Shown here: positions 1-64,000 of the stretch, piece by piece | How the letters are laid out: each line of letters opens with the position of its first letter | Position numbering within the stretch: position 1 is the stretch's first letter | Assembly: GCA_025352795.1 (NCBI GenBank) | Contig: JANXSF010000137.1 | Coordinates: 62,001 to 126,000, forward strand | Source of the DNA: Acidobacteriota bacterium | GTDB lineage: Bacteria > Acidobacteriota > Terriglobia > Bryobacterales > Bryobacteraceae | Direction: 5' to 3' | Length of the DNA: 64,000 nucleotides | Translations under genes and position numbers: made by a program | Notes under the pieces: model-generated | Databases searched by the model: none | What the model was told of the DNA's origin: nothing | What the model saw: the letters and a program-made list of their open reading frames with translations, nothing else

Positions 1-595
1 CCATAGGCACCTTGAACGTGGTCATGGGACACTCCACGATTTCCCCGGATTTGGTTTTTAAGCGGAATGGCTGGCGCGGGGCATTGGGTACGCCGTACGT
101 ATCGTGCCGCACTGGAAAAATACTGGAATCGTACTTAAATCCGCATTCGGAAAGGACGTCGAGAGCCCAACGGGATTTGGCAACAATGGAAAAGCTTGGG
201 GCGCGATATCCCTTTACGGCAACGCCACCGGCCTGTTCCAGAACATTTTTAGCGCGCAGAGTATCTTCTCGAAACTCTTCTGGGGTCAATTTGAAGATCA
301 ACCGATGCCAATAGGAATGGCAGGCCAACTCATGGCCACGGTCAACAATTTGTTTCACTAAATTGGGATACTTTTCGGCAACCCAGCCCAGAACAAAACA
401 GGTGCTTTTGACGTTCCAGGAATCGAACAAGTCCAGCAATCGATGGGTATTGTCGACGACACGGCTGGGATAGGAATCCCACTGTGAACGGTTAACAATA
501 TCGGAAAAGGCTTCTACGTGAAAATAGTCCTCTACATCCACGGATAAAATTCCAATGGGGCGGGTGCTTGTCGACAATTTGGAGTCTAAGGCCAT
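1..595 (-). CDS. XrtA-system polysaccharide deacetylase, 3' end cut by window edge
   Basis: Leftward reading frame that starts with ATG at 595 and runs off the window, giving 198 N-terminal residues. It belongs to the CE4/NodB polysaccharide deacetylases, specifically the exosortase-associated group: the N-terminal motif SVDVEDYFHVEAF (about residues 18-30) is the hallmark. The zinc-binding histidines lie in CHSYWHR (H93, H97) after GHEL, and GYRAPSFSI follows at about residue 138. Family knowledge: these enzymes sit in exopolysaccharide clusters of bacteria with the XrtA/PEP-CTERM sorting system and deacetylate N-acetylated sugars of the exported polymer. A PEP-CTERM protein at 34838-35500 is consistent with such a system. 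The rest of the cluster would lie to the left of the window. The divergent neighbour starts at 790. Confidence 0.92.
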   Translation of the reverse strand, partial: MALDSKLSTSTRPIGILSVDVEDYFHVEAFSDIVNRSQWDSYPSRVVDNTHRLLDLFDSWNVKSTCFVLGWVAEKYPNLVKQIVDRGHELACHSYWHRLIFKLTPEEFREDTLRAKNVLEQAGGVAVKGYRAPSFSIVAKSRWALDVLSECGFKYDSSIFPVRHDTYGVPNAPRQPFRLKTKSGEIVECPMTTFKVPM

Positions 596-630
596 AACGG
601 GGAAGGTACTCCCATTTTCGCATATCGTCC

Positions 631-730
631 GAACTCGCGAATAAGTTCACATTTGAACCATAGCTAAATACTGGTTCACGACTGCTATTGGATTGCTATG
701 CTACTTGTAATCATTAGTTTACAGCATAGC
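631..730. promoter_or_regulatory. Cluster of inverted repeats in the divergent promoter region
   Basis: The gap between the deacetylase gene and the secreted protein at 790 holds three inverted repeats: GAACT..AGTTC at 631-648, GAACCA (655-660) with TGGTTC (672-677), and GCTATGCT (695-702) with AGCATAGC (723-730), all perfect in the arms. The first two share GAAC...GTTC ends, and GTTCAC recurs directly at 645 and 674. Spacing and position suggest regulator binding sites for one or both divergent genes. The regulator is unknown and no RNA motif is recognised. Confidence 0.35.
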
Positions 731-789
731 GATATGTTTTTTCTTAATATTCCGTCTCTAAAATTCAGGACAGAGGTGGACAGTAAACA

Positions 790-2274
790 ATGCAAAGAGC
801 AATTTTCCTGATCGCCCTGCTGGTATTTCCAGTAAGGGAATGCGCGGCTCAAACCAGAATTGATTTGAGTTCGCAATCAAAAACGGTGGATTTTTCAGGG
901 GCAACCTATACCCTGCCAGTGCGCACAGGGCCTGCACTTGCGGGCACTTGCAAGACTGGTGAACTTTTTTACAAGACAACTGCCCCTGCCGGACAAAACC
1001 TATATGGCTGCACTTCCACCAATGTCTGGACGCTGCAGAGTGGAGGTTCCGGGAGTAATGGAACTGGCAGTGGCGGGGCGGTAAGCAGCGTGTCTGGAAA
1101 GACAGGGGACGTGAAGTTACAACTCACCGACCTGACGGACTTCAAGGTGGATCTTTCTAATGGAACGATTACGGTGGGGGCAGGGTGTAGTGCTTCGTTG
1201 CCTTGCACCATCCGCTTTGGATCAAAAACCTACCTTATCCCGGCACCGGCCACGATCAACAATGTGGCTGGAACGGGCAGCATCGGCCCGCACACTGTTT
1301 ACATTTTTATTCGTGCTGACGGGGTGCTTTACTTTGGAATCGACGGTGTTGCGGTAAGTGGGGCCACCTTGAACGGCGTGGTTCTATCTACCGGGACAAC
1401 CAATTTTCCTAGCGATAGTTATGGGCTTTCCAGTTGCCTTGTGAGTAACAACACCATTACACAATGTACGGACCTTCGTGGAATTGGAAGGGACATTGTG
1501 GCGGCGGCGGACAGTACTTTGCAGGTAGTGAACAATCCCACGACGGGCTACCAGGAGATCGCAATAAACCCTTCGTCAGTGGCGACGATTAACGGCAGCA
1601 ACGATCTTTCAGGCAACAATAAAGTGAATTTAGGAAGCCAATATTTGTCCTTAACGCTATCCAACGATCCCACCACGGGCACGGTGCAAAACCGTTTTGT
1701 AACGCTCACTGCGTCGGGAACGGCGGGGCTGCCTGGCACAGCGGCCAACGGCAGGATATTGGGCGTCTGCATGTCTTCCTGTGGAAGCACGGGGACTGCA
1801 AGGATCGCAACGCGGGGTCAAGTGCTAGTACAGTTCGATGGTCCGACAATCGCTGGGAATTATGTAAAGCTATCCAATCAAACTGCAGGGAAAGCGTCGG
1901 ACGCCGGTTTTACGCGTCCCACGTCAGGTCAGATTTTGGGTTATGTGTTGACCACGAACATGGCGGCGGGAACCTATACGGTGGTGCTTGAGCCGGATGT
2001 ATTTGCATTCTTTTCACATGGGTTACAGCAGTTATTTACCTCAAAATACCAAACTTCCCGGGCTCTTGATGTTAAAGTGAAGGGGCGGGTTGAAGTCACT
2101 GATTTGAAAACGATTCGCGTAGACCTGACTGCTTCCAGGCTTATTTTGTACGAACAAGCCGAACAACAACCGCAGCTTAATCACAATAATTTACCGCAGC
2201 TTGTGGATGGTAAACGAAACAATCGAACGGAGGATTTCTATGTTGCCGCAAATAAAAATACCATTCTGGCTTAG
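790..2274 (+). CDS. Secreted protein with phage-fibre-like modules
   Basis: A 494-residue protein with a Sec signal peptide (hydrophobic ALLVFPV, cleavage near CAAQ). It is rich in Gly, Ser, Thr and Asn and low in charge, as expected for an extracellular beta-structured protein. The segment VSSVSGKTGDVKLQLTDL (about residues 98-115) resembles the repeat that joins domains in phage tail fibres. A later stretch around residues 335-370 (GQVLVQFDGPTIAGNYVKL) resembles head-decoration or tail-associated modules. Several Cys pairs (CSASLPC, CMSSCG) may form disulfides. No phage genes surround it, so a domesticated fibre-type surface protein is more likely than a prophage remnant. The gene overlaps the start of the next secreted protein by 35 bases, so the two are probably co-expressed. 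Function unknown. Confidence 0.75.
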   Translation: MQRAIFLIALLVFPVRECAAQTRIDLSSQSKTVDFSGATYTLPVRTGPALAGTCKTGELFYKTTAPAGQNLYGCTSTNVWTLQSGGSGSNGTGSGGAVSSVSGKTGDVKLQLTDLTDFKVDLSNGTITVGAGCSASLPCTIRFGSKTYLIPAPATINNVAGTGSIGPHTVYIFIRADGVLYFGIDGVAVSGATLNGVVLSTGTTNFPSDSYGLSSCLVSNNTITQCTDLRGIGRDIVAAADSTLQVVNNPTTGYQEIAINPSSVATINGSNDLSGNNKVNLGSQYLSLTLSNDPTTGTVQNRFVTLTASGTAGLPGTAANGRILGVCMSSCGSTGTARIATRGQVLVQFDGPTIAGNYVKLSNQTAGKASDAGFTRPTSGQILGYVLTTNMAAGTYTVVLEPDVFAFFSHGLQQLFTSKYQTSRALDVKVKGRVEVTDLKTIRVDLTASRLILYEQAEQQPQLNHNNLPQLVDGKRNNRTEDFYVAANKNTILA

Positions 2275-5023
2275 CCTGTTTCTGAGCATGGCCTTTCTGC
2301 TGGTTCCTTGTCTGCACGGAGCCACGCTCACAGTTACATCGAGCAACGGCACCTATTCCCCAGTAAGTAGAAGTAACGTCCAATTGGCGCTGAATGCCGC
2401 AGTTTGTGGTGATGAGATTCAAATAGAAGCCGGGTCAATTGCAAGGACAGGGGCCGACGTTCTGACTGCCACGATCAGTGGAACCAGATTAACCGCAACA
2501 ACTCCTTACGACCATAATCTACCGGTTGGCCAATATGTGAGGTTCACGGGGCTTACGGGTGCGGCGGCGGCACTGAATCGTTCCAACTTTCTGGTGATTG
2601 AAGTACCGGCAGCAAACACAATTGTGTTGAACATGGTTGGTTTTACTTCGGGCCTTTATGATGGCACGTATACGAACCAGGGCATCACCGTGTATTCGGA
2701 CAGATTCGTGATCAGCTACGATCCGGCAAAAAAGGATTGCAGTGCAGGCAATGAGATTACAATTACGACAACCAAGAAGGATTGGCTGCCCGATGCCGAT
2801 ATGCGGATCACGCCATCGTATAAACCGCTTCTCGTTACATTGCAACTTGTTGGAGACTCCAACAACAACTCTCTTTTGTTGATTGATGACAAAGTGGCCG
2901 GGCTAAAATTCATTGGAGTAGGCTTTCAAAAAATCGGGGTGTTGCCCTACACGCTGTATTCCTTTTTAGAGGTGACTTCCAGCGAAATTATCACTGGGGA
3001 AAGTATGCTGCCACAGCGAATCAGCATTGATCGATCTTTATTTTATAATGACCACCAGCTTGGCAGCAGTTGGAAAAACACGCTCAACTTGCGGGTGAAG
3101 AACTTCACATTCGTCAATAATTTTGTGGACGATATGATGGGGCGTCCCATGGATAGCGAAACTTATGTTTCGAATTTGGGGCTATCGGTCGGTCCCTTCA
3201 ATATTCGCAATAATTATGTTTGCTGTGCTATTGGTATGCCTTTCATCTTTGGAGCAAGACACGCAGATTACCTTTCGGCAAGTCCAAATTTTAATGATAT
3301 TTTGTTTGAGCACAATAGTTTTTATACAAGTCCAAAACACTACCCAACCTCACCGACTTATGTGGGTGATGCTTATTTTGGGGTTGTCAAGAATTGTTCT
3401 GAACTGAAGAGTGGCGTGAATGCCGTTTTCCGTTGGAATACTTGTGAAAACCAGTTTTCCGGGGGAGGATCGCAGTGGTATGGATTTACATTTAGCGCCA
3501 GAGGGCTTTCCATGCCAGGAGCAGGAACATGCAGTTTGGATGGGACAAGAACCGTGCTGACTTGCCCGCAATTGAATTATTTCAATCCGCTGGCTGGACA
3601 AATAATCGGCTTGGACACTGGATCTACTGTTGTTGGTGCGAAGTACCAATGGCGGACACTGGTATCGGCGGATAGGGCCACACAACGCTACACGATGAGT
3701 GCCCCCTACGGTGGGGAAGTGGGAAGTAATAACCTGATTTACGTATATGTGCCCAACCCTTTATCGAAGGTAAACAATGTCCTGGTTTACGGGAACTATT
3801 TCAAAAATGTTGCCGCTGCGATCCAAGTTCTGGGCGAGGATTATCTTTACCCGGTGCGCACAGAAAATATTGCGATGAAGAACAATTTGATGGTGTACGA
3901 TTCCCCATACTTCAAGATTGCCCCAGGGCAGGATTTTTTCAAATCCCCGTTTTACATCTGTTGCCATGGGAGAAACTATCAGTTTTCCAACAACACGTCA
4001 TATGAAAATCCAAACTGGAAGTCAGGGATTATTTATGCCCGTGCGTTCCGGTTGGATAGTGACTATGGGTTGCCCATTGAAAACCTCCGTTTCACAAACA
4101 ATTTATTGCCCTTCGACTATGTGGGAGGAGGAGCGGGACAGGTGAAAGCCCTGGTTGCTGCCGACCTGGTAAGAAATGTTTCGTTCCGCAACAATACATT
4201 CGTAGGGAGCGGCGGGGCTATTGAACCTTGTGCCCCATCGGATTGCAGAGGGAACTTCATCAATGGAGTTTATGCTCCGCAGTTTCGTAATCCTGAAAAG
4301 AACGACTTTTCGTTGGTGCCCGGGTCCAATTACACCAACGCTGGAACCGATGGTAGCGATCTGGGCGTTGATATTGAAGAAGTAGCAATCATCCGAGAAT
4401 TGACGGTAAAGCCCGACGCTCACTCCATGCTATTTAGTTGGCGGGTGCCAAGCTTTATGAAGAGCATGGGTTGCCAGTTGGAAGTGAGTGAGAACAGCAG
4501 TTTGACAACGGACGTTGGCGGCTATGAAGTGGTCAATGCTCTTCGACCGGACTACTTTATTCGTGCTGATTCTGACCGATCCAACAAGCGAGCCACGAAG
4601 AGTGACGACGGAATGTTCCGCTGGTTTCAGGTTGGCCAGGATGTGCAGGAAACCGATGATAACGGTCAAGTCAGGAATCTTACACTGAATCCTGATACCG
4701 AATATCACTACCGGCTAATGTGCGGCGGTGCAACGGAGAGAGGTTCTGTACGGACCTTAAAGCTGCCTTCCGATACGGTGAATCGCCAGAATGTTGAAGT
4801 CGAAATCAAGGTTAAAGCAAGTAGAGGAACGCAAGTTCGTCCACGCGCCGGGTTCAGCAAAAATACGATAGCCGCTGTTTCTGCCCAGTCCTGCACGACT
4901 GGCTGCACTATCCGATTGAGTGGATTGGTGGGGTCGCAACTAATTTATTATTTGGACGAACTCGATCAATCTGGCAATGTAGTGTTTCAAAGCACTAGGC
5001 CCACTGTTCTGATGATTCATTAG
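2240..5023 (+). CDS. Secreted parallel beta-helix protein with C-terminal Fn3-like domain
   Basis: I chose ATG 2240 because it follows a clear GGAGG (about 2229) and begins a signal peptide (LSLFLSMAFLLVPCLHGA). An upstream in-frame ATG at 2201 would add 13 unlikely residues. The protein is about 927 residues. The central part carries repeated Asn-rich turns (FTFVNNFVDD, FNIRNNYVC, ILFEHNSFY, FRWNTCENQF, LRFTNNLLP, VSFRNNTFVG), the pattern of right-handed parallel beta-helix proteins such as pectate-lyase-like folds. The last 200 residues (from about ELTVKPDAHSMLFSW, ending in a YHYRLMCGG strand) look like a fibronectin-III or purple-phosphatase-N-type domain. Substrate unknown: it could be a polysaccharide-degrading or polysaccharide-binding protein. 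It is translationally coupled to the preceding gene. Confidence 0.8.
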   Translation: MLPQIKIPFWLSLFLSMAFLLVPCLHGATLTVTSSNGTYSPVSRSNVQLALNAAVCGDEIQIEAGSIARTGADVLTATISGTRLTATTPYDHNLPVGQYVRFTGLTGAAAALNRSNFLVIEVPAANTIVLNMVGFTSGLYDGTYTNQGITVYSDRFVISYDPAKKDCSAGNEITITTTKKDWLPDADMRITPSYKPLLVTLQLVGDSNNNSLLLIDDKVAGLKFIGVGFQKIGVLPYTLYSFLEVTSSEIITGESMLPQRISIDRSLFYNDHQLGSSWKNTLNLRVKNFTFVNNFVDDMMGRPMDSETYVSNLGLSVGPFNIRNNYVCCAIGMPFIFGARHADYLSASPNFNDILFEHNSFYTSPKHYPTSPTYVGDAYFGVVKNCSELKSGVNAVFRWNTCENQFSGGGSQWYGFTFSARGLSMPGAGTCSLDGTRTVLTCPQLNYFNPLAGQIIGLDTGSTVVGAKYQWRTLVSADRATQRYTMSAPYGGEVGSNNLIYVYVPNPLSKVNNVLVYGNYFKNVAAAIQVLGEDYLYPVRTENIAMKNNLMVYDSPYFKIAPGQDFFKSPFYICCHGRNYQFSNNTSYENPNWKSGIIYARAFRLDSDYGLPIENLRFTNNLLPFDYVGGGAGQVKALVAADLVRNVSFRNNTFVGSGGAIEPCAPSDCRGNFINGVYAPQFRNPEKNDFSLVPGSNYTNAGTDGSDLGVDIEEVAIIRELTVKPDAHSMLFSWRVPSFMKSMGCQLEVSENSSLTTDVGGYEVVNALRPDYFIRADSDRSNKRATKSDDGMFRWFQVGQDVQETDDNGQVRNLTLNPDTEYHYRLMCGGATERGSVRTLKLPSDTVNRQNVEVEIKVKASRGTQVRPRAGFSKNTIAAVSAQSCTTGCTIRLSGLVGSQLIYYLDELDQSGNVVFQSTRPTVLMIH

Positions 5024-5044
5024 AACATCGTGGAAAACCGTTCC

Positions 5045-5072
5045 GAGCCGCCATGTTAGCGCATGGCGGCTC
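5045..5072. terminator. Hairpin between convergent genes
   Basis: A perfect 11-bp stem (GAGCCGCCATG / CATGGCGGCTC, loop TTAGCG) lies between the convergent ends of the beta-helix gene (5023) and the DUF1501 gene (5094). The downstream T-tract is poor on both strands, so it is a likely but not typical intrinsic terminator, possibly serving both directions. Confidence 0.55.
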
Positions 5073-5093
5073 TGTAACGATTCTCATTTCAAG

Positions 5094-6491
5094 TTACTTC
5101 AAAATCGCCTTCACCACTTCACCATGTACATCGGTAAGCCGCATATCTCTGCCGCTATAACGGAACGTCAGGCGCTTATGATCCAACCCTAATAAGTGCA
5201 AAATGGTAGCGTGCCAATCGTGGATGTGGACTTTGTTTTCCACGGCGAAATAGCCGTATTCATCGGTTGCCCCATAAGTCAGCCCGGGTTTAATTCCCCC
5301 GCCAGCCATCCACATGGTGAACCCGAATGGATTGTGATCTCGTCCAAACTGTCCGCCTGAAACTTGCGCCATAGGCGTTCGACCAAATTCACCGCCCCAA
5401 ACAACCAAAGTCTCATCCAGCAATCCGCGCGACTTCAGATCCTTGAGCAAGCCTGCAATGGGCTTGTCGGTAGCTTTGCAATTGTCGGTATGACCCTTGT
5501 AAATGTTGCGATGCTGATCCCAACGGTCTGCCCCGGATACGCGCGGGGCAAGGCATTCCACAAATCGTACGCCGCGCTCCACTAACCTGCGGGCCAGTAG
5601 GCATTCCCGACCAAAGACTTCGGTCTCTTTTTCGTTGATGCCATACATTGCGAGCGTAGCTGGGGATTCCTTAGTGATTTCTGTCAATTCCGGAACAGCG
5701 GATTGCATCCGATACGCCAGTTCATAATTGTTGATCGCGGCATCCAATTCCGACGTGCTTCCCAATCTTGCGACAACGCCTTTATTGAGCTTGCCCAGCA
5801 GATCCAACTTATCCCGCTGCAATTGACTCGACGTTTCCCGTTGCTTAATATTCGCGATAGGCACGTCCCCTTGCCGAAACAACATGCCCTGATACGCTGC
5901 GGGAAGAAAACCACTGCCAAAATTATCCATGCCGCCAGCAGGAATCAAGCCACCGTTCAACACTACGAATCCGGGTAGATCCTGGGAGACCGATCCAATG
6001 CCGTAGGTGGTCCAGGCACCCATGCTGGGCCGACCCTGCATGGAAAATCCAGTATGCAGCATGTAGTTGGCTGAGGTATGTTCGGAGTTATCGGCAACCA
6101 TTGATCGGATAAAACACAGATCATCCACGCAGCCTGCCACGTTCGGGAACAGTTCGCTTACCCAGGCACCCGATTGCCCATGTTGCTTGAACTGCCAAGG
6201 CGACTTCATCACTGTGCCCACGTCGTTAAACTGCGTGGCGGGGACTTTCATTTTGATGGGCTGGCCGTGTTCTTTTTCAAGCAGCGGTTTGGGATCGAAC
6301 GTATCGATTTGAGAAGGTCCGCCATCCATGTAAAGAAAGATAACCGACTTCGCTTCTGCAGCAAAGTGGGGTAGTTGCGCTGCTTCTGCTGAGCCAAAAA
6401 ATGCCAGTGCTAAGCCACCGAATCCGTTGGCGCAATCACGAAGCATTTCACGACGAGTATTGGCTACTCGGTAATGGTTGTTACCGGACAT
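5094..6491 (-). CDS. DUF1501 domain-containing protein
   Basis: A 465-residue protein of the DUF1501 family, which has an alkaline-phosphatase/sulfatase-like fold. The N-terminus (RREMLRDCANGFGGLALAFFGSAEAA) resembles a Tat-type leader. Family blocks are visible: FLYMDGGPSQIDTFDPKP near residue 50, the VVWGGEFGRTP block near residue 365, GRDHNPFGFTMWMAGGGI, and the C-terminal HIHDWHATILHLLGLDH. Family knowledge: DUF1501 genes are almost always paired with PSD1 cytochrome genes in Planctomycetes, Verrucomicrobia and Acidobacteria and are thought to act outside the cytoplasm on sulfated or other polysaccharides. No activity is proven. Its 5' end overlaps the 3' end of the PSD1 gene by 11 bases, so the two form an operon. 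Confidence 0.93.
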   Translation of the reverse strand: MSGNNHYRVANTRREMLRDCANGFGGLALAFFGSAEAAQLPHFAAEAKSVIFLYMDGGPSQIDTFDPKPLLEKEHGQPIKMKVPATQFNDVGTVMKSPWQFKQHGQSGAWVSELFPNVAGCVDDLCFIRSMVADNSEHTSANYMLHTGFSMQGRPSMGAWTTYGIGSVSQDLPGFVVLNGGLIPAGGMDNFGSGFLPAAYQGMLFRQGDVPIANIKQRETSSQLQRDKLDLLGKLNKGVVARLGSTSELDAAINNYELAYRMQSAVPELTEITKESPATLAMYGINEKETEVFGRECLLARRLVERGVRFVECLAPRVSGADRWDQHRNIYKGHTDNCKATDKPIAGLLKDLKSRGLLDETLVVWGGEFGRTPMAQVSGGQFGRDHNPFGFTMWMAGGGIKPGLTYGATDEYGYFAVENKVHIHDWHATILHLLGLDHKRLTFRYSGRDMRLTDVHGEVVKAILK

Positions 6492-9123
6492 AGGCCAACT
6501 CCGTTGCGCTTAAAAGCACTTGGGCGTAGTCTGGCCAACCTTGATTATGAGTCTGAATAAAATTCACACCAAGGCGGATTTCTTCATCTGTTGGCGACCT
6601 TCCAAAAGCCTCCTGATACATGCCAGAAATTCGTTCTGCAATGGTTCCAGGCATGCTTGCAGTCTGCGTTGCCCAGCGCCTTGCAAGCACTGCTACAAAC
6701 TCCCCATTCATCATGTACAGTGCCTGTGAGGCAACAGTGGAAACGTTACGGCGTCCGATGGTAGCAATGGGTTGGGGATAATCGAAGGTCTGAAACATAT
6801 CGCTGATGTAGTTGCGGCGCACGTTGATGTAAATGCTGCGGCGGTTCAATCCATCAATGGGACCAGGCTTGGGCTTGCTGCGAGGGTCGCCATCCATGAA
6901 TGGAGAAAGCCAAGGTAGGATGGACGGGCCGTATAATTGGCGGTCCAACGATTTTGTTACAGCCAGCATGGAATCGCGCAATGCTTCCACTTCTAATCGT
7001 CGTATGGGAAAGCGGTGCAGCAGCTTATTATCGGGGTCAGCGGTTTCTGCTAAATGATTCTGAATTGAGGCCATCTGGTAGGCACGAGACAGTAGAATTT
7101 CCCTATGTAGTTTCTTGATGGACCAGCCGCCTTCTACAAATCTTTGAGCCAGAGTATCGAGCAATTCTGGATGCGAAGGTCGATCTCCACTTAAGCCGAA
7201 GTTATCTGTAGTTGGAACCAGACCATTTCCGAAATGATGTTTCCAAATGCGATTTACCACCACCCTTGCGAGCAGCGGTTTGGCGGTAATGAACAATGTT
7301 TCCGCCAGTTCCAGCCTGCCACTGCCGATGGCGATTGGCTGATTTGTTCCAGCGAAAACGGAAAGAAAGCCCCGTGGAACAATTGTTCCCAAGTTGGTGG
7401 GATTGCCACGAATATTGATTTGCGCATTGTGCGGATTGTTGTCCCAACCGGTGAGTGCATAAGCGCCGGGCGGAAGCTGAGCGTCGCCGGTTCGATAGCT
7501 GATTGCCGGGCCTGCATCACGGTGGTCTGGCGGGTCAGGATTTTCGGAAAAGACAATGCGATCCACGGCGATACCGCCTAACGGATCTGTATCTTCCAGC
7601 ACGAAGTAAGCGAAGCTGCCTTGTCCCATGCGCACGTCAAACTTTTTCCAGACGAACCCTTTACCGAGGTCGCCAGAAAGAACGCGGTCTTTGTTGTTGT
7701 ATTCATCTACCAGTAATCGCACCAGACCTGAGCCGCGCAGGCGAACGTGCACAAAGCGCTCTACCAGCTTCACTTCGTCGGAAATCAGTTTACCTTCAAG
7801 GGCCGCATGAAGCCTTGCCGAATCCACGATTCCGCCAGACGTAGCTTTGTGAAAGGCGAAGCCCGTTGACGACCATCCAGGCATGGCCGGATCGTTGAAA
7901 TCTTCAAACAAGCGATAGCCTTTCGGGAGTTCTTCGTCTGGACCAGATGGAACCGGTTCACCGATTCGCAATGCCGCGGCAGTGACGATAGTTTGCATGG
8001 CTGCTTTTTCCAGTGGAGAATTTACCATTGTCTGTCGACGCCGTGTGCTGTAAAAGGTGCCTGCCAGTGCGTAGTAGTCACTGGTTGGAACAGGATCGAA
8101 CTTGTGATCATGACAGCGCGCGCAGCCCAGGGTGAGGCCCAGGAACGTCTTGCCAAATACGTCGATCTGGTTGTCTACCCGATCGGCATGGGATTGCAAA
8201 GGGTCTACGGGACTGTTGATTACTTCGCCCAGAAAGTGCATTGCCGTGCCTTGCGGTGCTTCGGCGCGAGCGTTGGGAAGCAAATCGCCGGCAATCTGCT
8301 CTTTCACAAACTGGTCATAGGGAAGATCGTCATTAAAGGCCCGGATGACGTAATCCCGATATCGCCAGGCGTTGGGTTTTTCCACGTCGAATTCATGACC
8401 ATCGGTTTCGGCAAAGCGCACTAAATCCAACCAATGCCGTGCCCAGCGTTCGCCATAATGTGGCGAAGAAAGCATCCGGTCCACTAATCGAAGATAGGCG
8501 TTGGGAGCGCGATCGTGGAGGAACAATGCGACCTGTTCGGGAGAGGGCGGCAGGCCGGTCAGGTCTAGACTTAAACGGCGGATTAAGGTTCGTCGATCAG
8601 CAGGCGGGGCATATTGAAGGCCTTTGGCGTGGAGTTTGTTCAATAGAAAAGCATCGATGTATCCTGACGCTGGCGTATTAGAGGGAACTTTGAGAGGTTG
8701 GAACGACCACCATTTTCGGGCTCGTTCGTAGTCAATGCTCTTTGTTATGGCAGTTGGGGAATGAGAGGGGAGATCGACGCGCGGATCTGGCGCACCCATT
8801 TTGACCCAGGCGGTGAGATCAGCTATTTCGGCGTCAGACAATTTACCGCGCGGAGGCATGAGCAAGGTTGGATCCTGATAGGAGATGGCGCGGATAAGGC
8901 GGCTTGTTTCAATTGAAGTTCCAATGGCAGGGCCGCTATCACCGCCTTTTACCGTATCGGCTTTGGAAGAAAGTCTGAGCCCACCCATCGGTTTCGATAG
9001 AGCGGGTCCGTGGCAATCGTAACATTTAGAAGCTAAGACAGGGCGGACCTTTTTCTCGAAAAATTCTGCTTGTTCCGGAGTGACGGCGAATGCCAAAAGG
9101 AGTGGGAACAAGAATGCAGGCAT
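6481..9123 (-). CDS. PSD1 / planctomycete-type cytochrome c domain protein
   Basis: An 880-residue secreted protein with a short signal peptide. Domains in order: a planctomycete cytochrome C (PSCyt1) domain with a single haem motif CYDCHG (C34, C37, H38), a PSCyt2/DUF1549 domain (about residues 150-345, with FLLNKLHAKGL and the GLTLGCARCHDHKFDP motif, a further CxxCH), a middle region that may be a beta-sandwich (about 400-560), and a C-terminal PSD1/DUF1553 domain (about 600-860, with RVVVNRIWKHHFG and NYISDMFQTFDYP). Such proteins are exported electron-transfer or polysaccharide-processing partners of the DUF1501 protein encoded immediately downstream. The reaction is not established. Confidence 0.93.
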   Translation of the reverse strand: MPAFLFPLLLAFAVTPEQAEFFEKKVRPVLASKCYDCHGPALSKPMGGLRLSSKADTVKGGDSGPAIGTSIETSRLIRAISYQDPTLLMPPRGKLSDAEIADLTAWVKMGAPDPRVDLPSHSPTAITKSIDYERARKWWSFQPLKVPSNTPASGYIDAFLLNKLHAKGLQYAPPADRRTLIRRLSLDLTGLPPSPEQVALFLHDRAPNAYLRLVDRMLSSPHYGERWARHWLDLVRFAETDGHEFDVEKPNAWRYRDYVIRAFNDDLPYDQFVKEQIAGDLLPNARAEAPQGTAMHFLGEVINSPVDPLQSHADRVDNQIDVFGKTFLGLTLGCARCHDHKFDPVPTSDYYALAGTFYSTRRRQTMVNSPLEKAAMQTIVTAAALRIGEPVPSGPDEELPKGYRLFEDFNDPAMPGWSSTGFAFHKATSGGIVDSARLHAALEGKLISDEVKLVERFVHVRLRGSGLVRLLVDEYNNKDRVLSGDLGKGFVWKKFDVRMGQGSFAYFVLEDTDPLGGIAVDRIVFSENPDPPDHRDAGPAISYRTGDAQLPPGAYALTGWDNNPHNAQINIRGNPTNLGTIVPRGFLSVFAGTNQPIAIGSGRLELAETLFITAKPLLARVVVNRIWKHHFGNGLVPTTDNFGLSGDRPSHPELLDTLAQRFVEGGWSIKKLHREILLSRAYQMASIQNHLAETADPDNKLLHRFPIRRLEVEALRDSMLAVTKSLDRQLYGPSILPWLSPFMDGDPRSKPKPGPIDGLNRRSIYINVRRNYISDMFQTFDYPQPIATIGRRNVSTVASQALYMMNGEFVAVLARRWATQTASMPGTIAERISGMYQEAFGRSPTDEEIRLGVNFIQTHNQGWPDYAQVLLSATELAYVR

Positions 9124-9221
9124 GGTTTCTTAACGCCAATTGTATCTTGAATTTTTGAACTGAAATAAAAAACATGGCTCCAATGGCCGAGTTCTTGACT
9201 GCTTTTTAGGTAAGGCGAAGA

Positions 9222-10268
9222 CTAGCGTCGTCCGCTGGCGCCGCCGCCTTGGCTAACTGCACCGCCATTGCCTGCTCCAGCAGCGTCGCTACGACTGACG
9301 GAAGGAGCTGAAGGCGAGGACGACACCGATTGCGATGGAGCGCTCATGTTTACGTTGGAAGACATGCTGGACCGCGAATCTACGTTGTAGCCTAAAGAGG
9401 AATTGTAGGCTGGACCGTTATTGTGGCCTGGGTTTGTCGTAGGTCTTTGATAGCCGCCGCCACCTTGGGCATAGTTTGAGTAGTAGCGGTAGACTCGGCC
9501 AGGACTGTAATAATTGTAGCCCCAAGGATTGCGATACATGCCGTTCATTGGGATGAAGGTGGCAAAGCCGTAATAGGGGTTGTAGAACCATCCACTATTT
9601 TGCATGGCGTAGCCAGAGTTCAACAAGCTGCGGGCGGTGGAAACATTTGCCATAGCGACGTAGGAAGCACGTCGGCTGCCCCAGCGGTAAAACGCATCGC
9701 CTTCTTTGACATCGAACTTGGCCACTTGCATGTTGCCATCCAGGCTGAGGCTTTTGCCGGTTTTCAATACAGACATTTGGCCGTTAAACGTGACAGAAGC
9801 TTCGCCCTGGTAAACCTTTACGAGGGGCGGATCGGCATCAATGCGCACTAAGGAGGTTTTACGGAAAATAATCTGATGTTCTTTGAAGAAGAAGGAAGTG
9901 GCATTGCCATCGCCCAGTTCGGAGACTTCCACTAAAACTGACCCCGACAACAATTCCACACGAGTGTCGGAAAGTTTGTTGCTGATCATGCGGATTTCGC
10001 TAGTTTCGGCAACTCGAAGAAAAACGCCGGGATTGAGGAGCACTTCGGCACGCCCTTCTTCAGAGCGTAGCACTTGATTTTCTTTCAGTTCGGCGAACTT
10101 GGCTCCCAGCTTGGTTTCAACCTTCTGATCGGATGCGAAAACATCGCCTTCCACATAGTGAATGACGCCTGACTTTACGCCGACCACTTGTTGGCCCAAA
10201 ATAGGTATGGATAGCGCTATAGGCAGCAAAATCGTCATGGCGCTGGTTGTAAGAGGTTGCAACTTCAT
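9222..10268 (-). CDS. FecR-domain secreted protein with Tyr/Asn-rich and Ser/Gly-rich tail
   Basis: A 348-residue protein starting at ATG 10268 behind a good GGAGGG site. A signal peptide (ILLPIALSIPILGQ) is followed by a FecR-like beta domain (about residues 30-200: VHYVEGDVF-type start, RAEVLLNPGVFLRV, VELLSGSVLVEV). The tail is low-complexity: Tyr/Asn/Pro-rich (YNPYYGFATF, WGYNYYSPGRVYRYYSN) and then Ser/Gly-rich. True FecR is an inner-membrane sigma regulator; this exported type has no FecI-like sigma gene beside it, and in Acidobacteria such proteins are usually of unknown function. The tail may be a surface-exposed or assembly region. A stand-alone gene. Confidence 0.85.
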   Translation of the reverse strand: MKLQPLTTSAMTILLPIALSIPILGQQVVGVKSGVIHYVEGDVFASDQKVETKLGAKFAELKENQVLRSEEGRAEVLLNPGVFLRVAETSEIRMISNKLSDTRVELLSGSVLVEVSELGDGNATSFFFKEHQIIFRKTSLVRIDADPPLVKVYQGEASVTFNGQMSVLKTGKSLSLDGNMQVAKFDVKEGDAFYRWGSRRASYVAMANVSTARSLLNSGYAMQNSGWFYNPYYGFATFIPMNGMYRNPWGYNYYSPGRVYRYYSNYAQGGGGYQRPTTNPGHNNGPAYNSSLGYNVDSRSSMSSNVNMSAPSQSVSSSPSAPSVSRSDAAGAGNGGAVSQGGGASGRR

Positions 10269-10282
10269 ATAATTAGCCCTCC

Positions 10283-10332
10283 GTGGTGCAAATCACCCTG
10301 CTTGATTTTCTCCCTTGCTGTGGTGCAAGTCA
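10283..10332. promoter_or_regulatory. Direct repeat GTGGTGCAA(A/G)TCA in divergent promoter region
   Basis: Two copies of GTGGTGCAARTCA (10283-10295 and 10320-10332) match at 12 of 13 positions and start 37 bp apart, between the FecR-type gene (left) and the methyltransferase gene (right). The first copy also contains GGTG..CACC. This fits a pair of binding sites for a regulator of one or both genes. Confidence 0.3.
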
Positions 10333-10367
10333 AGCCCTAAGTTAAAGATAGGCATGATTGTTTACGT

Positions 10368-10940
10368 ATGGAATACACTGTTATGGTGTCCAGTTCCGAA
10401 CAAGACCGTCACACCCGAATTTTGGACGTAGGTTGTGGCATCAAGAAATTTCCCGGATCCATTGGTTTGGACCATAATCCACGCAGCAAAGCCGACATTC
10501 TTTGCGAACTGGATCATTTCCCGTGGCCCTTGCGGGATCAGCTATTTGATGAGGTTCGTCTGATCCACGTGATTGAACATGTAGCGGATGTGGTTCGGAC
10601 ATTGGAAGAGTGTCACCGGGTGCTGCGGCCAGGGGGAGTGTTGATTCTGGAGACTCCCCACTACACAGACTTCAGTTCTTTTTGTGACCCCACCCATCGC
10701 TGGCACTTGAACTCATTTTCATTTCGCTATTTTGGTGACGATAATGCTGGATATGGATACTATAGTGAGGCGAAATTTGCCGAAGAGAGTATAGAAGTTA
10801 AACTACTGACACTGTGGCGATGGATGGGCTTTGAATGGCTGGTCAATCACGGAAAGTTTTTTCGCAAGTTTTGGGAACACTATTTGTGTTTTGTAGTGCG
10901 CGGCAAGGTGATGCGATTCCGGTTGCGGAGAGTTGAGTGA
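10368..10940 (+). CDS. SAM-dependent class I methyltransferase
   Basis: A 190-residue protein with the class I Rossmann methyltransferase pattern: motif I ILDVGCGIKKFPGSIGLD (about residues 18-35), an acidic residue after beta-2, motif FDEVRLIHVIEHV (about 62-74) and LRPGGVLILETPHYTDF (about 85-100), as in methyltransferase type 11 proteins. The start could also be ATG 10383; neither has a strong ribosome site. Substrate is not readable from the sequence. Similar short enzymes often lie in glycan or lipid modification loci. It converges on the PilZ gene, with 7 bases between the two stop codons. Confidence 0.85.
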   Translation: MEYTVMVSSSEQDRHTRILDVGCGIKKFPGSIGLDHNPRSKADILCELDHFPWPLRDQLFDEVRLIHVIEHVADVVRTLEECHRVLRPGGVLILETPHYTDFSSFCDPTHRWHLNSFSFRYFGDDNAGYGYYSEAKFAEESIEVKLLTLWRWMGFEWLVNHGKFFRKFWEHYLCFVVRGKVMRFRLRRVE

Positions 10941-10947
10941 AACAAGG

Positions 10948-11217
10948 CTATCGAAGAATAAAGCCAGTTTCCACGCAATCGTCCATAATGCGATTCCAGA
11001 CGACGATGGCGCTGCTTTCCACCTCTTCAATACGGACGTGAATGATCATGCCGTTTCGCAGGGCGGGGTACATGTGTTGGGCGCGGAAGCCGCTGGAACT
11101 GACGTCCAGTAGTTGGGCGGTAATTTGCAGCACGACGGGCTGATCCAGGTAAAGAATCACTTCCCCCGATGCCGCTATGCGTGGTTCCCGCCGTCGTTCT
11201 AACCATGGATTTGTCAC
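10948..11217 (-). CDS. PilZ domain protein
   Basis: An 89-residue single-domain PilZ protein. The c-di-GMP signature RxxxR is present as RRREPRIAA (about residues 8-16), followed by the second motif DVSSSGFRAQ (about 38-47), matching the D/NxSxxG consensus. PilZ domains bind cyclic di-GMP and act as small effectors. Its start overlaps the stop of the sigma-54 activator by 4 bases (ATGA type), so the two are translationally coupled. The neighbouring membrane protein at 12695 both makes and breaks c-di-GMP by its domains, so a local circuit is plausible (inference). Confidence 0.9.
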   Translation of the reverse strand: MTNPWLERRREPRIAASGEVILYLDQPVVLQITAQLLDVSSSGFRAQHMYPALRNGMIIHVRIEEVESSAIVVWNRIMDDCVETGFILR

Positions 11218-12311
11218 AGGCTTCTTACGGCGACTGATTCATCAGCCAGGCCGCTCCCTTCACCGTATACTTTCAGTTTCCGACTCAAGGTGCGTCGGGA
11301 AATTCCCAGCAACTGAGCGGCCCGTTCCTGATGACCACCCGTTTGATTGAGGATTTTCTGAATTAAATGACGTTCCATTCCTTCCAGAATGCCGCCACGG
11401 GGAAACTCGGGCAGTTCCTCTTCGTCATCCATATCCACATTGCTGGAATAAGATTCAGGGGAGGAGTCAAAATCACGGCCATTCACTGCCATGAACAGCC
11501 GTTTCAGGTCATTTTGTTCGGGCGGCAAGCTGGCATAGGATTCCTGCAATTTTTCTGGAAGATCCAGGGCATGAATCGCGTCATCCACCGCCATCACCGC
11601 ACACTTCATAACCACGTTGCGCAGTTCCCGCACATTTCCAGGCCATCCATAGCAGGTAAGGGCATTTTCAGCATCCTGCATGAATCGTAAATCGCCTTGA
11701 TGTTGTTTTAGAAACAGACGGGCAATGGGCACAATGTCTTCCTTGCGCTGTCGTAATGGAGGGACTACCAAATGGAATTGGGCCAGGCGGTGATACAGAT
11801 CCTCACGAAATTTACCTTCGCGGGCCATCTGTTCCAGGTCCCGATTTGTGGCGCAAACAATGCGCACATTGACGTTGATTTTTTTGGTGCCGCCTAAGCG
11901 GAAATAACCGGAACCATCCAGGACGCGCAGTAACTTGGCCTGCAACTTCAAATCCAGTTCCCCGATTTCATCCAGAAACAATGTTCCCTTATCGGCCATT
12001 TCAAAAAGGCCTGGCTTGGTTGTATCGGCGCCGGAAAAGGCCCCTTTTTCGTAACCAAAAAGTTCGCTTTCAATTAAATGCTCTGGTAGAGCGGCGCAAC
12101 TGATATCCACCCACGGCTTAGAGGAACGCTGCGAAAAGTGATGGATTGCCCGGGCAACCAATTCCTTTCCACTCCCGCTTTCTCCAGTAATTAAGACAGT
12201 CGCCGGGGATTCTGCTACACGCTCCGCCAGCTTCAGCAAACGCTTCATCGCGTCGCTCTCAATAATGGCGGTCATTCCTAAAAAGCACTGTGGTTGTGCT
12301 TGCTCTGTCAT
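11214..12311 (-). CDS. Sigma-54-dependent transcriptional activator (AAA+ and Fis HTH)
   Basis: A 365-residue bacterial enhancer-binding protein with no N-terminal sensory or receiver domain: the AAA+ core begins at about residue 12. Walker A is GESGSGKE (43-50) and Walker B is TLFLDEIGE (110-118). The sigma-54 contact loop is GAFSGA (90-95) instead of the usual GAFTGA. The C-terminus has a Fis-type helix-turn-helix (about 320-350, ending RRTLSRKLKVYG). Lacking a sensor, it is likely controlled by expression or by a partner, and the coupled PilZ protein is an obvious candidate (inference). A run of palindromes lies upstream at 12495-12553. Confidence 0.93.
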   Translation of the reverse strand: MTEQAQPQCFLGMTAIIESDAMKRLLKLAERVAESPATVLITGESGSGKELVARAIHHFSQRSSKPWVDISCAALPEHLIESELFGYEKGAFSGADTTKPGLFEMADKGTLFLDEIGELDLKLQAKLLRVLDGSGYFRLGGTKKINVNVRIVCATNRDLEQMAREGKFREDLYHRLAQFHLVVPPLRQRKEDIVPIARLFLKQHQGDLRFMQDAENALTCYGWPGNVRELRNVVMKCAVMAVDDAIHALDLPEKLQESYASLPPEQNDLKRLFMAVNGRDFDSSPESYSSNVDMDDEEELPEFPRGGILEGMERHLIQKILNQTGGHQERAAQLLGISRRTLSRKLKVYGEGSGLADESVAVRSL

Positions 12312-12494
12312 GTTTTCGGCTCATGTTCATTGTGCACTGGGATGGGGGAGAACGGTACCCATACAACAGCCTGAGATTGACTTGAAGAGGACTGTGGCTA
12401 GGAAGGAAATTGTCTTAGTACTTGCTTGAATTGTTCGTTGAAAAGTAGCCTATCGGGTCTATTACCATTCATTTGTGGCCAGTGTTTGGAATGA

Positions 12495-12553
12495 GACAAA
12501 ATGTCCATTGGGACAATTTGTCAAGCCATTTTGTCGCAGCAGGGCACTTTGTC
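12495..12553. promoter_or_regulatory. Tandem palindromes G(A/C/G)CA-N3-TGTC, candidate enhancer sites
   Basis: The 383-bp gap between the sigma-54 activator (starts 12311, leftward) and the HD-GYP/GGDEF gene (starts 12695, rightward) holds four similar 11-mers: GACAAAATGTC (12495-12505), GACAATTTGTC (12512-12522), GCCATTTTGTC (12525-12535) and GGCACTTTGTC (12543-12553). Centres are 17, 13 and 18 bp apart. The first two are perfect dyads in the outer four bases. Tandem dyads beside an enhancer-binding-protein gene fit its upstream activating sequences. I found no convincing -24/-12 element. The rest of the gap shows nothing I recognise. Confidence 0.5.
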
Positions 12554-12694
12554 CGCCTTCGCCCTAAACAGACGCGGGTGGCAAGTCAGCTTATTGATTC
12601 CAAGCAGTTAAGACGCAGATTTCCCCTCTTTGTTCTGCTTGATTCTATATTGGACCCTAATCTGCATATGCCCCGTTGAGCACATCGGAATACT

Positions 12695-15205
12695 ATGGCC
12701 AAAAACAATACCAATAAAAGGGCCAACATCTTCATCTATCCAATCGCCGTGATTGGACTAGTTGCTTTAGTGTTGGGAATCCTGCCTATCCATCCACAGG
12801 ATCCGGTCCGCTTTGCAAGCTATTGCTTCCTATCTATTCTGGCAAGTGGCTTACGGGTCAGCCTGCCCGCAATCACCGGGACGCTTTCCATCAACTTCCT
12901 GTTCATCCTGATTGGTTTGGTGCAACTGAGCCTTCCAGAGACTTTAGCGATGGGCGCCACCATGACACTCGTGCAGTGCCTGCGACCTGTCAATGGAAGG
13001 AAAACACAAATCCGGCAAATTCTGTTTAATGTCTCCACAGTGGCCATTGCCATTTTTGCATCAGAGTATATTTATTCCAGTGCTTATTTGCATGGGCACG
13101 GCATTGCCGGTCCGCTGGCATTGATTGCCGCTTCCATCCCCTTATTCCTTTTCACAACCATTCCAGTAGCCATTGTGATTGGTCTTACGGAACGTAAGAA
13201 GCTGAAAGAAGTGTGGGATGAATGCTATTTCTGGGCCTTCCCTTACTATGCGGTGGGAGCTTTAATCGCCGTTTCCTTCAACAAATTTACCGACCTTATC
13301 AGTTGGCAAGTATCTTTGGTGGTACTGCCGGTGGTCTATCTGGTTTACCGATCCTATCGTTTATATCTGGAACGCCTGGACGACGGGCGGGAACATGCTG
13401 AGCAGATGGCATCGTTACACTTGCGTACGATTGAGGCTCTGGCCATGGCCATTGAAGCCAAAGACACCACCACTCACGATCATTTACAGCGAGTGCAAGT
13501 ATATGCCATTGAGATTGGAAAAGATTTAGGGCTGAAAGGGGCTGACCTGGAAGCCTTGCGGGCTGCATCTTTACTGCACGACATTGGAAAACTGGCTGTG
13601 CCAGAGCACATTATTTCTAAACCTGGTCGGTTGACACCGGAAGAGTTCGAGAAAATGAAAATCCATCCCGTAGTGGGGGCGGAAATTTTGGAACGGGTTC
13701 AGTTTCCATACCCTGTTGCTCCTATTGTCCGTTCTCACCATGAAAAGTGGGATGGTACGGGATATCCCGACGGGCTTAAAGAAGAGGAGATTCCCATTGG
13801 TGCGCGGATCTTATCGGCAGTGGATTGTCTGGATGCCATGGCCACGGATCGGCAGTACCGCCGGGCGTTGCCGTTGGACCAGGCGATGGCGGTGATTTCT
13901 AAAGAGTCGGGCCGGGCATTTGATCCGAAAGTGGTGGAAATTCTGGAACGGCGTTATGAAGAATTGGAACGCCAAGCCAGTTCGGTGCGAGTGGATAAGG
14001 TGAAGCTATCCACCGATGTGCGGATTGAACGAGGGCTGGCACCGGCTGCTGGTTTTGAGACATGCGCTCCGGGGGATTCTAAAAACAGGAATGAAAATGG
14101 GGATACGGCGCCGTTTCTTGCATCCATTGCCGCTGCTCGGCAGGAAGTGCAAACACTGTTTGAGCTAAGTCAGAACCTGGGTAATTCGCTGAGTTTGGAT
14201 GAAACGCTGTCTGTGTTATCGGTTCGGCTGAAAAAAATGATGCCATTCGATACGATGTGCATTTTTGTGAAGCAGGAAGACAATCTGGTTCCTGAATACG
14301 TTACCGGCGATAATTTTCGACTGTTTTCATCTCTTGAAATTCCGGTGGGGCAGGGGCTTTCCGGTTGGGTTGCCGAAAATCGGAAACCAATCATCAACGG
14401 CAACCCATCGGTTGAGCCTGGCTATTTGAACGATCCTTCGAAGTTCAGCACCATGCGGGCGGCGATTTCAGTTCCACTAGAAGGGACGCGCAGCGTGGTG
14501 GGCGTGCTCAGTCTGTACCATGGGGAACGCGATGTATTCACCCGTGATCATCTGCGGATCTTACAGTCCATTGCCCCCAAGGTAGCCCAATCCATTGAAA
14601 ATGCCTTGAAATACAAGCAAGTGGAAGCTTCCGCAATTACCGACCACATGACGGGCTTACCCAATTCTCGCAGTCTGGCCATTCATCTGGAAACAGAGCT
14701 GGCCCGGTGCAAGCGGCTTGGATTGCAATTGCAAGTGCTGGTTTGCGATCTGGATGGATTCAAGATGGTGAATGATCGTTTCGGACATTTGGAAGGAAAT
14801 CGAATATTGAAATCGGTGGCGGAAAAGCTGCGCAACAACTGCCGGGAATACGATTATGTGGCGCGGATGGGTGGGGATGAATTTGTGATTGTGATGCCGG
14901 GAAGTCGGGGAGCGCCGCCGCAATCCAGGCAATTGCACTTGGCTCAACTGGTGGCGCAGGCAGCGCTGGAAGTATTTGGCGAAGAATGCCTTTCCATGAG
15001 TGTGGGCGAAGCTTATTATCCTCAGGATGGCGATTCACCGGACATGCTGATTTCCCAAGCGGATAAGCGGATGTACGCGGCCAAGCAAAATTCGCCGTTC
15101 CGAAAACGACGCGGGTTGACTGCCAACGATCCGAAACAATTGACCATCAGCGATTCCAAACAGAAGGATCAGATGGAAAGGTTGCAAATGCAGCCCATGC
15201 GTTAA
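12695..15205 (+). CDS. Membrane HD-GYP / GAF / GGDEF protein
   Basis: An 836-residue membrane signalling protein. Residues 1 to about 222 hold several hydrophobic segments (a membrane sensor region). An HD-GYP phosphodiesterase domain follows (about 240-420) with HDIGK (H295-D296) and HHEKWDGTGYP (GYP 356-358). A GAF domain spans about 480-635. A C-terminal GGDEF diguanylate cyclase domain (about 645-810) has an intact MGGDEF (726-730) and an upstream RxxD (REYD, 717-720) at the five-residue spacing of the product-inhibition I-site. It therefore carries apparently complete machinery both to make and to hydrolyse c-di-GMP. It is divergent from the sigma-54 activator/PilZ pair. Confidence 0.95.
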   Translation: MAKNNTNKRANIFIYPIAVIGLVALVLGILPIHPQDPVRFASYCFLSILASGLRVSLPAITGTLSINFLFILIGLVQLSLPETLAMGATMTLVQCLRPVNGRKTQIRQILFNVSTVAIAIFASEYIYSSAYLHGHGIAGPLALIAASIPLFLFTTIPVAIVIGLTERKKLKEVWDECYFWAFPYYAVGALIAVSFNKFTDLISWQVSLVVLPVVYLVYRSYRLYLERLDDGREHAEQMASLHLRTIEALAMAIEAKDTTTHDHLQRVQVYAIEIGKDLGLKGADLEALRAASLLHDIGKLAVPEHIISKPGRLTPEEFEKMKIHPVVGAEILERVQFPYPVAPIVRSHHEKWDGTGYPDGLKEEEIPIGARILSAVDCLDAMATDRQYRRALPLDQAMAVISKESGRAFDPKVVEILERRYEELERQASSVRVDKVKLSTDVRIERGLAPAAGFETCAPGDSKNRNENGDTAPFLASIAAARQEVQTLFELSQNLGNSLSLDETLSVLSVRLKKMMPFDTMCIFVKQEDNLVPEYVTGDNFRLFSSLEIPVGQGLSGWVAENRKPIINGNPSVEPGYLNDPSKFSTMRAAISVPLEGTRSVVGVLSLYHGERDVFTRDHLRILQSIAPKVAQSIENALKYKQVEASAITDHMTGLPNSRSLAIHLETELARCKRLGLQLQVLVCDLDGFKMVNDRFGHLEGNRILKSVAEKLRNNCREYDYVARMGGDEFVIVMPGSRGAPPQSRQLHLAQLVAQAALEVFGEECLSMSVGEAYYPQDGDSPDMLISQADKRMYAAKQNSPFRKRRGLTANDPKQLTISDSKQKDQMERLQMQPMR

Positions 15206-15208
15206 GAA

Positions 15209-15344
15209 CGCGTTGAGAAATTGAGCTTTTCAAAAAACGCAAGGGCGTTGGTCTTAGAAGAAGTGGTTCTCCGTAGTGCTCCTCTTGTGTCCACTTCTTC
15301 GCAAATGCGTCCTCAGGGTGATATATCCTGAGGACGATTTTTTT
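15209..15344 (+). terminator. Structured 3' region ending in a strong intrinsic terminator
   Basis: Three consecutive inverted repeats follow the HD-GYP/GGDEF gene: one with arms GCGTTGA..TCAA..AACGC (about 15210-15240), a perfect 10-bp repeat GAAGAAGTGG (15257-15266) / CCACTTCTTC (15291-15300) with a 24-nt loop, and a perfect 10-bp stem CGTCCTCAGG (15308-15317) / CCTGAGGACG (15327-15336) followed by ATTTTTTT. The last is a typical Rho-independent terminator. The preceding hairpins could stabilise the transcript or be a 3'-derived small RNA. Confidence 0.8.
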
Positions 15345-15393
15345 AGACCAAATGTTTTCAAACAACACTCTCGATAAGAGATAATATAGGGCT

Positions 15394-17589
15394 GTGAACT
15401 TTGACCCTAAGTTAACTCGACGCGCACTGCTAAGCGCCGCAGTTCCGCTTATTCCTCTGGTACACACGCAGAAAGCCCTTGCCCAGAGCGCTGTCGCTCA
15501 GAACGCTGGGCCAAGTGCTCAATTGCCCAACGCCCGTGAGCCGTATTCCGGGGTCAGTTATCGTAACTATTCTCGTTGCCTGCCCGACTATCTTCACGAT
15601 CTGGCATGGTCGCTGGCCAAAGCTCGTCAATCAGAACTGACAAAACTGGTTAGTCCGGAACTTGTGATTGAGCGGCAAAAATGGGCTCGGCAAACCTTCT
15701 GGAGGTTGATTGGCGGAGGATTCGAAAAGACACCGCTAAATGCCAAGGTTACTGGAACGTTGGATCGCATTGGATATCAACTACAAAAAGTGACTTATGA
15801 AAGCCGTCCGGGATTTTTTGTTACCGCAAACTTATATATCCCAGCGCGCGGTCGAAAACCCTTCCCAGCAGTGCTTTTTCAAATGGGTCATGCGCCTGCA
15901 GGCAAAGCTTACCCCGCGTTTCAACGTTGCTGCCAAGGCCTTGTTCGCCTAGGATATCTGGTCCTGGCCTTTGATCCGATTGGGCAAGGTGAACGTATTG
16001 CTTACCCCGATTCTTCCTTCAAACGTTCGCGACTTGGTTCGCCCATGGATGAGCACAACGCCATGGGAAAGCAGTTGATTCTTTCGGGGAGTTCTGCGGC
16101 GAAAGTCCAACTTTGGGATGCAGTTCGCAGCTTGGATTACCTTGCTTCGCATCCATTAGCCGATCCGCGTCGGCTGGCCACTACCGGGCAATCTGGCGGA
16201 GCGACCATTTCAATGTACCTGGCCTGTGTCGATGACCGCATCAGCGCCGCCGCCATTATTAGCGGCAATACAGAGAATTTTGCGATTCCTGAATTTGAAG
16301 GGGCAGGATCCACCGACGATGCTGAGCAGGATTTGATCTATTCCGCTCCGGCTGGTTTTGACAGATGGGACTGCTTGTATCCCATTGCTCCCAAGCCTTT
16401 GTTGATCTCTGTAAGTGACAAAGATTTTTTTGGGACCTATTCCCCAGACTACGTGCAGAACGGTTGGGATGAATTTCAAAAACTGAAGAAGGTTTATCAG
16501 ACGCTAGGGAAGAGCGACCATTTGAGCTGGAGTTCCACACCGCTGCCGCACGGGCTCTCCTATGATTCCCGCTTAGCACTGTATAGTTTTCTGAACCACT
16601 GGTTTAAGGGTCAAGACCGAATTACGGAAGAGCCAGCCACCAAGCCTGAGACAGAGGAAGTGTTGTGGGCAACCGAAAGTGGCAGCGTAATCCGTTCCTT
16701 AAAAAGCCAAACTCCATTCCAAATGGAACAGAAGCCCATTGGCAAACAGGCCTCTTTACCGCTTGATCGCTTGTTGCGGTTGGAACGCCAGACACCCCAG
16801 CGCCTTACTGTTCTGAAACGGGCATCTTCATTGCGAGGGGTTGAGATTGAAGCTTTAGAAGTGCAATCGGGCAATAAAGTGTGGGTTCCGCTGTGGTTGT
16901 TCCTCCCGCCGGATAAGGCGTCCGTAAAACCGCTGATTGTGTTGTTGGAACCGAATGGCCGCAACGGCCAGTGGCACGAGGATGAAACTTATCAGACCCT
17001 GGCAGCCGAAGGCTTTGCAGTAGCCGTACCCGACCTGCGCGGTCTGGGTGATCTTACTCCGGAATTTGGTAATGGGAACCCTCGCTACGCCAAGTCCCAT
17101 GGTGAAGAAGAAGATTATTCGTGGGCAGGGTTGATACTGGGGCGTCCCATGGTGGGCCAACGCACCAACGATGTTTTAGCAGTGGTGCGTGCGTTACGCT
17201 TGCATCCACCTGTCCAGCACAAACCTCTGATTCTAGCCGCGCAAGGAAAGCTAACCATTCCGGCACAATTTGCGTCGGTACTGGAACCCAATATTCAAAA
17301 GCTGTATCTTTCTGGGGGATTAGCGCAGTACCGTTCCTTACTTGAGACTGAAAACTTTGGCCATCCGTTTGCAAATTTCATCCCCAACATCTGCAATCAA
17401 CAAGATTTGCCGGAAGTGACTTCTTCTATGGGCAAGCGCAAAATTGTGATGGCCGGGATGCTGGATGGCGGCGGTCGTCGAGTGGACGTGGCAGCGGTCC
17501 GCAAATTGTATGAGCGCAATAGCAACCTTGACGTTTTAGATCAGGCGCAATGGAACATTGATGCGCTTCGCAAGTTCGCTCTAATTTAA
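15394..17589 (+). CDS. Secreted tandem alpha/beta hydrolase (acetyl-xylan-esterase-like)
   Basis: A 731-residue protein with a GTG start at 15394 and an exported leader (RRALLSAAVPLIPLVHTQKALAQ, Tat-like). The first half resembles the acetyl-xylan-esterase/dienelactone-hydrolase-type alpha/beta hydrolases: GHAPAGKAYPAFQ oxyanion region, nucleophile elbow TGQSGGA (about residue 270), acid DKDFFG, and His in LPHGLS (about 390). The second half (about 490-731) again reads like an alpha/beta hydrolase (PLIVLLEPNG, VAVPDLRGLG, TNDVLAVVRALR), but the elbow position reads LAAQGKLT and lacks a GxSxG. So one active and one degenerate hydrolase domain seem fused. The likely substrate is an ester on plant or microbial polysaccharide. 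No Shine-Dalgarno is visible; TAATAT about 10 bases upstream suggests a leaderless or very short leader mRNA. Confidence 0.75.
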   Translation: MNFDPKLTRRALLSAAVPLIPLVHTQKALAQSAVAQNAGPSAQLPNAREPYSGVSYRNYSRCLPDYLHDLAWSLAKARQSELTKLVSPELVIERQKWARQTFWRLIGGGFEKTPLNAKVTGTLDRIGYQLQKVTYESRPGFFVTANLYIPARGRKPFPAVLFQMGHAPAGKAYPAFQRCCQGLVRLGYLVLAFDPIGQGERIAYPDSSFKRSRLGSPMDEHNAMGKQLILSGSSAAKVQLWDAVRSLDYLASHPLADPRRLATTGQSGGATISMYLACVDDRISAAAIISGNTENFAIPEFEGAGSTDDAEQDLIYSAPAGFDRWDCLYPIAPKPLLISVSDKDFFGTYSPDYVQNGWDEFQKLKKVYQTLGKSDHLSWSSTPLPHGLSYDSRLALYSFLNHWFKGQDRITEEPATKPETEEVLWATESGSVIRSLKSQTPFQMEQKPIGKQASLPLDRLLRLERQTPQRLTVLKRASSLRGVEIEALEVQSGNKVWVPLWLFLPPDKASVKPLIVLLEPNGRNGQWHEDETYQTLAAEGFAVAVPDLRGLGDLTPEFGNGNPRYAKSHGEEEDYSWAGLILGRPMVGQRTNDVLAVVRALRLHPPVQHKPLILAAQGKLTIPAQFASVLEPNIQKLYLSGGLAQYRSLLETENFGHPFANFIPNICNQQDLPEVTSSMGKRKIVMAGMLDGGGRRVDVAAVRKLYERNSNLDVLDQAQWNIDALRKFALI

Positions 17590-17591
17590 CT

Positions 17592-18614
17592 TTAAGTCGA
17601 AGGCCGCGCGGTTGGCCGTTGCGGTGCCGAACAGCAGTTAGGCGGGCAAACATCGGGGCAGGGGCCCAAATTTCCTAAGAAAACGCGAGGTAATTGCGGA
17701 TTTCTGCGTTCCTCCACCAGATCGCGAATCATTTGAACCAGGTGTGGGTCTGAACCTGCGGTCTTGCTGCGAATAAAGTTCATCCCCAATTTATCGGCCA
17801 ACTCTTTGGCTTCGGCGTCCAGGTCGTAGAGGACTTCCATATGGTCGGATAGGAAGCCAATGGGGCACACCACAACGTCTTTTACGCCATCTGAATGCAG
17901 TTGCTTGATTGTGTCCAGCACGTCGGGTTCAAGCCAGGGCTGGGTAGGTGGTCCACTACGGCTTTGATAGACCAACTTGTATTTGGTGCGGCAGGCCTTC
18001 GCTGCAACTAATCGGCAGGCATCTTCCAACTGCTTCACGTAATTGCAACTTTCGGACATGCTGATTGGAATGCTATGGGCCGTGAATAGCAACGCGGCGT
18101 GGTCCCGCCTTTCGGCGGGGATTTGCGCGAAGCTGCTATGAACGTCTTCTGCTACGGGTTCAATAATGCCCGGATGATTGTAGAAAGGACGGATCTTCAC
18201 AATTTCCGGAGCGCCAGCTCCAACTTCCAAAGTTGCCGCAGCAATATTTTCCCTGTACTGCCGACAACCGGAATACGAACTATAAGCCGAAGTTACGAAG
18301 GCGTATGCTTTTTCAATTCCATCGGCAGCCATTTGCTGGACAGTATCCGGTAACAGTGGATGCCAGTTGCGATTCCCCCAATAGACAGGTAGTGCCGGAC
18401 CTTCCTGTTTTAACAGCGCTTCCAGTTTGGCAATCAGTTCCCGGTTGTGATCATTAATGGGACTTTTGCCACCAAAGTGCATGTAATGTTCCGATACTTC
18501 CATCATGCGTTCCCTGGGCACATTGCGCCCACGAAGAACATTTTCAAGAAATGGGATTACATCGGCTTCCGTTTCCGGGCCACCGAAGGAAAGGATTAGA
18601 ATGGCTTCTTTCAT
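17592..18614 (-). CDS. hemH: Ferrochelatase (coproporphyrin-type likely)
   Basis: A 340-residue ferrochelatase that inserts Fe2+ into a porphyrin ring, the last or second-last step of haem synthesis. Family motifs: ILILSFGGPE at the N-terminus, HYMHFGGKSPINDHNR (about residues 43-58), the catalytic-His region LLFTAHSIPISM (about 187-198), the YQSRSGPPTQPWLEPDV signature (about 228-244) and GFLSDHMEVLYDLD with the conserved Glu (about 267-280). HFGGxSPIN and the YQSRSGPP signature recall actinobacterial/Gram-positive coproporphyrin ferrochelatases. The C-terminus has CPDVCPPNCC, a Cys cluster like the iron-sulfur ligands of some ferrochelatases. No other haem genes are nearby. Confidence 0.95.
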   Translation of the reverse strand: MKEAILILSFGGPETEADVIPFLENVLRGRNVPRERMMEVSEHYMHFGGKSPINDHNRELIAKLEALLKQEGPALPVYWGNRNWHPLLPDTVQQMAADGIEKAYAFVTSAYSSYSGCRQYRENIAAATLEVGAGAPEIVKIRPFYNHPGIIEPVAEDVHSSFAQIPAERRDHAALLFTAHSIPISMSESCNYVKQLEDACRLVAAKACRTKYKLVYQSRSGPPTQPWLEPDVLDTIKQLHSDGVKDVVVCPIGFLSDHMEVLYDLDAEAKELADKLGMNFIRSKTAGSDPHLVQMIRDLVEERRNPQLPRVFLGNLGPCPDVCPPNCCSAPQRPTARPST

Positions 18615-18648
18615 ACTCTATTCAGATGCGGCTACTTCCCGTTGAGTG

Positions 18649-19617
18649 CTAGAAGGTTGCAATGGGATTCAAAGGAGATCCAGTTCCGCCTGCAACCGCC
18701 AGTGGCGAAGCCGAAAGCATAAATTCATAGCGATTCAGTTTGGCAGCGGTAGCGCTTAAAGCTTCCATGTCCAGATTATCCAGAATCGGCATGCCCATGG
18801 CGATGAGCACCAGTTGATGAATAGGTTGGGTGACCCCGTCCACTTGCGAGGGTAAGACGTCAGAGGCACCATCAGACCCAAGAATAGCGACGTCGCGAGA
18901 TTTTAACCATTTGGCGCAGGAAGCATGCAACCCTGCGGCATTCTTGCCGATTTCCCAAGCCCCATTTTTCTTGCGAGCGGCCCAACGTCCGGTATAAATC
19001 AACAACACGTCGCCAGAGCGAACTTTCAGGCCAGTTTTCTTTTCCCAGGCGTCCAGATCTTCAGGGAAAATTGCGGTACCGGCAGCGAGGAAGGGAACAC
19101 CCTTCAGCTTTGGGATGTCCATTAGGATGGCGCGGGTCAGGATGCCGTTCTTGAATCCGGTGATGGCCAGTTTTTGAGCGCCGGTCTTGGTCAATTGTTC
19201 TTTGGCGGAAAATCCGTTGTACATTTTGCCGTCATGAAACATGTGGCACAACGAATCCATGTGGGTGTGGGCAAAGCCATGATAATTCACTGAGTAGGAA
19301 TCCATGTAGTATTCGTTGGCATAGGGTCCGGCGTCTTCAATGGTGTGCTTGAACGGGTTGTTGTTGTCTGGGCCGACAACCTTTTCCACATCATGAGATA
19401 GCGAAACGGAGATGCCTTCTTTGACCAGCGCAGCGGCTTCTTTGCGCTTAGCTGGAGTGATCAGATTGTAGGCACCTAGTTGATCTTCTTTGCCCCAGCG
19501 GCCCCAATTTGAAAGTTCCTTCATCAGGTTGTCCACATCGGCCTTGGTGGTTTTGTGGGAACTCTGGGCCAGGGCAAGCGTGGCGGTGAGCAGAATGGAA
19601 AGGATAGTTGGCTTCAT
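18649..19617 (-). CDS. Secreted cyclase family protein (kynurenine-formamidase-like)
   Basis: A 322-residue member of the cyclase/kynurenine formamidase family (metal-dependent hydrolases of amides or cyclic esters). A signal peptide (ILSILLTATLALAQS) makes it periplasmic. The metal-binding motif appears as HGFAHTHMDSLCH (about residues 114-126), matching HxxTHxDxxxH. Conserved LGAYNLITPAKR and GDVLLIYTGR blocks are present, as is SDGASDVLP in the C-terminal third. The substrate cannot be told; secreted acidobacterial members are not characterised. It lies 34 bases upstream of hemH on the same strand and could be co-transcribed with it, though the functions do not obviously match. Confidence 0.88.
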   Translation of the reverse strand: MKPTILSILLTATLALAQSSHKTTKADVDNLMKELSNWGRWGKEDQLGAYNLITPAKRKEAAALVKEGISVSLSHDVEKVVGPDNNNPFKHTIEDAGPYANEYYMDSYSVNYHGFAHTHMDSLCHMFHDGKMYNGFSAKEQLTKTGAQKLAITGFKNGILTRAILMDIPKLKGVPFLAAGTAIFPEDLDAWEKKTGLKVRSGDVLLIYTGRWAARKKNGAWEIGKNAAGLHASCAKWLKSRDVAILGSDGASDVLPSQVDGVTQPIHQLVLIAMGMPILDNLDMEALSATAAKLNRYEFMLSASPLAVAGGTGSPLNPIATF

Positions 19618-19783
19618 AGTGCAGCTTCGATTATAGAAAACTTTGAAGAAATTTCACGGTGCAGGTTGCAGATCTAGTAATAATTTCGCGAACGGCTTCT
19701 GTCTGATTCGTAAGCTATTGATTCTGAATAGACAAGCTGTTTGGCATCTGTCGTGCTTGAGAGAACAGCGGAGGTTCGGCAAA

Positions 19784-20701
19784 ATGCAACAGACTGAGAA
19801 TAGCAATGACGATATTGAGAATAGCAATAACGGTAGCAAGAGCGGTTCTACTTGGACTGCGATTTTGGGTGCGGGTGTATTGGCGATTGGTGGGCTTTCC
19901 GCTTACCAGGCAAGCCAGACGTCTCGGCTGCAGCATGACATCCTCTCCTACCAACAACAGATTGGGGAATATAAGCAAGAGATTGGTTCTATGCGAACCA
20001 CTGTTTCCAAGGCCGATACGGATTTGCAGAAATCCCTGGCTACTGTTAGTGAAGAACTGACTGCGGCGCGCAAGGAATCCAGTTCAAACTTAGCCAAAGC
20101 TCAGTCTGCATCCAAGCATCATGCCGACGTTCTGGCAGGCAAGTTGGAAAAGGAACAAAAGGAAACGGAGCAAAAAATCTCGGCTGAAATCTCGAAAGTG
20201 AAAGATAACGTTCAAGAGACTTCAACCGATACTTCCAACCGCATCACGGGCATCAACACGGAAGTAAGTGCTGTCAAAATCGAGGTGGCTAATTCCAAGA
20301 CCGAGATTGAGAAGACGCTGGCCGACCTAGTTCGAGTTCGAGGCGACATGGGCGTGATGAGCGGTCTGGTGGCAACCAATGCCAATGAGATTGTTGCCCT
20401 TCGTCAACTGGGTGATCGTAATATTTACGAATTCAAGTTAACCAAGCAGGCAGGCCCATTAAAGATCGGCGGGGTGGTTGTGACTTTGAAAAAGGCTGAC
20501 CCTAAACGTAGCCGTTACACGATGGATGTTGTGGCTGATGACAAACGCGTGGAAAAGAAAGATAAGACAGCCAATGAACCGGTGCAGTTCTATGTGGCAT
20601 CGCGAGCTCGCCAACCGTTTGAGATTGTTGTGAATCAGGTGAGCAAGGACGTTATTACTGGCTACCTGGCAACGCCTAAGCTTGAACTATCCAGAAAGTA
20701 G
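19784..20701 (+). CDS. Membrane-anchored coiled-coil protein of unknown function
   Basis: I place the start at ATG 19784, 8 bases after GCGGAGG. This gives 305 residues; an upstream frame extension to 19643 has no such site. A single transmembrane segment (AILGAGVLAIGGLSAYQAS, about residues 25-43) is followed by a long predicted coiled coil (about 45-200, heptad-rich in Lys, Glu, Ser and Thr). A compact C-terminal beta-rich region (about 210-300: IYEFKLTKQAGPLKIGGVVVTLKKADPKRSRYTMDVVADD) comes last. It looks like a periplasmic stalk with a terminal domain. No enzyme motif is seen. It is divergent from the cyclase gene and convergent with glnA. Confidence 0.75.
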   Translation: MQQTENSNDDIENSNNGSKSGSTWTAILGAGVLAIGGLSAYQASQTSRLQHDILSYQQQIGEYKQEIGSMRTTVSKADTDLQKSLATVSEELTAARKESSSNLAKAQSASKHHADVLAGKLEKEQKETEQKISAEISKVKDNVQETSTDTSNRITGINTEVSAVKIEVANSKTEIEKTLADLVRVRGDMGVMSGLVATNANEIVALRQLGDRNIYEFKLTKQAGPLKIGGVVVTLKKADPKRSRYTMDVVADDKRVEKKDKTANEPVQFYVASRARQPFEIVVNQVSKDVITGYLATPKLELSRK

Positions 20702-20721
20702 TTTGTGTGTGCTGAGGAAAG

Positions 20722-20756
20722 AAAACGGGCTGCATGATTTCATGCAGCCCGTTTTT
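20722..20756. terminator. Bidirectional intrinsic terminator
   Basis: Arms AAAACGGGCTGCATG (20722-20736) and CATGCAGCCCGTTTT (20741-20755) pair perfectly around ATTT, with A-rich and T-rich flanks. It serves both the coiled-coil gene (+) and glnA (-). Confidence 0.92.
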
Positions 20757-20776
20757 GATTTTCGAATCAGTTGAGT

Positions 20777-22207
20777 TTAGAACTGATTCCAGAGCCATTG
20801 ATTATAGACTTCATGGTGGAACTGTACTTCCTGCGGTTTCACAACTGTGCCTAACAAACGCGGGCAACGGTCAGCCGATGCCTGCTTCAATTCTGCATAA
20901 CGACCCTTCACGTCAGCACCCAGAATCTTGGTGGTCCATTCGGCGTCATTGAAGTTCTTCATTGCATCGTAAATGTTGTCTGGCAGGTAACTGTCGGCAG
21001 TGCGCAGATTTTTGATCTTCGCCGTTTCGCCGTCCAGGCCGGTTTTGAACACCGAATAGAGAACCATATACGGATTGGCATCGGGCCCAACCGAACGGAC
21101 TTCCACGCGGGAGCTCTTTTCATTTCCAATCGGAACGCGAACCATGGAACCACGATCAACTGCGGATGCCTTGATCTGATTCGGGGCTTCGAAGTGTGGA
21201 TCAAGACGGCGGTAGGAATTAACACTGGCATTAAGCATCAGGCAGATGTCGTTGCCGTGGGTCAGAATACGATCAATGAATTGCCAGCCGAATTTACTAA
21301 GCTTTTCATCGCCCTTGGGATCCCACATCATGTTCTTACCGTTCTTCATCACAGAAACGTTGGTGTGCATACCATTTCCATTGACTCCCACCACGGGCTT
21401 GGGAAGGAAGCTGGCAGTAAGGCCCATTTTGGTTGCCACCTGACGACAAATCAGCTTATAGAGCTGAATCTGATCGGCAGCGGCGACCACTTCACCATAG
21501 GTATAGTTGATTTCAAACTGCGACGGTGCAACTTCCGGGTGATCTTTTTCGTTTTCGAAACCCATGGCCCGTTGCACTTCAGCGGCAGTGTCGATGAAAG
21601 TGCGCAACGGATCGCCAGGGAGAGAATGATAATATCCACCGGTGTTGACATATTCAAATTTACCGGTTTCGTTGTAGCGACGCTCGGCGTCCTTTCCATT
21701 AAACAAGAAGCCTTCAATTTCGTTGGCAGCGTTAAGAGTGTAGCCTTCTTTCTTATGAAGTCCATAGGCATAAGCCTTCAAGACGCCACGGATATCGGCA
21801 CCGTAGGGCGAGCCGTCCTTGTCGATAACTTCACCGAAGACCAGCGTTTTGCCTGATCCGAAGATATCGGAAGGAGCCCAGTAAAAGGCGCTCCAATCCA
21901 TACCAAGCCGTAGATCGCTTTCGCGCTGTGCGGTGAAACCACGAATGGAAGAGCCATCAAAAGTAAGGTTGTCCCAGCTTTTGACAAGAAACTTCTTATC
22001 GTAATCAAGCATGTGCAGACGACCTTCCAGATCGCTGAACAATACCGTTACAGCCTTAATGCGCTTTTCGTCCGTCAGGTACCTAAGCCGCTCTTCTTGA
22101 ATCTTCCCAGGGTCAACGCGATTCTTGCGTTGTTCCTTGGCTTCCAAATTCTTCTCTTCAAGCTCTTCATATGAGAGCGATAAAAAATTTTGCAGTTCGT
22201 TCGACAT
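20777..22207 (-). CDS. glnA: Glutamine synthetase
   Basis: I choose ATG 22207 because AGGAG lies 7-11 bases upstream; ATG 22219 would add four residues. The 476-residue protein is a glutamine synthetase of the type I fold (ATP-dependent amidation of glutamate). Seen motifs: LTFDGSSIRGF (about 85), catalytic NEIEGFLF (about 162), VNGNGMHTNVSV (about 283, ammonium/ATP region), and the RVPIGNEKSSRVEVRSVGPDANPY block (about 365). The sequence is closer to long acidobacterial/Bacteroidetes-like variants than to enterobacterial GlnA. A Tyr occurs in LPDNIYDA near the place of the adenylylation Tyr, but the context differs, so covalent control is uncertain. A single-gene unit with a leader of about 120 bases. 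Confidence 0.95.
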   Translation of the reverse strand: MSNELQNFLSLSYEELEEKNLEAKEQRKNRVDPGKIQEERLRYLTDEKRIKAVTVLFSDLEGRLHMLDYDKKFLVKSWDNLTFDGSSIRGFTAQRESDLRLGMDWSAFYWAPSDIFGSGKTLVFGEVIDKDGSPYGADIRGVLKAYAYGLHKKEGYTLNAANEIEGFLFNGKDAERRYNETGKFEYVNTGGYYHSLPGDPLRTFIDTAAEVQRAMGFENEKDHPEVAPSQFEINYTYGEVVAAADQIQLYKLICRQVATKMGLTASFLPKPVVGVNGNGMHTNVSVMKNGKNMMWDPKGDEKLSKFGWQFIDRILTHGNDICLMLNASVNSYRRLDPHFEAPNQIKASAVDRGSMVRVPIGNEKSSRVEVRSVGPDANPYMVLYSVFKTGLDGETAKIKNLRTADSYLPDNIYDAMKNFNDAEWTTKILGADVKGRYAELKQASADRCPRLLGTVVKPQEVQFHHEVYNQWLWNQF

Positions 22208-22338
22208 CAATCTCCTCATGGTGATTCGTAAGGAATAAGCTTTCTTGTTGAGCGGAAGGAAAGCGAAAGTACGAAGACTATCCGCCTGCGCGCACCCAAG
22301 CCAGCGTTGGGCTTCCGAACCGCTGAACTAAGATTATA
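22208..22338 (-). promoter_or_regulatory. glnA promoter and leader
   Basis: On the leftward strand TATAAT (22338-22333) is a consensus -10 box, giving a leader of about 120 bases before glnA ATG 22207. The -35 region is not recognisable. The leader contains AAGCCCAACGCTGGCTTGGG, in which AAGCC/GGCTT and CCCAA/TTGGG are mutually exclusive stems, so a switching leader is possible. It does not match a glutamine riboswitch that I can recognise. Confidence 0.35.
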
Positions 22339-22378
22339 CACGGGCAGGGGGGCGGGACTGGTCTGTCACGCCAATGTA

Positions 22379-22945
22379 TTATTTTATGGGCCCCATATCG
22401 GTTGGTGATAGGGCACGTCGCAGGTGGACGAAGATGGCAAATGCCGCTAAATAGGCGATGGCAAAAGGGAACAGCAACAAGCGTCCAATGGTGGCCACGG
22501 CCCCTTCGCCAGCCAAGCCCAATCGGAAAAGAATGAAATGGCGGATGTCTATTCTGTGTCCGCGATCCAGCCAGAAGTAATCACCATTTTCGTTGAGGAT
22601 GAAAAACTTGGCGGAAAGTCCCAGTGCCAGAAACCATTTCCATTTCAGCAGGATCGGTTCCCCAGAACAAAGAATTCCGGCGACGGTGTAATTTTGCTGG
22701 CGCAATTGACGAAGCAACTCGCGACGACCTTTGGAGCCAGGAAAATCAGTAACGCGCCAAATTTTAGCGTCGGCCTTCAGCGTAGAGGGAGCTCCGGCAT
22801 AGCAGGTGACCAGATGGAGTTGCATGGCATCACCATAAATTTCGTAAAGGCCCGGGAGCAGATCTTCGACAAGGTCACGGGAACCGCTTTCAATGATGAG
22901 GACGCGGTGGAAGGGAGGGACTCGATTGGAAAGCCAATAGCGCAA
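22379..22945 (-). CDS. Conserved protein of unknown function with C-terminal membrane segment
   Basis: A 188-residue protein with a TTG start at 22945 and no in-frame ATG nearby. It begins with a Rossmann-like half (HRVLIIESGSRDLVEDLLPGLYEIYG, then HLVTCYAG and WRVTDFPG), as in the N-terminal half of glycosyltransferase family 9-like or nucleotide-sugar proteins. It continues with VAGILCSGEPILLKWKWFLAL and FFILNENGDYFWLDR, and ends with a hydrophobic segment (about 155-175, LLLFPFAIAYLAAFAIFV). I cannot name a function. The pattern of conserved short motifs suggests a real, lineage-specific family, possibly linked to cell-surface glycan synthesis (inference). It is on the same strand as glnA, 171 bases upstream of its start. 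Confidence 0.65.
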   Translation of the reverse strand: MRYWLSNRVPPFHRVLIIESGSRDLVEDLLPGLYEIYGDAMQLHLVTCYAGAPSTLKADAKIWRVTDFPGSKGRRELLRQLRQQNYTVAGILCSGEPILLKWKWFLALGLSAKFFILNENGDYFWLDRGHRIDIRHFILFRLGLAGEGAVATIGRLLLFPFAIAYLAAFAIFVHLRRALSPTDMGPIK

Positions 22946-22994
22946 GGGAAGATTCTCTTTATCAGTATACTCTGCCCATCATTGTCTTGGTTTG

Positions 22995-23073
22995 TGTCAT
23001 GACAAGAAATATGGCATGATTTATTAATGCAAGGACTATTTAGAAAAGTCATGCTACAATATTAATCATGCCA
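22995..23073 (+). promoter_or_regulatory. vapBC promoter with four regularly spaced CATG operator sites
   Basis: Four related 10-mers share a central CATG: TGTCATGACA (22995-23004), TGGCATGATT (23012-23021), AGTCATGCTA (23047-23056) and AATCATGCCA (23064-23073). The second and fourth are exact reverse complements. Centres lie 17, 35 and 17 bp apart, two pairs whose midpoints are 52 bp (about five helical turns) apart. TACAAT (23055-23060) is a good -10 box, placing the transcript start at or next to the vapB ATG (23068), so the mRNA is probably leaderless. Autorepression by VapB/VapBC is the expected role. Confidence 0.55.
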
Positions 23074-23337
23074 AGTGCAGCAGCTATACAAATCAAAAAA
23101 TCCGAAGTCACCGAAGAAGTTCGCGCTTTGGCGGCTTTGATTGGCGTTTCTATCACCGATGCCATTGGCATTGCTGTTAAGCGGCAATTAGAGATTGAGC
23201 GAGCCAAGGCCGCGATCAAGCTGGCTAAACGCCGGAAAGACGTGGAAAAGCTACTTGCTGAAATCAGGCGGTTACCGGTGGTGGGGCCTATACTCACCGA
23301 TGAGGACCTTTACGATGAAAATGGATTGCCAAAGTGA
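23068..23337 (+). CDS. vapB: VapB-family antitoxin
   Basis: An 89-residue antitoxin of the type II VapB family (Rv0623/PSK type). The N-terminal part (MPSAAAIQIKKSEVTEEVRALAALIGVSITDAIGIAVKRQLE) has the short beta strand and two helices of a ribbon-helix-helix DNA-binding domain. The C-terminal part (KDVEKLLAEIRRLPVVGP) is the usual toxin-wrapping segment. It overlaps vapC by 4 bases. No Shine-Dalgarno is visible and the ATG lies inside the right arm of the operator array, so binding could block both transcription and translation initiation. Confidence 0.92.
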   Translation: MPSAAAIQIKKSEVTEEVRALAALIGVSITDAIGIAVKRQLEIERAKAAIKLAKRRKDVEKLLAEIRRLPVVGPILTDEDLYDENGLPK

Positions 23338-23726
23338 ATCTTGCTGTGGATGCTTCGGCAGTGGTTGCCATTCTTTTAAATGAGCCCGATGGGGAGGTCT
23401 ACATGACCAAGCTACTAGCTGCGACTGCTTTATGGATGTCACCGATTAATTGGTGGGAAGTGCAAGTGATCATGAGGACCCATCACGGTACCGCAGGGGA
23501 AACGAAATCCTCAGCCTGGATGGAGCGCATGGGCATTGTAGTGGTACCGATTACATTGGCAGAAGCTCAGATTGCGGCGGCGGCGTCTGGCAAGTATCGG
23601 GGCCGACCGGCACGGTTGAATATGGGCGATTGCTTTGCCTATGCCTTGGCGCAATCAAAGGGAATTCCGCTACTTTTCAAAGGGAACGACTTCAAACAAA
23701 CGGATGTGCGGTCGGCTTTTAATTGA
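23334..23726 (+). CDS. vapC: VapC-family PIN-domain ribonuclease toxin
   Basis: A 130-residue PIN-domain toxin with a GTG start (23334) overlapping the vapB stop. The four acidic residues of the PIN active site are all visible: D in VDASA near the N-terminus, E in NWWEVQ (about residue 42), D in NMGDCFAYALA (about 98) and D in FKGNDF (about 117). Family knowledge: VapC toxins cleave specific tRNAs or rRNA loops and are held inactive by VapB. The module looks intact. Confidence 0.93.
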   Translation: MNLAVDASAVVAILLNEPDGEVYMTKLLAATALWMSPINWWEVQVIMRTHHGTAGETKSSAWMERMGIVVVPITLAEAQIAAAASGKYRGRPARLNMGDCFAYALAQSKGIPLLFKGNDFKQTDVRSAFN

Positions 23727-23764
23727 ACTGGTAACACCATTACTCTATTCTGTATTCTATCGCT

Positions 23765-23981
23765 ATGGAGTTAATTTTTGAAGTTCGAGATGCTGAAGAG
23801 GGCGGGTTTTATGCCCGTGCGCTTGGTCATCCCATTTTTACTGACGGTGATACATGGGAAGCGTTACGCACGAACGTACTTAAGGCAACTTCTGTTTATT
23901 TTGAAGAAGGTACTGAGCACCCGAGATTGGTGCAATTACACTATGTTTAAAGACGAACTGATCCCACTAGAAGCCGCATGA
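23765..23981 (+). pseudogene. hicB: HicB-like antitoxin with +1 frameshift near its 3' end
   Basis: The frame from ATG 23765 encodes 61 residues (MELIFEVRDAEEGGFYARALGHPIF...TWEALRTNVLKAT) typical of short HicB antitoxins, and stops at TAA 23948-23950. Skipping one T in GTTTAAA (23945-23951) restores HYVKDELIPLEAA and a TGA at 23979-23981, overlapping the hicA ATG as ATGA. The family usually continues with a charged VRDE-type segment here, so an extra T is the likely cause and about 10 residues are lost. The shortened antitoxin might still fold. Programmed +1 slippage at GUU UAA is a less likely alternative. Confidence 0.7.
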
Positions 23982-24151
23982 AACTGCCCCGAGGCATTCC
24001 TAGTACCCGTGTGATCCGTATGCTTGAAACCCTTCACTATAATGTGATCCGCGAGAAAGGTAGCCATGTGCGTCTCAGACATCAGGGATCACCAGCTCAC
24101 TCCATCACGGTTCCTAAGCACGACTCATTGAAGATAGGGACTTTTTTGTAA
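23978..24151 (+). CDS. hicA: HicA-like mRNA interferase, shortened C-terminus
   Basis: A 57-residue frame from ATG 23978 to TAA 24151: MKLPRGIPSTRVIRMLETLHY, then VIREKGSHVRLRH with the HicA catalytic His in GSH, then HSITVPKHDSLKIGTF. This is the double-stranded-RNA-binding-like HicA fold. Most relatives go on with another helix after LKxGTL; here the frame ends right after it, and neither other frame restores such a helix. So the toxin may be slightly truncated or inactive. The order hicB then hicA is common. It follows the frameshifted hicB directly. Confidence 0.65.
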   Translation: MKLPRGIPSTRVIRMLETLHYNVIREKGSHVRLRHQGSPAHSITVPKHDSLKIGTFL

Positions 24152-24195
24152 CTGCCCGGCTCCAACCAACTCCGCCCCACTATACTTAGAAAGAT

Positions 24196-24705
24196 TTGTC
24201 ACGCGATGAAATTCTGCTGAAGGTTCGTGAAAGGATTACGGGCTTTGCGGCATCCCGTTATAGGCGAGATTTGTCTGAAGACCTGGCGCAGGAGGTTTTC
24301 GTGGTTCTCGAAGAAAAGTATCGTCACGTCACCACCGTTGAAGAATTGTTGCCGCTGGCGTTTGAGATTATGCGCTTTAAGTTGATGGGGTGGCGCAATC
24401 GGGACACGCGTCGAGGGGAAAACACGCAGCTTGATGTAACGGAAATTCCGCTTGCCGATCCTAGCCCAGGGCAGGATATTCTGATTGACCGGCAACGTCG
24501 GTTGGACCTGCTGACCACGGCACTGGCTGGCATGGGGGAACGATGTCGCAACATTTTTGGTTGGAAGCTGGAAGGGAAGGGGTTTCCAGAAATCCAGAAA
24601 CTACTGGGAGCCGATAGCATCAACACTGTGTACACGTGGGATGCTCGTTGTCGGAAAGAACTACTCGTGAAGATGACTGATTCAAAATTAGGAGGCGTCA
24701 AATGA
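24196..24705 (+). CDS. Sigma-70 family (ECF-like) RNA polymerase sigma factor
   Basis: A 169-residue protein with a TTG start at 24196. The region 2 core reads RYRRDLSEDLAQEVFVVLEEKYR (about residues 21-43), including the DLAQEVF box of sigma region 2. Region 4 shows MGERCRNIFGWKLEGKGFPEIQKLLGADSINTVYTWDARCRKEL (about 114-157), a helix-turn-helix that normally recognises -35 elements. Between them a linker of about 40 residues is rich in Asp and Pro. It is coupled by a 4-base overlap to a membrane protein that behaves like an anti-sigma factor, and a VIT/vWA gene follows. I infer an ECF sigma/anti-sigma pair. Confidence 0.88.
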   Translation: MSRDEILLKVRERITGFAASRYRRDLSEDLAQEVFVVLEEKYRHVTTVEELLPLAFEIMRFKLMGWRNRDTRRGENTQLDVTEIPLADPSPGQDILIDRQRRLDLLTTALAGMGERCRNIFGWKLEGKGFPEIQKLLGADSINTVYTWDARCRKELLVKMTDSKLGGVK

Positions 24706-25736
24706 GTTTCGATAAGCATAAACTGACGGCTCTTTATGGGTCCGGTCAATTGAGTGAAGACCAACGCAAGCAACTTTTTGCAGCGGCGCTTGAAGATCAG
24801 GAATTGTTTGATGCCCTGGCCCATGAGGATTCCATTCGCGACGCGTTGTTGTTGCCTGGTGCACGGGAGAGCGTAATTGCGAGCTTGAAGCCTAAGCGCA
24901 GCCGCTGGTTTGCCTGGGCCGGAGGGTTGGCGGTTGCTGCGGCTGCGGCTGTTGTATTTGTAGTGGTTCGACCGCAGACGCAACCAGTGACGGTGCCCCC
25001 AAGTCCAGGAGTGCAAAGTCCTCAAGTAAAGACGAGCGCTCCGATGGAAGCTGAAGTTCGGAACGAAGAACCGACGCAGACGAAACAGGCGAAGGTGAAG
25101 CAACCTGAGGCACCTCGTCAGATGCAGAGTCCACAGAAGGCGCCGTCAGTAGCTGTCGCCCCTGAAATCGCGCCATTGGAAGCCAGTAAAAAAGAAGGCG
25201 TCGAGTTAAAAGACAAAGCGGCAGACGATCAGAAAGTCATGGTGTCCGCTTCAAGCAGCGCGGTTCAGGTGGAGTCTGTCTTAGTAGACAGGTCTCTGGG
25301 TGCATCGAACCGAGCAGCTCCCCAAGCCAGAAGAGCGAGTTCGCCTCTACCTGCTTACTCAGTGTTACGAAAAAATTCCGATGGGGCATTTGTGCCACTC
25401 CTTTCTGGAGAAGCTCTGAAGAGAGGGGACGCAGTGCGCATTGCGATTACTGCCCCAATGAATGGACGCATGATTGTTGCGTCTGCACCAAACGCGATTC
25501 AGGACATCCAAGCCGGGGAACGTTACCTGATTCCCGCGATCGGCGAAATAGTCCTGGACGGCACTGCTGGTGAATTGACGCTTCGGGGTAGCTTTCAGCC
25601 AACGAATCTGGCTGGTGCTGTGATGAGACTTAGGGAACAGGGTGCTGGGGTGGCGGGTGGCGGTGCGCCTCCACTTCCCAGCAACGGGCCAGCACCCACC
25701 ACAATTCCCTTCGAAATTAAATTGACCTATAAATAA
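24702..25736 (+). CDS. Putative anti-sigma factor with periplasmic DUF4384-like domain
   Basis: A 344-residue protein starting at ATG 24702, overlapping the sigma gene (ATGA). The cytoplasmic N-terminus (about 1-65: LTALYGSGQLSEDQRKQLFAAALEDQELFDALAHED) resembles the helical anti-sigma domain but lacks the His/Cys zinc motif. A transmembrane segment follows (WFAWAGGLAVAAAAAVVFVVV, about 67-88), then a Pro/Lys/Glu-rich stalk (about 90-205). The C-terminal periplasmic part (about 215-310: SVLRKNSDGAFVPLLSGEALKRGDAVRIAI) resembles DUF4384 domains. I infer that it holds the sigma factor and releases it after a periplasmic signal. Confidence 0.75.
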   Translation: MSFDKHKLTALYGSGQLSEDQRKQLFAAALEDQELFDALAHEDSIRDALLLPGARESVIASLKPKRSRWFAWAGGLAVAAAAAVVFVVVRPQTQPVTVPPSPGVQSPQVKTSAPMEAEVRNEEPTQTKQAKVKQPEAPRQMQSPQKAPSVAVAPEIAPLEASKKEGVELKDKAADDQKVMVSASSSAVQVESVLVDRSLGASNRAAPQARRASSPLPAYSVLRKNSDGAFVPLLSGEALKRGDAVRIAITAPMNGRMIVASAPNAIQDIQAGERYLIPAIGEIVLDGTAGELTLRGSFQPTNLAGAVMRLREQGAGVAGGGAPPLPSNGPAPTTIPFEIKLTYK

Positions 25737-25799
25737 AATTCCGATATTGCGAAAGGATCTGCCATTGGCTGAGATTCCCCTTACGAAGGAGATCTTCAA

Positions 25800-27989
25800 A
25801 TGATCCAAAAAAGTTATCTTATCCGTTGCGGCTTGTTGGCCTCTGTGCTTGCTGCCACCGCAACAGGAAACGCCGCATCGGGTTCACTTACGCGCGTTGA
25901 CCGGGGCGGGGAACAAGTAGATTGTCCGCTGAAGCACACCGATGTGAAAGCAGAAATCAGCGGAACCATGGCCCGAGTCCGGGTGACGCAGGAGTTCCAC
26001 AACCCTTCTACGGAAACGATTGAAGCGGTCTATATTTTTCCTTTGCCTCATGGTGCAGCGGTGAACGCCATGAACATTATGGTGGGCGATCACACCATCA
26101 AAGGGACAGTGAAAACTCGTGATGAGGCTCGGCGCATTTACGAACAGGCGAAGAACAGCGGCCGCATGGCGGGCCTGCTTGACCAGAAACGTCCCAACAT
26201 TTTTACGCAGGCCGTGGCCAATATCACCTCCGGTTCCACCATCAAAGTTGAGATTCAATACATTGAACAGTTGCCTTATGATTCAGGAAAATATTCATTC
26301 CTATTCCCCATGGTTGTGGGTCCGCGCTATAGGGGAGTGAATCCGCCGCTTGCCGCCAAGGGAACCCGCGCTGGTCACGACATTTCGGTGGCAGTTCATC
26401 TCAATGCCGGGGCCACCATTCAATCGTTGGATTCCAATACACATGAAATTGAAATCGCCAGCAAACAGGGTGCTACGGCTGACTTGAAGCTGCGGGGCAA
26501 GAATGAAATTCCCAACAAAGATTTTCGTCTGGTGTGGTCCACCGCTCGGCAGAATATTGGGGACTTGTTACTGACCCACAGGACCGGCGACGTCGGCTAT
26601 TTTAATTTGGTTTTGGAACCACCGGCCAAAGTCATGGCCAATGAAATCACACCGCGCGAACTGGTTTTTGTTTTAGACACTTCTGGTTCCATGAACGGCT
26701 TCCCCATTGAGAAGGCCAAGGAATCTATGCGCTATGCCTTGAATACGCTCAACCCTGGCGACACGTTTAACGTGATCACTTTTGCTGGGGACACACACAT
26801 TCTTTACTCTCGACCCGTCCCGGCCACGCCCCAGAACATTGCCCAAGCCAAACGATTTATAGATGGACACTATGGAAGTGGTGGAACAGAGATGATGAAG
26901 GCCATTCGAGCCTCACTGGATGGTGCGCCCAGTGAAGGTCCCATGCGCATCGTTTGCTTCATGACCGATGGCTATGTGGGTAACGAAAGCGAAATTTTAG
27001 CGGAGATTGATCGCCATCCCAATGCCCGTATTTTTTCCTTCGGCATTGGTTCCGCAGTGAACCACTACTTGTTGGACAAGATGGCCGAGCATGGTCGCGG
27101 CGAAGTGGATTACGTCAATCTGAGCGACGACGGGTCCCTGGCTGCCGAACGTTTTTCGCAACGGGTTCATGATCCTTTACTGACGGGAATCAAATTGGAA
27201 TGGAATGGTTTGCCAGTGAAAGATGTGGAACCGATTCGTGTACTGGATCTATTCAGTGCCAAGCCGATTGTGTTGGCGGGTCGTTACACACGCGGAGCGA
27301 AAGGCAATCTGCGGATCACTGGGAAAATGGCGGGTCGGGATTTTGAACGAATTGTTTCTGTGAACCTTCCCGATCGTCAAAGTGACAACTATGCTGTGGC
27401 TCTATTGTGGGGCAGGCGTCGCATTGATTCGCTGGAAAGTTCCGGTGCGGCGGCGAACAAAGAAGCCATCACACGCTTGGGGATCGATTTCCAATTGATG
27501 ACGGCATTCACTTCCTTTGTAGCTGTGGAAGATAGGGTGGTGAACGAAAGTGGCCACCTGCGGACCATTCAAGTTCCTGTGGAGGTGCCTGAGGGTACAC
27601 GTCGCGAAAGTTTTGTGGGTGGGTCTGGATTCGCCGGAGATGTTTCGCGAAGGATGGTTGCCCCAATGAATGGCCCCAGGGACAAAATTGAAGTTCAAAC
27701 CTCCGTGTCAGAAATTCAAATTGCACAACCGGAACAAGAACCCATTGAAAAGAAGGCGAAGATGTCGGAAGATGTGCGCAGGTTGGCGGCAAACGGCGGC
27801 ACTTCACAAATTGAGGTCCGGCTGTTCTTAACGGATACCAGTGATTCGGTATTCGCTGCGTTGCGCAAACTTGGGTTTGAGGTGATCTCAAGACCAGGGC
27901 AGGCGAAGCTGGTGGTGGGGCGCATTGCCGCAGACAAGTTGCAGCAACTGTCCGCTATGCCATTTGTTCAGCACCTCGCTGCAAGATAA
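25800..27989 (+). CDS. Secreted VIT and von Willebrand A domain protein
   Basis: A 729-residue exported protein (signal peptide CGLLASVLAATATGNAAS) with a good GAAGGAG ribosome site. A VIT domain (about residues 35-165) contains VTQEFHNPSTETIEAVYIFPLP and the YEQAKNSGRMAGLLDQKRPNIFTQAVANI blocks. A von Willebrand factor A domain follows (about 282-450) with an intact metal-dependent adhesion site DTSGSM at about residue 290 and downstream Thr/Asp (GGTEMM, CFMTDGY). A C-terminal tail (about 640-729) carries a small alpha/beta repeat. Such proteins form cation-dependent protein contacts at the surface, as in inter-alpha-trypsin inhibitor heavy chains. It is the third gene of the sigma/anti-sigma unit. 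Confidence 0.92.
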   Translation: MIQKSYLIRCGLLASVLAATATGNAASGSLTRVDRGGEQVDCPLKHTDVKAEISGTMARVRVTQEFHNPSTETIEAVYIFPLPHGAAVNAMNIMVGDHTIKGTVKTRDEARRIYEQAKNSGRMAGLLDQKRPNIFTQAVANITSGSTIKVEIQYIEQLPYDSGKYSFLFPMVVGPRYRGVNPPLAAKGTRAGHDISVAVHLNAGATIQSLDSNTHEIEIASKQGATADLKLRGKNEIPNKDFRLVWSTARQNIGDLLLTHRTGDVGYFNLVLEPPAKVMANEITPRELVFVLDTSGSMNGFPIEKAKESMRYALNTLNPGDTFNVITFAGDTHILYSRPVPATPQNIAQAKRFIDGHYGSGGTEMMKAIRASLDGAPSEGPMRIVCFMTDGYVGNESEILAEIDRHPNARIFSFGIGSAVNHYLLDKMAEHGRGEVDYVNLSDDGSLAAERFSQRVHDPLLTGIKLEWNGLPVKDVEPIRVLDLFSAKPIVLAGRYTRGAKGNLRITGKMAGRDFERIVSVNLPDRQSDNYAVALLWGRRRIDSLESSGAAANKEAITRLGIDFQLMTAFTSFVAVEDRVVNESGHLRTIQVPVEVPEGTRRESFVGGSGFAGDVSRRMVAPMNGPRDKIEVQTSVSEIQIAQPEQEPIEKKAKMSEDVRRLAANGGTSQIEVRLFLTDTSDSVFAALRKLGFEVISRPGQAKLVVGRIAADKLQQLSAMPFVQHLAAR

Positions 27990-28012
27990 TTTAAGCGATA
28001 TTCATTAGCGAT

Positions 28013-28048
28013 AAGACTGGCCTTCCATTGCGGAGGGCCAGTCTTTTT
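28013..28048 (+). terminator. Intrinsic terminator after the VIT/vWA gene
   Basis: Arms AAGACTGGCCTTCC (28013-28026) and GGAGGGCCAGTCTT (28032-28045) pair with a single G-T mismatch around ATTGC, followed by TTT. It closes the sigma/anti-sigma/VIT unit ahead of the molybdenum hydroxylase operon. Confidence 0.9.
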
Positions 28049-28104
28049 ACTGTCGATTCCAAAACAGGTCCCACCTTTGCTATATATAGACAGATCTTCC
28101 TGCG

Positions 28105-28770
28105 TTGCAGGATCCAAACCACACTGAAAGGATGGTATCCGCTTTGAGTTCCCAAAAGGATAAAGAAAAGCAGACGAAAGCAGCGGTTTCGCGCCGTGGC
28201 TTTCTGGGCAGCGCCGGCGTTGGTGGCGGCATTCTCGCAACCAGCTTAGGCGCGCAAGAAGCAGCAGCACAAGCCGCAGCGAATGTGATGGGACCCACGG
28301 AAGTGGCCATTACTCTCAACATTAATGGTGCTGCAACAAAATTGCAGGTTGAACCTCGAGTCACCTTGTTAGATGCACTTCGTAACAAACTGGACATGAC
28401 CGGTGCCAAGCGTGTTTGCGACCGTGGCACATGTGGCGCGTGCACAGTAATGGTGAATGGAAAGACCGTTTATGGCTGCTCTGTGCTGGCCATTGATGCG
28501 GTTGGCAAACAGATCACCACAATTGAAAGCTTAGGCGGACCAGGGAAATTGCATCCTGTTTCAGCAGCGTTCATCAAGCATGATGCGCAGCAATGCGGAT
28601 ACTGCACCCCTGGATTTGTGATGGCGGCCAAGGCTTTCCTGGATCGCAATCCTAACCCAACCCGGGAGCAGGTACAAAAAGGCTTGAGCGGAAATATTTG
28701 CCGCTGTGGAACATATGTTGGAATGCGCGAAGCTGTTCTGGAAGCAGCAAGGAGCATGAAGAATGCCTGA
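28105..28770 (+). CDS. Molybdenum hydroxylase [2Fe-2S] subunit, Tat-exported
   Basis: A 221-residue (2Fe-2S)-binding subunit of the xanthine dehydrogenase/aldehyde oxidase family. A twin-arginine leader (SRRGFLGSAGVGGGILATSLGA) precedes the plant-type ferredoxin domain with Cys ligands in CDRGTCGACTVMVNGKTVYGC (about 112-132). The second cluster domain has CGYCTPG (about 172) and CRCGTY (about 209). The start is uncertain: TTG 28105, ATG 28132 or TTG 28144; the AAAGGA at 28127-28132 fits 28144 best by spacing. The following catalytic subunit has no leader, so the complex likely folds in the cytoplasm and is exported as one unit, as known for periplasmic PaoABC. Confidence 0.92.
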   Translation: MQDPNHTERMVSALSSQKDKEKQTKAAVSRRGFLGSAGVGGGILATSLGAQEAAAQAAANVMGPTEVAITLNINGAATKLQVEPRVTLLDALRNKLDMTGAKRVCDRGTCGACTVMVNGKTVYGCSVLAIDAVGKQITTIESLGGPGKLHPVSAAFIKHDAQQCGYCTPGFVMAAKAFLDRNPNPTREQVQKGLSGNICRCGTYVGMREAVLEAARSMKNA

Positions 28771-30907
28771 ATATAGTTGGCCACCAATGAACAAGCGCGC
28801 GGTGATGGGCAAGCCCTTCGACCGCCTGGACGGCCCGGTGAAAGCCAGCGGCCGTGCAAAGTATTCTTCCGATTTGAACAAGCCTGGGCAGTTGTTCGGC
28901 ATGTTTTTACACAGCCCCCATGCCCATGCCAAAGTGAAGAGCATAGACATTTCTGCAGCCAAGGCAATGGAAGGCGTAACCGCTATCCGAGTGATTGCCG
29001 AACCTGGTGCGGAACTGCAATGGGCCGGGCAGGAAGTGGCCGTAGTAAGTGCCGTTCGGGAAGAAATTGCCAACGATGCTATTCGTGCCATCAAGGTTGA
29101 ATATGAAGTTTTGCCGCACGTTGTTCGTGAGGAACTTCTGGCGAAAGTAGGGTCGCGAGCCAAAGCCGCCGGGGAACAGGTAACTGGTGACCCAGACAAA
29201 GCTTTCAAAGATGCGGATGCCGTGTCTGAAGGTGAATATGGTTGCCCGGTGATTACCCATTGCTGTTTGGAACCGCACGGCAATGTTGTGCAATGGCAAG
29301 GCGACACCATTAATTTGTGGCCCTCAACGCAAGCCGTCTCAACCATCGGCGGTGACTTAGCTAAGCAGATGCAGCTTCCGGCGACCAACGTGAAAGTTCA
29401 AATGGACCACGTGGGCGGCGGCTTTGGATCTAAATTTCCTTCGGACAAATGGGGTTCCGAAGGCGCTCATCTATCGAAGGCAAGCGGCGGGCGTCCGGTG
29501 AAGATTTATCTGGATCGGGCCAATGAGTTGACCATCGCCGGGACTCGTCCCAGTGCCTATGCCAAGATCAAAATGGGCGCATCGAAAGATGGCACCATCA
29601 CCGCGTGGCAATCGGAATCCTGGGCTTCCGGTGGTTTGGGTGGCGGCGGAATGCCTCCTATCCCGTATGTATTTACGAAAATCGCGAACTTCCGTTTAAA
29701 CCATACAGCGGTGTCGCTCAATGCTGGTCCGGCTCGTGCATGGCGTGCGCCGAATCATCCGCAGGCAAGTTTTTTAACTTGTTCAGCATTGGAAGATTTG
29801 TCGGCCAAGCTGAAGATGGACCCCTGGGATCTGTTCCATAAGAATATGGACATGTCTCCACGTCCTGAAGTTTATCGCAAGCAGTTGGTGAAAGCGGCTG
29901 AACTGATGGATTGGAAAAAGAAGTGGCATCCACGTGGTTCTGAAACAGGAAACATCCGTCGCGGTTTAGGTTTGGGAATGGCAACTTGGGGTGGCGCTGG
30001 CCATGCTTCCAAGTGTAAAGTGACAATTAATCCTGATGGGTCCATTGAAGTGGAGATCGGCAGCCAGGATATCGGCACCGGTACGCGCACTTGCATCACG
30101 CAGGTGGCGGCGGAAACTTTTGGTCTGCCGATGAGCGCGGTGAAAGTGAAGCTGGGCGACAACGCCTTTCCAGCATCGGGTCCGTCCGGTGGTTCAACAA
30201 CTATTGGCGGCGTTAGCTCCTCAACTCGCAAAGCCGCAGTAAATGCTCTGGAGAAATTGTTTGAGCGCGTGGCCCCTGGGTTGAATGTTGCTGCTGATCA
30301 GTTGGAAGCGGTGGACAACAAAATTCAGCAAAAAGGAAATCCGGCAAAGGGTCTCACCTGGAAACAGGCTTGTCAGAAGTTGGGTGTGGACAAGATTTCG
30401 GAACTGGGTGAAAACGATCAGCGGGCGGCGGCCAAGGAAGGCTTGAACACTTCTGGCGCTGCGGGAATTCAGATGGCGGAAGTGGAAGTGGACATTGAAA
30501 CCGGCATTGTCCGAATGCGCAAAATGGTTGCGGTTCAGGATTGCGGTTTAGTGGTGAATCCCAAGACGGCATCGAGCCAGGTTTATGGTGCCTGCATCAT
30601 GAGCATCTGTTCGGCCCTCATGGAAGAACGCGTGATGGATCGCATGACCGGTAAGGTGTTGAACCCCGATATGGAGTTCTACAAACTGGCAGGTATTGGC
30701 GACATTGGCGAAATTGTGGTTCATATGGACATTACCCCGGAAAATGATAAGCGCGGAATTATCGGGCTGGGTGAACCGTGCGCCATCGGTGGCTTGGCCG
30801 CAATCGCCAACGCTACTGCCAATGCATTGGGTGTGCGGGTTCCCATGGTTCCCTTGACGCCTGATCGAGTGCTGGCTGCTCTTTCTATGAACAGGAGGAA
30901 CGCATAA
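28763..30907 (+). CDS. Molybdenum hydroxylase catalytic (molybdopterin) subunit
   Basis: A 714-residue large subunit of the xanthine dehydrogenase/aldehyde oxidoreductase family, overlapping the [2Fe-2S] subunit gene by 8 bases. Seen motifs: GKPFDRLDGPVKASGRAKYSSD at the N-terminus, the Mo-cofactor blocks HVGGGFGSK (about residue 217) and GPARAWRAPNHPQA (about 318), SQDIGTGTRTCITQVAAE (about 433), GPSGGSTTIGGVSSST (about 473), and near the C-terminus GLGEPCAIGGLAAIANATANALG with the invariant catalytic Glu in GEP (about 670). Substrate preference (aldehyde, purine or other N-heterocycle) cannot be read. It acts with the two flanking subunits. Confidence 0.95.
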   Translation: MPEYSWPPMNKRAVMGKPFDRLDGPVKASGRAKYSSDLNKPGQLFGMFLHSPHAHAKVKSIDISAAKAMEGVTAIRVIAEPGAELQWAGQEVAVVSAVREEIANDAIRAIKVEYEVLPHVVREELLAKVGSRAKAAGEQVTGDPDKAFKDADAVSEGEYGCPVITHCCLEPHGNVVQWQGDTINLWPSTQAVSTIGGDLAKQMQLPATNVKVQMDHVGGGFGSKFPSDKWGSEGAHLSKASGGRPVKIYLDRANELTIAGTRPSAYAKIKMGASKDGTITAWQSESWASGGLGGGGMPPIPYVFTKIANFRLNHTAVSLNAGPARAWRAPNHPQASFLTCSALEDLSAKLKMDPWDLFHKNMDMSPRPEVYRKQLVKAAELMDWKKKWHPRGSETGNIRRGLGLGMATWGGAGHASKCKVTINPDGSIEVEIGSQDIGTGTRTCITQVAAETFGLPMSAVKVKLGDNAFPASGPSGGSTTIGGVSSSTRKAAVNALEKLFERVAPGLNVAADQLEAVDNKIQQKGNPAKGLTWKQACQKLGVDKISELGENDQRAAAKEGLNTSGAAGIQMAEVEVDIETGIVRMRKMVAVQDCGLVVNPKTASSQVYGACIMSICSALMEERVMDRMTGKVLNPDMEFYKLAGIGDIGEIVVHMDITPENDKRGIIGLGEPCAIGGLAAIANATANALGVRVPMVPLTPDRVLAALSMNRRNA

Positions 30908-30908
30908 A

Positions 30909-31886
30909 ATGCAGAACTTCGAATTCGCCAATCCGGCAACTTTGAATGAAGCGCTAGGCCTGCTGGGGTCGCAATGGGGAGAGGCCGATGTTTTGGCTGG
31001 TGGCACTGACCTGCTCAGTCTGATGAAGGAATATCTTCATTCGCCCAAGCGCGTAGTGAACATCAAAAACATAAAGGAACTGGGTGGCATTGCCAAGTCT
31101 GGAACAGGACTTCGCATTGGCGCAACGGTGACTTTGGATGAACTGGCGTCGAATGCGCTGGTGCGGCAAATGTATCCATCGCTGGCCCAAGCGGCATTGG
31201 AAGTATCCAGTCCGCAATTGCGGAACATGGGTACCGTTGGCGGCGATTTGTGCCAGCGGCCACGTTGCTGGTATTTCCGACGCGGCAATGGTTTGTTGGG
31301 TCAGGATGAAAATGGCAAAAGCTTGGTGACGACTGGTGAGAACAAGTATCACGCCATTTTCGGCAGTGGTCCAGCGTTGTTCGTCAGTGCTTCCAGCTTT
31401 GGACCCGCTTTAGTGGCTTTAGGGGCAAAGGTAACTTTGGTTTCAGCCAGTGGGAAGCGAGACGTCCCGATGAGTGAATTTTTCGTTTCTCCGAAGTCAA
31501 ATGGGGAACGGGAAATCGCTCTGAAGCCGAATGAGATTCTGACGCAGATTATGATTCCGGCCGCAGGAACGAATGCCACTTATGAAGTACGGCATCGGGA
31601 AGCAGTGGACTGGCCATTGACGTCGGCATCGGTTAATTTGACGATGGCGGGGGGTGTGGTGAAATCGGCAGTAGTTGTGATGGGTCACGTGGCGGCGACG
31701 CCATGGCGGGCATCTCAGGCCGAGCAGATGCTAACTGGCAAGAAGATCGACGCAGCGTTGGCGGAACGTGCTGGTGAAGCAGCAGTGGCCAATGCAACTC
31801 CTCTTTCTGAAAATGGTTATAAGGTGCAGTTGGCCAAGGTGGCAGTGAAGCGAGCCATTCTGAAGGCTGCTGGCCTTACGGTGTAG
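30909..31886 (+). CDS. Molybdenum hydroxylase FAD-binding subunit
   Basis: A 325-residue FAD subunit (CoxM/PaoB type), one base after the catalytic subunit stop, with AGGAGG just upstream. The FAD-binding blocks are ADVLAGGTDLLSLMKE (about residues 26-41) and the LRNMGTVGGDLCQRPRCWYFRRGN segment (about 98-122). PaoB-like relatives bind a [4Fe-4S] cluster by four Cys in a loop here. Only two Cys (in LCQRPRC) are seen and the rest of the loop (GLLGQDENGKSL) has none, so this cluster is probably absent or altered. It completes a three-gene operon in the order FeS, Mo, FAD. Confidence 0.94.
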   Translation: MQNFEFANPATLNEALGLLGSQWGEADVLAGGTDLLSLMKEYLHSPKRVVNIKNIKELGGIAKSGTGLRIGATVTLDELASNALVRQMYPSLAQAALEVSSPQLRNMGTVGGDLCQRPRCWYFRRGNGLLGQDENGKSLVTTGENKYHAIFGSGPALFVSASSFGPALVALGAKVTLVSASGKRDVPMSEFFVSPKSNGEREIALKPNEILTQIMIPAAGTNATYEVRHREAVDWPLTSASVNLTMAGGVVKSAVVVMGHVAATPWRASQAEQMLTGKKIDAALAERAGEAAVANATPLSENGYKVQLAKVAVKRAILKAAGLTV

Positions 31887-31889
31887 CTT

Positions 31890-32120
31890 ATGTCGGTTTT
31901 CAAACGAGAACGGGCAGGGTTGACGGTTATTGACGATGACCGTTGTGACAATTTGCGGTGGAAAGGAATGTTCATCGAAGCCGAATGGGACCCCCAGGTT
32001 CCGCACGGCAACGACCGATTGTTCTGGTGCCACAAAACGCAGAATTGTTTAGGTCCAGATAGCAAGTTAGTAGATGAATACGAGTGCAATGAAGCTCGCA
32101 AGTGTTACTTGGCTTTGTAA
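31890..32120 (+). CDS. Small Cys-rich protein at the end of the molybdenum hydroxylase operon
   Basis: A 76-residue protein starting 3 bases after the FAD-subunit stop, so probably co-transcribed. It is unlike a shadow frame because it has a regular pattern: DDRCDNLRWKGMFIEAEWDP, then LFWCHKTQNCLGPDSKLVDEYECNEARKCY. Five Cys (about residues 19, 47, 53, 66 and 72) and several His/Asp suggest a metal- or disulfide-stabilised mini-domain. There is no signal peptide. I do not recognise a family name. A role in assembly, metal delivery or electron transfer for the upstream enzyme is a guess from position. Confidence 0.6.
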   Translation: MSVFKRERAGLTVIDDDRCDNLRWKGMFIEAEWDPQVPHGNDRLFWCHKTQNCLGPDSKLVDEYECNEARKCYLAL

Positions 32121-32198
32121 GTTTCAGAGATAGTGAACAATGCAAACGGCCGCGACGGAGGAATCCATTCGAGGCCGCTTTGCCGTTCGCGTTGACGT

Positions 32199-33884
32199 TT
32201 ATTCGCCTTTGATCAGTACCTTACTGGATTCGCCACTCACCACATCGCTCTTCGAAGAAGCATTCAGAGTCTTGTCCCCCCACACCACACTGTTGGCCGC
32301 TGATGTGGCATTTCCCCACACCACGCTATCGCCCCACACTACATTGGTCCCAACCATTACATTGTTGCCCCAAACGACACTGAACGGGGTTGTGGAATCA
32401 CCCCAGACGACGTTTGCTCCAGTAACCAATGTCACCTTTTTTGTAACCGCGTTATACACCGCACTTGGCGACTGCGACGATGCCTTGCCGGTATAGAAAT
32501 CGCTGATCGCTGCGTAGATATCCAGATATCCCGCTCCCACCGTAAAAATATCGTTGCGGATGGTGAAGGTCGATGAACCATCAGTCACACTACTGGTTGT
32601 TGCAAATCCGCGCCAGGCGTTCTTCATTAACAAGTACTTCACTTGGTCTGGCGTGTAGCTGGGATAGTCGTCAAGAAGAAGTAAAACCGCCCCTGTGACA
32701 AATGGCGTAGCCATGCTGGTTCCGCTCAATTGCATATAGCTGTTTGCAGGATCCACTACATTGGCTGGGTTATCGGACTTCAACTTACCACTGCCCAGTG
32801 CCACTATTTTGTTGCCTGGTGCAAGCAGGTCGGGTTTAACGATATGGTCAATGACGCTTGGTCCCTTGGAGCTGTACGATGTGGGCATGTCATCATTCCG
32901 TGTGTCCGTACCGAACGTGTTCGATGCTCCCACGGTAATTACGTAAGGGTCGTTGCCCGGCGAATTGATGGTGCCGTAGCCGTTTGAGTTCCCTTGATTA
33001 TTGCGTCCATCGTTGCCAGCCGCTACCACCACCACAATTCCAGCTTTCCAGGCCGCCTCCACCGCTTTGCAAAGAGGATCGGTCTTGTAGCTTTCGTAGA
33101 CCGGGCGACCGAGCGACAAATTAACAACTCGAATTCTCAGATTCGTCTTTTTGTCAGCTTGGTTCTGAATGATCCATTGCAGGGCGGCAATCACGTAGCT
33201 ATCTTTTCCCACGCCATTATCGTCCAGAACCCGAAGGTTCACGATATCGGCATAGGGTGCCATTCCCCGATATTTCGCAGTTGGAATATCGCTGCCCTCA
33301 CCGTCGCCGGCAATGATTGAAGCCACGTGGGTTCCATGGCCATAGCCATCGGCTGTACTGGTGACTCCGGTAATAAACGACTTCTGAAAAACCAGCCGCG
33401 AAATTGTTCCATCGGCAAAGGCTTCATTGTCATTGATGCCGCTATCAATCACTGCTACCCGAATGCCATACCCGTTGTAGCCCAACATGTTCCACTGCAT
33501 TTCCTGCTGAATTGCTGCTCGACCTTTATTTAGCGTCGGCGCAAGGTCGCGATCCGGTGTAATGTATTCAACCTCAGGATCGGCTGCAATACTAGCTACT
33601 TCAGAGATTGGGATGCGGATAGCCGCACTGTTGATAAAAGAAAGATCGTGGGTTACCCGTACATTCTTTGCATTCCAGGCACGACTACCCAGATGTCGCC
33701 CTCTGGCCTGCTCTTTGAAAGTGACGATTAAATCCACCTCGCCTGAGGTGCCGGATGTTAGCGTTTGTGCAAGGTCAGGAGAAATTTTGGGGGATTGATC
33801 GCTATTGGGTGATTGGCCGAAGCAAAAGCTTGCAACTGCCAAAAAGCCCATTGGAGCAAAAAAAATAGATCTCATAGTTACCAT
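32199..33884 (-). CDS. Secreted subtilisin-like (S8) serine peptidase with VVWG-repeat tail
   Basis: A 561-residue protein if started at ATG 33884 (an alternative at 33875 directly begins the signal peptide MRSIFFAPMGFLAVASFCFGQ; an upstream in-frame start at 33998 is unlikely). An inhibitor-I9-like propeptide (about 50-110) precedes the S8 catalytic domain. The triad is visible: Asp in VAVIDSGI (about 147), His in GYGHGTHVASI (about 185), Ser in LSGTSMATPFVTGA (about 415), with the oxyanion Asn in VAAGNDG. After the catalytic domain comes a tail with five VVWG motifs (ANVVWGDS, FSVVWGNN, TNVVWGDS, SVVWGNA, NSVVWGD). The tail may be a surface-binding or secretion domain. Confidence 0.95.
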   Translation of the reverse strand: MVTMRSIFFAPMGFLAVASFCFGQSPNSDQSPKISPDLAQTLTSGTSGEVDLIVTFKEQARGRHLGSRAWNAKNVRVTHDLSFINSAAIRIPISEVASIAADPEVEYITPDRDLAPTLNKGRAAIQQEMQWNMLGYNGYGIRVAVIDSGINDNEAFADGTISRLVFQKSFITGVTSTADGYGHGTHVASIIAGDGEGSDIPTAKYRGMAPYADIVNLRVLDDNGVGKDSYVIAALQWIIQNQADKKTNLRIRVVNLSLGRPVYESYKTDPLCKAVEAAWKAGIVVVVAAGNDGRNNQGNSNGYGTINSPGNDPYVITVGASNTFGTDTRNDDMPTSYSSKGPSVIDHIVKPDLLAPGNKIVALGSGKLKSDNPANVVDPANSYMQLSGTSMATPFVTGAVLLLLDDYPSYTPDQVKYLLMKNAWRGFATTSSVTDGSSTFTIRNDIFTVGAGYLDIYAAISDFYTGKASSQSPSAVYNAVTKKVTLVTGANVVWGDSTTPFSVVWGNNVMVGTNVVWGDSVVWGNATSAANSVVWGDKTLNASSKSDVVSGESSKVLIKGE

Positions 33885-34078
33885 AAATGCAACTGAGCTG
33901 CCAAACTGAAAACGATGAAAAGAAAGAAAGTGGTTCGGATCTTCTAAGCGACAACTTGTCGCATTCAGGACTTGTTGTCCCATGTAAAATTCGGGCAAAT
34001 CTGCTTAGAGGGGCAGCCACTCGATTGCACAAGACCCAAATTCAGATGTAGTATTAAGGTTAGGGAAGGAGTCCCGGC

Positions 34079-34753
34079 ATGAAATCTATTTTCACCCTCG
34101 CATTTTCGGCATCATTTTTATTGGGCGCTGGTTTACCCGCTACTCAGATCCGTGGCGCTTACGTAGAAGCACGCACCGCCGACGTTTTTACCGGTCCTTG
34201 TTTTGCTAACTCAGAAGTTGGATTGGTAGGCGACCTAGCTGTGTTCGGCTGGAAGATTGAAAAAGGTAGTTACGAAGGCGTCAACCTGGAAGGGTTAGGA
34301 GTTGTTGCAGCCGTCAAGGCATCCTCCACTTTAGGCGACGTTCACCACACATCTTACCCAGTCAAATCTGTTCTTATTATTGATGAAAAAGCCAATGTGG
34401 AACAGCGGCAAGCCTTGCAGAATTTTGCCAAGAGAATGTCAAAGGATCTTCTTCACAACATTGTTCGCGTGGAATACGCGCCGATAAGCCTAACCTTTGA
34501 AAACAACAATGTCCACAGTTCTAAGGCCACTTTGAAGGCAGGCAAGTTTGCCGCAATTGAAACTCGTCCCATTTTTGATGGCGATCATCTTTGCTCCAAT
34601 GAACTGGTTTGGTATCAACCTTTGACCGACGTGGAACATGCCATGCCCGCCTATGCTTTGGCTCACAGCTATAAAGGCGATGCTTTGGGCACCACTTGGT
34701 CCAGCCCGGAAAAGCGCAGTGCTTTTGTAGGCACCTTCCAGTACAACGATTAA
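34079..34753 (+). CDS. Secreted DUF1326-like protein
   Basis: A 224-residue protein with AAGGAG 6 bases before its ATG and a signal peptide (TLAFSASFLLGAGLPA). The mature start IRGAYVEARTADVFTGPCFANSEVGLVGDLAVFGWKI is the signature of DUF1326 proteins. The family is of unknown function; members often occur with metal-related or membrane proteins. The Cys in TGPCF may be functional, and a second Cys is in GDHLCSNE (about residue 175). Divergent from the S8 protease gene and convergent with the PEP-CTERM gene. Confidence 0.8.
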   Translation: MKSIFTLAFSASFLLGAGLPATQIRGAYVEARTADVFTGPCFANSEVGLVGDLAVFGWKIEKGSYEGVNLEGLGVVAAVKASSTLGDVHHTSYPVKSVLIIDEKANVEQRQALQNFAKRMSKDLLHNIVRVEYAPISLTFENNNVHSSKATLKAGKFAAIETRPIFDGDHLCSNELVWYQPLTDVEHAMPAYALAHSYKGDALGTTWSSPEKRSAFVGTFQYND

Positions 34754-34775
34754 AATTTTCCGCACCCGCAAGAAT

Positions 34776-34811
34776 CCGGCCCACCACCCTATAGAAGGAT
34801 TGGTGGGCCGG
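34776..34811. terminator. Hairpin between convergent genes
   Basis: A perfect 10-bp stem, CCGGCCCACC (34776-34785) with GGTGGGCCGG (34802-34811) and a 16-nt loop, lies between the DUF1326 and PEP-CTERM genes. The flanks lack long T-tracts, so it is a probable bidirectional terminator of moderate strength. Confidence 0.55.
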
Positions 34812-34837
34812 GTCAGTTTAAAAGGCTATTTTAGAAG

Positions 34838-35500
34838 TCAAGCTTTCTTCGCTCGTAAGCGGGCTAAAACAATGCCAGCACCACCAGCAGCCGCCATGAA
34901 CAGGCTAGTGGGTTCAGGCACCGGCGCTTGAACTCCGATTAAGTTCTGCGCTCCAGCATGGGTTGTTTGATTGAAGTTTTGATAGATGGATACCCCTGAT
35001 GTAACTGAATGCCCTTGGCTCTCCAAAATGTAAGCAGTGGCCAAGTCAATTTGTATTTGTGTTAAACCGATTAAGCTGGTGGCGCTGCTATTCACCAGGC
35101 CTGCACCCGCCGCTAAGCCATCACCGCCGTCGTGCACAATGTCCCAAATTGCAACCTGTAAAGCAAGTCCTGTATCGGCGGAAACCACCGTCGAAAGCCT
35201 GTTGATGTAGAGCCAGGCAGCACGATCTTCATGCCTTACAAGGTTGGGTGTCAGCGGGTCGGAATCGTAGTTTCCGTAGTTAATATCAGTGAACAGATCC
35301 ACACAAAACAGCGGACTGACGCTCACGCTATTGTACTTTCCCAGGATCACACCAGCGAATCCGCCTGCAGTAATTCCATTGTGGTAGTACTGAATATTTG
35401 CTCCCTTACCTCCATCCACGCCGGTTAACGTAAATACTCCAGCTTGCGATGGCGTGGTCAGTAAGATCAATAATCCGAAACTTAAGCAACTATTCTTCAC
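34838..35500 (-). CDS. PEP-CTERM protein with thioester-domain-like (Cys/Gln) signature
   Basis: A 220-residue exported protein with a signal peptide (GLLILLTTPSQA). The C-terminus VPEPTSLFMAAAGGAGIVLARLRAKKA is a textbook PEP-CTERM sorting signal: PEP at 195-197, hydrophobic helix, basic tail. It predicts processing by an exosortase and release to the envelope or exopolysaccharide. The middle has FCVDLFTDINYG (Cys66) and ALQVAIWDIVHD (Gln115, Trp119). The FC(V/I)D and Qx(A)(I/V)W pair matches thioester (TQXA) domains of Gram-positive adhesins, in which Cys and Gln form an internal thioester that binds host or matrix amines. That reading is inference. Confidence 0.88.
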   Translation of the reverse strand: MKNSCLSFGLLILLTTPSQAGVFTLTGVDGGKGANIQYYHNGITAGGFAGVILGKYNSVSVSPLFCVDLFTDINYGNYDSDPLTPNLVRHEDRAAWLYINRLSTVVSADTGLALQVAIWDIVHDGGDGLAAGAGLVNSSATSLIGLTQIQIDLATAYILESQGHSVTSGVSIYQNFNQTTHAGAQNLIGVQAPVPEPTSLFMAAAGGAGIVLARLRAKKA

Positions 35501-35617
35501 TTCTAGAGATTGCCCTTTTCCTTAAAGCCACTCAATGGTACACGCGACTCAAAGACTTTGAGGATTCTTCTTAGCACCAATGGCGGAGCCATTAGGATTT
35601 AGCCTTAGAATCAAAAG

Positions 35618-36475
35618 ATGTCATTTCGATTAGGATTTCACGCCGCTTCCGCAGGCACGCTGGAAAAGACCGCCGAGAGTGCTGCAGCCCAAGGGGCCAA
35701 TGCCTATCAAATCTTTTCTTCCAGTCCGCGCATGTGGCACGCCCCGCCTCCTGATAAAACGCAATCCCAACTTTTAGAGAGAGCGCGCACCAAGCTTGGC
35801 TTAACCCCATTGGTGATTCACGCCAACTATCTGATCAATCTGTGTTCTGCCGATTCCGGAATTCGCGCCAAGTCCATTGCTGCTTTCCGAGGAGAAGTGG
35901 ACAGGGCCATTGTTTTGGGAGCAGAGTATTTAGTGGTGCATCCGGGGAGTTCCAAAGACATTGGGATGGAGGAGGCTATCCGATTAGGCGCAGCAGGGTT
36001 GATTGAGGCCACTCAAGGCTTGAGTAGTCAGCGCTTGCAGATCCTGCTGGAAAACTCAGCGGGTCAAGGGTCAGCAGTGGGTTGTCGATTGGAAGAAATT
36101 GCCGAACTCCGCCAGCGTAGTCAGACCCATGTGTCCATCGGAATCGGCTATTGCCTGGATACTTGTCATCTGTTCTCTGCCGGATTCCCCATTCATTTAG
36201 AGGAAGGGCTGCAAAGGACTTTGGAACTTGCCGAAGCCCTTTTAAGATTGGACAACGTTCCGGTAATTCATACCAACGATTCAAAGACCCCACTGGGTTC
36301 CCATGTAGACAGGCACGATAATATTGGCCAGGGACAAATTGGTCTGGATGCTTTTGGGCGCATCATCAATTGCCCTCAACTGCGGGATAAAGTTTTTATT
36401 CTGGAGACTCCTTCAGAAGACGACGGTCATTTGCGGGACATGGCCGCGTTAAGAGGTCTGCGCAAGGCAGGTTAA
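35618..36475 (+). CDS. nfo: Endonuclease IV (apurinic/apyrimidinic)
   Basis: A 285-residue protein of the endonuclease IV family, which cleaves the backbone 5' to abasic sites in base excision repair using three zinc ions. Seen motifs: RLGFHAASAGTLEKT at the N-terminus, AYQIFSSSPRMW (about 32), VIHANYLINL (about 66, metal His), LVVHPGSSK (about 106, metal His), ILLENSAGQGSAVG (about 142, metal Glu), GYCLDTCHLFSAGF (about 182), HTNDSKTPLGSHVDRHDNIGQGQIG (about 223-247) and ILETPSE (about 262). All metal-ligand regions are present. It is followed after 60 bases by leuS. Confidence 0.95.
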   Translation: MSFRLGFHAASAGTLEKTAESAAAQGANAYQIFSSSPRMWHAPPPDKTQSQLLERARTKLGLTPLVIHANYLINLCSADSGIRAKSIAAFRGEVDRAIVLGAEYLVVHPGSSKDIGMEEAIRLGAAGLIEATQGLSSQRLQILLENSAGQGSAVGCRLEEIAELRQRSQTHVSIGIGYCLDTCHLFSAGFPIHLEEGLQRTLELAEALLRLDNVPVIHTNDSKTPLGSHVDRHDNIGQGQIGLDAFGRIINCPQLRDKVFILETPSEDDGHLRDMAALRGLRKAG

Positions 36476-36535
36476 GATGAAGTGGAAGGTCTTCGCCGCC
36501 TGCCAAGTCGCTTCGACTTTCTCACAACAATCAAC

Positions 36536-38983
36536 ATGCCCGAAAAAAGCTACGAACATAATTCCATAGAAATGAAGTGGAGCGAACGGTGGGCCGCCGA
36601 CCGAAAGCTATTTGCCCCTGAGGAAAATTCCTCCAAGCCGAAATATTATGTATTGGAAATGCTCCCCTATCCCAGTGGCACTCTGCACATCGGCCACATC
36701 CGAAACTACGCCATAGGCGACGCCTTGGCTCGCTATAAATGGATGCGTGGGTTCAATGTGCTACACCCCATGGGCTGGGATTCGTTCGGCCTACCCGCAG
36801 AAAATGCGGCCATCAAAAACAATCGCAAACCGCGGGAGTGGACCCAGTACAACATTGAACACATGAAGCGGCAACATCGGCGCATGGGGTTCAGCTACGA
36901 TTGGGATCGCGAAGTTTCTACATGCGATCCGGAATATTACCGCTGGAATCAGTGGATGTTTATCCGCATGTATGAAAAAGGTTTGGCCTACCGCAAAAAC
37001 GCCCGGGTGAACTGGTGCACCAAATGTGCCACAGTGTTGGCCAATGAACAGGTGGTGAATGGCTGCTGTTGGCGTCATGAGGACGTTCCAGTTGAGCAGA
37101 AAGAGCTGGTGCAATGGTTTCTGAAAATCACTGCCTATGCCGACGAATTGCTCAACGACATTGCCAAGTTGGAAGGCTCCTGGCCAGACCGTGTGCTGGC
37201 TATGCAGCGCAATTGGATTGGACGCAGCGAAGGTACTGAGGTCGATTTCAGGCTGCAGGGCACTGATCAAAAAATCAGAGTTTTCACCACTCGCGTGGAC
37301 ACCATCTATGGCGCTACCTGCGTGATTCTTGCACCCGAGCATCCCCTTACTTCGCAACTGATGCTGGGCGAAGAATACGCCAAAGTAAAGACGATGATTG
37401 ATGCCCAGGCGCAGAAAGGCCCTGGCGACATTGGTAAGGAAGGCCTGTTCACTGGGGCTTATGCTGTGAACCCTTACAACCAACAAAAGGTCCCCATTTG
37501 GGTTGGCAACTTTGTGCTGATGGGCTACGGCACTGGCGCAATCATGGCGGTTCCAGCACATGATGAACGTGATTTTGAATTTTGTACCACCTATGGAATT
37601 CCGATTATTCCTGTGGTTCGTCCTTTAAATGGGGAACTGCCGTCGAAGGTGGAGACTGCCTTCGGAGAGTATGGGATCGTCGAAAATTCCGGCACTTGGA
37701 GCGGACTTCCTAGCGAGGTGGCCCGCAAGCAGATGACGGAGTTGGCAGTGCAGAAAGGTTTTGGCGAAGGTTCAATTACATTTCGAATCAAGGATTGGGG
37801 CGTTTCGCGACAACGCTACTGGGGCACTCCCATTCCCATGGTGCACTGCAAGACTTGCGGCGTAGTCCCTGTGCCTGATGATCAATTGCCAGTGCTGTTG
37901 CCTGACGATGTGGAATTTACTGGCCAAGGCCGTTCTCCCTTGGCCATGGTTCCGGAATTTATGAACACGATATGTCCCAAGTGCGGCGGCCCTGGCGAAA
38001 GGGAAAGCGACACGATGGATACGTTCGTTGATTCTTCCTGGTATTTCTACCGCTACTGTGACAGCAAGAACAGCACGGCACCATTTGATCCTAAAAAGAT
38101 TGCTTACTGGTTTCCGATTGACCAATACATTGGCGGGGTGGAACACGCAATTCTGCATCTGATTTATTCCCGCTTTTGGACGAAAGTGATGCGCGATCTG
38201 GGGCTGATCAGTAACGATGAACCAGCAGCCCGTCTGTTCACCCAAGGCATGGTCATCAAAGACGGGGCCAAGATGTCCAAGAGCAAAGGCAACGTGATTA
38301 GCGCCGATACGCTAGTGGAGCAGTATGGTGCCGATACGGGTCGTCTGTTCGAACTTTTTGCTGCACCACCAGAGCGCGATCTGGACTTCACCGATTCTGG
38401 TGCCAAAGGATCATACCGCTTCATCGACCGTGTTTACCGGTTTGTAACGCGCAGTGTGGATCGGATGAATCTGCCTGGCGATTTGACAGAAGCCGATAGA
38501 AAGGTGTTGCGCAAGCTGCATCAGGTGATTGAAAAGATCACCGTGGATTTTGAATCGCGATGGCACTTCAATACTTCCATTGCGGCATTCATGGAATTGA
38601 TCAACGAGCTTTACGCGCAGGAAGCGCAGTTGAGCGGTCCGGTTCTCAAAGATGTTTTGGAGCGAATCATCCTGTTGCTGGCACCCTTTGCCCCGTACAT
38701 TTGCGAGGAGATGTGGGAGGAAATTGGACGACAGGGTCCAGTTTTGAAGCAACCCTGGCCAAATTTCGACCCCGAATTAGCCAAAGAAGACGGCGCCGAA
38801 GTAGTGTTGCAGGTGAATGGCAAAGTGCGTGGTCGGGTAACGGTTCCCTTTGGGACAGGAAAAGAAGAACTGGAAGCGCTGGCCAAGGCCGATGAAAAGG
38901 TGCAGCTCTTTATAGCGGGCAAACCCATTGTGAAGGTAATTGTGGTGCCCGATAAGCTGGTGAATATCGTAGTAAAGGGTTAG
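36536..38983 (+). CDS. leuS: Leucyl-tRNA synthetase
   Basis: An 815-residue class I aminoacyl-tRNA synthetase. I start at ATG 36536 (MPEKSYEHNSIEMKWSERWA), matching the family N-terminus. The upstream GTG at 36482 would add 18 unmatched residues. The catalytic signatures are HIGHIRNY (about residue 53, HIGH box) and KMSKSKGN (about 579). The CP1 editing region (about 220-390) holds the TTRVDTIYGAT and MAVPAHDERDFEF motifs. A zinc-ribbon-like segment has CKTCG (about 437) and CPKCGG (about 482). It ends with the leucine-specific C-terminal domain (VVLQVNGKVRGRV). Full length. Confidence 0.97.
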   Translation: MPEKSYEHNSIEMKWSERWAADRKLFAPEENSSKPKYYVLEMLPYPSGTLHIGHIRNYAIGDALARYKWMRGFNVLHPMGWDSFGLPAENAAIKNNRKPREWTQYNIEHMKRQHRRMGFSYDWDREVSTCDPEYYRWNQWMFIRMYEKGLAYRKNARVNWCTKCATVLANEQVVNGCCWRHEDVPVEQKELVQWFLKITAYADELLNDIAKLEGSWPDRVLAMQRNWIGRSEGTEVDFRLQGTDQKIRVFTTRVDTIYGATCVILAPEHPLTSQLMLGEEYAKVKTMIDAQAQKGPGDIGKEGLFTGAYAVNPYNQQKVPIWVGNFVLMGYGTGAIMAVPAHDERDFEFCTTYGIPIIPVVRPLNGELPSKVETAFGEYGIVENSGTWSGLPSEVARKQMTELAVQKGFGEGSITFRIKDWGVSRQRYWGTPIPMVHCKTCGVVPVPDDQLPVLLPDDVEFTGQGRSPLAMVPEFMNTICPKCGGPGERESDTMDTFVDSSWYFYRYCDSKNSTAPFDPKKIAYWFPIDQYIGGVEHAILHLIYSRFWTKVMRDLGLISNDEPAARLFTQGMVIKDGAKMSKSKGNVISADTLVEQYGADTGRLFELFAAPPERDLDFTDSGAKGSYRFIDRVYRFVTRSVDRMNLPGDLTEADRKVLRKLHQVIEKITVDFESRWHFNTSIAAFMELINELYAQEAQLSGPVLKDVLERIILLLAPFAPYICEEMWEEIGRQGPVLKQPWPNFDPELAKEDGAEVVLQVNGKVRGRVTVPFGTGKEELEALAKADEKVQLFIAGKPIVKVIVVPDKLVNIVVKG

Positions 38984-39025
38984 ACACTTAGTTTTCCCTC
39001 ATCCAAATACAAGAACCTGCGGCTA

Positions 39026-39061
39026 AAAGACCGCTCCCTTGCAAGGGAGCGGTCTTTTTTT
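39026..39061 (+). terminator. Strong intrinsic terminator after leuS
   Basis: AAAGACCGCTCCCTT (39026-39040) pairs with AAGGGAGCGGTCTTT (39043-39057) around GC, followed by a run of T. A textbook Rho-independent terminator. Its A-rich left flank may also stop leftward transcription from the DUF1624 operon. Confidence 0.93.
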
Positions 39062-39132
39062 CACACCTTCGAGTGCTTGGAAAACTTCTTAAATTGGAAA
39101 AAACCCACAAACTTCATGACGATGGGCATCCC

Positions 39133-40203
39133 TTATTCTTTTCTGGACAGCAGCGATTTAAATTGGAAGGAATCCCACCACTGGGTTTTCATCACCGCTA
39201 AACTCAGCATCAAGCTCGTCATCGCTAAAAAATACACTTCCGTCTCCAACACTGAAAGCGTTCCTTTCCAGGGTCCGAACCATCGACCATAAACCAATTC
39301 GATGTGTACCCAGTACACCACCATGCTGGCTTTACCCATTTGGGCGACCCAGCTCCAGCTCCCTGGTCGGAACGAAATGGTCCAAAAATAGGCAGCGACA
39401 ATCAGCAACAAGTTCAAACCGGTCTTGATCAGAACCAGACCCGGTCCATCCACCCAAAAATTAGAATTGGGATAGAGCGAAAAAGGTAAATTAGAAAAAT
39501 ATTGCGATCCGAAAATAAGTGGCGTTGCCAATAGCGCTGCCCAGGTCATCAGCCAGGGTAAGTTTTCCTGACTGGACAAGCGCAAAGCGGTACCCACTGC
39601 CACTCCAAACGACACATAAGCAGCCCAGGGGAAAAATGTAAAAAAGCGCGCATCGGGGACAAAATAGTGCATCAGGTTTTCGCTAGGCCAGCCCGATGTA
39701 TAGGGGGTGATTAACGGGGCCAGAAATGTGATCGCTAAGCCCATCCATAGTGCCAAGTGACCTCGCGTTACACCGGGAACCAATACCAAAAAGCTGTGCA
39801 CCGTTAAGGCCAGGCCCATGCAGTTTAAAATGTCGACAGTGAATAAATCATCGGCACTGGTTTGTCCCCAGCCGAACAAGTAAAGCTGAAGTCGGAACAG
39901 GAATGCCATCATCCACAAATAACCGGACCGGCGCAATGCCTTAAACAGTCGATCCATAGGGGCCAATTGTTGACGTTCCGAGCCATCCATAAGGAATGCC
40001 AGCGTGATTCCGGTTAGAAAAAGGAACGCTGCCGGAGGGAAGCCGCCAACAAATTGCGACAGCACAAAGTGGCTTTCCTCATGCAGCTTAACATCGGTGA
40101 ACGAGTGCGATACGTGGCCATGCAGCATCATGACGGCGGCAAAGCCTCTGGCCCAATCCAGGAATTCCAATCGCCCTGATTTTTTCGTTTTCGGAGGAGC
40201 CAT
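39133..40203 (-). CDS. DUF1624 / heparan-glucosaminide N-acetyltransferase-like membrane protein
   Basis: A 356-residue integral membrane protein with about 9-10 hydrophobic segments. The N-terminal RLEFLDWARGFAAVMMLHGHVSHSF (about residues 10-35) and FPPAAFLFLTGITLAF (about 55-70) match the DUF1624/YeiB-type acyltransferase fold, related to the lysosomal heparan-alpha-glucosaminide N-acetyltransferase. Family knowledge: these proteins move an acyl group across the membrane onto extracytoplasmic sugars. The substrate is unknown here. It is the last gene of a leftward operon, 13 bases after the LolA-like gene. Confidence 0.85.
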   Translation of the reverse strand: MAPPKTKKSGRLEFLDWARGFAAVMMLHGHVSHSFTDVKLHEESHFVLSQFVGGFPPAAFLFLTGITLAFLMDGSERQQLAPMDRLFKALRRSGYLWMMAFLFRLQLYLFGWGQTSADDLFTVDILNCMGLALTVHSFLVLVPGVTRGHLALWMGLAITFLAPLITPYTSGWPSENLMHYFVPDARFFTFFPWAAYVSFGVAVGTALRLSSQENLPWLMTWAALLATPLIFGSQYFSNLPFSLYPNSNFWVDGPGLVLIKTGLNLLLIVAAYFWTISFRPGSWSWVAQMGKASMVVYWVHIELVYGRWFGPWKGTLSVLETEVYFLAMTSLMLSLAVMKTQWWDSFQFKSLLSRKE

Positions 40204-40216
40204 TAAAAAGAAGGGG

Positions 40217-40921
40217 TCAGTCTTTCAAAGGATATTCACGCTTCACGTTCTTTGGTAGTTTCAACGTAACATCCGCTTCAGACAAAGTTGGATTCCACTG
40301 TATCTCAGAATAGGTGGACATTTCAAAATCGCCGCTCGGTTTATGAAACTTTTGTTGCACCGGATAACCGGCGGTCAAGGGGATCCACATCTCCACCCGC
40401 TTCAAATGTTCCAACACCTTTTCGGATTTTGGTATCAGTTCAATGCGGCTGGTAAGTTTCCCGTTAATCATTTCTTCGCCAGTCACTTTCAGCGTATAGC
40501 TTGCTTCCAGCTCTTTGGCGGTGCTGCCGAATCCCAGCAGCATAAATTGATCTACCAGATTGGCATACTTACCCAAATCCACTTCTTGCACCGTGGCGAT
40601 TTTAGGGAGAAAATTTTCGTACTTACGCCTGCCAATGGTCGTCGAACGCGGCGCAGGCTCCAGGACGTCGATCTTGATTCTGGTATCGCCAGCCTTCACT
40701 TTTTTAATGGCAATGTTCCCTGATTCCTCAGTCTTGTCCTTGATCACAGCAGTGTAGCTGACACGCTTAATGTTGGCCGTCAAACCCTTGAACTGGGCCG
40801 CCGCCTGATCAATTCTCGCTTCTGCCGCAGCTAGTGTTTCAGCAGCCTGAAGACTGTAGGTTGTAAAGAAGATTACTGCAAAAATCCTGTGCACAACAAC
40901 TGGGATGCGCCTCATCGTCAT
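40217..40921 (-). CDS. LolA-like outer-membrane lipoprotein sorting protein
   Basis: A 234-residue exported protein. I start at ATG 40921 (MTMRRIPVV), with GGAGAAG 8-11 bases upstream and the previous gene's stop 4 bases away. The signal peptide ends near SLQAAE. The mature part has the LolA/LolB-like half-barrel pattern: TLAAAEARIDQAAAQFKGLTANIKRV, then alternating strands including KIDVLEPAPRSTTIGRRKYENFLPK and a C-terminal TYSEIQWNPTLSEADVTLKLP. LolA-type proteins carry lipoproteins or lipids across the periplasm. This distant version may bind another hydrophobic ligand. Confidence 0.75.
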   Translation of the reverse strand: MTMRRIPVVVHRIFAVIFFTTYSLQAAETLAAAEARIDQAAAQFKGLTANIKRVSYTAVIKDKTEESGNIAIKKVKAGDTRIKIDVLEPAPRSTTIGRRKYENFLPKIATVQEVDLGKYANLVDQFMLLGFGSTAKELEASYTLKVTGEEMINGKLTSRIELIPKSEKVLEHLKRVEMWIPLTAGYPVQQKFHKPSGDFEMSTYSEIQWNPTLSEADVTLKLPKNVKREYPLKD

Positions 40922-40925
40922 CCGG

Positions 40926-41276
40926 TTACTTCTCCGGACGGGTGTGGGCAATATAGCCCCGCACGGTGTTGTCTTCAATGATCGGAGTCAGGTCGAACAA
41001 TACTTGTTTTCGTTCCATTTTCTTGTGCAGCATTTCACTCACCCGTTGCATCCGTTGATTCTCTGGAATGTTTTCCAAAATGGATCGTCCAATCCAAAAG
41101 CGATGATCGATTCCATCGGTAGGCAGCATCACTATGCTGGAAGCAATGGGCTGATCATGAAACAATTCCCTGGGCGTAAGAAAAATAAAGGCCAGGATGC
41201 CGACCACCATCACATCGTACTGCCATCCGCCGCGGGGGTAGTCCCAAAGTATGAAGCGTTTAAGGGCTGTGAACAT
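40926..41276 (-). CDS. Small membrane protein of unknown function
   Basis: A 116-residue protein with one membrane segment near its N-terminus (YDVMVVGILAFIFLTPREL, about residues 20-38) and a short soluble part (IGRSILENIPENQRMQRVSEMLHKKMERKQVLFDLTPIIEDNTVRGYIAH). I do not recognise a family. It sits between the FAH-family gene (26-base gap) and the LolA-like gene (4-base gap), so it is part of the operon. Position suggests envelope work together with its downstream neighbours. Confidence 0.65.
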   Translation of the reverse strand: MFTALKRFILWDYPRGGWQYDVMVVGILAFIFLTPRELFHDQPIASSIVMLPTDGIDHRFWIGRSILENIPENQRMQRVSEMLHKKMERKQVLFDLTPIIEDNTVRGYIAHTRPEK

Positions 41277-41302
41277 TTTCCTCCCCAGTGTAGCAATAGA
41301 AG

Positions 41303-42148
41303 TTAGCCGGAATAAGCGGTCACGTTTGCCGTAGTGGTTCCGACCCCTTCAATTCTGGCTCGGACGTGATCGCCAGCTTTGATACGAGCCCCTTTCGGGC
41401 AGCCAGTTGAGATCAGGTCGCCAGGGTAGAGCGTAAAAAAGTCGCTATGATAGCTGACCAGATGGTATGGCCGATGGCGCATGTTGCGCACAAAGTCACG
41501 CGAGCAGATGCCCTCATTGTGTTCCGTGATCACTTCCAGTTCGTTGACGTCGGCAATTTCATCGGCAGTCACAATCACTGGTCCAAAACTGAAGAAGGTA
41601 TCAATACTCTTGGCGCGGGTAAGATAGCGAGGGTTCTTCACCAGCACATCCAGAGCGGTTAAATCCAACGTGGTGGTGTAGCCGAAAATCACACTGGGCA
41701 CATCTTCCATAGGAACAAAGCGACACTTCTTGCCGATCACAATACCCAATTCTCCTTCCGCATCCACATCGTTGGAAATGCGCGGAGGTGGAAGAATAAT
41801 GTTGCCGCCCGGTTCAAACATGCAGGAAGCGGGCTTCATAAAGCTGCCTGGTTCTTCCGGTTGGACGGCGTTGATATCTTCCGCGTGAGATTTGTAATTC
41901 AGGCCAATGCACCAGATTTTAGGTGGAACAGGGTAGGGAAGCAGCGGAGTGATTTCGGTGGGTGGCACCGCTTCTGCCTGCCCGGCGTCTTTCAATGCTG
42001 TTAGGTCACCAGATTCAATGATGGCCAATAAATCATTGGGAATCTTTGTGCCGAACTTGGCATTGATCGCAGTGATGGGCACAATGCCAGCAAGGGTAAC
42101 TACACCTGCGTGGATCTGGTTTTGATATCGGAAGCGGAGTAGTTTCAT
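41303..42148 (-). CDS. Fumarylacetoacetate hydrolase family protein
   Basis: A 281-residue protein of the FAH superfamily, whose members cleave C-C bonds or decarboxylate/hydrate 2-oxo acids (fumarylpyruvate, oxaloacetate, 2-hydroxyhepta-2,4-diene-1,7-dioate). Motifs: KIWCIGLNYKSHAED (about 78-92), FMKPASCMFEPGGNI (about 103), DVDAEGELGIVIGKKC (about 127-142) with the metal-binding Glu pair, YTTTLDLTALDV, and IDTFFSFGPVIVTADE (about 185-200). The exact substrate is not readable. It begins 6 bases after the homoserine dehydrogenase stop in an operon. Confidence 0.92.
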   Translation of the reverse strand: MKLLRFRYQNQIHAGVVTLAGIVPITAINAKFGTKIPNDLLAIIESGDLTALKDAGQAEAVPPTEITPLLPYPVPPKIWCIGLNYKSHAEDINAVQPEEPGSFMKPASCMFEPGGNIILPPPRISNDVDAEGELGIVIGKKCRFVPMEDVPSVIFGYTTTLDLTALDVLVKNPRYLTRAKSIDTFFSFGPVIVTADEIADVNELEVITEHNEGICSRDFVRNMRHRPYHLVSYHSDFFTLYPGDLISTGCPKGARIKAGDHVRARIEGVGTTTANVTAYSG

Positions 42149-42154
42149 GTTTTG

Positions 42155-43117
42155 CTAAATGGAGCGGGCAATGTCGACAAGGTCTGTAAATAAGCCGTAG
42201 GCTGTTTGTTCCACGGTTGGGTTGAATTCCAAGATACCAAGTGTACCCATGCAGTCTGTATCAATTTGCAACAAATTGGAGGTACCTTGCAACCTGGCCA
42301 GTGGATCGTCAAGGTGAAGCAGTTCCGGCTTCACGCTCAACTGAACGCCATTGGCAGTGCTCCAGCCTCTGGCAACCAGTGCCACGCGCTGGGTGTTTCC
42401 TTCCAAGTTGGCTAACGCGTGCGGAGTTAAGTGTCCTATCCCGGTGCGGTCCACTTGCAGCGGGGTGACGCCGGCATCCATCAGGACATTGGCAAGTGCT
42501 GCTGCTTTGGCAGCGGAATCCCAACCATCCGTGTCAAAGCTGGCGTCAGTTTCAGCAATGCCCAGCTCTTGTGCTGCGCGAACTCCTTCGGCCAGTGGCA
42601 ACCCCTCTCTTAACTTTTCCAGAATCACTTGTGTGGTGGAATTGAACACGGCGGAAAATCCGTTGATGGTGAGGCCGGGCAGGTTGTGCCGCACCAGATT
42701 AAAAACGGGGGTTCCATCCATCACGGTGGATTCAAATCGAAATAGAAGCTGTCGAAACGATGCTTCATTACGAAGTTCCCGATAGGCGTGGGCGATGGGG
42801 CCCTTGTTCGCGGTAATCACGTGAATGCCCCGTGCAAATGCTTCCCTGATATGGCTGATGGCAGGTTCGCCATCATGCGGACTCAGCGAAGTGATTTCCA
42901 CTGCTACTTCGGCATTCGCTTTGTCCAGGAATTCTCCGGCTGAAGCGGCTGCCGGTCCAAACGGGGTATCGGCACTGACTCCGCGAAGGTCGTAGGCGGT
43001 TCCATGATGGGCTGTATGAATTGCCACAACTCGAAATGGATATACCGCCCGCTGACGCTCTAATAACTTAACAAAACTTCGTCCTACATTTCCAAAACCG
43101 AACAACGCGATATTCAA
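42155..43117 (-). CDS. hom: Homoserine dehydrogenase (short form, no ACT domain)
   Basis: A 320-residue NAD(P)-dependent homoserine dehydrogenase, which reduces aspartate semialdehyde to homoserine in the Met/Thr/Ile branch. Motifs: IALFGFGNVGRSFVKLL (Rossmann GxGxxG, residues 3-19), VITANKGPIAHAY (about 100), FESTVMDGTPVFNLVRHNLPG (about 129), VFNSTTQVILEKLREG (about 163) and the signature ETDASFDTDGWDSAAKAAALAN with the catalytic Lys (about 192-213). It lacks the C-terminal ACT regulatory domain, so Thr feedback is unlikely. It lies between a DUF4139 gene and a FAH gene, with 5- and 6-base gaps. Confidence 0.93.
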   Translation of the reverse strand: MNIALFGFGNVGRSFVKLLERQRAVYPFRVVAIHTAHHGTAYDLRGVSADTPFGPAAASAGEFLDKANAEVAVEITSLSPHDGEPAISHIREAFARGIHVITANKGPIAHAYRELRNEASFRQLLFRFESTVMDGTPVFNLVRHNLPGLTINGFSAVFNSTTQVILEKLREGLPLAEGVRAAQELGIAETDASFDTDGWDSAAKAAALANVLMDAGVTPLQVDRTGIGHLTPHALANLEGNTQRVALVARGWSTANGVQLSVKPELLHLDDPLARLQGTSNLLQIDTDCMGTLGILEFNPTVEQTAYGLFTDLVDIARSI

Positions 43118-43122
43118 AACGA

Positions 43123-45201
43123 TTAGAACTCCAGAGTTAATAGTAGACGGTTCAAATCTGCTTCTGATGTCGCCTTTTTCTTGCGTAAATCAGCCGACTT
43201 ATCCCGAAGTTGGGCGATGCTGGTCTCTTGAGTTGCCAGATCCCGGGCGTATTTCTGCACCAGCGCTTCCTGCCCGGCAAGCTGGTTCAGGCTCCCCAGG
43301 TTTTGCCGTACGCGAGCCTGGTCGGTGATCAATTCGTTGAGTTGCACCGTGGTGCTTTCCAAATCTCTGTTCAACAAATTAATTTCTTCCTGCTTCGCCC
43401 GAATCCGGTCTAGCGCTTGACGCCCGTTCGCTGAAATGGCTTTGTTCTGTGTCCAGACGGCAATTAAATCGGAATCGACGTTGTTGACGGCGAAGGTTTC
43501 CTGGGCCTGCGATTCCTCAATAATAGGAAACTGAACGGATTGATTGGGTGCCAGCTTTACTTCAAAGCGATGGGATTTTTCAGTTGATTCAGAAGGCTTA
43601 GTGTTGATGAATTTGTACCCGTTGCGAATGGGACGTTCAATGATCAGCGTCTTTGCTTTGGCATCAGCATTTTTGATGGTGTAGGTATTGGTCTCCCGAA
43701 CGGCATTCTTGGTTGTAAGATATCCTCTACTCAACTTCACTTCCCGGACGGCGCTGGCAGTGGAATCAATGGCCGTGGTGATGCGCGTACCCAGGTCAAT
43801 TCCATAGCTGATCAGCCGCTTGTCGGTTGCCTTCAGGGTTTCCATCAGTGCTTCGCCAGCGTACGCGCCGCCATCGTATACAGTTATCGGGCCGCCGTCC
43901 AAAGTTTTGCCTGTAGAGTTGGCTAGTTCGGCTGCGTTGCGTGGGTTGGGGGTGCTGTGGTCCGAATAGATGAGCAGCTTTCGCGCCCCTAGAGTTTGTT
44001 GCAGGAAGGGAATCATGGCGGATTCGTTCCGTTTCACCGTGACAGGAGTGGCGAAATTATATTCAAATAATTCCCCCAAATCACGGCCTTGGGCACTGAC
44101 GACAACCGAAGATTGGGATACTGCTACGGGTTCGCCTAACGAGGTCCCATCCGTCCTACTAAAGCGATCACCCGGTGATTTCTGTAACATAGCGAACTGC
44201 TCCGTCCTTCCAGGTTGATTTGCTTTCATGCCACCCGCAACCATCGGTGCTGCCGCTACCTGATCCATCGCTCCGCCATAAACCTCCGGGGCCACAGCCC
44301 GATCCTCCGCCAGTTCGGCATAGGGACGAGCCATGAATTTCGGATCGTAAAGTTTGGTGACAAACGAAATGGGTCGACCGGAAACTACTGAAAGTTTGAT
44401 GTTGGTCCAATCGTCAGCGGTGGTGTTGTCGATGATGGCCCAGCCTTCCAACATGGGTTCGCCGGTCTGCGGAAACAGCAGACGGTAACTGGATTTCCAG
44501 GCTGGCATGGGGATCATGTAGTTGGCCGATATCTTGCGGCCTTTCTTATCGGCGGAATCAATGTAGACGCTGCGCTGGTCCTTATTGCGGGAATTAGCCA
44601 CCGCGGACAGGTATTCTCGTAACTGCAATTGCAGAGCAGGATCGGTCAAGCGCAAGCTTTGAACAGCGCTCAAGTCAATGGAACGAAGGTCGCCAGATTC
44701 GGTAAGAACCACCAGAATTTCCTTCGAAACATCCTTGTTGTCCTTATCCTGAGTGACTCGTCCGGAAACGACGGATGCTTTTACGGGCTGGCTGCCATAT
44801 TGCATCTCAATGCGAGCACCTTTGAGCTGATCCAGGAACTGAGCCAGAGATTGACGGTCGCCCAGTTTAAATGGGAAATCAGCCAGCCGATTGGCCAGCG
44901 GCTGACTGGAATCGTAGCGGACGCCGGTGATCATACCGCCTCCGGTTTCCTCAACCGTAAGGGACTTCAGGACATCGTTCATATCCGAAGCTTTGAAATC
45001 GAGCTTGGCAGATTCGCCGGGCGCCAGGTCGCCAGAGCGCTCAAAAAAGGCGACTCCATGCTTATACAGAATGACTTGTCGCACAGGAAGGTCGCCTGCG
45101 GCAAGCATTCCTGCAGTGGCCAATGCGGCGGGTAAGGAACGGGAGATACGACGTTTCATTTTTGGCTTAGTTGTCCTCTGAAGGGGTATTCGTTTGGCCA
45201 T
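43123..45201 (-). CDS. DUF4139 domain-containing secreted protein
   Basis: A 692-residue exported protein (starting at ATG 45201, GAAAGGA upstream; a second start at 45159 would directly begin the signal peptide RRISRSLPAALATAGMLAAG). Family blocks: VRQVILYKHGVAFFERSG (about 40-57), LVVLTESGDLRSIDL, and the DUF4139 core NYMIPMPAWKSSYRLLFPQTGEP...WAIIDNTTADDWTNIKLSVVSGRPISF (about 228-280). A C-terminal coiled coil (about 590-680) follows. Function of the family is unknown; many members sit at the surface or in the periplasm. It is the first gene of the operon. Confidence 0.87.
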   Translation of the reverse strand: MAKRIPLQRTTKPKMKRRISRSLPAALATAGMLAAGDLPVRQVILYKHGVAFFERSGDLAPGESAKLDFKASDMNDVLKSLTVEETGGGMITGVRYDSSQPLANRLADFPFKLGDRQSLAQFLDQLKGARIEMQYGSQPVKASVVSGRVTQDKDNKDVSKEILVVLTESGDLRSIDLSAVQSLRLTDPALQLQLREYLSAVANSRNKDQRSVYIDSADKKGRKISANYMIPMPAWKSSYRLLFPQTGEPMLEGWAIIDNTTADDWTNIKLSVVSGRPISFVTKLYDPKFMARPYAELAEDRAVAPEVYGGAMDQVAAAPMVAGGMKANQPGRTEQFAMLQKSPGDRFSRTDGTSLGEPVAVSQSSVVVSAQGRDLGELFEYNFATPVTVKRNESAMIPFLQQTLGARKLLIYSDHSTPNPRNAAELANSTGKTLDGGPITVYDGGAYAGEALMETLKATDKRLISYGIDLGTRITTAIDSTASAVREVKLSRGYLTTKNAVRETNTYTIKNADAKAKTLIIERPIRNGYKFINTKPSESTEKSHRFEVKLAPNQSVQFPIIEESQAQETFAVNNVDSDLIAVWTQNKAISANGRQALDRIRAKQEEINLLNRDLESTTVQLNELITDQARVRQNLGSLNQLAGQEALVQKYARDLATQETSIAQLRDKSADLRKKKATSEADLNRLLLTLEF

Positions 45202-45505
45202 GAAATCCTTTCACTTCATGATGGCGCTATTTGCGGGGTCAGGGTCAACACGGATGGAAACTATTTTTTGGAGTCAACAGAGGAAACTTTGTTAAGACAT
45301 GTTTGCATTAAAATGTTTGGAAGTTGCATTTTTCATCTGGTAAACTATAAGAAGGAAATAAGTTACTGGTTGACCTACGGGTTAACCGATAGCCAAAACG
45401 TCATCACCCCGGCGGATAGCGTAAGAGGTTTACTCGATATCAGGCTTAAAGTTGAGTAACAGGATAGCCGATTAACGAGGGAGTGACTGATTCTCTGGAG
45501 GGCAG
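45202..45505. promoter_or_regulatory. Divergent promoter region with GGTT(G/A)ACC palindrome
   Basis: A 304-bp gap between the DUF4139 operon (left) and the beta-barrel gene (right). At 45368-45387 lies GGTTGACC TAC GGGTTAACC, a near-perfect dyad that looks like a regulator site. A 63-codon frame at 45268-45459 has no ribosome site and no coding character that I can see, so I leave it uncalled. Confidence 0.3.
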
Positions 45506-46834
45506 TTGAGACTTTTGAAATCGTGTTTTATGTTGGCATTGGTGCCCATTGCTTGGGCCCAAATCGGCGGGTTTGGTTCCAGTTCGATTAGCGGCGGCGG
45601 AGTGCGTGAAGCCAGGGTAGGTCGTGGCGGGGACGGGATTCGACCATTTGCCAGTGTCAGTGGGGTATACGATAGCTCAGTCGGCGGAACCGCAGCCAAT
45701 GCCGCAGGCCAATTCGAAACGCAATCGTCCTATGGCGTGGAGGCAGGGTTTGGCGCTTATGGAACTAAGACTTGGCGGCGAACCTCCATTGGGTTGAACT
45801 ATCGTGGCGATTACGTTCACTATTCGAATGCAGCATCGGCCATTGGGAATGGCAGCAATCAAGTGTTGAGCTTGGCTCTTACCCATCAATTCGACAAAAA
45901 GTGGTCAGCAGAAGCGGATATTGCTGCAGGCACCACGAATCGAGTTTTTGGAGCGTTGCAGAGCTACGTTCCATTTGATCCCAATTTCAACAGTATTCCT
46001 ACAAACGAAGTGATCAACAACCGCGTGAATTATGGTCAACTTGCCGCACATGTAAGCTATCAAAAAAATAATCGTTTGAGCTTCCGCTTTGGTGGATCAA
46101 GTATTACCACTCGCCGATCCGTCAAAGGTTTGGCTGAACTACAGGGTTCAACGGTGGATGGAGAAATTTCCAGGGTGGTGAGTCGCTCTACAAACGTTGG
46201 AGTTGGGTATCAATTTTTACACTATCACTTTCTGGGATCGTTTGGAGCTTCTGACATTCATAGTATTTTTGTGCGAGTAAAGCGCAGAGTGAATCGCGAT
46301 TGGACGCTGAATGTAGCACTTCAGGGGTATCGCATTGAAAGTTTGGGTGCCACCGTAGTTCCTTTGAGTCCGGAAATTGCAGCATTGTTCGGAAGATCCT
46401 CTGGTTTGGAAGCATTTTATAAAGTCAGCACTGCCCCAGGGGTGAAAGTGGATGCAACCTACAATCGGAAACAGGTGTTTTTCTCTGTCGGGGGGGAGCA
46501 GGCCGTGGCCCCCGGTAATGGAATCTTTTTAACCAGCAAACAAACCTCTGCCAGCGCCAGCCTCAGCTACACTGCTGAAAAGGTCTGGAATTTTGGCTTC
46601 AACGTTGCCTATACCAAATACGCCAGCCTCACCCGAGACTTGTCACCCTATCAGGCGGTTCTTGTGGGCGTCGGCGTGACTCGGAAAATGCCTTGGTTTG
46701 GATCTCACATTTTTGCGCGATTCGATGCTCGGAAAATTGATCAAGCCTCTTTGACGACCATCAATCGCGATGGTTTCCGCCTTGCTGCCGGAATTGGTTT
46801 CAGCCCCAGAGCCGTTCCGCTTTCTTTGTGGTAG
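45506..46834 (+). CDS. Outer-membrane beta-barrel protein of unknown function
   Basis: A 442-residue exported protein with a TTG start at 45506 behind GGAGG (45497-45501). The signal peptide ends near IAWAQ. The rest shows alternating hydrophobic/polar strands with aromatic girdle residues (GLNYRGDYVHY, LSLALTHQF, LSFRFGGSS, VGVGYQFLHYHF, FNVAYTKYASLTRDL, HIFARFDARKID). The C-terminal stretch FRLAAGIGFSPRAVPLSLW ends in Trp, as do many outer-membrane barrels recognised by BamA (usually Phe/Trp). No enzymatic motif. It overlaps the start of the response-regulator gene. Confidence 0.8.
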   Translation: MRLLKSCFMLALVPIAWAQIGGFGSSSISGGGVREARVGRGGDGIRPFASVSGVYDSSVGGTAANAAGQFETQSSYGVEAGFGAYGTKTWRRTSIGLNYRGDYVHYSNAASAIGNGSNQVLSLALTHQFDKKWSAEADIAAGTTNRVFGALQSYVPFDPNFNSIPTNEVINNRVNYGQLAAHVSYQKNNRLSFRFGGSSITTRRSVKGLAELQGSTVDGEISRVVSRSTNVGVGYQFLHYHFLGSFGASDIHSIFVRVKRRVNRDWTLNVALQGYRIESLGATVVPLSPEIAALFGRSSGLEAFYKVSTAPGVKVDATYNRKQVFFSVGGEQAVAPGNGIFLTSKQTSASASLSYTAEKVWNFGFNVAYTKYASLTRDLSPYQAVLVGVGVTRKMPWFGSHIFARFDARKIDQASLTTINRDGFRLAAGIGFSPRAVPLSLW

Positions 46835-46839
46835 GAACT

Positions 46840-47229
46840 GTGTCTAAGAAGCGGCTGCTAATCATTGACGACGAAGCGGCACTATTGTTTTTACTGGATC
46901 GCTTTCTTACCCGAACGGGCTTTCATGTCCACACTTGCCCCAATGCCCATGCAAGTTTAGACTTGTTGAGAAACGTCACAGATTTCGACCTTGTGCTTGT
47001 GGATTTAACGTTGCCGGATAGAGATGGTGTGGAACTGTTTATTGAGATAAGGGGCATGCTTCCACTGATGCCCGTGCTGTTGTGTAGCGGCTATCCCTTT
47101 GACACAGACAGCCTACCTTTGCCGCTGCGCGGAAGAGTATGGTTTATCCAAAAGCCTTTCAGCCCTCGATCCCTGTCGCAAGTAATCGACGAGATTTTGG
47201 ATCAGGATTCAACTAAGTCAATTTTATGA
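46840..47229 (+). CDS. Stand-alone response regulator receiver protein
   Basis: A 129-residue CheY-like receiver with no output domain (GTG start at 46840, AGGA just upstream; GTG 46828 is an alternative that overlaps the previous gene). The acidic pocket is LIIDDEA (Asp10, Asp11), the phospho-acceptor is Asp in LVLVDLTLPD (about 55), the Thr/Ser position lies in LLCSGYP (about 88) and the conserved Lys is in FIQKPF (about 103). It overlaps or directly follows the beta-barrel gene. No histidine kinase is nearby. Confidence 0.92.
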   Translation: MSKKRLLIIDDEAALLFLLDRFLTRTGFHVHTCPNAHASLDLLRNVTDFDLVLVDLTLPDRDGVELFIEIRGMLPLMPVLLCSGYPFDTDSLPLPLRGRVWFIQKPFSPRSLSQVIDEILDQDSTKSIL

Positions 47230-47389
47230 CGCTAACCCGAGCTTGCTCTGCCAATCCTTCCAGACTTTGAGCATTCTGCGACCAATCTTCTGCTTTGGCA
47301 CTCTTCGCTGCTTCTGCGGTTGCGGCTGTTAGCCGAAGTAGGCTGAGTTGGAATTCAACGTGAGAATCAAGTTCGATTCGGGTGTTCAT
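47213..47389 (-). CDS. Possible small helical protein
   Basis: A 58-codon frame that starts with ATG at 47389 and stops at 47213, overlapping the 3' end of the receiver gene by 17 bases. The predicted product (MNTRIELDSHVEFQLSLLRL, then AAKSAKAEDWSQNAQSLEGLAEQARVSVIKL) is strongly helical and alanine-rich, like small coiled-coil proteins. There is no visible ribosome-binding site and I do not recognise a family. It may be a chance frame. Confidence 0.3.
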   Translation of the reverse strand: MNTRIELDSHVEFQLSLLRLTAATAEAAKSAKAEDWSQNAQSLEGLAEQARVSVIKLT

Positions 47390-47773
47390 GTGGAAACTAT
47401 CGGCATTCGTTAGCGAATTCTTTAGGGTTTTAGCCGGTTGAGCCTTAATTATATAAGGCTCAAGGTGTTAGGTTGGGAAGGAGTTTATGGAAGGAATGGG
47501 GATGGGAAAAACTACTTGAGAGGAGTTAACTTCTGTGGGACAATTAGCAGAACAACCTTTGATCCTTGAGCCTGTATCGTTTGCATTACAGCTTTTATAG
47601 TGCAAGCGGAATACCAAACTAAGAATGGTCGTAATTCTTGGTTCAAAAACGGCTATCTCAACCGCAAAATAAATGCTAACCAATTGAAAGAACTCGTCTT
47701 ACGTGCAATTGTAGTCAAATTTAAGCGATTGATGCTGCTACCTGAGGGCTGATAAATTTTACTGACACAGGAC
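47390..47773. other. Non-coding region with palindrome
   Basis: About 380 bases without a convincing gene (a 71-codon leftward frame at 47468-47683 lacks coding character). At 47438-47463 is a perfect inverted repeat TTGAGCCTT / AAGGCTCAA with an 8-base loop; another copy of TTGAGCCT occurs at 47566-47573. It is more likely a regulatory dyad than a terminator because no T-run follows. Otherwise I see nothing. Confidence 0.35.
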
Positions 47774-47824
47774 AAAAAATTGTCACCATTACCGTTTTGC
47801 ATCGGATAGTGCAGTAATGGTGAC
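47774..47824 (-). terminator. Intrinsic terminator of the TolC-like gene
   Basis: On the leftward strand GTCACCATTAC pairs perfectly with GTAATGGTGAC (arms at 47814-47824 and 47782-47792, 21-base loop), followed by AATTTTTTG. It lies just past the stop codon of the TolC-like gene. Confidence 0.75.
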
Positions 47825-47840
47825 CATTCTGAAACGTGTC

Positions 47841-49736
47841 TTACTTGATGGTTGCTGCGGGTCGGGCAACCGTACCCTTCACAGCTTCACCAATTTGTAT
47901 CTCATATGCACCTAAAGTCTGTCCTGTAGCGCGTTCTAGTTCCACTTTAGCCCTGGCATAGGTGCTTAGTGCGGAAACTTCGGCGGCTTGGGCGGACGTC
48001 AGATCGCGCTGAGATTGGATCACAAAGAAAATGGTGGAAGCACCTAACGAGTATTTCTTTTGTTCGGCATCCAATGTTTGTTCTTGCAGAACTCGATTCT
48101 TTACAGCAGTTTGGTACCGCGCCCGACCTTGCTGTTGGCCAATCAGGGCGTTTTCCACTTCCACTCTCACTTGGTTCAATTGTTGCTGCAAACGAACTTC
48201 ACTTTGTCGTAGCGTCAATTGATCGCGGGTCATATCTTCTTTGGCCTGACGGTTTCGGATGGGGATATTAAGGGTGACACCGGCGGAATAATCGGGAAAG
48301 TTGCGGCCAAACACTTGGCGCAACGCTGTTCCATAACCACCAAGAAAGAATTGGTCCACAGAGTTAGCTGGTCTGGTGACAGGCGTTTGTATGGGTGAGC
48401 CTTGGATCGGCGGGACTGGAATTAGGTTCACATCACCGGCCAGGGAGTTGTTACGTACGTCGACGAAGGCATCAATAGTCGGTAAAAGAGCATTGCGTGT
48501 GCCCTTCAAACCCAACTTAGCATTCTCAATGCTGATTCTTTGTTGCTCCAATTCGGGTCGTAACTCAATGGCTTTTTGCAGCATGTCCTGCACAGGCTGC
48601 GTTCTTTCCGCATCTGGCATAGAGATGCGGTCTGTGGGAATAATGTGAGCCTCAGAAAGGCCAGGGCTGGAGATTCCAGTTCGGCTCAAAGAACTCTTTA
48701 ATACGGTTTCCTGCTGCAGAACGTTTGTTTCAGAAATCGTGAGATCCTGCTGGCTGCGCGCCACTTCGGCTTCCGCACGAATAATTTCAATAGGGGCCAA
48801 CGTGCCGATCTCAACCTGCTTCTTGTTGTCATCGTAAAGCTTTTGATTCAAGGCCAGGGCCTGTTTTTTGACCCGAAGATCTTCGTTAAAACTTACCAGA
48901 TCCCAATAAATGTTGATGATACTGGAGGCTGTGGTGATGACCTGCTGGCGGAACACCAGTTCCGATACTCCGATGTTGTTCTTTGCAATTTTGATATTGC
49001 GCCGGTTCACTGCTAATCCGAATCCCTGCAAAAGATGCTGCGTAACGGAAAGTTCCCCAGTCACCGAGCGAGAGGGATTAAAATCGTTACGGCCTGAGTT
49101 TTGAAACAGGAAATTATTGTTGAACGAAAGGGTTGCCGAAGTTCCCGTAAGCCAATTCTTCGAAAGGGACATATTCGCTATCTTGCTTTTTGAAATTAGC
49201 GAATTTGTACCGGTAACAAATAAACTTGTTTGCGGGGTGGTGCGGTGTCCCCAACTAAAAGTTCCTTGCAACACTGGATCCAGACCCTGACTTAAGGCAC
49301 CAGTTGTGACGGAAGTCTGCTGGGCTCCTAACGTATTATTCACGCCAGTACCACTAACGGCTCCAGTGGTGGAGTTATTGGTCACCCCGCCATTGAAGGA
49401 ACGGGCCGCAGCGCCAGCCAAGGAGCGCCGGTAGTCCGATTCGGCAAATTGGGGTCCATAACGCTGGATTTCGATGTCCAGGTTGTTTTCCAAAGCCAAA
49501 GCGATGGCGTCCTGGAGAGAGAGGTAGATGTTACCGCCTCGCATCAAGGAATCCAGCCGGTTGGAATTGGCGAGATTGATTGGACCTACCTCCTTCCACT
49601 TATACGGGTCGGAAAGATTGTTAAACCATTCGCCGACGCGATTCACGTTCGATTGGCTAGGGGTTTGTGCCAGTAAGGTGGCTGGCGACAGCAAGATGCT
49701 GGATAGGAGGATGCTCAAATAAGGTTTGTAGGCCAT
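47841..49736 (-). CDS. TolC-family outer membrane efflux/secretion protein
   Basis: A 631-residue protein starting at ATG 49736, chosen because the signal peptide (LSILLSSILLSPATLLAQT) begins there; the frame upstream to 49994 lacks any match. TolC-family pattern: LSLQDAIALALENNLDIEIQRYGPQFAESDYRRS near the N-terminus, paired coiled-coil hairpins (LVSFNEDLRVKKQALALNQKLYDDNKKQVEIGTLAPIEIIRAEAEVARSQQDL), and the second repeat ending KKYSLGASTIFFVIQSQRDLTSAQAAEVSALSTYARAKVELERATG. No membrane-fusion or transporter gene is beside it, so its partner is elsewhere. Confidence 0.93.
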   Translation of the reverse strand: MAYKPYLSILLSSILLSPATLLAQTPSQSNVNRVGEWFNNLSDPYKWKEVGPINLANSNRLDSLMRGGNIYLSLQDAIALALENNLDIEIQRYGPQFAESDYRRSLAGAAARSFNGGVTNNSTTGAVSGTGVNNTLGAQQTSVTTGALSQGLDPVLQGTFSWGHRTTPQTSLFVTGTNSLISKSKIANMSLSKNWLTGTSATLSFNNNFLFQNSGRNDFNPSRSVTGELSVTQHLLQGFGLAVNRRNIKIAKNNIGVSELVFRQQVITTASSIINIYWDLVSFNEDLRVKKQALALNQKLYDDNKKQVEIGTLAPIEIIRAEAEVARSQQDLTISETNVLQQETVLKSSLSRTGISSPGLSEAHIIPTDRISMPDAERTQPVQDMLQKAIELRPELEQQRISIENAKLGLKGTRNALLPTIDAFVDVRNNSLAGDVNLIPVPPIQGSPIQTPVTRPANSVDQFFLGGYGTALRQVFGRNFPDYSAGVTLNIPIRNRQAKEDMTRDQLTLRQSEVRLQQQLNQVRVEVENALIGQQQGRARYQTAVKNRVLQEQTLDAEQKKYSLGASTIFFVIQSQRDLTSAQAAEVSALSTYARAKVELERATGQTLGAYEIQIGEAVKGTVARPAATIK

Positions 49737-49992
49737 GGGCTTTAACTGAAGGAAACGATTCTCATCATAGAGATGTTCCCGAAAAAGTTCGGATCGGAAA
49801 TTTCTATAGTAGCAGTTCGTTGCCCAATCGGCGATTGTGGACAACTGACTCTTGTGTAAAGACTTTGCTGAGGGCGGCGAGGTTACTCTTCCGGTCGGCT
49901 GGCCGCACGCGGGAATTGTCGTCCCACAATCGGACAGTTCATTGTTGTTATATTGGGCTACAAACGTGATTGAACAATCCACAACACAAACC

Positions 49993-50559
49993 ATGCGCCG
50001 TTTCGAGGAAACCGGTGCCTACTTGACGGGACATTTTCGTCTAACCAGCGGATTACACAGTCCCGAATACTTGCAATGCGCCAAAGTCTTGCAATTTCCA
50101 GCCATCGCCGCTGAGTTCGGCGATCTGCTGGCAGCCGCTTTGAAAAGCTTGGCTGGGGAAGTGAATGTGGTGGTAGCGCCAGCCATGGGGGGGCTCATCA
50201 TTGGGCATGAAGTGGCCAGGGCTCTGGGTGTGCGCCTCATTTTCACGGAACGGGATGCCGATGGAAAGATGGTGCTGCGTCGCGGATTTTGTTTCGAAGA
50301 CGGCGAGCGGGCGGTGCTGATTGAAGACGTGATCACCACTGGAGGGAGTTCCGTTGAAGTGATCGCACTGGTCCATCAGCTTGGTGCCAAAGTGTTGGCC
50401 GCTGGTTCCATTATTGACCGCAGCGGCGGCAAGGCAGATTTGGGAGTGCCGCGGATTGCCCTGGCCACGTTGACGCCGGTTACCTATCAGCCGGAATCCT
50501 GCCCACTGTGTGCGCAAGGCTTGCCAGTTGTGAAGCCCGGGTCTCGCCCAGGGAAATAG
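49993..50559 (+). CDS. pyrE: Orotate phosphoribosyltransferase
   Basis: A 188-residue type I phosphoribosyltransferase that makes orotidine 5'-phosphate from orotate and PRPP in pyrimidine synthesis. Start at ATG 49993; the in-frame extension upstream is not conserved-looking. Motifs: GAYLTGHFRLTSGLHSPEYLQCAKV (about residues 8-32), VVVAPAMGGLIIGHEVARAL (about 62-81), FTERDADGKMVLRRGF and the PRPP loop AVLIEDVITTGGSSVEV (about 109-125). It is followed after 17 bases by truA. Confidence 0.95.
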   Translation: MRRFEETGAYLTGHFRLTSGLHSPEYLQCAKVLQFPAIAAEFGDLLAAALKSLAGEVNVVVAPAMGGLIIGHEVARALGVRLIFTERDADGKMVLRRGFCFEDGERAVLIEDVITTGGSSVEVIALVHQLGAKVLAAGSIIDRSGGKADLGVPRIALATLTPVTYQPESCPLCAQGLPVVKPGSRPGK

Positions 50560-50576
50560 TTCGGAAATAAAAATCA

Positions 50577-51326
50577 ATGCGGCGGCACATTAAAATTACC
50601 TTGTCCTACGACGGGGTGGCGTATCACGGTTGGCAGCTTCAGCCTGATGGCTTGATTACGATTCAGAGCGAAGTGGAGCGAGTTGTTTCTTATATTGACA
50701 AGAAGCCAGTGAAAGTGGCTTCCTCCGGCAGAACCGATGCAGGCGTGCATGCCTTGGCTCAGATCGCCACATTCCCGATTGAATGCCAAATTCCATTGGT
50801 GAATCTACAGCGGGCCATGAACCGTTTTCTACCGACGGATATCCGCATTCTTCACGTGGAGGAAGTAGATGCGGCGTTTCATCCTCGTTTTGACGCCAAG
50901 TCGAAACTATACGAATACCGGTTGTTTCGGGAAGAGATCTGCTCTCCGTTTGTGCGCCCCCATGTGCATCATCACCCTTTTCCGTTGAATGAGGGTTTGA
51001 TGGTGGAGGCGGCGAAGTTGTTAGAGGGTCGGCACGATTTTTCTGCGTTCGCTGCTGCAGATGTACGGGATATCCATAACTATTCCAAGGTGCGGACCAT
51101 TTTTACTTCCACGCTGGAACGCCAAGGACCCTGCTTGATCTACCAGGTATCTGGCAATGGATTTCTAAAACACATGATTCGGAACGTGGTGGGGACGCTG
51201 ATAGAGGTCGGGAAGGGAAATCTTACGCTGGCTGGGCTGACAGAATTTGTGGAACGTCGAGGTAAGGGGAAGGCCGGGCCGACAGTGGCGGCACAAGGGC
51301 TGTTTCTGATTCGGGTGGACTATTAA
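50577..51326 (+). CDS. truA: tRNA pseudouridine(38-40) synthase
   Basis: A 249-residue pseudouridine synthase that modifies U38-U40 of the anticodon stem. The catalytic Asp is in ASSGRTDAGVHALAQ (about residues 48-62). Other family blocks: ITLSYDGVAYHGWQLQP (N-terminus), RFDAKSKLYEYRLF (about 104), HDFSAFAAADV (about 150), IYQVSGNGFLKHMIRNVVGTLIEVGKG (about 186-212) and the C-terminal AAQGLFLIRVDY. It lies 17 bases after pyrE in the same direction. Confidence 0.97.
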   Translation: MRRHIKITLSYDGVAYHGWQLQPDGLITIQSEVERVVSYIDKKPVKVASSGRTDAGVHALAQIATFPIECQIPLVNLQRAMNRFLPTDIRILHVEEVDAAFHPRFDAKSKLYEYRLFREEICSPFVRPHVHHHPFPLNEGLMVEAAKLLEGRHDFSAFAAADVRDIHNYSKVRTIFTSTLERQGPCLIYQVSGNGFLKHMIRNVVGTLIEVGKGNLTLAGLTEFVERRGKGKAGPTVAAQGLFLIRVDY

Positions 51327-51479
51327 AACAAAACAACGGCATTTGATGGCAATACCAAAAATGAAGGCCGAGACGTAAGCTTGCGCGTAGTGGTATCGGC
51401 CATACTTTAAGCATAATGATATTACTTCTCATTGGTGTGAATATGCCGCCAATGCCTGTGGCAACCCCCTTAAAATCAC

Positions 51480-52094
51480 CTAAGTCAATCGCCGAATGAC
51501 CGTCCGCACGGCCCCTTGAATCACCAGTTCCGACCTTGGAATCAGTTCCGGATAAGCGGGATTCTCTGCCTTCAAAAACCATTTCCCCTTCACCCGCACC
51601 AGGCGTTTCAACGTGCTTTCTCCATCAATCAAAGCCACTACAATTTGCCCGGCGTTCGGATTGGGGGTTGGCTCAATCACTACCGTATCGCCACTGAGGA
51701 TTCCGGCGTCTTTCATGGAATCGCCACGAACTACTAACGCATAGCTGCCTTCCTTGGGTTTAAAGCCCAGGGTAGGTTCGTCCAGATTCAGCCAGCTTTC
51801 CGGCCTGGTTGCGTTGAACTGCTGCGGTGGCCCGGCGGGGATTTGTCCGAACAATGGAATGGGCACTGGTGGAGGCAACTGGTCTGGTTGCGAGACCAGA
51901 TCAATTTGGCGGGACCCGCGTCGTGCCCGTCGGATGAATCCTTTTGTTTCAAGAGCCAACAGATGTCCGGCAACTCCGTTGGGGCTGGCGATGGAAAACT
52001 TTTTCTGGATTTCTGGAATGGATGGGGAACAACCGCACTCGCGTCGGAACTCCACGATAAAGTCGTAAATGATCTGTTGCCGTTCCGTGAGCAT
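51480..52094 (-). CDS. lexA: LexA SOS-response repressor
   Basis: A 204-residue LexA started at ATG 52094 (MLTERQQIIYDFIVEF), the usual N-terminus. The DNA-binding winged helix spans about 1-65 with CGCSPSIPEIQKKFSIASPNGVAGHLLALETKGFI. The self-cleavage site is the Ala-Gly in QIPAGPP (about 86-92). The catalytic Ser is in VRGDSMKDAGI (about 123) and the Lys in GESTLKRLV (about 160). RecA-stimulated cleavage is therefore expected. It is divergent from a DUF72 gene; no Shine-Dalgarno is visible. Confidence 0.95.
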   Translation of the reverse strand: MLTERQQIIYDFIVEFRRECGCSPSIPEIQKKFSIASPNGVAGHLLALETKGFIRRARRGSRQIDLVSQPDQLPPPVPIPLFGQIPAGPPQQFNATRPESWLNLDEPTLGFKPKEGSYALVVRGDSMKDAGILSGDTVVIEPTPNPNAGQIVVALIDGESTLKRLVRVKGKWFLKAENPAYPELIPRSELVIQGAVRTVIRRLT

Positions 52095-52097
52095 GAT

Positions 52098-52115
52098 AGT
52101 ATAAACATTTACACT
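52098..52115. promoter_or_regulatory. Palindromic candidate LexA operator
   Basis: AGTATAAACATTTACACT is an 18-bp dyad of the form AGTnTAAAnnTTTAnACT (14 of 18 positions symmetric). It starts 3 bases upstream of the lexA ATG and ends 11 bases before the DUF72 ATG, so one site could control both divergent genes. The -10-like TATACT (leftward strand) lies inside it, as expected for an autorepressor site. Confidence 0.6.
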
Positions 52116-52126
52116 TTTCGGTTGCC

Positions 52127-53098
52127 ATGTCAACACCCTCTTTATTTGCGGAACCTCCTTCACGGCTGGCTACCTCACTGGCCAAGCTAGCGAGTCAGAA
52201 TGTTTTCATCGGGACCAGTTCCTGGAAATATACTGGCTGGATGGGGCAAATTTACCATGAAGAAAATTACCGTACGCGAGGTAAGTTTTCTCAAAAACGG
52301 TTTGAAGAAACGTGCCTGGCAGAGTATGCCGATACCTTTCCAATTGTCTGTGGCGATTTTTCGTTCTATCAATTTCCCAGTGAAGTGTTCTGGCGGAAAC
52401 TATTCGCATCAGCACCCAGCTCTTTGCGGTTTGCGTTCAAGGCACCTGAAGAAATTACGGTGAAGCAATTTCCGACGCATGCCCGCTATGGTCCTCGAGG
52501 TGGGTTGATGAATGAATCGTTCCTCAGTGCCGATATTTTTGAACGAATGTTTCTGGAATTGCTGGGGCCATACGCCGACCGGACAACGGTCGTTATGTTG
52601 GAGTTCGGTACCTTTTCGAAATCTGCGTTTGCAAAAAATGAAAGGGAAAGTGCTGAGAAGTTTGTGGAGTTGTTGGATGAATTTCTGAGTAAACTTCCGA
52701 CGACTTTCCGGTATGGGGTTGAGATTCGGAACGCCGATTTTCTAGGTCCTCTCTATTTCGATTGTCTGCGTCGGCATGGCGTTGCGCATGTGTTCAACGC
52801 CTGGACTCGGATGCCGGAGTTGCAGACGCAGATCGAATTGCCAGCAAGCCAGACGGCTGATTTCCTGGTGACTCGCGCCTTGTTGAAGCGCGATCGGCCT
52901 TATGAAGAAGCAGTGACAAAATTCGCTCCTTATGAGAAAGTGCAGGAGCCCAATCCTGCTGCCCGCATCGCACTGGCTGAACTGGTGAAGCGCGCTTTGA
53001 AGCAAAAGCAGCCAGCCTATTTATTTGTGAACAATCGACTGGAAGGGAATGCGCCAGGGACCATTGAAGCAGTACTTGATATTTTGGAAGACGATTGA
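52127..53098 (+). CDS. DUF72 family protein
   Basis: A 323-residue DUF72 (YecE-type) protein with a TIM-barrel-like fold. Seen: NVFIGTSSWKYTGWMGQIYHEENY (about residues 24-47), YADTFPIVCGDFSFYQFPSE (about 66-85), LRFAFKAPEEITVKQFP (about 98-114), VMLEFGTFSKS (about 155), TFRYGVEIRNADFLGP (about 192-207) and the C-terminal AYLFVNNRLEGNAPGTI. The biochemical role of the family is not established. It is divergent from lexA with only 32 bases between the starts and shares the palindrome there. Confidence 0.9.
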   Translation: MSTPSLFAEPPSRLATSLAKLASQNVFIGTSSWKYTGWMGQIYHEENYRTRGKFSQKRFEETCLAEYADTFPIVCGDFSFYQFPSEVFWRKLFASAPSSLRFAFKAPEEITVKQFPTHARYGPRGGLMNESFLSADIFERMFLELLGPYADRTTVVMLEFGTFSKSAFAKNERESAEKFVELLDEFLSKLPTTFRYGVEIRNADFLGPLYFDCLRRHGVAHVFNAWTRMPELQTQIELPASQTADFLVTRALLKRDRPYEEAVTKFAPYEKVQEPNPAARIALAELVKRALKQKQPAYLFVNNRLEGNAPGTIEAVLDILEDD

Positions 53099-53101
53099 AT
53101 T

Positions 53102-55288
53102 CTACTTCTTGCGGAACTGATCGAAAAAATCTTTCACGCCCTCTGCAGCATTTTGAATGTCTTTCATTGACTTTACGATTCCCGCACCGGATTGCAATTT
53201 CATCTTTGCAATTTGCCCCGCATCAGGAACCAACTTGGGTTTAGAAAGCAGGCCAGTTGCCAGAATCGGCAGAATGAGTTCTCCCTTTTCGTTGGCAAGG
53301 ACGGTGGAAAGAAATCCACCAATTTGAGTGCCGCCAGCGCTTCTGCTGAAGTCTTTATCAAGGATGGTCATCAACTTCATATTCATGCTTTCATCTAGAA
53401 GATTGAGCGTGCCGGCAGCGCCAAGCGAGCCTCCGCCAAATTCCAAACGGATGTTGTCACTTTGGGCCAATCCATTTTCGATTTTTATGGCACCGGCCAA
53501 TTTTACGAAATCGGTGAACGAAGTGGCTTTGGCCGAAAAGCCCAGAAACTGGCCAATGCGGGCGAATTCATTGACAAGATTCAAACCATTCAGGCGTCCA
53601 TCGGTCAGCTCAAATTTCACGGTGCCGTTTAGGGATTTGGCTAGCGGTTCATTTGGTCTCAGGTGAAATCGAAGACCGCCGTCAGCAGTCAACCTGCCGG
53701 ATAATAATTGCTTCAAACCGGTAGTGGAACTCAACAACTGCATGGCATCAATGCCGTTGACCTTGGTGGTGACTTGCACTTGAATTGGGTCCTGACGTAG
53801 ATCAGATTCGATAGCGGCTCCAATTTTTCCTCCGTACAGCGTGCCCTCCAGCGGGTCCATTTTCAAGTTTCCCTGGTGAAGGGAAAACTGAGTTTGTACG
53901 TTGTCAAACGTCAACTCACTGGTGATCAGTTTCCCGATTTTTGCGCTGCCACGCAACGATTGCCGAAATGCTGTTGACGTCTTACCGGCTTGTCCGCCAG
54001 AACTGGCAGCCGGGACCAAAGACAGCTCCGGAGTCTCCACTTCGAACTGGATCAAGTCCGGCGTGGCGTGAAATGAAGCGTGGCGCAGTTGTACGGGCTT
54101 GGCTAAGCCGGCAACAGTAATTGTGGCTCCATCCAATGTGCCTGATGCTTTGTAGTTCATTGCCTCAGGGCGATTGGCTGGTCCGTTAAGAGTCGCTTGC
54201 AGTGCGATCTTGCCACTGGCATTGACGTCTTTCACGCTGGCACCAAAGGCAGATGCAGTGGCCAGCATTTCGGCAATGGTGCCAGCGGATTCAATCCGGG
54301 CTTCAATCATGGGAGACTTCGAAACTTCATTCACTTTCAAGTTGGCATTCGCTCGAAACTCGCCAGATTCGACGACGAAAGGTTGGAAGGTGGCCACGTC
54401 ATCGGCAAGCGATATTTGCAATGCCGAGATGTGAACTGGATGCTTCCATTCCTTGCGATTCACTTGCAGGTTATTGGCGTTGATCGAAGCCTTGAGCTGA
54501 TCGCCGGGCGTGACGGTCCCAGCTATGGTTGCAGAAAGAGCCGGTTCCACCATAGTCAAATTTGTTGAGAACTGAATGGGTGCTGTAGCAGTTGTCGCGC
54601 GCACTGTGCCGGTGGCTGCGATCCCTTTTAATCCCGCTTGGCTAAGGTCTGTCAGAGTGAATTTACCGTCAAATCCTTTATCCACAATTCCGGCAATCTC
54701 TACCAGTTGTTTGCCTTCACCGGGCAGGTGAGCAGAAGCTTCCACCTTGGCTGGCTTACCGGGGACAAAATTGTGCAGGGCGACGTTTACGCCGGTAATG
54801 GTTTGGAAAGGGGATTCGGTTCGGTTGATGGTTACAGTTCCGTCTTGCACGGTGAGTTCCGCAAAGGAAAGTTTGCTATCCCCGCCACTTTCTTTTTGTT
54901 GACCCAACGATCCGTAATTCCATTTGCCTTCGGCATTGCGAATCAAATTCACAGTTGGACGAATGATCGTCAACGCATCCACTTTCACTTGCTTGTTAAA
55001 AAGAGATCTCAGGTCAAAATTGACCAGGATTTCGCTAGCGGTGAGGAAGGGTGTCGAGGAATTATATTTATGATCCTCGGCTACTTTCACGTCATTTACT
55101 TTCACCGATAAGGGATACAACTTCAGACCTAAAGTTCCGAGGTCGATCTTTCGCTTTAGACTTGATTCCAGTGCTGATTGGATTTGCGGTCGGAACGAAT
55201 TGGCATCGAATAGCAGGGGCAATGCAGCAGCCGCGCCCAAAATTAAAGCGATGAATCCGCCAAGTGCAAACAGTATTTTCTTGTTCAT
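53102..55288 (-). CDS. AsmA family protein
   Basis: A 728-residue protein with an N-terminal membrane anchor (ILFALGGFIALILGAAAALPLLF, about 4-27) and a long periplasmic beta-rich part. The first domain (FRPQIQSALESSLKRKIDLGTLGLKLYPLSVKVNDVKVAED) is the AsmA_N-type start. The C-terminal third (FELTDGRLNGLNLVNEFARIGQFLGF...NMKLMTILDKDFSR) matches AsmA_2. Family knowledge: AsmA-like proteins are bridge-like or membrane-associated factors for lipid transport to, or assembly in, the outer membrane. Convergent with the DUF72 gene, with 3 bases between ends. Confidence 0.9.
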   Translation of the reverse strand: MNKKILFALGGFIALILGAAAALPLLFDANSFRPQIQSALESSLKRKIDLGTLGLKLYPLSVKVNDVKVAEDHKYNSSTPFLTASEILVNFDLRSLFNKQVKVDALTIIRPTVNLIRNAEGKWNYGSLGQQKESGGDSKLSFAELTVQDGTVTINRTESPFQTITGVNVALHNFVPGKPAKVEASAHLPGEGKQLVEIAGIVDKGFDGKFTLTDLSQAGLKGIAATGTVRATTATAPIQFSTNLTMVEPALSATIAGTVTPGDQLKASINANNLQVNRKEWKHPVHISALQISLADDVATFQPFVVESGEFRANANLKVNEVSKSPMIEARIESAGTIAEMLATASAFGASVKDVNASGKIALQATLNGPANRPEAMNYKASGTLDGATITVAGLAKPVQLRHASFHATPDLIQFEVETPELSLVPAASSGGQAGKTSTAFRQSLRGSAKIGKLITSELTFDNVQTQFSLHQGNLKMDPLEGTLYGGKIGAAIESDLRQDPIQVQVTTKVNGIDAMQLLSSTTGLKQLLSGRLTADGGLRFHLRPNEPLAKSLNGTVKFELTDGRLNGLNLVNEFARIGQFLGFSAKATSFTDFVKLAGAIKIENGLAQSDNIRLEFGGGSLGAAGTLNLLDESMNMKLMTILDKDFSRSAGGTQIGGFLSTVLANEKGELILPILATGLLSKPKLVPDAGQIAKMKLQSGAGIVKSMKDIQNAAEGVKDFFDQFRKK

Positions 55289-55303
55289 TTGAAAATCAAT
55301 CCA

Positions 55304-57151
55304 TCATTTCAAGACCATCACATCCAGGCGCGATTCCTGCGTCGGGCCGAAGTACACACGTTCCGTTGCCTTTACGAAATCGGAGCGTTTCGCCTGATAG
55401 ATATCTACAAACTGCTGTGGATTGCGGTCGACCAATGGGAACCAGGAACTTTGAATCTGAACCATGATTTTATGTCCAGGGCGGAAAGTATGAAAGACAT
55501 CAGGCAAAGTGAATTCTATCTTTTCCATTTTCCCAGGGATGAAGGCTTCAGGGGTTTCAAAGCTTTTGCGATAGCGACCGCGGAATGGTTCACCACGAAT
55601 GAGTTCCTGATATCCGCCCATGCGCACGTTGGTGGGGTTCGGAACGGGATCGGGATAGTCAGACGGATAGACGTCGATCAGCTTCACTACGAAATCGGAA
55701 TCAGTTCCGGTAGTGGAAACATATAACGTGGCCTTGAGAGGTCCGGCAAGAGTGGTGTCAACTTCCAGCAATGGAGTTTGATAGACCAGCACGTCGGGCC
55801 GGGTGGCGGCAAAACGTTGATCGTCCAGCATGTGTTCGCGGGTCATGGTGTTGGCGATGTAGCCGACGTAGGGTACCGGACGGGCGGGGTCGCTTACGTA
55901 TTCGTCATTGGCTTTTACGGTAGGCCTGTTCCAACTTAAAGCTCCATTAGTGCTGAGGAAGAGACTGACAGGTGTGGCACCGGGCGGTGGCCAGGATGGA
56001 TAATTTCGCCAGACATTGGTTCCTGTTTCGAACACAATAGCTTCGGCCAATTTAGGATCTTTTTTATCTTTGAGGAAATATTCGAAGAAGGGAAGTTCCA
56101 CGTTCTTCTGGTAGTGTTCGGAAGTCTTCGTGTTGAAATCCACACTGCCTAATGACTTGCCTGTACTGCTTGCCCATCCACCGTGATACCAAGGGCCCAT
56201 CACCAAAATGTTAAATGTTCCGGGGGAACTCTTTTCCACTTTGCGGTACGTTTCCAGAGTGCCGAACAGATCTTCAGCATCGAACCAGCCACCCACTGTC
56301 ATCACTGCAGGCTTGATGTTGGTCAGGTGCGGACGAATGTCGCGCGCCTTCCAGAAGGCATCATAGTTGGGATGCTGGGCCATGTCGCGCCAGAATGGAA
56401 CAGCGTTCTTGTTCATCTTTTCGTTGATTTCGGCGAGTGTGCCCATACCAAGAAACAGGTCGTAGCCATCGGGTGAAGTGTAGTCGAATACTTGCAGAGG
56501 GGTGTTGTCGGCCTTGGCATGATTTTCACGAGAGTTGGCCCAAAGCCAGCGGAATGCATGAGCCAAATAGAGCGCCCCGTTGTGATGGAAGTCATCGCCA
56601 ATGAACCAGTCCGTAACGGGCGCTTGCGGGGATACTGCTTTCAAGGCGGGGTGCGCATCGATCATACCTGTGGACGTGTAGAAGCCTGGATAAGAGATGC
56701 CGTACATGCCGACCCGTCCATTGTGACCTTCAATATTCTTCAGCAGGAAGTCGATGGAATCGCGCGTATCGGAACTCTCGTCCACATCTTTTAGCCCCTG
56801 TTTATTAGGGTTGTGCGGACGGACTTGTTCAAAGACGCCTTCCGATTTGAAACGTCCACGCACGTCCTGATAGACGAAAATGTAGCCTTCTTTGGTGAAT
56901 AATTCGGAGGGGCCGAGCGAGGTGCGGTACTGGTCAACTCCGTAGGGCTTGACGCTGTAGGGAGTGCGCGTAAACATCACCGGGTAGGTTTTGGACGAAT
57001 TCTTGGGTACGTAGACGGAGGTGAATAGTTTGACTCCGTCGCGCATGGGAATATTGAAATCGAACTTTGTGTAGTGTTCTTTTACGTAGTCGATTCCTTG
57101 GCCGAAGCAGGCTGGAATCAGAAGGAAGAGGAGCAGTCGTTTGAAAGGCAT
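55304..57151 (-). CDS. CocE/NonD family (X-Pro dipeptidyl-peptidase-like) hydrolase
   Basis: A 615-residue exported serine hydrolase (signal peptide LLLFLLIPACFGQ). The N-terminal alpha/beta domain has FNIPMRDGVKLFTSVYVPK, VMFTRTPYS, FVYQDVRGRFKSEG and the nucleophile elbow GMYGISYPGFY (about residues 148-158). The acid/His region is in the VGGWFDAEDLFG and MGPWYHGGW blocks (about 288-330). The C-terminal galactose-binding-like domain (about 430-615) has DVFHTFRPGHKIMVQIQSSWFPLVDRNP. Relatives cleave acyl-dipeptides, glutaryl groups or cocaine-like esters; the natural substrate is not readable. It lies 15 bases upstream of the AsmA gene on the same strand, probably in one operon. Confidence 0.94.
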   Translation of the reverse strand: MPFKRLLLFLLIPACFGQGIDYVKEHYTKFDFNIPMRDGVKLFTSVYVPKNSSKTYPVMFTRTPYSVKPYGVDQYRTSLGPSELFTKEGYIFVYQDVRGRFKSEGVFEQVRPHNPNKQGLKDVDESSDTRDSIDFLLKNIEGHNGRVGMYGISYPGFYTSTGMIDAHPALKAVSPQAPVTDWFIGDDFHHNGALYLAHAFRWLWANSRENHAKADNTPLQVFDYTSPDGYDLFLGMGTLAEINEKMNKNAVPFWRDMAQHPNYDAFWKARDIRPHLTNIKPAVMTVGGWFDAEDLFGTLETYRKVEKSSPGTFNILVMGPWYHGGWASSTGKSLGSVDFNTKTSEHYQKNVELPFFEYFLKDKKDPKLAEAIVFETGTNVWRNYPSWPPPGATPVSLFLSTNGALSWNRPTVKANDEYVSDPARPVPYVGYIANTMTREHMLDDQRFAATRPDVLVYQTPLLEVDTTLAGPLKATLYVSTTGTDSDFVVKLIDVYPSDYPDPVPNPTNVRMGGYQELIRGEPFRGRYRKSFETPEAFIPGKMEKIEFTLPDVFHTFRPGHKIMVQIQSSWFPLVDRNPQQFVDIYQAKRSDFVKATERVYFGPTQESRLDVMVLK

Positions 57152-57299
57152 GCCGTACTGTGATTTGTACCATGGCTTGATGGGGAGTGAGAAGCGTGCC
57201 TTGAACGCTGTTCAGATTACTTGATCTGTAAGAGCTGAATTTGCCGTTCGACTTGCGGTAAATACGCATTACAACACATAAGGCTTTTAGAAGAATACT

Positions 57300-57539
57300 T
57301 CACAGACCCAACTCATCTTTCACTTGGCTCCAGGGATTTGTTGTGCCTTCTTCTACTTGCTCCAGTGCCTGGCGAACTTTGGTTGCTTCTTTAGAATTGA
57401 GGACATCATCTGGGCCTTGAATTGTTTGTCGGTCCATATGAACACGGCCTGCTTTTGGGATGACTATTTGGCGGCGCTGACCGATGCGGCTTAGTGGAGC
57501 GCTGACGATTTCTTTTTTCTGCATGGACCGACTAGGCAT
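57300..57539 (-). pseudogene. AbrB/MazE-type antitoxin with internal deletion
   Basis: A 79-codon frame (inner start at 57524 gives MQKKEIVSAPLSRIGQRRQIVIPK). It begins like an AbrB-domain antitoxin and ends like the same family (DPDDVL-type segment, here GPDDVLNSKEATKVRQALEQVEEG, then PWSQVKDELGL). But the VIPK motif is followed directly by AGRVHMDR, while intact proteins have about 20 more residues between (LGLKPGDFVEV-type hairpin). An in-frame deletion of the DNA-binding core is the likely cause. No toxin gene lies in the 148 bases downstream, so it is an orphan remnant. Confidence 0.6.
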
Positions 57540-57663
57540 GCTTTCAGCTTATCGGCGAATCAGAAAATGTCAAGGATGGTGTTTGGGATAATGGTGTTTG
57601 GGATATTTGGTCACGTTGTAAGCATGCTGATATCATGCAAGTAACGCAACACCCTAATGAAAC

Positions 57664-58641
57664 ATGCCAAAGGACAAGCATCCCATCCCAATAAATCCTG
57701 CAATTGACCGCGAAGAATTGAACCAGGATCTTGGCCTTGGTGGACGCCTGGCCAACCAGTCCCGATTGCGGGCCATGAACCAGGATGGCACCTTTAATGT
57801 GGATCGATTTGGTGCGCCGAAATGGGAGGCGCTGAACGTTTATCACGCACTGTTAACCATCCCATGGTGGAAATTTCTGAGCCTGGTGGTGCTGGCTTAT
57901 CTGTTCCTCAACAGCCTGTTTGCCCTTGGTTACATTCTGTGTGGACCGGGGTCGATTTCTGGTGTGAATGAAAGCACGTTCGGTATCCGATTTCTGGAAA
58001 GTTTCTTTTTCAGCGTGCAGACTCTGGTGACCATTGGCTACGGCAAGATGACTCCGGAAGGTATCCCAGCCAACGTTCTGGTGGCGGTGGAAGCTCTTAC
58101 TGGACTGCTGGGATTTGCGCTGGCTACTGGACTTTTGTTCGCTCGATTTTCTCGACCCATTGCGCACCTGCGTTTTAGCAAGAACGCGGTGATTGCTCCA
58201 TTCCATGGCGGCCGTGCGATTATGTTTCGGTTGGCCAATGGCAGCACCAATGAATTGGCAGAGGTGCGCGCCCGAGTGACACTACTGCGACTGGAAGAAA
58301 AGAATGGGCAGATGGTGCGCAAATTTCACCAATTAAATTTGGAGCGCGATCGAGTTGGGTTTCTTCCCATCCAGTGGGTGGTGGTGCACCCGATTGATTC
58401 GGAGAGTCCTTTCTACGGCCAGACCGAAGCAGAGTTTTTGCAAAGCGAACCGGAAGTTCTGGTTCTGATCAGCGCCACCGATGAAACGTTCATGCAGACA
58501 GTGCATACACGCTATTCGTATCGATTTGAGGAAATGGCATGGGGCGTTAAATTTCGCGATATCTACGAAACATCGCCCGAGGGTCGGACGCGGCTGGACG
58601 TTCGTCGGCTGGATGAATACGACGCAATCGAACTGCCTTGA
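57664..58641 (+). CDS. Inward-rectifier potassium channel (KirBac-like)
   Basis: A 325-residue channel protein. The N-terminal slide-helix region (RFGAPKWEALNVYHALLTIPWWKF, about 49-72) leads into TM1 (LSLVVLAYLFLNSLFALGYIL), the pore helix with the K+-selectivity filter TIGYG in FFFSVQTLVTIGYGKM (about 116-131), then TM2 (VLVAVEALTGLLGFALATGLLFARFSRP). The cytoplasmic Kir domain follows (about 165-310: RFSKNAVIAPFHGGRAIMFRLANGSTNELAEVRARVTLLRLEEKNG, and VVVHPIDSESPFYG). All features of prokaryotic Kir channels are present. It faces the pgl gene tail to tail, 3 bases apart. Confidence 0.96.
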   Translation: MPKDKHPIPINPAIDREELNQDLGLGGRLANQSRLRAMNQDGTFNVDRFGAPKWEALNVYHALLTIPWWKFLSLVVLAYLFLNSLFALGYILCGPGSISGVNESTFGIRFLESFFFSVQTLVTIGYGKMTPEGIPANVLVAVEALTGLLGFALATGLLFARFSRPIAHLRFSKNAVIAPFHGGRAIMFRLANGSTNELAEVRARVTLLRLEEKNGQMVRKFHQLNLERDRVGFLPIQWVVVHPIDSESPFYGQTEAEFLQSEPEVLVLISATDETFMQTVHTRYSYRFEEMAWGVKFRDIYETSPEGRTRLDVRRLDEYDAIELP

Positions 58642-58644
58642 ATC

Positions 58645-59367
58645 TTATTCGAGCAACGCCGCAGCAGCTTCATCCACATACCATTCCGTGGATCCTCGAG
58701 TAGTAATTGCCAATTGCATGGGGAACTCCATGGGGTCCGTGGGGAATTCCAGAACAGCTTTTAATGCGTGGGATTTGTCGGTGCCAGTGATTAGGCAAAT
58801 GCGGTTACTGGCGCGCTGAATGGGGCCCGGAAGCAGCGTGATCCTCCACTGCTTTTTCCCTTCCACATAGAGAGCAGCCACAATTTCAGAATGATTTTCA
58901 ATAGACGGTTCACCAGGGAAAAGGCTGGCTGTGTGAGCATCGTTACCCATGCCCAGTTGTACGATATCGAAAATTGGAAAATCTCCAGGTTGCAAATTGA
59001 AGTAGGAAACAATGTCTTCTGTGTAGCGCTTTGCTGCATCTACTGCTGATAATTCTGAAGGGATGCGATGGATTGTGGGGCGCGGATACTTCAACGAATC
59101 CAGCAGAAATTCCTTAGTCATGCGGTAATTACTTTGGGCGTCGGTGGGTGGCACGCCGCGTTCGTCCGCCCAAAACAGGTGAACTGTGGCCCAATCGATT
59201 TGCTGTTTGACCAATTCCTGGAAAAGCAGTTTAGGGGTGGAGCCACCGGAAACGGCCAGGCTAACCTTGTTCGTCTTACGATTAATGGTGCTGATAATTT
59301 TGGTGATGCGATCAGCAGCGGCAGCGGCTGCGGCCTGTGGAGTTGGAAGTTTGAATAGCTTCGCCAT
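58645..59367 (-). CDS. pgl: 6-phosphogluconolactonase
   Basis: A 240-residue protein of the DevB/6-phosphogluconolactonase family that hydrolyses 6-phosphoglucono-lactone, the second step of the oxidative pentose phosphate pathway. Motifs: VSLAVSGGSTPKLLFQELV (about 33-51), VHLFWADERGVPPTDAQSNYRM (about 62-83), IFDIVQLGMGNDAHTASLFPGEPS (about 132-155), and RITLLPGPIQRASNRICLITG (about 174-194). It is the last gene of the zwf-opcA-pgl operon, 7 bases after opcA. Confidence 0.95.
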   Translation of the reverse strand: MAKLFKLPTPQAAAAAAADRITKIISTINRKTNKVSLAVSGGSTPKLLFQELVKQQIDWATVHLFWADERGVPPTDAQSNYRMTKEFLLDSLKYPRPTIHRIPSELSAVDAAKRYTEDIVSYFNLQPGDFPIFDIVQLGMGNDAHTASLFPGEPSIENHSEIVAALYVEGKKQWRITLLPGPIQRASNRICLITGTDKSHALKAVLEFPTDPMEFPMQLAITTRGSTEWYVDEAAAALLE

Positions 59368-59374
59368 AGTGAGT

Positions 59375-60364
59375 TTATTGGGTATATATGAGAGCGTTAG
59401 CTAGCGATTGTTCAAAACTGCAATCTTTGCCAAGGATGGATAACTCTTCATGCAACAAGGCTTCATCGGTACGCGGAGGCATCAACATTTGATGGTACAT
59501 TCCATCGATTTCAACGGTCAGTCGTTCTGGATCGGTAGCGGTGACAGATGCCTGCCGAACACCGGCTGAGATGGCTACAGCCTGCAAGCCTTCGTTAAGG
59601 GTATCGGCGGCATTTACAAACTTCACCTTTGCTGCAGGAAGTCGCGATGCCAGCCAGGACGCCATATAACAAGCATCGGTGGCGATGTCTGAGCCTCTAT
59701 GCGATAGCGTAACTTCATCAATGCTGGGGATCAATTCTCGCCAGGAATCCTGCTCAAAAACCTGGGCAATTGCTTCGCGCCAAATGGTGAGCCGAGCCCA
59801 ATTCAAATCCTTCATGCGCCAGCCACTAGCGATCAATTCCTGAACGCGTTGCAGGGCGACGGTTGGCTCGGCAATTTGTGATGAGTCGATGATTACGGTG
59901 CGGGCCATGCGTAGCAGTGGATCAAATTCCCGTCGAAAGAGCAGGGAAGCGGTTTTCACCCAAAGCATAACGGGCAGATCGGGCACGCTGAGTCCGAGCA
60001 CTGCTGAATAGACATCGGGAATGCGATCCATGGACGCAGAGATTTCAATTTGTTCGGAACAGAGTTGTTGGTGTTGGCCGTATGGCATCCAGCAACGGGC
60101 ATAGACTCGCGAATCAAGAACGTCGATTACATCTGGTTGGAAACGTAAGGAGATTGCGCGGCCCGGATGTTGGCGCATTAATTCTGCGGCTGTTTCCGAC
60201 GCCGATTCCGCATCTTCATCGCCTGCAGTGGCAATCAGCAAAGTCATGGAACAGGCGCGGATCACACCGTTGGAGGACTTTGCCGCATCTTCCTTACCCA
60301 GGTCTACCCAAAGGTTGGCCAGTTCCTTGAGGATTTGTTCCGGGTGAACAGCGGTGGTAGGCAT
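59375..60364 (-). CDS. opcA: Glucose-6-phosphate dehydrogenase assembly protein OpcA
   Basis: A 329-residue OpcA-like protein. In cyanobacteria and actinobacteria OpcA binds glucose-6-phosphate dehydrogenase and helps its assembly and activation. Seen: VIRACSMTLLIATAGDEDA (about residues 33-51), HPGRAISLRFQPD (about 66-78), a SEQIEISASMDRIPDVYSAVLGLSVPDLPVMLWVK block (about 103-137), and DLNWARLTIWREAIAQVFE (about 183-201). Its ATG directly follows the zwf stop (TAA ATG), which supports the assignment and tight co-expression. Confidence 0.9.
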   Translation of the reverse strand: MPTTAVHPEQILKELANLWVDLGKEDAAKSSNGVIRACSMTLLIATAGDEDAESASETAAELMRQHPGRAISLRFQPDVIDVLDSRVYARCWMPYGQHQQLCSEQIEISASMDRIPDVYSAVLGLSVPDLPVMLWVKTASLLFRREFDPLLRMARTVIIDSSQIAEPTVALQRVQELIASGWRMKDLNWARLTIWREAIAQVFEQDSWRELIPSIDEVTLSHRGSDIATDACYMASWLASRLPAAKVKFVNAADTLNEGLQAVAISAGVRQASVTATDPERLTVEIDGMYHQMLMPPRTDEALLHEELSILGKDCSFEQSLANALIYTQ

Positions 60365-61906
60365 TTAGGGAACCCTCCACGTATGTCCGCGCCGGGCCAG
60401 CATTTCATCGGATGTTTTGGGTCCCCAGGTGCCTGCGTCGTAATTGGGAAACACGTCGTCCTTACGGGCTGACCATTCGTTGAGGATGGGCTGCACCACT
60501 GACCACGATGCTTCCACCATGTCCTGGCGCGTATAGAGGGTTGCGTCGCCCAACATGGCGTCAAGCAGTAACGTTTCGTAAGCGGCTGGCGTTCGAACCC
60601 CAAAGCTTGATCCGTAATTGAAGTCCATGGAAACTGGGCGCAGAGTCATGCCTGCACCGGGTTGCTTTGATGAAAAGCGCAGTGAAATACCTTCTTCCGG
60701 TTGGATGCGCAGAACCAGAACATTGGGTCGCGCGGTTTCCACCTGCTCACCATCGGTAATGGTCTTGAACAAGGAATGGGGCACGGAATTAAAACGGATG
60801 GCGATGTCAGTAACGCGCTTGGGCATCCGTTTGCCGGTGCGAATATAGAACGGAACATCAGCCCAACGCCAATTCTCAACAAAGAATGTTGCAGCGGCAA
60901 AAGTGTCGGTCATAGAGGTTGGACTGACGTTAGCTTCCTGGCGAAATCCGGGAACGCTGGTGCCACCAATGCTGGCCGGACCATATTGGCCAGCCACTGT
61001 GTTCTGCATCACTTCTTCCGGCTTCCAAATACGAATGGACCGCAGCAGCTTGGCCCGTTCATCACGCACCGCGCTGGATTCAAATACGGCACTGGGTTCC
61101 ATGGTCACAGTGGCCATCACCTGCAATAGATGGTTTTGGATCATGTCGCGCAATGCGCCAGCTTCCTGATAGTAAGCACCGCGTCCTTCCACACCAATGG
61201 ATTCGGCTGCGGTGATTTGAACGTGATTGATATAGTTGCGGTTCCAAAGCGGTTCAAAAATAGGATTGCCGAAACGGAACGCCAAAATGTTTTGAACCGT
61301 CTCTTTCCCTAAGTAATGATCAATGCGGTAAAGCTGTTGTTCTTCAAAATGTTGATGAAGGGCAACTTCCAATGCCTTGGCACTTTGCTGATCGTGCCCA
61401 AAAGGCTTTTCGATGATCAGTCTTCGCCAACCCTTATCCTGCTTGCTTAAACCTGCTTTGCCAAGACCTGCGGCTGCTGGGGCATATTGGCTGGGTTGGG
61501 TTGAAAGGTAGAACAAAACATTGCCGCCCGTACCTCGCTCTGTCCCGATGGCATCAAGGCGTTTGCCAAGTACTTCAAAGCTTGCGGCATCGCCAATGTC
61601 GCCGGATTCATAGTAAAGGCCGCGTGCAAATTCCTGCCACAGTGTTTCATCAAAAGGGCTATTTTCCAAGAATTCCTGAACGGATTCGCGCATCTTCCCA
61701 CGGAAATCATCGTCGGAAAGTTTGGTGCGTGAAACGCCAACAATTGCGAAACCGGGAGGCAGGCGCCTCTCATAAGCCAGCCGGTATAGCGCCGGAACCA
61801 GCTTTCGTTTAGTCAAATCTCCGTTGGCACCGAAGATTACAATGATGCAGGGCTCTATGCGCCGCTCAAAGCGTTGGGGGTCAAGAAACGGGTTGTCACC
61901 GGGCAT
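60365..61906 (-). CDS. zwf: Glucose-6-phosphate 1-dehydrogenase
   Basis: A 513-residue enzyme that oxidises glucose-6-phosphate to the lactone with NAD(P)+. I start at ATG 61906 (MPGDNPFLDP); further upstream starts to 62065 add unmatched residues. Motifs: CIIVIFGANGDLTKRKLVPALY (GxxGDLxxRKL, about 18-39), RLIIEKPFGHDQQSAKAL (EKPxGxD, about 155-172), and the substrate/catalytic block YRIDHYLGKETVQNILAFRFGNPIFEPLWNRNYINHVQI (RIDHYLGK, about 184-222). First gene of the operon zwf-opcA-pgl. Confidence 0.97.
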   Translation of the reverse strand: MPGDNPFLDPQRFERRIEPCIIVIFGANGDLTKRKLVPALYRLAYERRLPPGFAIVGVSRTKLSDDDFRGKMRESVQEFLENSPFDETLWQEFARGLYYESGDIGDAASFEVLGKRLDAIGTERGTGGNVLFYLSTQPSQYAPAAAGLGKAGLSKQDKGWRRLIIEKPFGHDQQSAKALEVALHQHFEEQQLYRIDHYLGKETVQNILAFRFGNPIFEPLWNRNYINHVQITAAESIGVEGRGAYYQEAGALRDMIQNHLLQVMATVTMEPSAVFESSAVRDERAKLLRSIRIWKPEEVMQNTVAGQYGPASIGGTSVPGFRQEANVSPTSMTDTFAAATFFVENWRWADVPFYIRTGKRMPKRVTDIAIRFNSVPHSLFKTITDGEQVETARPNVLVLRIQPEEGISLRFSSKQPGAGMTLRPVSMDFNYGSSFGVRTPAAYETLLLDAMLGDATLYTRQDMVEASWSVVQPILNEWSARKDDVFPNYDAGTWGPKTSDEMLARRGHTWRVP

Positions 61907-61940
61907 TCTTAATAAACATAGCATGCGATACTGATCGCAA

Positions 61941-62318
61941 ATGCCCAAAATCTTTGCCGCGCTCGACGATCTGTTTTTTCTAGTGAAGATCCAGGATGGT
62001 GCGAAGCACGCAGGGTTGGATCTGACACAGCTTTGCAACGCTGAGTCTATTCGCGCCAGAGCCAATGAAAATCCAGATTGCTACTTGTTCGATTTAAACT
62101 GCGCCGCTACTAAGCCAATTGAAACGATCCAATGGCTACGGTCTCAGTATCCCCAAGCCCGCATTCTCGGTTTTCATTCCCACGTGCAAGAAGAATTAAA
62201 ACGTAAGGCGCTGGAGGCCGGTTGCGATCAGGTATTTGCCCGCTCGGCGATGTCCAGCAGGATGACTGAAATTCTTTCTTCATTCGGAAAAATTGCAACT
62301 GCGAGTGAAATCGACTAA
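61941..62318 (+). CDS. Degenerate response-regulator-like protein
   Basis: A 125-residue single-domain protein with a receiver-like alternation: KIFAALDDLFFLVKIQDGAK (beta-1/alpha-1), CYLFDLN (about residue 47-53, with the phospho-acceptor-like Asp), ARILGFHSHV and ALEAGCDQVFARSAM. The Lys that normally follows beta-5 (before a Pro) is not seen; the region reads FARSA. The acidic pair is LDD in an unusual place. It may be a pseudo-receiver that does not take phosphate. The start lies 34 bases from the divergent zwf start, and its 3' end overlaps the trpD 3' end by 39 bases. Confidence 0.65.
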   Translation: MPKIFAALDDLFFLVKIQDGAKHAGLDLTQLCNAESIRARANENPDCYLFDLNCAATKPIETIQWLRSQYPQARILGFHSHVQEELKRKALEAGCDQVFARSAMSSRMTEILSSFGKIATASEID

Positions 62319-63314
62319 GGCTTGTAGCTTGTTTGCGGCCGCACCGGAATCAATGGATGCTTCGGCCATTTTGACACCTTCGCGCAAGTCCTTGGTTTTG
62401 CCTGCCACCACTAAAGCTGCCGCCGCGTTGGCTACTACAATTTCACGACAGGGACCTTTTTCTCCTGCCAGAATGGCTCTGGCGATGGCCGTATTTTCCT
62501 CCAGACCGCTGCCTTTCAACGATGCCGGGTCGGCAAGGGGAAGTCCAAAATCAGAAGGGTGCCATTGCAATTGATCCACTTTGCCTGGCCTAACTTCAAA
62601 CACCGTGGTGGAACCGGTGGTGGTGATTTCATCCAGTCCATCACTGCCGTGAACAACGAAGCCATGTTGCAGTCCCAATCGGCTGAGAGCGCCAGCCATT
62701 AACGCCGCAGCTTTCACGCTTGGCGCGCCGATCAATTGCGCAGTGGCACCAGCCGGATTGGCCAACGGTCCCAACAAATTGAACACGGTCCTCAATTTCA
62801 ATTCACGCCTGGCTGGTTGGGCGTGGCGCATGGCTGGATGCAATGCTGGGGCGAAGAGAAAACACATTCCAGTCTCCCGAATAGATTGAGCCATCTGTGT
62901 TGGTTCAATGGCGATATTTACACCCAACGCTTCCAATAAATCAGCGCTGCCAAACAAGGAACTGATGGATCTGTTGCCATGCTTCGCCACGCGGACCCCG
63001 GCACCTGCAACCACAAATGCAGTTACCGTAGATATGTTGAACGTATGGCTGCCATCGCCACCAGTGCCGCAGGTGTCAAGCAACGGTTCCCCTTGTTGGG
63101 GAACTTCTACGTGGACCACTCTATGGCGCATTTCCTTGGCGAATCCATACAATTCGTCAGCGGTTTCCCCTTTCATTTTGAGAGCAACAAGGAAAGCAGC
63201 AATGAGTGCGACGGACGCTTCACCGCTGAGAATAAACCTCATGGCGTGTTCGGCATCGTCTGAGGAAAGGTCCTCGCGCTGGATTACTCGTTCCAGGATG
63301 GGCAGAAGTGGCAT
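62280..63314 (-). CDS. trpD: Anthranilate phosphoribosyltransferase
   Basis: A 344-residue TrpD started at ATG 63314 ([25 protein letters not shown]), as the family N-terminus requires; the frame upstream is not part of it. It transfers the phosphoribosyl group from PRPP to anthranilate in tryptophan synthesis. Motifs: [19 protein letters not shown] (about residues 77-95, PRPP-binding), [26 protein letters not shown] (about 109-134), [23 protein letters not shown] (about 165-187) and the [22 protein letters not shown] block (about 211-232). No other trp genes are near, so it is separate from a trp operon. Confidence 0.97.
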
Positions 63315-63335
63315 GCTATCATTGCAGTTTACCCT

Positions 63336-64000
63336 ATGAAAATTCATGAGTATCAGGCGAAGGCCATCTTGGCCCGCTACGGGGTGCCTGTGCCCAAGAG
63401 CAAAGTGGCATTTTCCGTAGAAGAAGCTGAGGCTGCGGCCAAAGAACTTGGCGGGGTTACCGTCGTTAAAGCACAGATCCATGCAGGCGGACGCGGCAAG
63501 GGTGGTGGGGTTAAAGTGGCCAAGACTTTTGAAGAAGCCTCCATTGCCATCCACAGAATTTTGGGCATGCAATTGGTGACGCACCAGACTGGCCCAGAAG
63601 GGACCAAGGTGCATCGACTTCTGATTGAAGAAGGTTTGCCCATTGCTAAGGAACTTTATCTGGGCATCACGCTGGATCGGGTTCAAGGCAAAAACGTGTT
63701 CATGGCATCGAGTGAAGGCGGAATGGACATTGAAGAAGTTGCTGTGCACACTCCTGAAAAAATCCTGAAAGAGATCATTGAACCGGGCCTTGGCCTTTTG
63801 CCCTTTCAGGCTCGTAAGTTGGCTTTTGGAATTGGAATTCCAGCGGCAAGCGTGAACGAAGCGGTGAAAGCGATGATCGCTTTGACCAAGGCTTACGACG
63901 ACATTGACGCATCCCTTGCGGAAATTAATCCTTTCATCCTGCTAACTGACGGCCATGTGATGGCTCTTGACGCGAAGATCACCATTGATGACAACGCGCT
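63336..64000 (+). CDS. sucC: Succinyl-CoA synthetase beta subunit, cut by window end
   Basis: Rightward frame from ATG 63336 to the window end (221 residues seen, usual length about 390). Seen: [42 protein letters not shown] (ATP-grasp, about residues 43-63), [19 protein letters not shown], and [23 protein letters not shown] (about 190-212). It forms the ADP-type enzyme with SucD, in the TCA cycle. Its start is only 21 bases from the divergent trpD start. Confidence 0.96.

Follow-up and report, generated by a model that had tools for sequence, protein, structure and literature searches.

A predicted core-only thioester domain joined to a PEP-CTERM sorting signal in Acidobacteriota

Introduction

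Could a small acidobacterial PEP-CTERM protein carry a thioester domain (TED), and if so, which of its residues would form the bond? To our knowledge, PEP-CTERM proteins are mostly without an assigned molecular activity. The original prediction for this locus was that a PEP-CTERM signal is coupled to a TED-type domain with a thioester between Cys66 and Gln115. TEDs have been described as occurring exclusively in Gram-positive bacteria (Walden et al. 2015, PMC4450167), and our literature search found no paper combining PEP-CTERM and a thioester domain; five papers in which PEP-CTERM and thioester both occur are titled for other topics. Here, we propose that the protein is probably a minimal, stalkless TED protein with a likely Cys66–Gln185 thioester, that it is sorted by an exosortase, and that it acts as a covalent cross-linker or adhesin.

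Results

The gene lies in the window, i.e., the whole stretch of 64,000 nucleotides analysed, as an open reading frame at exactly the predicted position. The source genome, from a soil-type acidobacterium, is a 6.05 Mb MAG of 140 contigs with 96.6% completeness, its relatives are labelled Bryobacteraceae, Bryobacter or Acidobacteria, and it contains one copy of the gene. The protein consists of a signal peptide, a single domain of ~170 aa and a PEP-CTERM tail. The predicted motifs FCVDLF with Cys66, AAWLY, and LQVAIW with Gln115, 49 residues past the Cys, are all present, and Cys66 is the sole Cys of the mature protein. Ala20, the presumed −1 position of the signal peptide, is 93% conserved among 103 homologues, a set of non-identical sequences. 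The features are as follows.

34838..35500, minus strand: whole gene for the predicted exported TED/PEP-CTERM protein, 220 aa, GTG start (open reading frame listing; homologues in related genomes)
35441..35500, minus strand: signal peptide, residues 1-20, MKNSCLSFGLLILLTTPSQA (direct reading; Ala20 conservation)
34931..35440, minus strand: predicted TED fold, residues 21-190, with strands A-D, helices 1-3 and strands P-Q (AlphaFold2 model; PDB matches)
35303..35305, minus strand: codon of Cys66, predicted thioester Cys, strand C, FCVD (102/103 conserved; motif definition)
35156..35158, minus strand: codon of Gln115, Gln of the TQxxΦW-like helix motif, probably supporting rather than bonding (81% conserved; literature role)
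35144..35146, minus strand: codon of Trp119, in the same helix motif as Gln115, invariant (103/103)
34946..34948, minus strand: codon of Gln185, predicted thioester Gln (AQNLI), start of the last strand Q (102/103 conserved; structural end points)
34853..34924, minus strand: PEP-CTERM sorting signal, residues 193-216 (PF07589)

The gene neighbours encode an S8 peptidase, a DUF1326 protein, an AP-endonuclease family protein and a leucyl-tRNA-synthetase-like product, the last named by sequence alone. No conserved partner gene was found near the TED gene across the loci compared, and the genus-mate alone retains the gene order. As separate observations on these neighbours, the S8 subtilase (window 32199-33998, minus strand) has a C-terminal run of VVWGD/VVWGN-type repeats, which is independent of the TED finding, and the DUF1326 protein (window 34079-34753, plus strand) is apparently exported and convergent with the TED gene.

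Structure prediction supports a TED fold, i.e., a β-barrel and a three-helix bundle, for the query domain. An AlphaFold2 model based on an alignment of 20 homologues had a mean pLDDT of 87 and a pTM of 0.78, and within the domain pLDDT was mostly 89-97 except for a loop near residues 131-140. In a Foldseek search of the PDB, the top 14 rows were all TED proteins (best E 3.1e-4) at modest TM-scores of about 0.4, while a Foldseek search of viral structures gave no convincing match. Using VIA-align against the PDB, 11 TED entries of both classes were matched with Z 8.4-12.8, the best single structural match being BaTIE 6fwv (Z 12.8), and the next, unrelated, entry had Z 3.2. L083, a member of a distant subfamily without a Pfam TED match, was modelled from its own 23-row alignment (AlphaFold2, pLDDT 89); the top 18 Foldseek rows against the PDB were TEDs, and VIA-align matched 12 TED entries with Z 7.6-10.4 and the remainder with Z 2.7. 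Thus, the anticipated TED-type domain is upheld at the level of the fold, with both models matching only TEDs above the PDB background.

In the published TED layout, the Cys is on strand C, the Gln/Trp motif on helix 2 and the bonding Gln on strand Q (PMC6194298). The modelled order A-B-C(Cys)-D-α1-α2(Gln/Trp)-α3-P-Q(Gln) agrees with this layout. Strand D ends at residue 83 and helix 1 starts at residue 91, leaving a linker of 7 residues, and helix α0, which class I TEDs have between these elements, is absent from the model. Helix 3 ends at residue 160 and strand P starts at residue 170, and the β-sandwich that class II TEDs have inserted between them is likewise absent from the model. With neither the class I helix α0 nor the class II β-sandwich, the query appears to be a TED reduced to its core.

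The Pfam TED profile (PF08341), proposed originally as a check, had no match to the query, and on the query's own genome it was silent, as were its controls. The profile matched 11 of 20 relatives at E≤1, just one of them above the curated cut-off. This relative, L024, exceeds both Pfam cut-offs, i.e., 22.7 vs 22 for TED and 35.1 vs 20.7 for PEP-CTERM. For calibration, Bacillaceae plasmid TEDs scored 24.5, 15.1 and 25.2 bits on Pfam TED, so that a plasmid protein annotated as a TED reaches only 15.1 bits. Profile-profile alignment to class II TEDs from Bacillaceae plasmids using hhalign was not significant, and neither phmmer nor a profile hmmsearch of PDB sequences found the TEDs of the PDB. 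Because this sequence support is weak, TED membership rests on the fold, the motif positions and co-conservation.

As for the bonding residues, the Cys motif of TEDs is defined as [YFL]C-hydrophobic-hydrophilic (PMC4450167), and FCVD at Cys66 fits this definition, with the Cys preceded by M, I or other residues in some homologues. In TEDs, the bonding Gln lies on a C-terminal strand with the pattern ΦQζΦΦ (PMC4450167, PMC6194298), and AQNLI of the segment AQNLIG at Gln185, a residue overlooked originally, fits this pattern. In the helix motif LQVAIW, the Gln, the spacing and the Trp fit TQxxΦW, and the Thr is replaced. None of the residues of the TQxxΦW motif is fully conserved in TEDs (PMC4450167), and its Gln, which hydrogen-bonds the Cys backbone in solved TEDs, is not essential to the thioester in characterised TEDs (PMC4450167, PMC6194298).

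Conservation among the homologues distinguishes the two Gln residues. Among 20 homologues that are 24-41% identical to the query, the only invariant columns are C66, Q115, W119, D124, Q185 and P195, so that the motifs go beyond coincidence. Among the 103 homologues, conservation is highest for W119 (100%), C66 (99%), Q185 (99%) and P195 (99%), and Q115 is at 81%. The Cys66 column contains 102 C and one G, the Gln185 column 102 Q and one E, and the Gln115 column 83 Q, 12 N and 8 S; all 20 homologues with Asn or Ser at Gln115 retain Cys66 and Gln185. Both exceptions, the G and the E, occur in one protein, L045, which keeps the helix Gln. At a 50% identity threshold, all 69 representatives have the Cys and Gln185, and 11 of them are without the helix Gln. 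In a 29-row alignment with members that are 10-39% identical to the query, the Cys, the Trp and Gln185 are the sole invariant columns. A disulfide role for Cys66 was ruled out because a second conserved Cys is absent.

L045 also draws attention for its setting. On contig C1 of genome G478, at about 1443468-1446500, three PEP-CTERM TED genes (L028, L043/L092 and L045/L094) form a tandem array, and it is in the third gene, L045, that the Cys is changed to Gly and the bonding-position Gln to Glu, while the remaining motifs, including the helix Gln, are kept.

The positions in known structures are consistent with Gln185 as the bonding residue. Cys66 and Gln185 are 119 residues apart, and Cys138 and Gln267 of CpTIE are 129 residues apart. 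Assuming a gap-free last strand, the VIA end points would place query Gln185 on Gln267 of CpTIE, and L083 Gln184 on both Gln267 of CpTIE and Gln247 of PnTIE; for SfbI, this estimate misses by one residue (Gln261 vs 262). In TIEpLS20 of B. subtilis, the modelled thioester Gln256 lies within SYQRLMSS, and VQRLMS of the relatives L023 and L024 equals YQRLMS of TIEpLS20 save for the residue preceding the Gln.

The predicted coupling to a sorting signal was also supported. The query has a PEP-CTERM tail (VPEPTSLFMAAAGGAGIVLARLRAKKA), in which the P-E-P residues are conserved at 99, 97 and 95% among the 103 homologues. PF07589 gave 20.1 bits on the isolated query, slightly below the cut-off of 20.7, and 24.1 bits at the query site in the genome search, over the cut-off; L024, as described, passes the cut-offs for both domains in one protein. 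In the MAG (G000), 31 sites exceed the Pfam cut-off for PEP-CTERM, the TED gene included. Catalogued NCBIfam PEP-CTERM families match the query below their cut-offs and via its C-terminal part only. No exosortase was recognised in the 96.6% complete MAG with three models, and the exosortase profile PF09721 matched in 64 of 101 relatives, among them the genus-mate as well as 8 of the 9 other genomes that gave a TED-protein match in the nearest-genome search. We consider an assembly gap or recent gene loss a likelier explanation than sorting by some other route.

Family members occur repeatedly in Acidobacteriota, and nearly all carry PEP-CTERM at the C-terminus. Because profile A1, which included the PEP-CTERM tail, drew tail-only matches, we switched to the trimmed profiles A2 and A6. 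Matches were found in at least 10 of the 101 nearest genomes, the query's own included; one of these, G053, has an additional second match that is tail-only. A profile of the second subfamily matched in at least 71 of 399 genomes of the class, and a broad profile in at least 28 of 396 genomes across the phylum, all three counts being lower bounds obtained with a loose first filter. Beyond Acidobacteriota, sampling comprised plasmid records and one query-only scan of genome contigs, and no relatives were found in the plasmid records. The closest homologue, from the genus-mate (L002 and L015; 59% identical, gene order kept), has an in-frame TGA mid-domain, which reflects either a pseudogene or a sequence error.

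Discussion

The fold, the motifs, the co-conservation and the sorting signal of the query are supported by the computations presented here. Beyond these, we infer thioester formation, exosortase processing, reactivity, a partner and covalent adhesion in the following scheme. The protein would be exported via Sec and would then fold as a TED, in which an internal thioester most likely forms between Cys66 and Gln185 with loss of ammonia. An exosortase would handle the PEP-CTERM tail, delivering the protein to the cell envelope or to extracellular polymer. SfbI bonds fibrinogen by lysine attack on its thioester (PMC4450167); by analogy, an amine (lysine) of a partner may attack the buried thioester of the query to form an isopeptide bond between Gln185 and the partner, and the protein would thus act as a covalent cross-linker or adhesin. 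Several results speak against this proposal: Pfam TED does not match the query, the profile-profile comparison with class II TEDs is not significant, the Foldseek TM-scores are modest, the stalk of Gram-positive TED adhesins is missing, and an exosortase was not recognised in the MAG. In a broader form of this proposal, which we hold only tentatively, the stalkless, class-less minimal TEDs of the diderm Acidobacteriota would possess real thioesters and would be exosortase-sorted cross-linkers of the envelope or extracellular matrix, and their thioesters may become exposed or armed when exosortase itself releases or anchors them. Since only about 10 residues separate strand Q and the sorting motif, we speculate that exosortase processing could affect exposure of the thioester.

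The thioester as originally placed, between Cys66 and Gln115, is barely tenable. Both residues are invariant in the 20 closest homologues; however, 20 of 103 homologues carry Asn or Ser in place of Gln115 and retain both Cys66 and Gln185, while the sole homologue without the Cys has also lost Gln185 yet keeps the helix Gln. Together with the C-terminal-strand position of the bonding Gln in TEDs, which corresponds to Gln185, and with the inessential, hydrogen-bonding role of the helix Gln in solved TEDs, this variation at Gln115 and the co-conservation and co-loss of Cys66 and Gln185 led us to reject Cys66–Gln115 as the bonding pair. We also regard it as very improbable that the conserved Cys and Gln serve another role, e.g., as a hydrogen-bond pair or in a metal or cofactor site, with a thioester never forming. 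Predicted structures do not display covalent chemistry, but the fold, the motif positions and the co-loss all coincide with a TED bond, and the top conserved columns show no further metal ligands.

A less remote, although still unlikely, reading is that the domain is no adhesin and instead has a structural function in the envelope or matrix, in which the thioester forms but stabilises the domain, stays unreacted, or joins a fixed partner in the cell's own envelope. Being stalkless and adjoining the membrane anchor, the domain would be poorly placed to reach other cells, and the absence of a conserved partner gene nearby also favours this reading. However, known TED thioesters add little stability (PMC6194298), and the near-invariant Cys and Gln speak for a bond that is used. 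We favour a reactive Cys66–Gln185 thioester.

Compared with known systems, the query shares the barrel and three-helix core with class I TEDs (CpTIE 5a0g, SfbI 5a0l, Cpa 4c0z and 2xi9, FNE 5dcq; PF08341), as well as the Cys on strand C, the Gln on strand Q, a similar Gln/Trp helix motif and a short linker of about 10 residues that joins helix 3 to strand P. It differs from them by the 7-residue linker in place of α0, by having neither LPXTG nor an isopeptide stalk, by its diderm host, and by a helix motif that starts with LQ rather than TQ. Class II TEDs (BaTIE 6fwv, SaTIE 6fx6, EfmTIE86 6fwy and TIEpLS20 of Bacillus subtilis; PF20610/PF08341) also are without α0, and TIEpLS20 has the QRLMS motif in common with L023 and L024; by contrast, the query is without the inserted β-sandwich, and the profile-profile match is not significant. 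Gram-positive TIE adhesins combine an isopeptide/ester stalk with an LPXTG anchor, whereas the query has neither and is a single domain with a PEP-CTERM C-terminus; a Pfam scan of the query found no isopeptide/ester stalk domain. Like other PEP-CTERM/exosortase substrates (PF07589, TIGR02595), the query has a signal peptide, a short extracellular domain, the PEP motif, a membrane segment and a basic end. With complement-type thioester proteins (C3, α2-macroglobulin), described as unrelated to bacterial TEDs in sequence and structure, it has only the internal thioester chemistry in common (PMC6194298).

Covalent-attachment chemistry is probably present in this diderm group, for which the literature searched contained no report of it. 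If our proposal is correct, covalent surface attachment would extend to diderm bacteria through another sorting system, a group of uncharacterised PEP-CTERM proteins would gain a testable biochemical activity, and the stalkless TED would be a very small natural scaffold for thioester chemistry.

Because L024 exceeds the Pfam cut-off, some relatives may already carry a TED label in databases. A subfamily of PEP-CTERM proteins, including L083, L079, L084, L101, L029, L099 and similar proteins, has no Pfam TED match; its Cys-containing motif is often CDD, followed by PQEFIG. With the TED fold predicted for L083, this subfamily is a candidate for a new Pfam family.

Follow-up and report, generated by a model that had tools for sequence, protein, structure and literature searches.

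The 18-bp dyad AGTATAAACATTTACACT, which occupies most of the gap between a lexA gene (lexA1) and a divergent DUF72 gene in this Bryobacteraceae genome, is very probably a LexA switch, because the same sequence precedes the genome's own error-prone DNA polymerase genes. We followed the dyad through the window (that is, the entire 64,000-nucleotide stretch of DNA analyzed), through the assembly to which it belongs, and through 150 genomes of the family. These sequence comparisons speak strongly for a LexA box. We also consider likely the proposal as a whole, in which the dyad would be the operator of the adjacent LexA1, repressing lexA1, DUF72 and a set of genes for mutagenic repair, with a second repressor, LexA2, acting separately.

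Position of the dyad and its neighboring genes

The dyad lay where a sequence-only reading of the window had placed it. The gap, 52095-52126 (32 bp), is bounded by the ATG of lexA1 (complement of 52092-52094) and that of DUF72 (52127-52129), and the plus strand reads AGTATAAACATTTACACT at 52098-52115, the 9-base halves of which pair at seven of nine positions. The features of the region are:

51480 to 52094, minus strand: lexA1, encoding a LexA repressor of 204 aa, start ATG at 52094 (Pfam and NCBIfam matches)
52077 to 52105, plus strand: possible DUF72 promoter, TTGCCG-N17-TATAAA, with its putative -10 inside the dyad (our own reading)
52098 to 52115, no strand: probable LexA1 operator, the dyad AGTATAAACATTTACACT (sequence reading, genome and family motif scans, matrix score)
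52127 to 53098, plus strand: gene for a DUF72 protein of 323 aa, divergent from lexA1 (PF01904 and fold matches)
52128 to 52133, minus strand: TTGACA, likely -35 of lexA1, overlapping the DUF72 start codon (our own reading)

The assignment of LexA1 was firm, with matches to PF01726 (57.2 bits, cut-off 23.7), the S24 peptidase family PF00717 (88.8 bits, cut-off 23.3), and the NCBIfam lexA equivalog (138.2 bits, cut-off 110.95). The Ser, Lys and Ala-Gly positions (GDSM, TLKR and PAG) were found in all aligned LexA rows, LexA1 included, and are the residues expected for LexA self-cleavage. A scan with two short peptide patterns returned 13 loci, seven of which were close relatives (67-79% identity), all of them labeled Acidobacteria, Bryobacterales or Bryobacteraceae.

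In most genomes the center of the dyad was about 12 bp 5' of the lexA1 start codon, and 32 distinct lexA1 promoters had a TTGACA-like hexamer at the corresponding distance. This hexamer begins 17-21 bp ahead of the dyad, so that the lexA1 -10 region would be expected in the middle of the dyad. Likewise, the putative -10 of DUF72 lies inside the dyad, and bound LexA1 should therefore block the DUF72 promoter. A strict scan of 51950-52350, which demands T as the final base of the second hexamer, found no sigma-70 promoter, and the promoter positions given here are thus our own reading.

Copies of the dyad in the genome

The genome scanned was a 6.05-Mb assembly in 140 contigs, 96.6% complete. 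The pattern proposed in the sequence-only reading occurred at one place when matched exactly, and with up to two mismatches at 11 places versus 28 for a backward-read control. Loose forms of the motif were rejected for counting, because at two to three mismatches the backward control outnumbered the pattern. A one-mismatch partner of the proposed pattern, AGTGTAATCTTTTACACT, was located directly 5' of the second dnaE, and AGTGTAA-N4-TTACACT with at most one mismatch was present at four places, namely lexA1/DUF72, dnaE2, dinB and the Y-family polymerase gene ypol2. The refined exact pattern, STRTAANNNNTTAYAS, also gave four places in this genome, versus eight for its backward control; all four directly precede lexA or an error-prone polymerase gene. 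It is thus the position and conservation of the sites, not their raw count, that exceed chance.

For scoring, we used a matrix made only from lexA1 operators, so that lexA1 itself scores partly by construction, and the other genes form an independent test. The window operator, which was among the lexA operators in the matrix, scored 26.0. Under a first-order Markov background derived from the window, about two sites per Mb would reach a score of at least 13, and 2.56 million bases simulated with a first-order Markov model contained no site reaching 16. The window has another place that resembles the dyad, GGTATCAATTTTTACACT at 46206-46223, which scored 15.5 inside the ORF 45506-46834 and is probably a chance occurrence.

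Distribution of LexA1 and its putative operator

LexA1 was present in 35 of the 150 Bryobacteraceae genomes. This set comprises 33 genomes with full-length matches of at least 256 bits and two (G066 and G048) in which the gene is split over contig ends. A borderline full-length match in G107 (131 bits) was placed with the 115 LexA1-negative genomes, nine of which have no LexA match at all. The dyad was 5' of lexA1 in 33 of the 35 LexA1-positive genomes, including all ten in which DUF72 is located elsewhere. In the remaining two (G131 and G108, loci L319 and L320) it has decayed, yet lexA1 and DUF72 are adjacent. Both of these genomes lack ypol2 as well as the second DnaE, and the repressor has apparently outlived its own regulon there. 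Summed over the tables, the exact pattern gave 82 sites in the 35 LexA1-positive genomes versus 14 in 40 LexA1-negative genomes that were hand-picked and nearly all of different genera.

Genes preceded by the dyad

The sequence-only reading depended on copies of the dyad existing at other SOS genes, and such copies precede dnaE2, dinB and ypol2 in the present genome. A PF00817 search recovered exactly two Y-family genes, dinB and ypol2, both with the dyad, and a PF07733 search recovered two DnaE genes, with the dyad at the shorter, lower-scoring one. The catalytic Asp-Glu pair, which is kept in DinB, has been lost in all 15 aligned ypol2 proteins, including that of the present genome. The outcome that would have refuted the sequence-only reading, a lack of copies before other SOS genes, was not what we observed, and in relatives the dyad also precedes imuA. 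The suggestion of a recA copy fared unevenly, in that recA carried the dyad in 18 of the 31 LexA1-positive genomes scored, but none of the present genome's three recA-family genes did, although the dyad had been expected there.

Matrix scoring across the family, which left out dnaE matches below 40% identity and recA matches below 60%, placed the dyad before ypol2 in all 22 genomes examined (the 23rd ypol2, in G066, fell outside the count as its upstream region is ended by a contig end). It also preceded dnaE2 in 16 of 20 genomes, imuA in three of five, and dinB in two of eight, the last solely in the genus of the present genome. The dnaE2 genes of G015 and G079 are without the element because they are internal to operons that have the dyad at their first gene (ypol2, imuA). 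The controls were blank, with no dyad at any of 30 replicative dnaE genes or at any of ten cassette loci from LexA1-negative genomes. Moreover, ypol2 was found in 23 of the 35 LexA1-positive genomes and in none of the 115 others (Fisher p ~1e-18, kinship of the genomes ignored).

We also read what lies behind 50 sites in relatives, made up of the 49 non-lexA1 sites among those listed and one further site (L096). Among these, 38 directly precede SOS genes (ypol2 14, dnaE2 11, recA 10, imuA-like 2, and dinB 1), and 12 have no known SOS gene behind them. These data bear on two alternatives in which the symmetry of the dyad would be incidental, namely that two divergent -10 regions simply overlap there, or that a regulator other than LexA binds it. 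Divergent promoters can indeed yield AT-rich dyads over their -10 regions, and the exact pattern was outnumbered by its backward control within the present genome. However, both arms of the 18-bp dyad are retained throughout the family, the dyad is also present ahead of ypol2, dnaE2 and recA, which are non-divergent, and SOS genes lie behind most of the sites read in relatives. We consider both alternatives very improbable.

A second LexA with a different element

A second repressor, LexA2, was present in most of the 150 genomes and was about 42% identical to LexA1 in the present genome; in the alignment, the presumed recognition helix differs between the two. All 22 lexA2 promoters examined had a direct repeat, TTCGC-N6-TTCGCC, with an 11-bp period and a first half that was often degenerate, and none of the 22 had the LexA1 dyad. 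The loci noted for this repeat are L019 (lexA2 of the present genome, contig C125), L020 and L262-L281. In the ten cassette loci from LexA1-negative genomes, the LexA2 element was invariably less than about 50 bp from an imuA- or dnaE-like start. The best LexA2-like place in the window itself, at 37367 (score 16.8), was inside a leuS-like ORF.

The present genome has three RecA-family genes (L136 on C63, L168 on C55, and L169 on C86). Only the C63 copy has a recognizable LexA-type element, and this is the LexA2 repeat, located about 90 bp ahead of the gene. Among the 31 LexA1-positive genomes scored for recA, alongside those with the dyad, five had the LexA2 element (the present genome included), eight had neither, and none had both. 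For dnaE2, both elements were present in G058 and G144, and the LexA2 element only in G055 and G145. This mixture at recA and dnaE2 has the look of a regulon in transit between the two LexA proteins.

With two LexA proteins and different elements in one genome, the SOS response appears to be split between two regulators, each with its own regulon, a division of SOS genes that extends beyond the original finding. It is possible, and we put this forward tentatively, that the arrangement is two-tiered, with LexA2 and its direct repeat governing recA and an older imuA-imuB-dnaE set, LexA1 and its palindrome governing a separate mutagenesis set of ypol2, dnaE2 and dinB, to which DUF72 would belong as a fourth, so far overlooked member, and a gene-by-gene hand-over still ongoing. 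If true, living intermediates that have both LexA proteins would allow a test of the idea that LexA motifs change by hand-over.

Since the genome encodes both repressors, the dyad might instead be bound by LexA2, or by LexA1 and LexA2 together, and according to a section of PMC3789691, Leptospira interrogans is a two-LexA system in which both repressors bind at the promoter of lexA2. Against this, the lexA2 promoters uniformly have the direct repeat in place of the dyad, and dyads are few in LexA1-negative genomes compared with LexA1-positive ones, so that we regard binding by LexA2 as unlikely and retain LexA1 as the probable ligand.

The DUF72 gene

The DUF72 protein matched PF01904 at 99.2 bits (cut-off 25.3), and orthologs were found in 131 of the 150 family genomes. 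DUF72 was the divergent neighbor of lexA1 in 25 of the 35 LexA1-positive genomes, with the dyad between the two genes in 23. Away from lexA1, none of 50 DUF72 genes had the dyad, ten of these being from LexA1-positive genomes and 40 from hand-picked LexA1-negative genomes of nearly all different genera; many start codons in this 50-case set were assigned by alignment.

These distributions leave some room for DUF72 as a bystander of a short gap, with the dyad serving lexA1 autoregulation and the SOS response, no benefit to DUF72 from SOS control, and any induction of DUF72 arising from adjacency. The orthologs occur mostly in genomes without LexA1, the dyad is missing wherever DUF72 is away from lexA1, and in several LexA1-negative genomes DUF72 is directly behind an unrelated gene. 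In contrast, the divergent pairing recurs through most of the LexA1-positive genomes with the dyad retained between the genes, and, according to a section of PMC11791011, DUF72 genes are enriched near polB2, as is lexA in bacteria. We view the bystander reading as a possibility of secondary weight, and DUF72 is best seen, from its position, as probably under SOS control here. Direct SOS control, as originally proposed for DUF72, is accordingly plausible from the promoter geometry but is not conserved.

The predicted structure of the DUF72 protein (mean pLDDT 87.3) had a TIM-barrel fold, and its best fold matches were 1vpq (Z 21.1), 1ztv and 1vpy (Z 20-21), with rmsd 3.0-3.2 over 233-248 residues and 16-22% identity. 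The same three DUF72 entries were matched when an alignment profile was compared with solved structures; phmmer with the single protein returned no match among them. The next fold matches, at Z ~13, were sugar isomerases and endonuclease IV, tied, and as they are mixed no function for DUF72 follows from the fold. The comparison picked out no single DNA-repair enzyme. PMC11791011 describes the DUF72 barrel as related to UV-damage endonuclease, and this enzyme was not among the best 50 fold matches listed, which excludes nothing. Elsewhere in the window, the ORF 35618-36475 appeared endonuclease IV-like by eye and is a putative further DNA-repair gene. The operator that DUF72 probably shares with lexA would be a second kind of link tying this family to DNA-damage genes, in addition to the association reported in PMC11791011.

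Proposed regulation by LexA1

In the regulation that we infer, a LexA1 dimer bound to the dyad would cover the presumed -10 region of lexA1 and, from the opposite side, that of DUF72, and we therefore propose that both genes are repressed. Upon DNA damage, RecA filaments would prompt LexA1 self-cleavage, and cleavage would induce the regulon, comprising lexA1, dnaE2, dinB, the gene for the catalytically dead, ImuB-like Y-family protein and, judging from its location, DUF72. The LexA1 regulon would mainly be one of mutagenic repair, in which any role of DUF72 is conjectural. In the present genome, lexA2 and one recA appear to remain under LexA2 and its direct repeat.

Comparison with known LexA systems

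If the assignment is right, a large group of soil bacteria gains an SOS box and a regulon that are concrete enough to be checked. Searches of the literature on LexA in Acidobacteria, Acidobacteriota and Solibacter, whose coverage mostly leaves out subscription papers, returned no title on a LexA motif. PMC8565304 counts 17 distinct LexA motifs reported so far, and the E. coli box is written there as CTGT-N8-ACAG. The window operator, GTAT-N8-ACAC, does not have this exact form, and the claim that the dyad fails to match the E. coli box held in so far as only four of 85 distinct operators are exactly CTGT-N8-ACAG. It did not hold for the core, TGT-N8-ACA, which is present in 52 of the 85. On these counts, the putative LexA1 box can be classed with the E. 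coli type, as a variant particular to this lineage. It shares with the E. coli box the core, the spacing, and the placement of a palindrome over the promoters of lexA and error-prone polymerases. It differs in that the outer base is G or C in LexA1 operators and C in E. coli, in a nearly fixed AA/TT beside the core, and in one arm that reads TAT/ATA in 25 of the 85, the window operator included. Overall, the interpretation from which we started is supported in part: a LexA-type operator with lineage-specific details stands, the supposed unrelatedness to the E. coli box does not, the genome's own recA genes are without a copy, and direct control of DUF72 is plausible from the geometry.

The LexA2 direct repeat resembles the alphaproteobacterial GTTC-N7-GTTC given in PMC8565304. 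This source also proposes a route by which LexA motifs change, through duplication, divergence, and re-uptake of the regulon. Cells that have two LexA proteins, and genes that carry either or both elements, would open this route to direct testing.

The coexistence of two LexA proteins that differ in their elements is also known, according to sections of PMC3901139 and PMC3789691, from Pseudomonas putida, which has LexA1 and LexA2, the latter controlling the mutagenesis cassette imuA-imuB-imuC, and from Leptospira. Unlike these systems as described there, the Bryobacteraceae belong to another phylum and have other elements, and the targets in the present genome are scattered single genes. Moreover, recA and dnaE2 of the Bryobacteraceae relatives carry either element and, in the case of dnaE2, also both. 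The putative LexA1 regulon further resembles the ImuA-ImuB-DnaE2 mutasome of PMC6511836, a section of which calls ImuB catalytically dead, in that one LexA element would serve both a second DnaE and a Y-family protein without catalytic activity. However, no imuA turned up in the surroundings of ypol2 in the present genome (locus L006), where dnaE2 is on a different contig from ypol2, and ypol2 is nearer to DinB models than to a named ImuB model.
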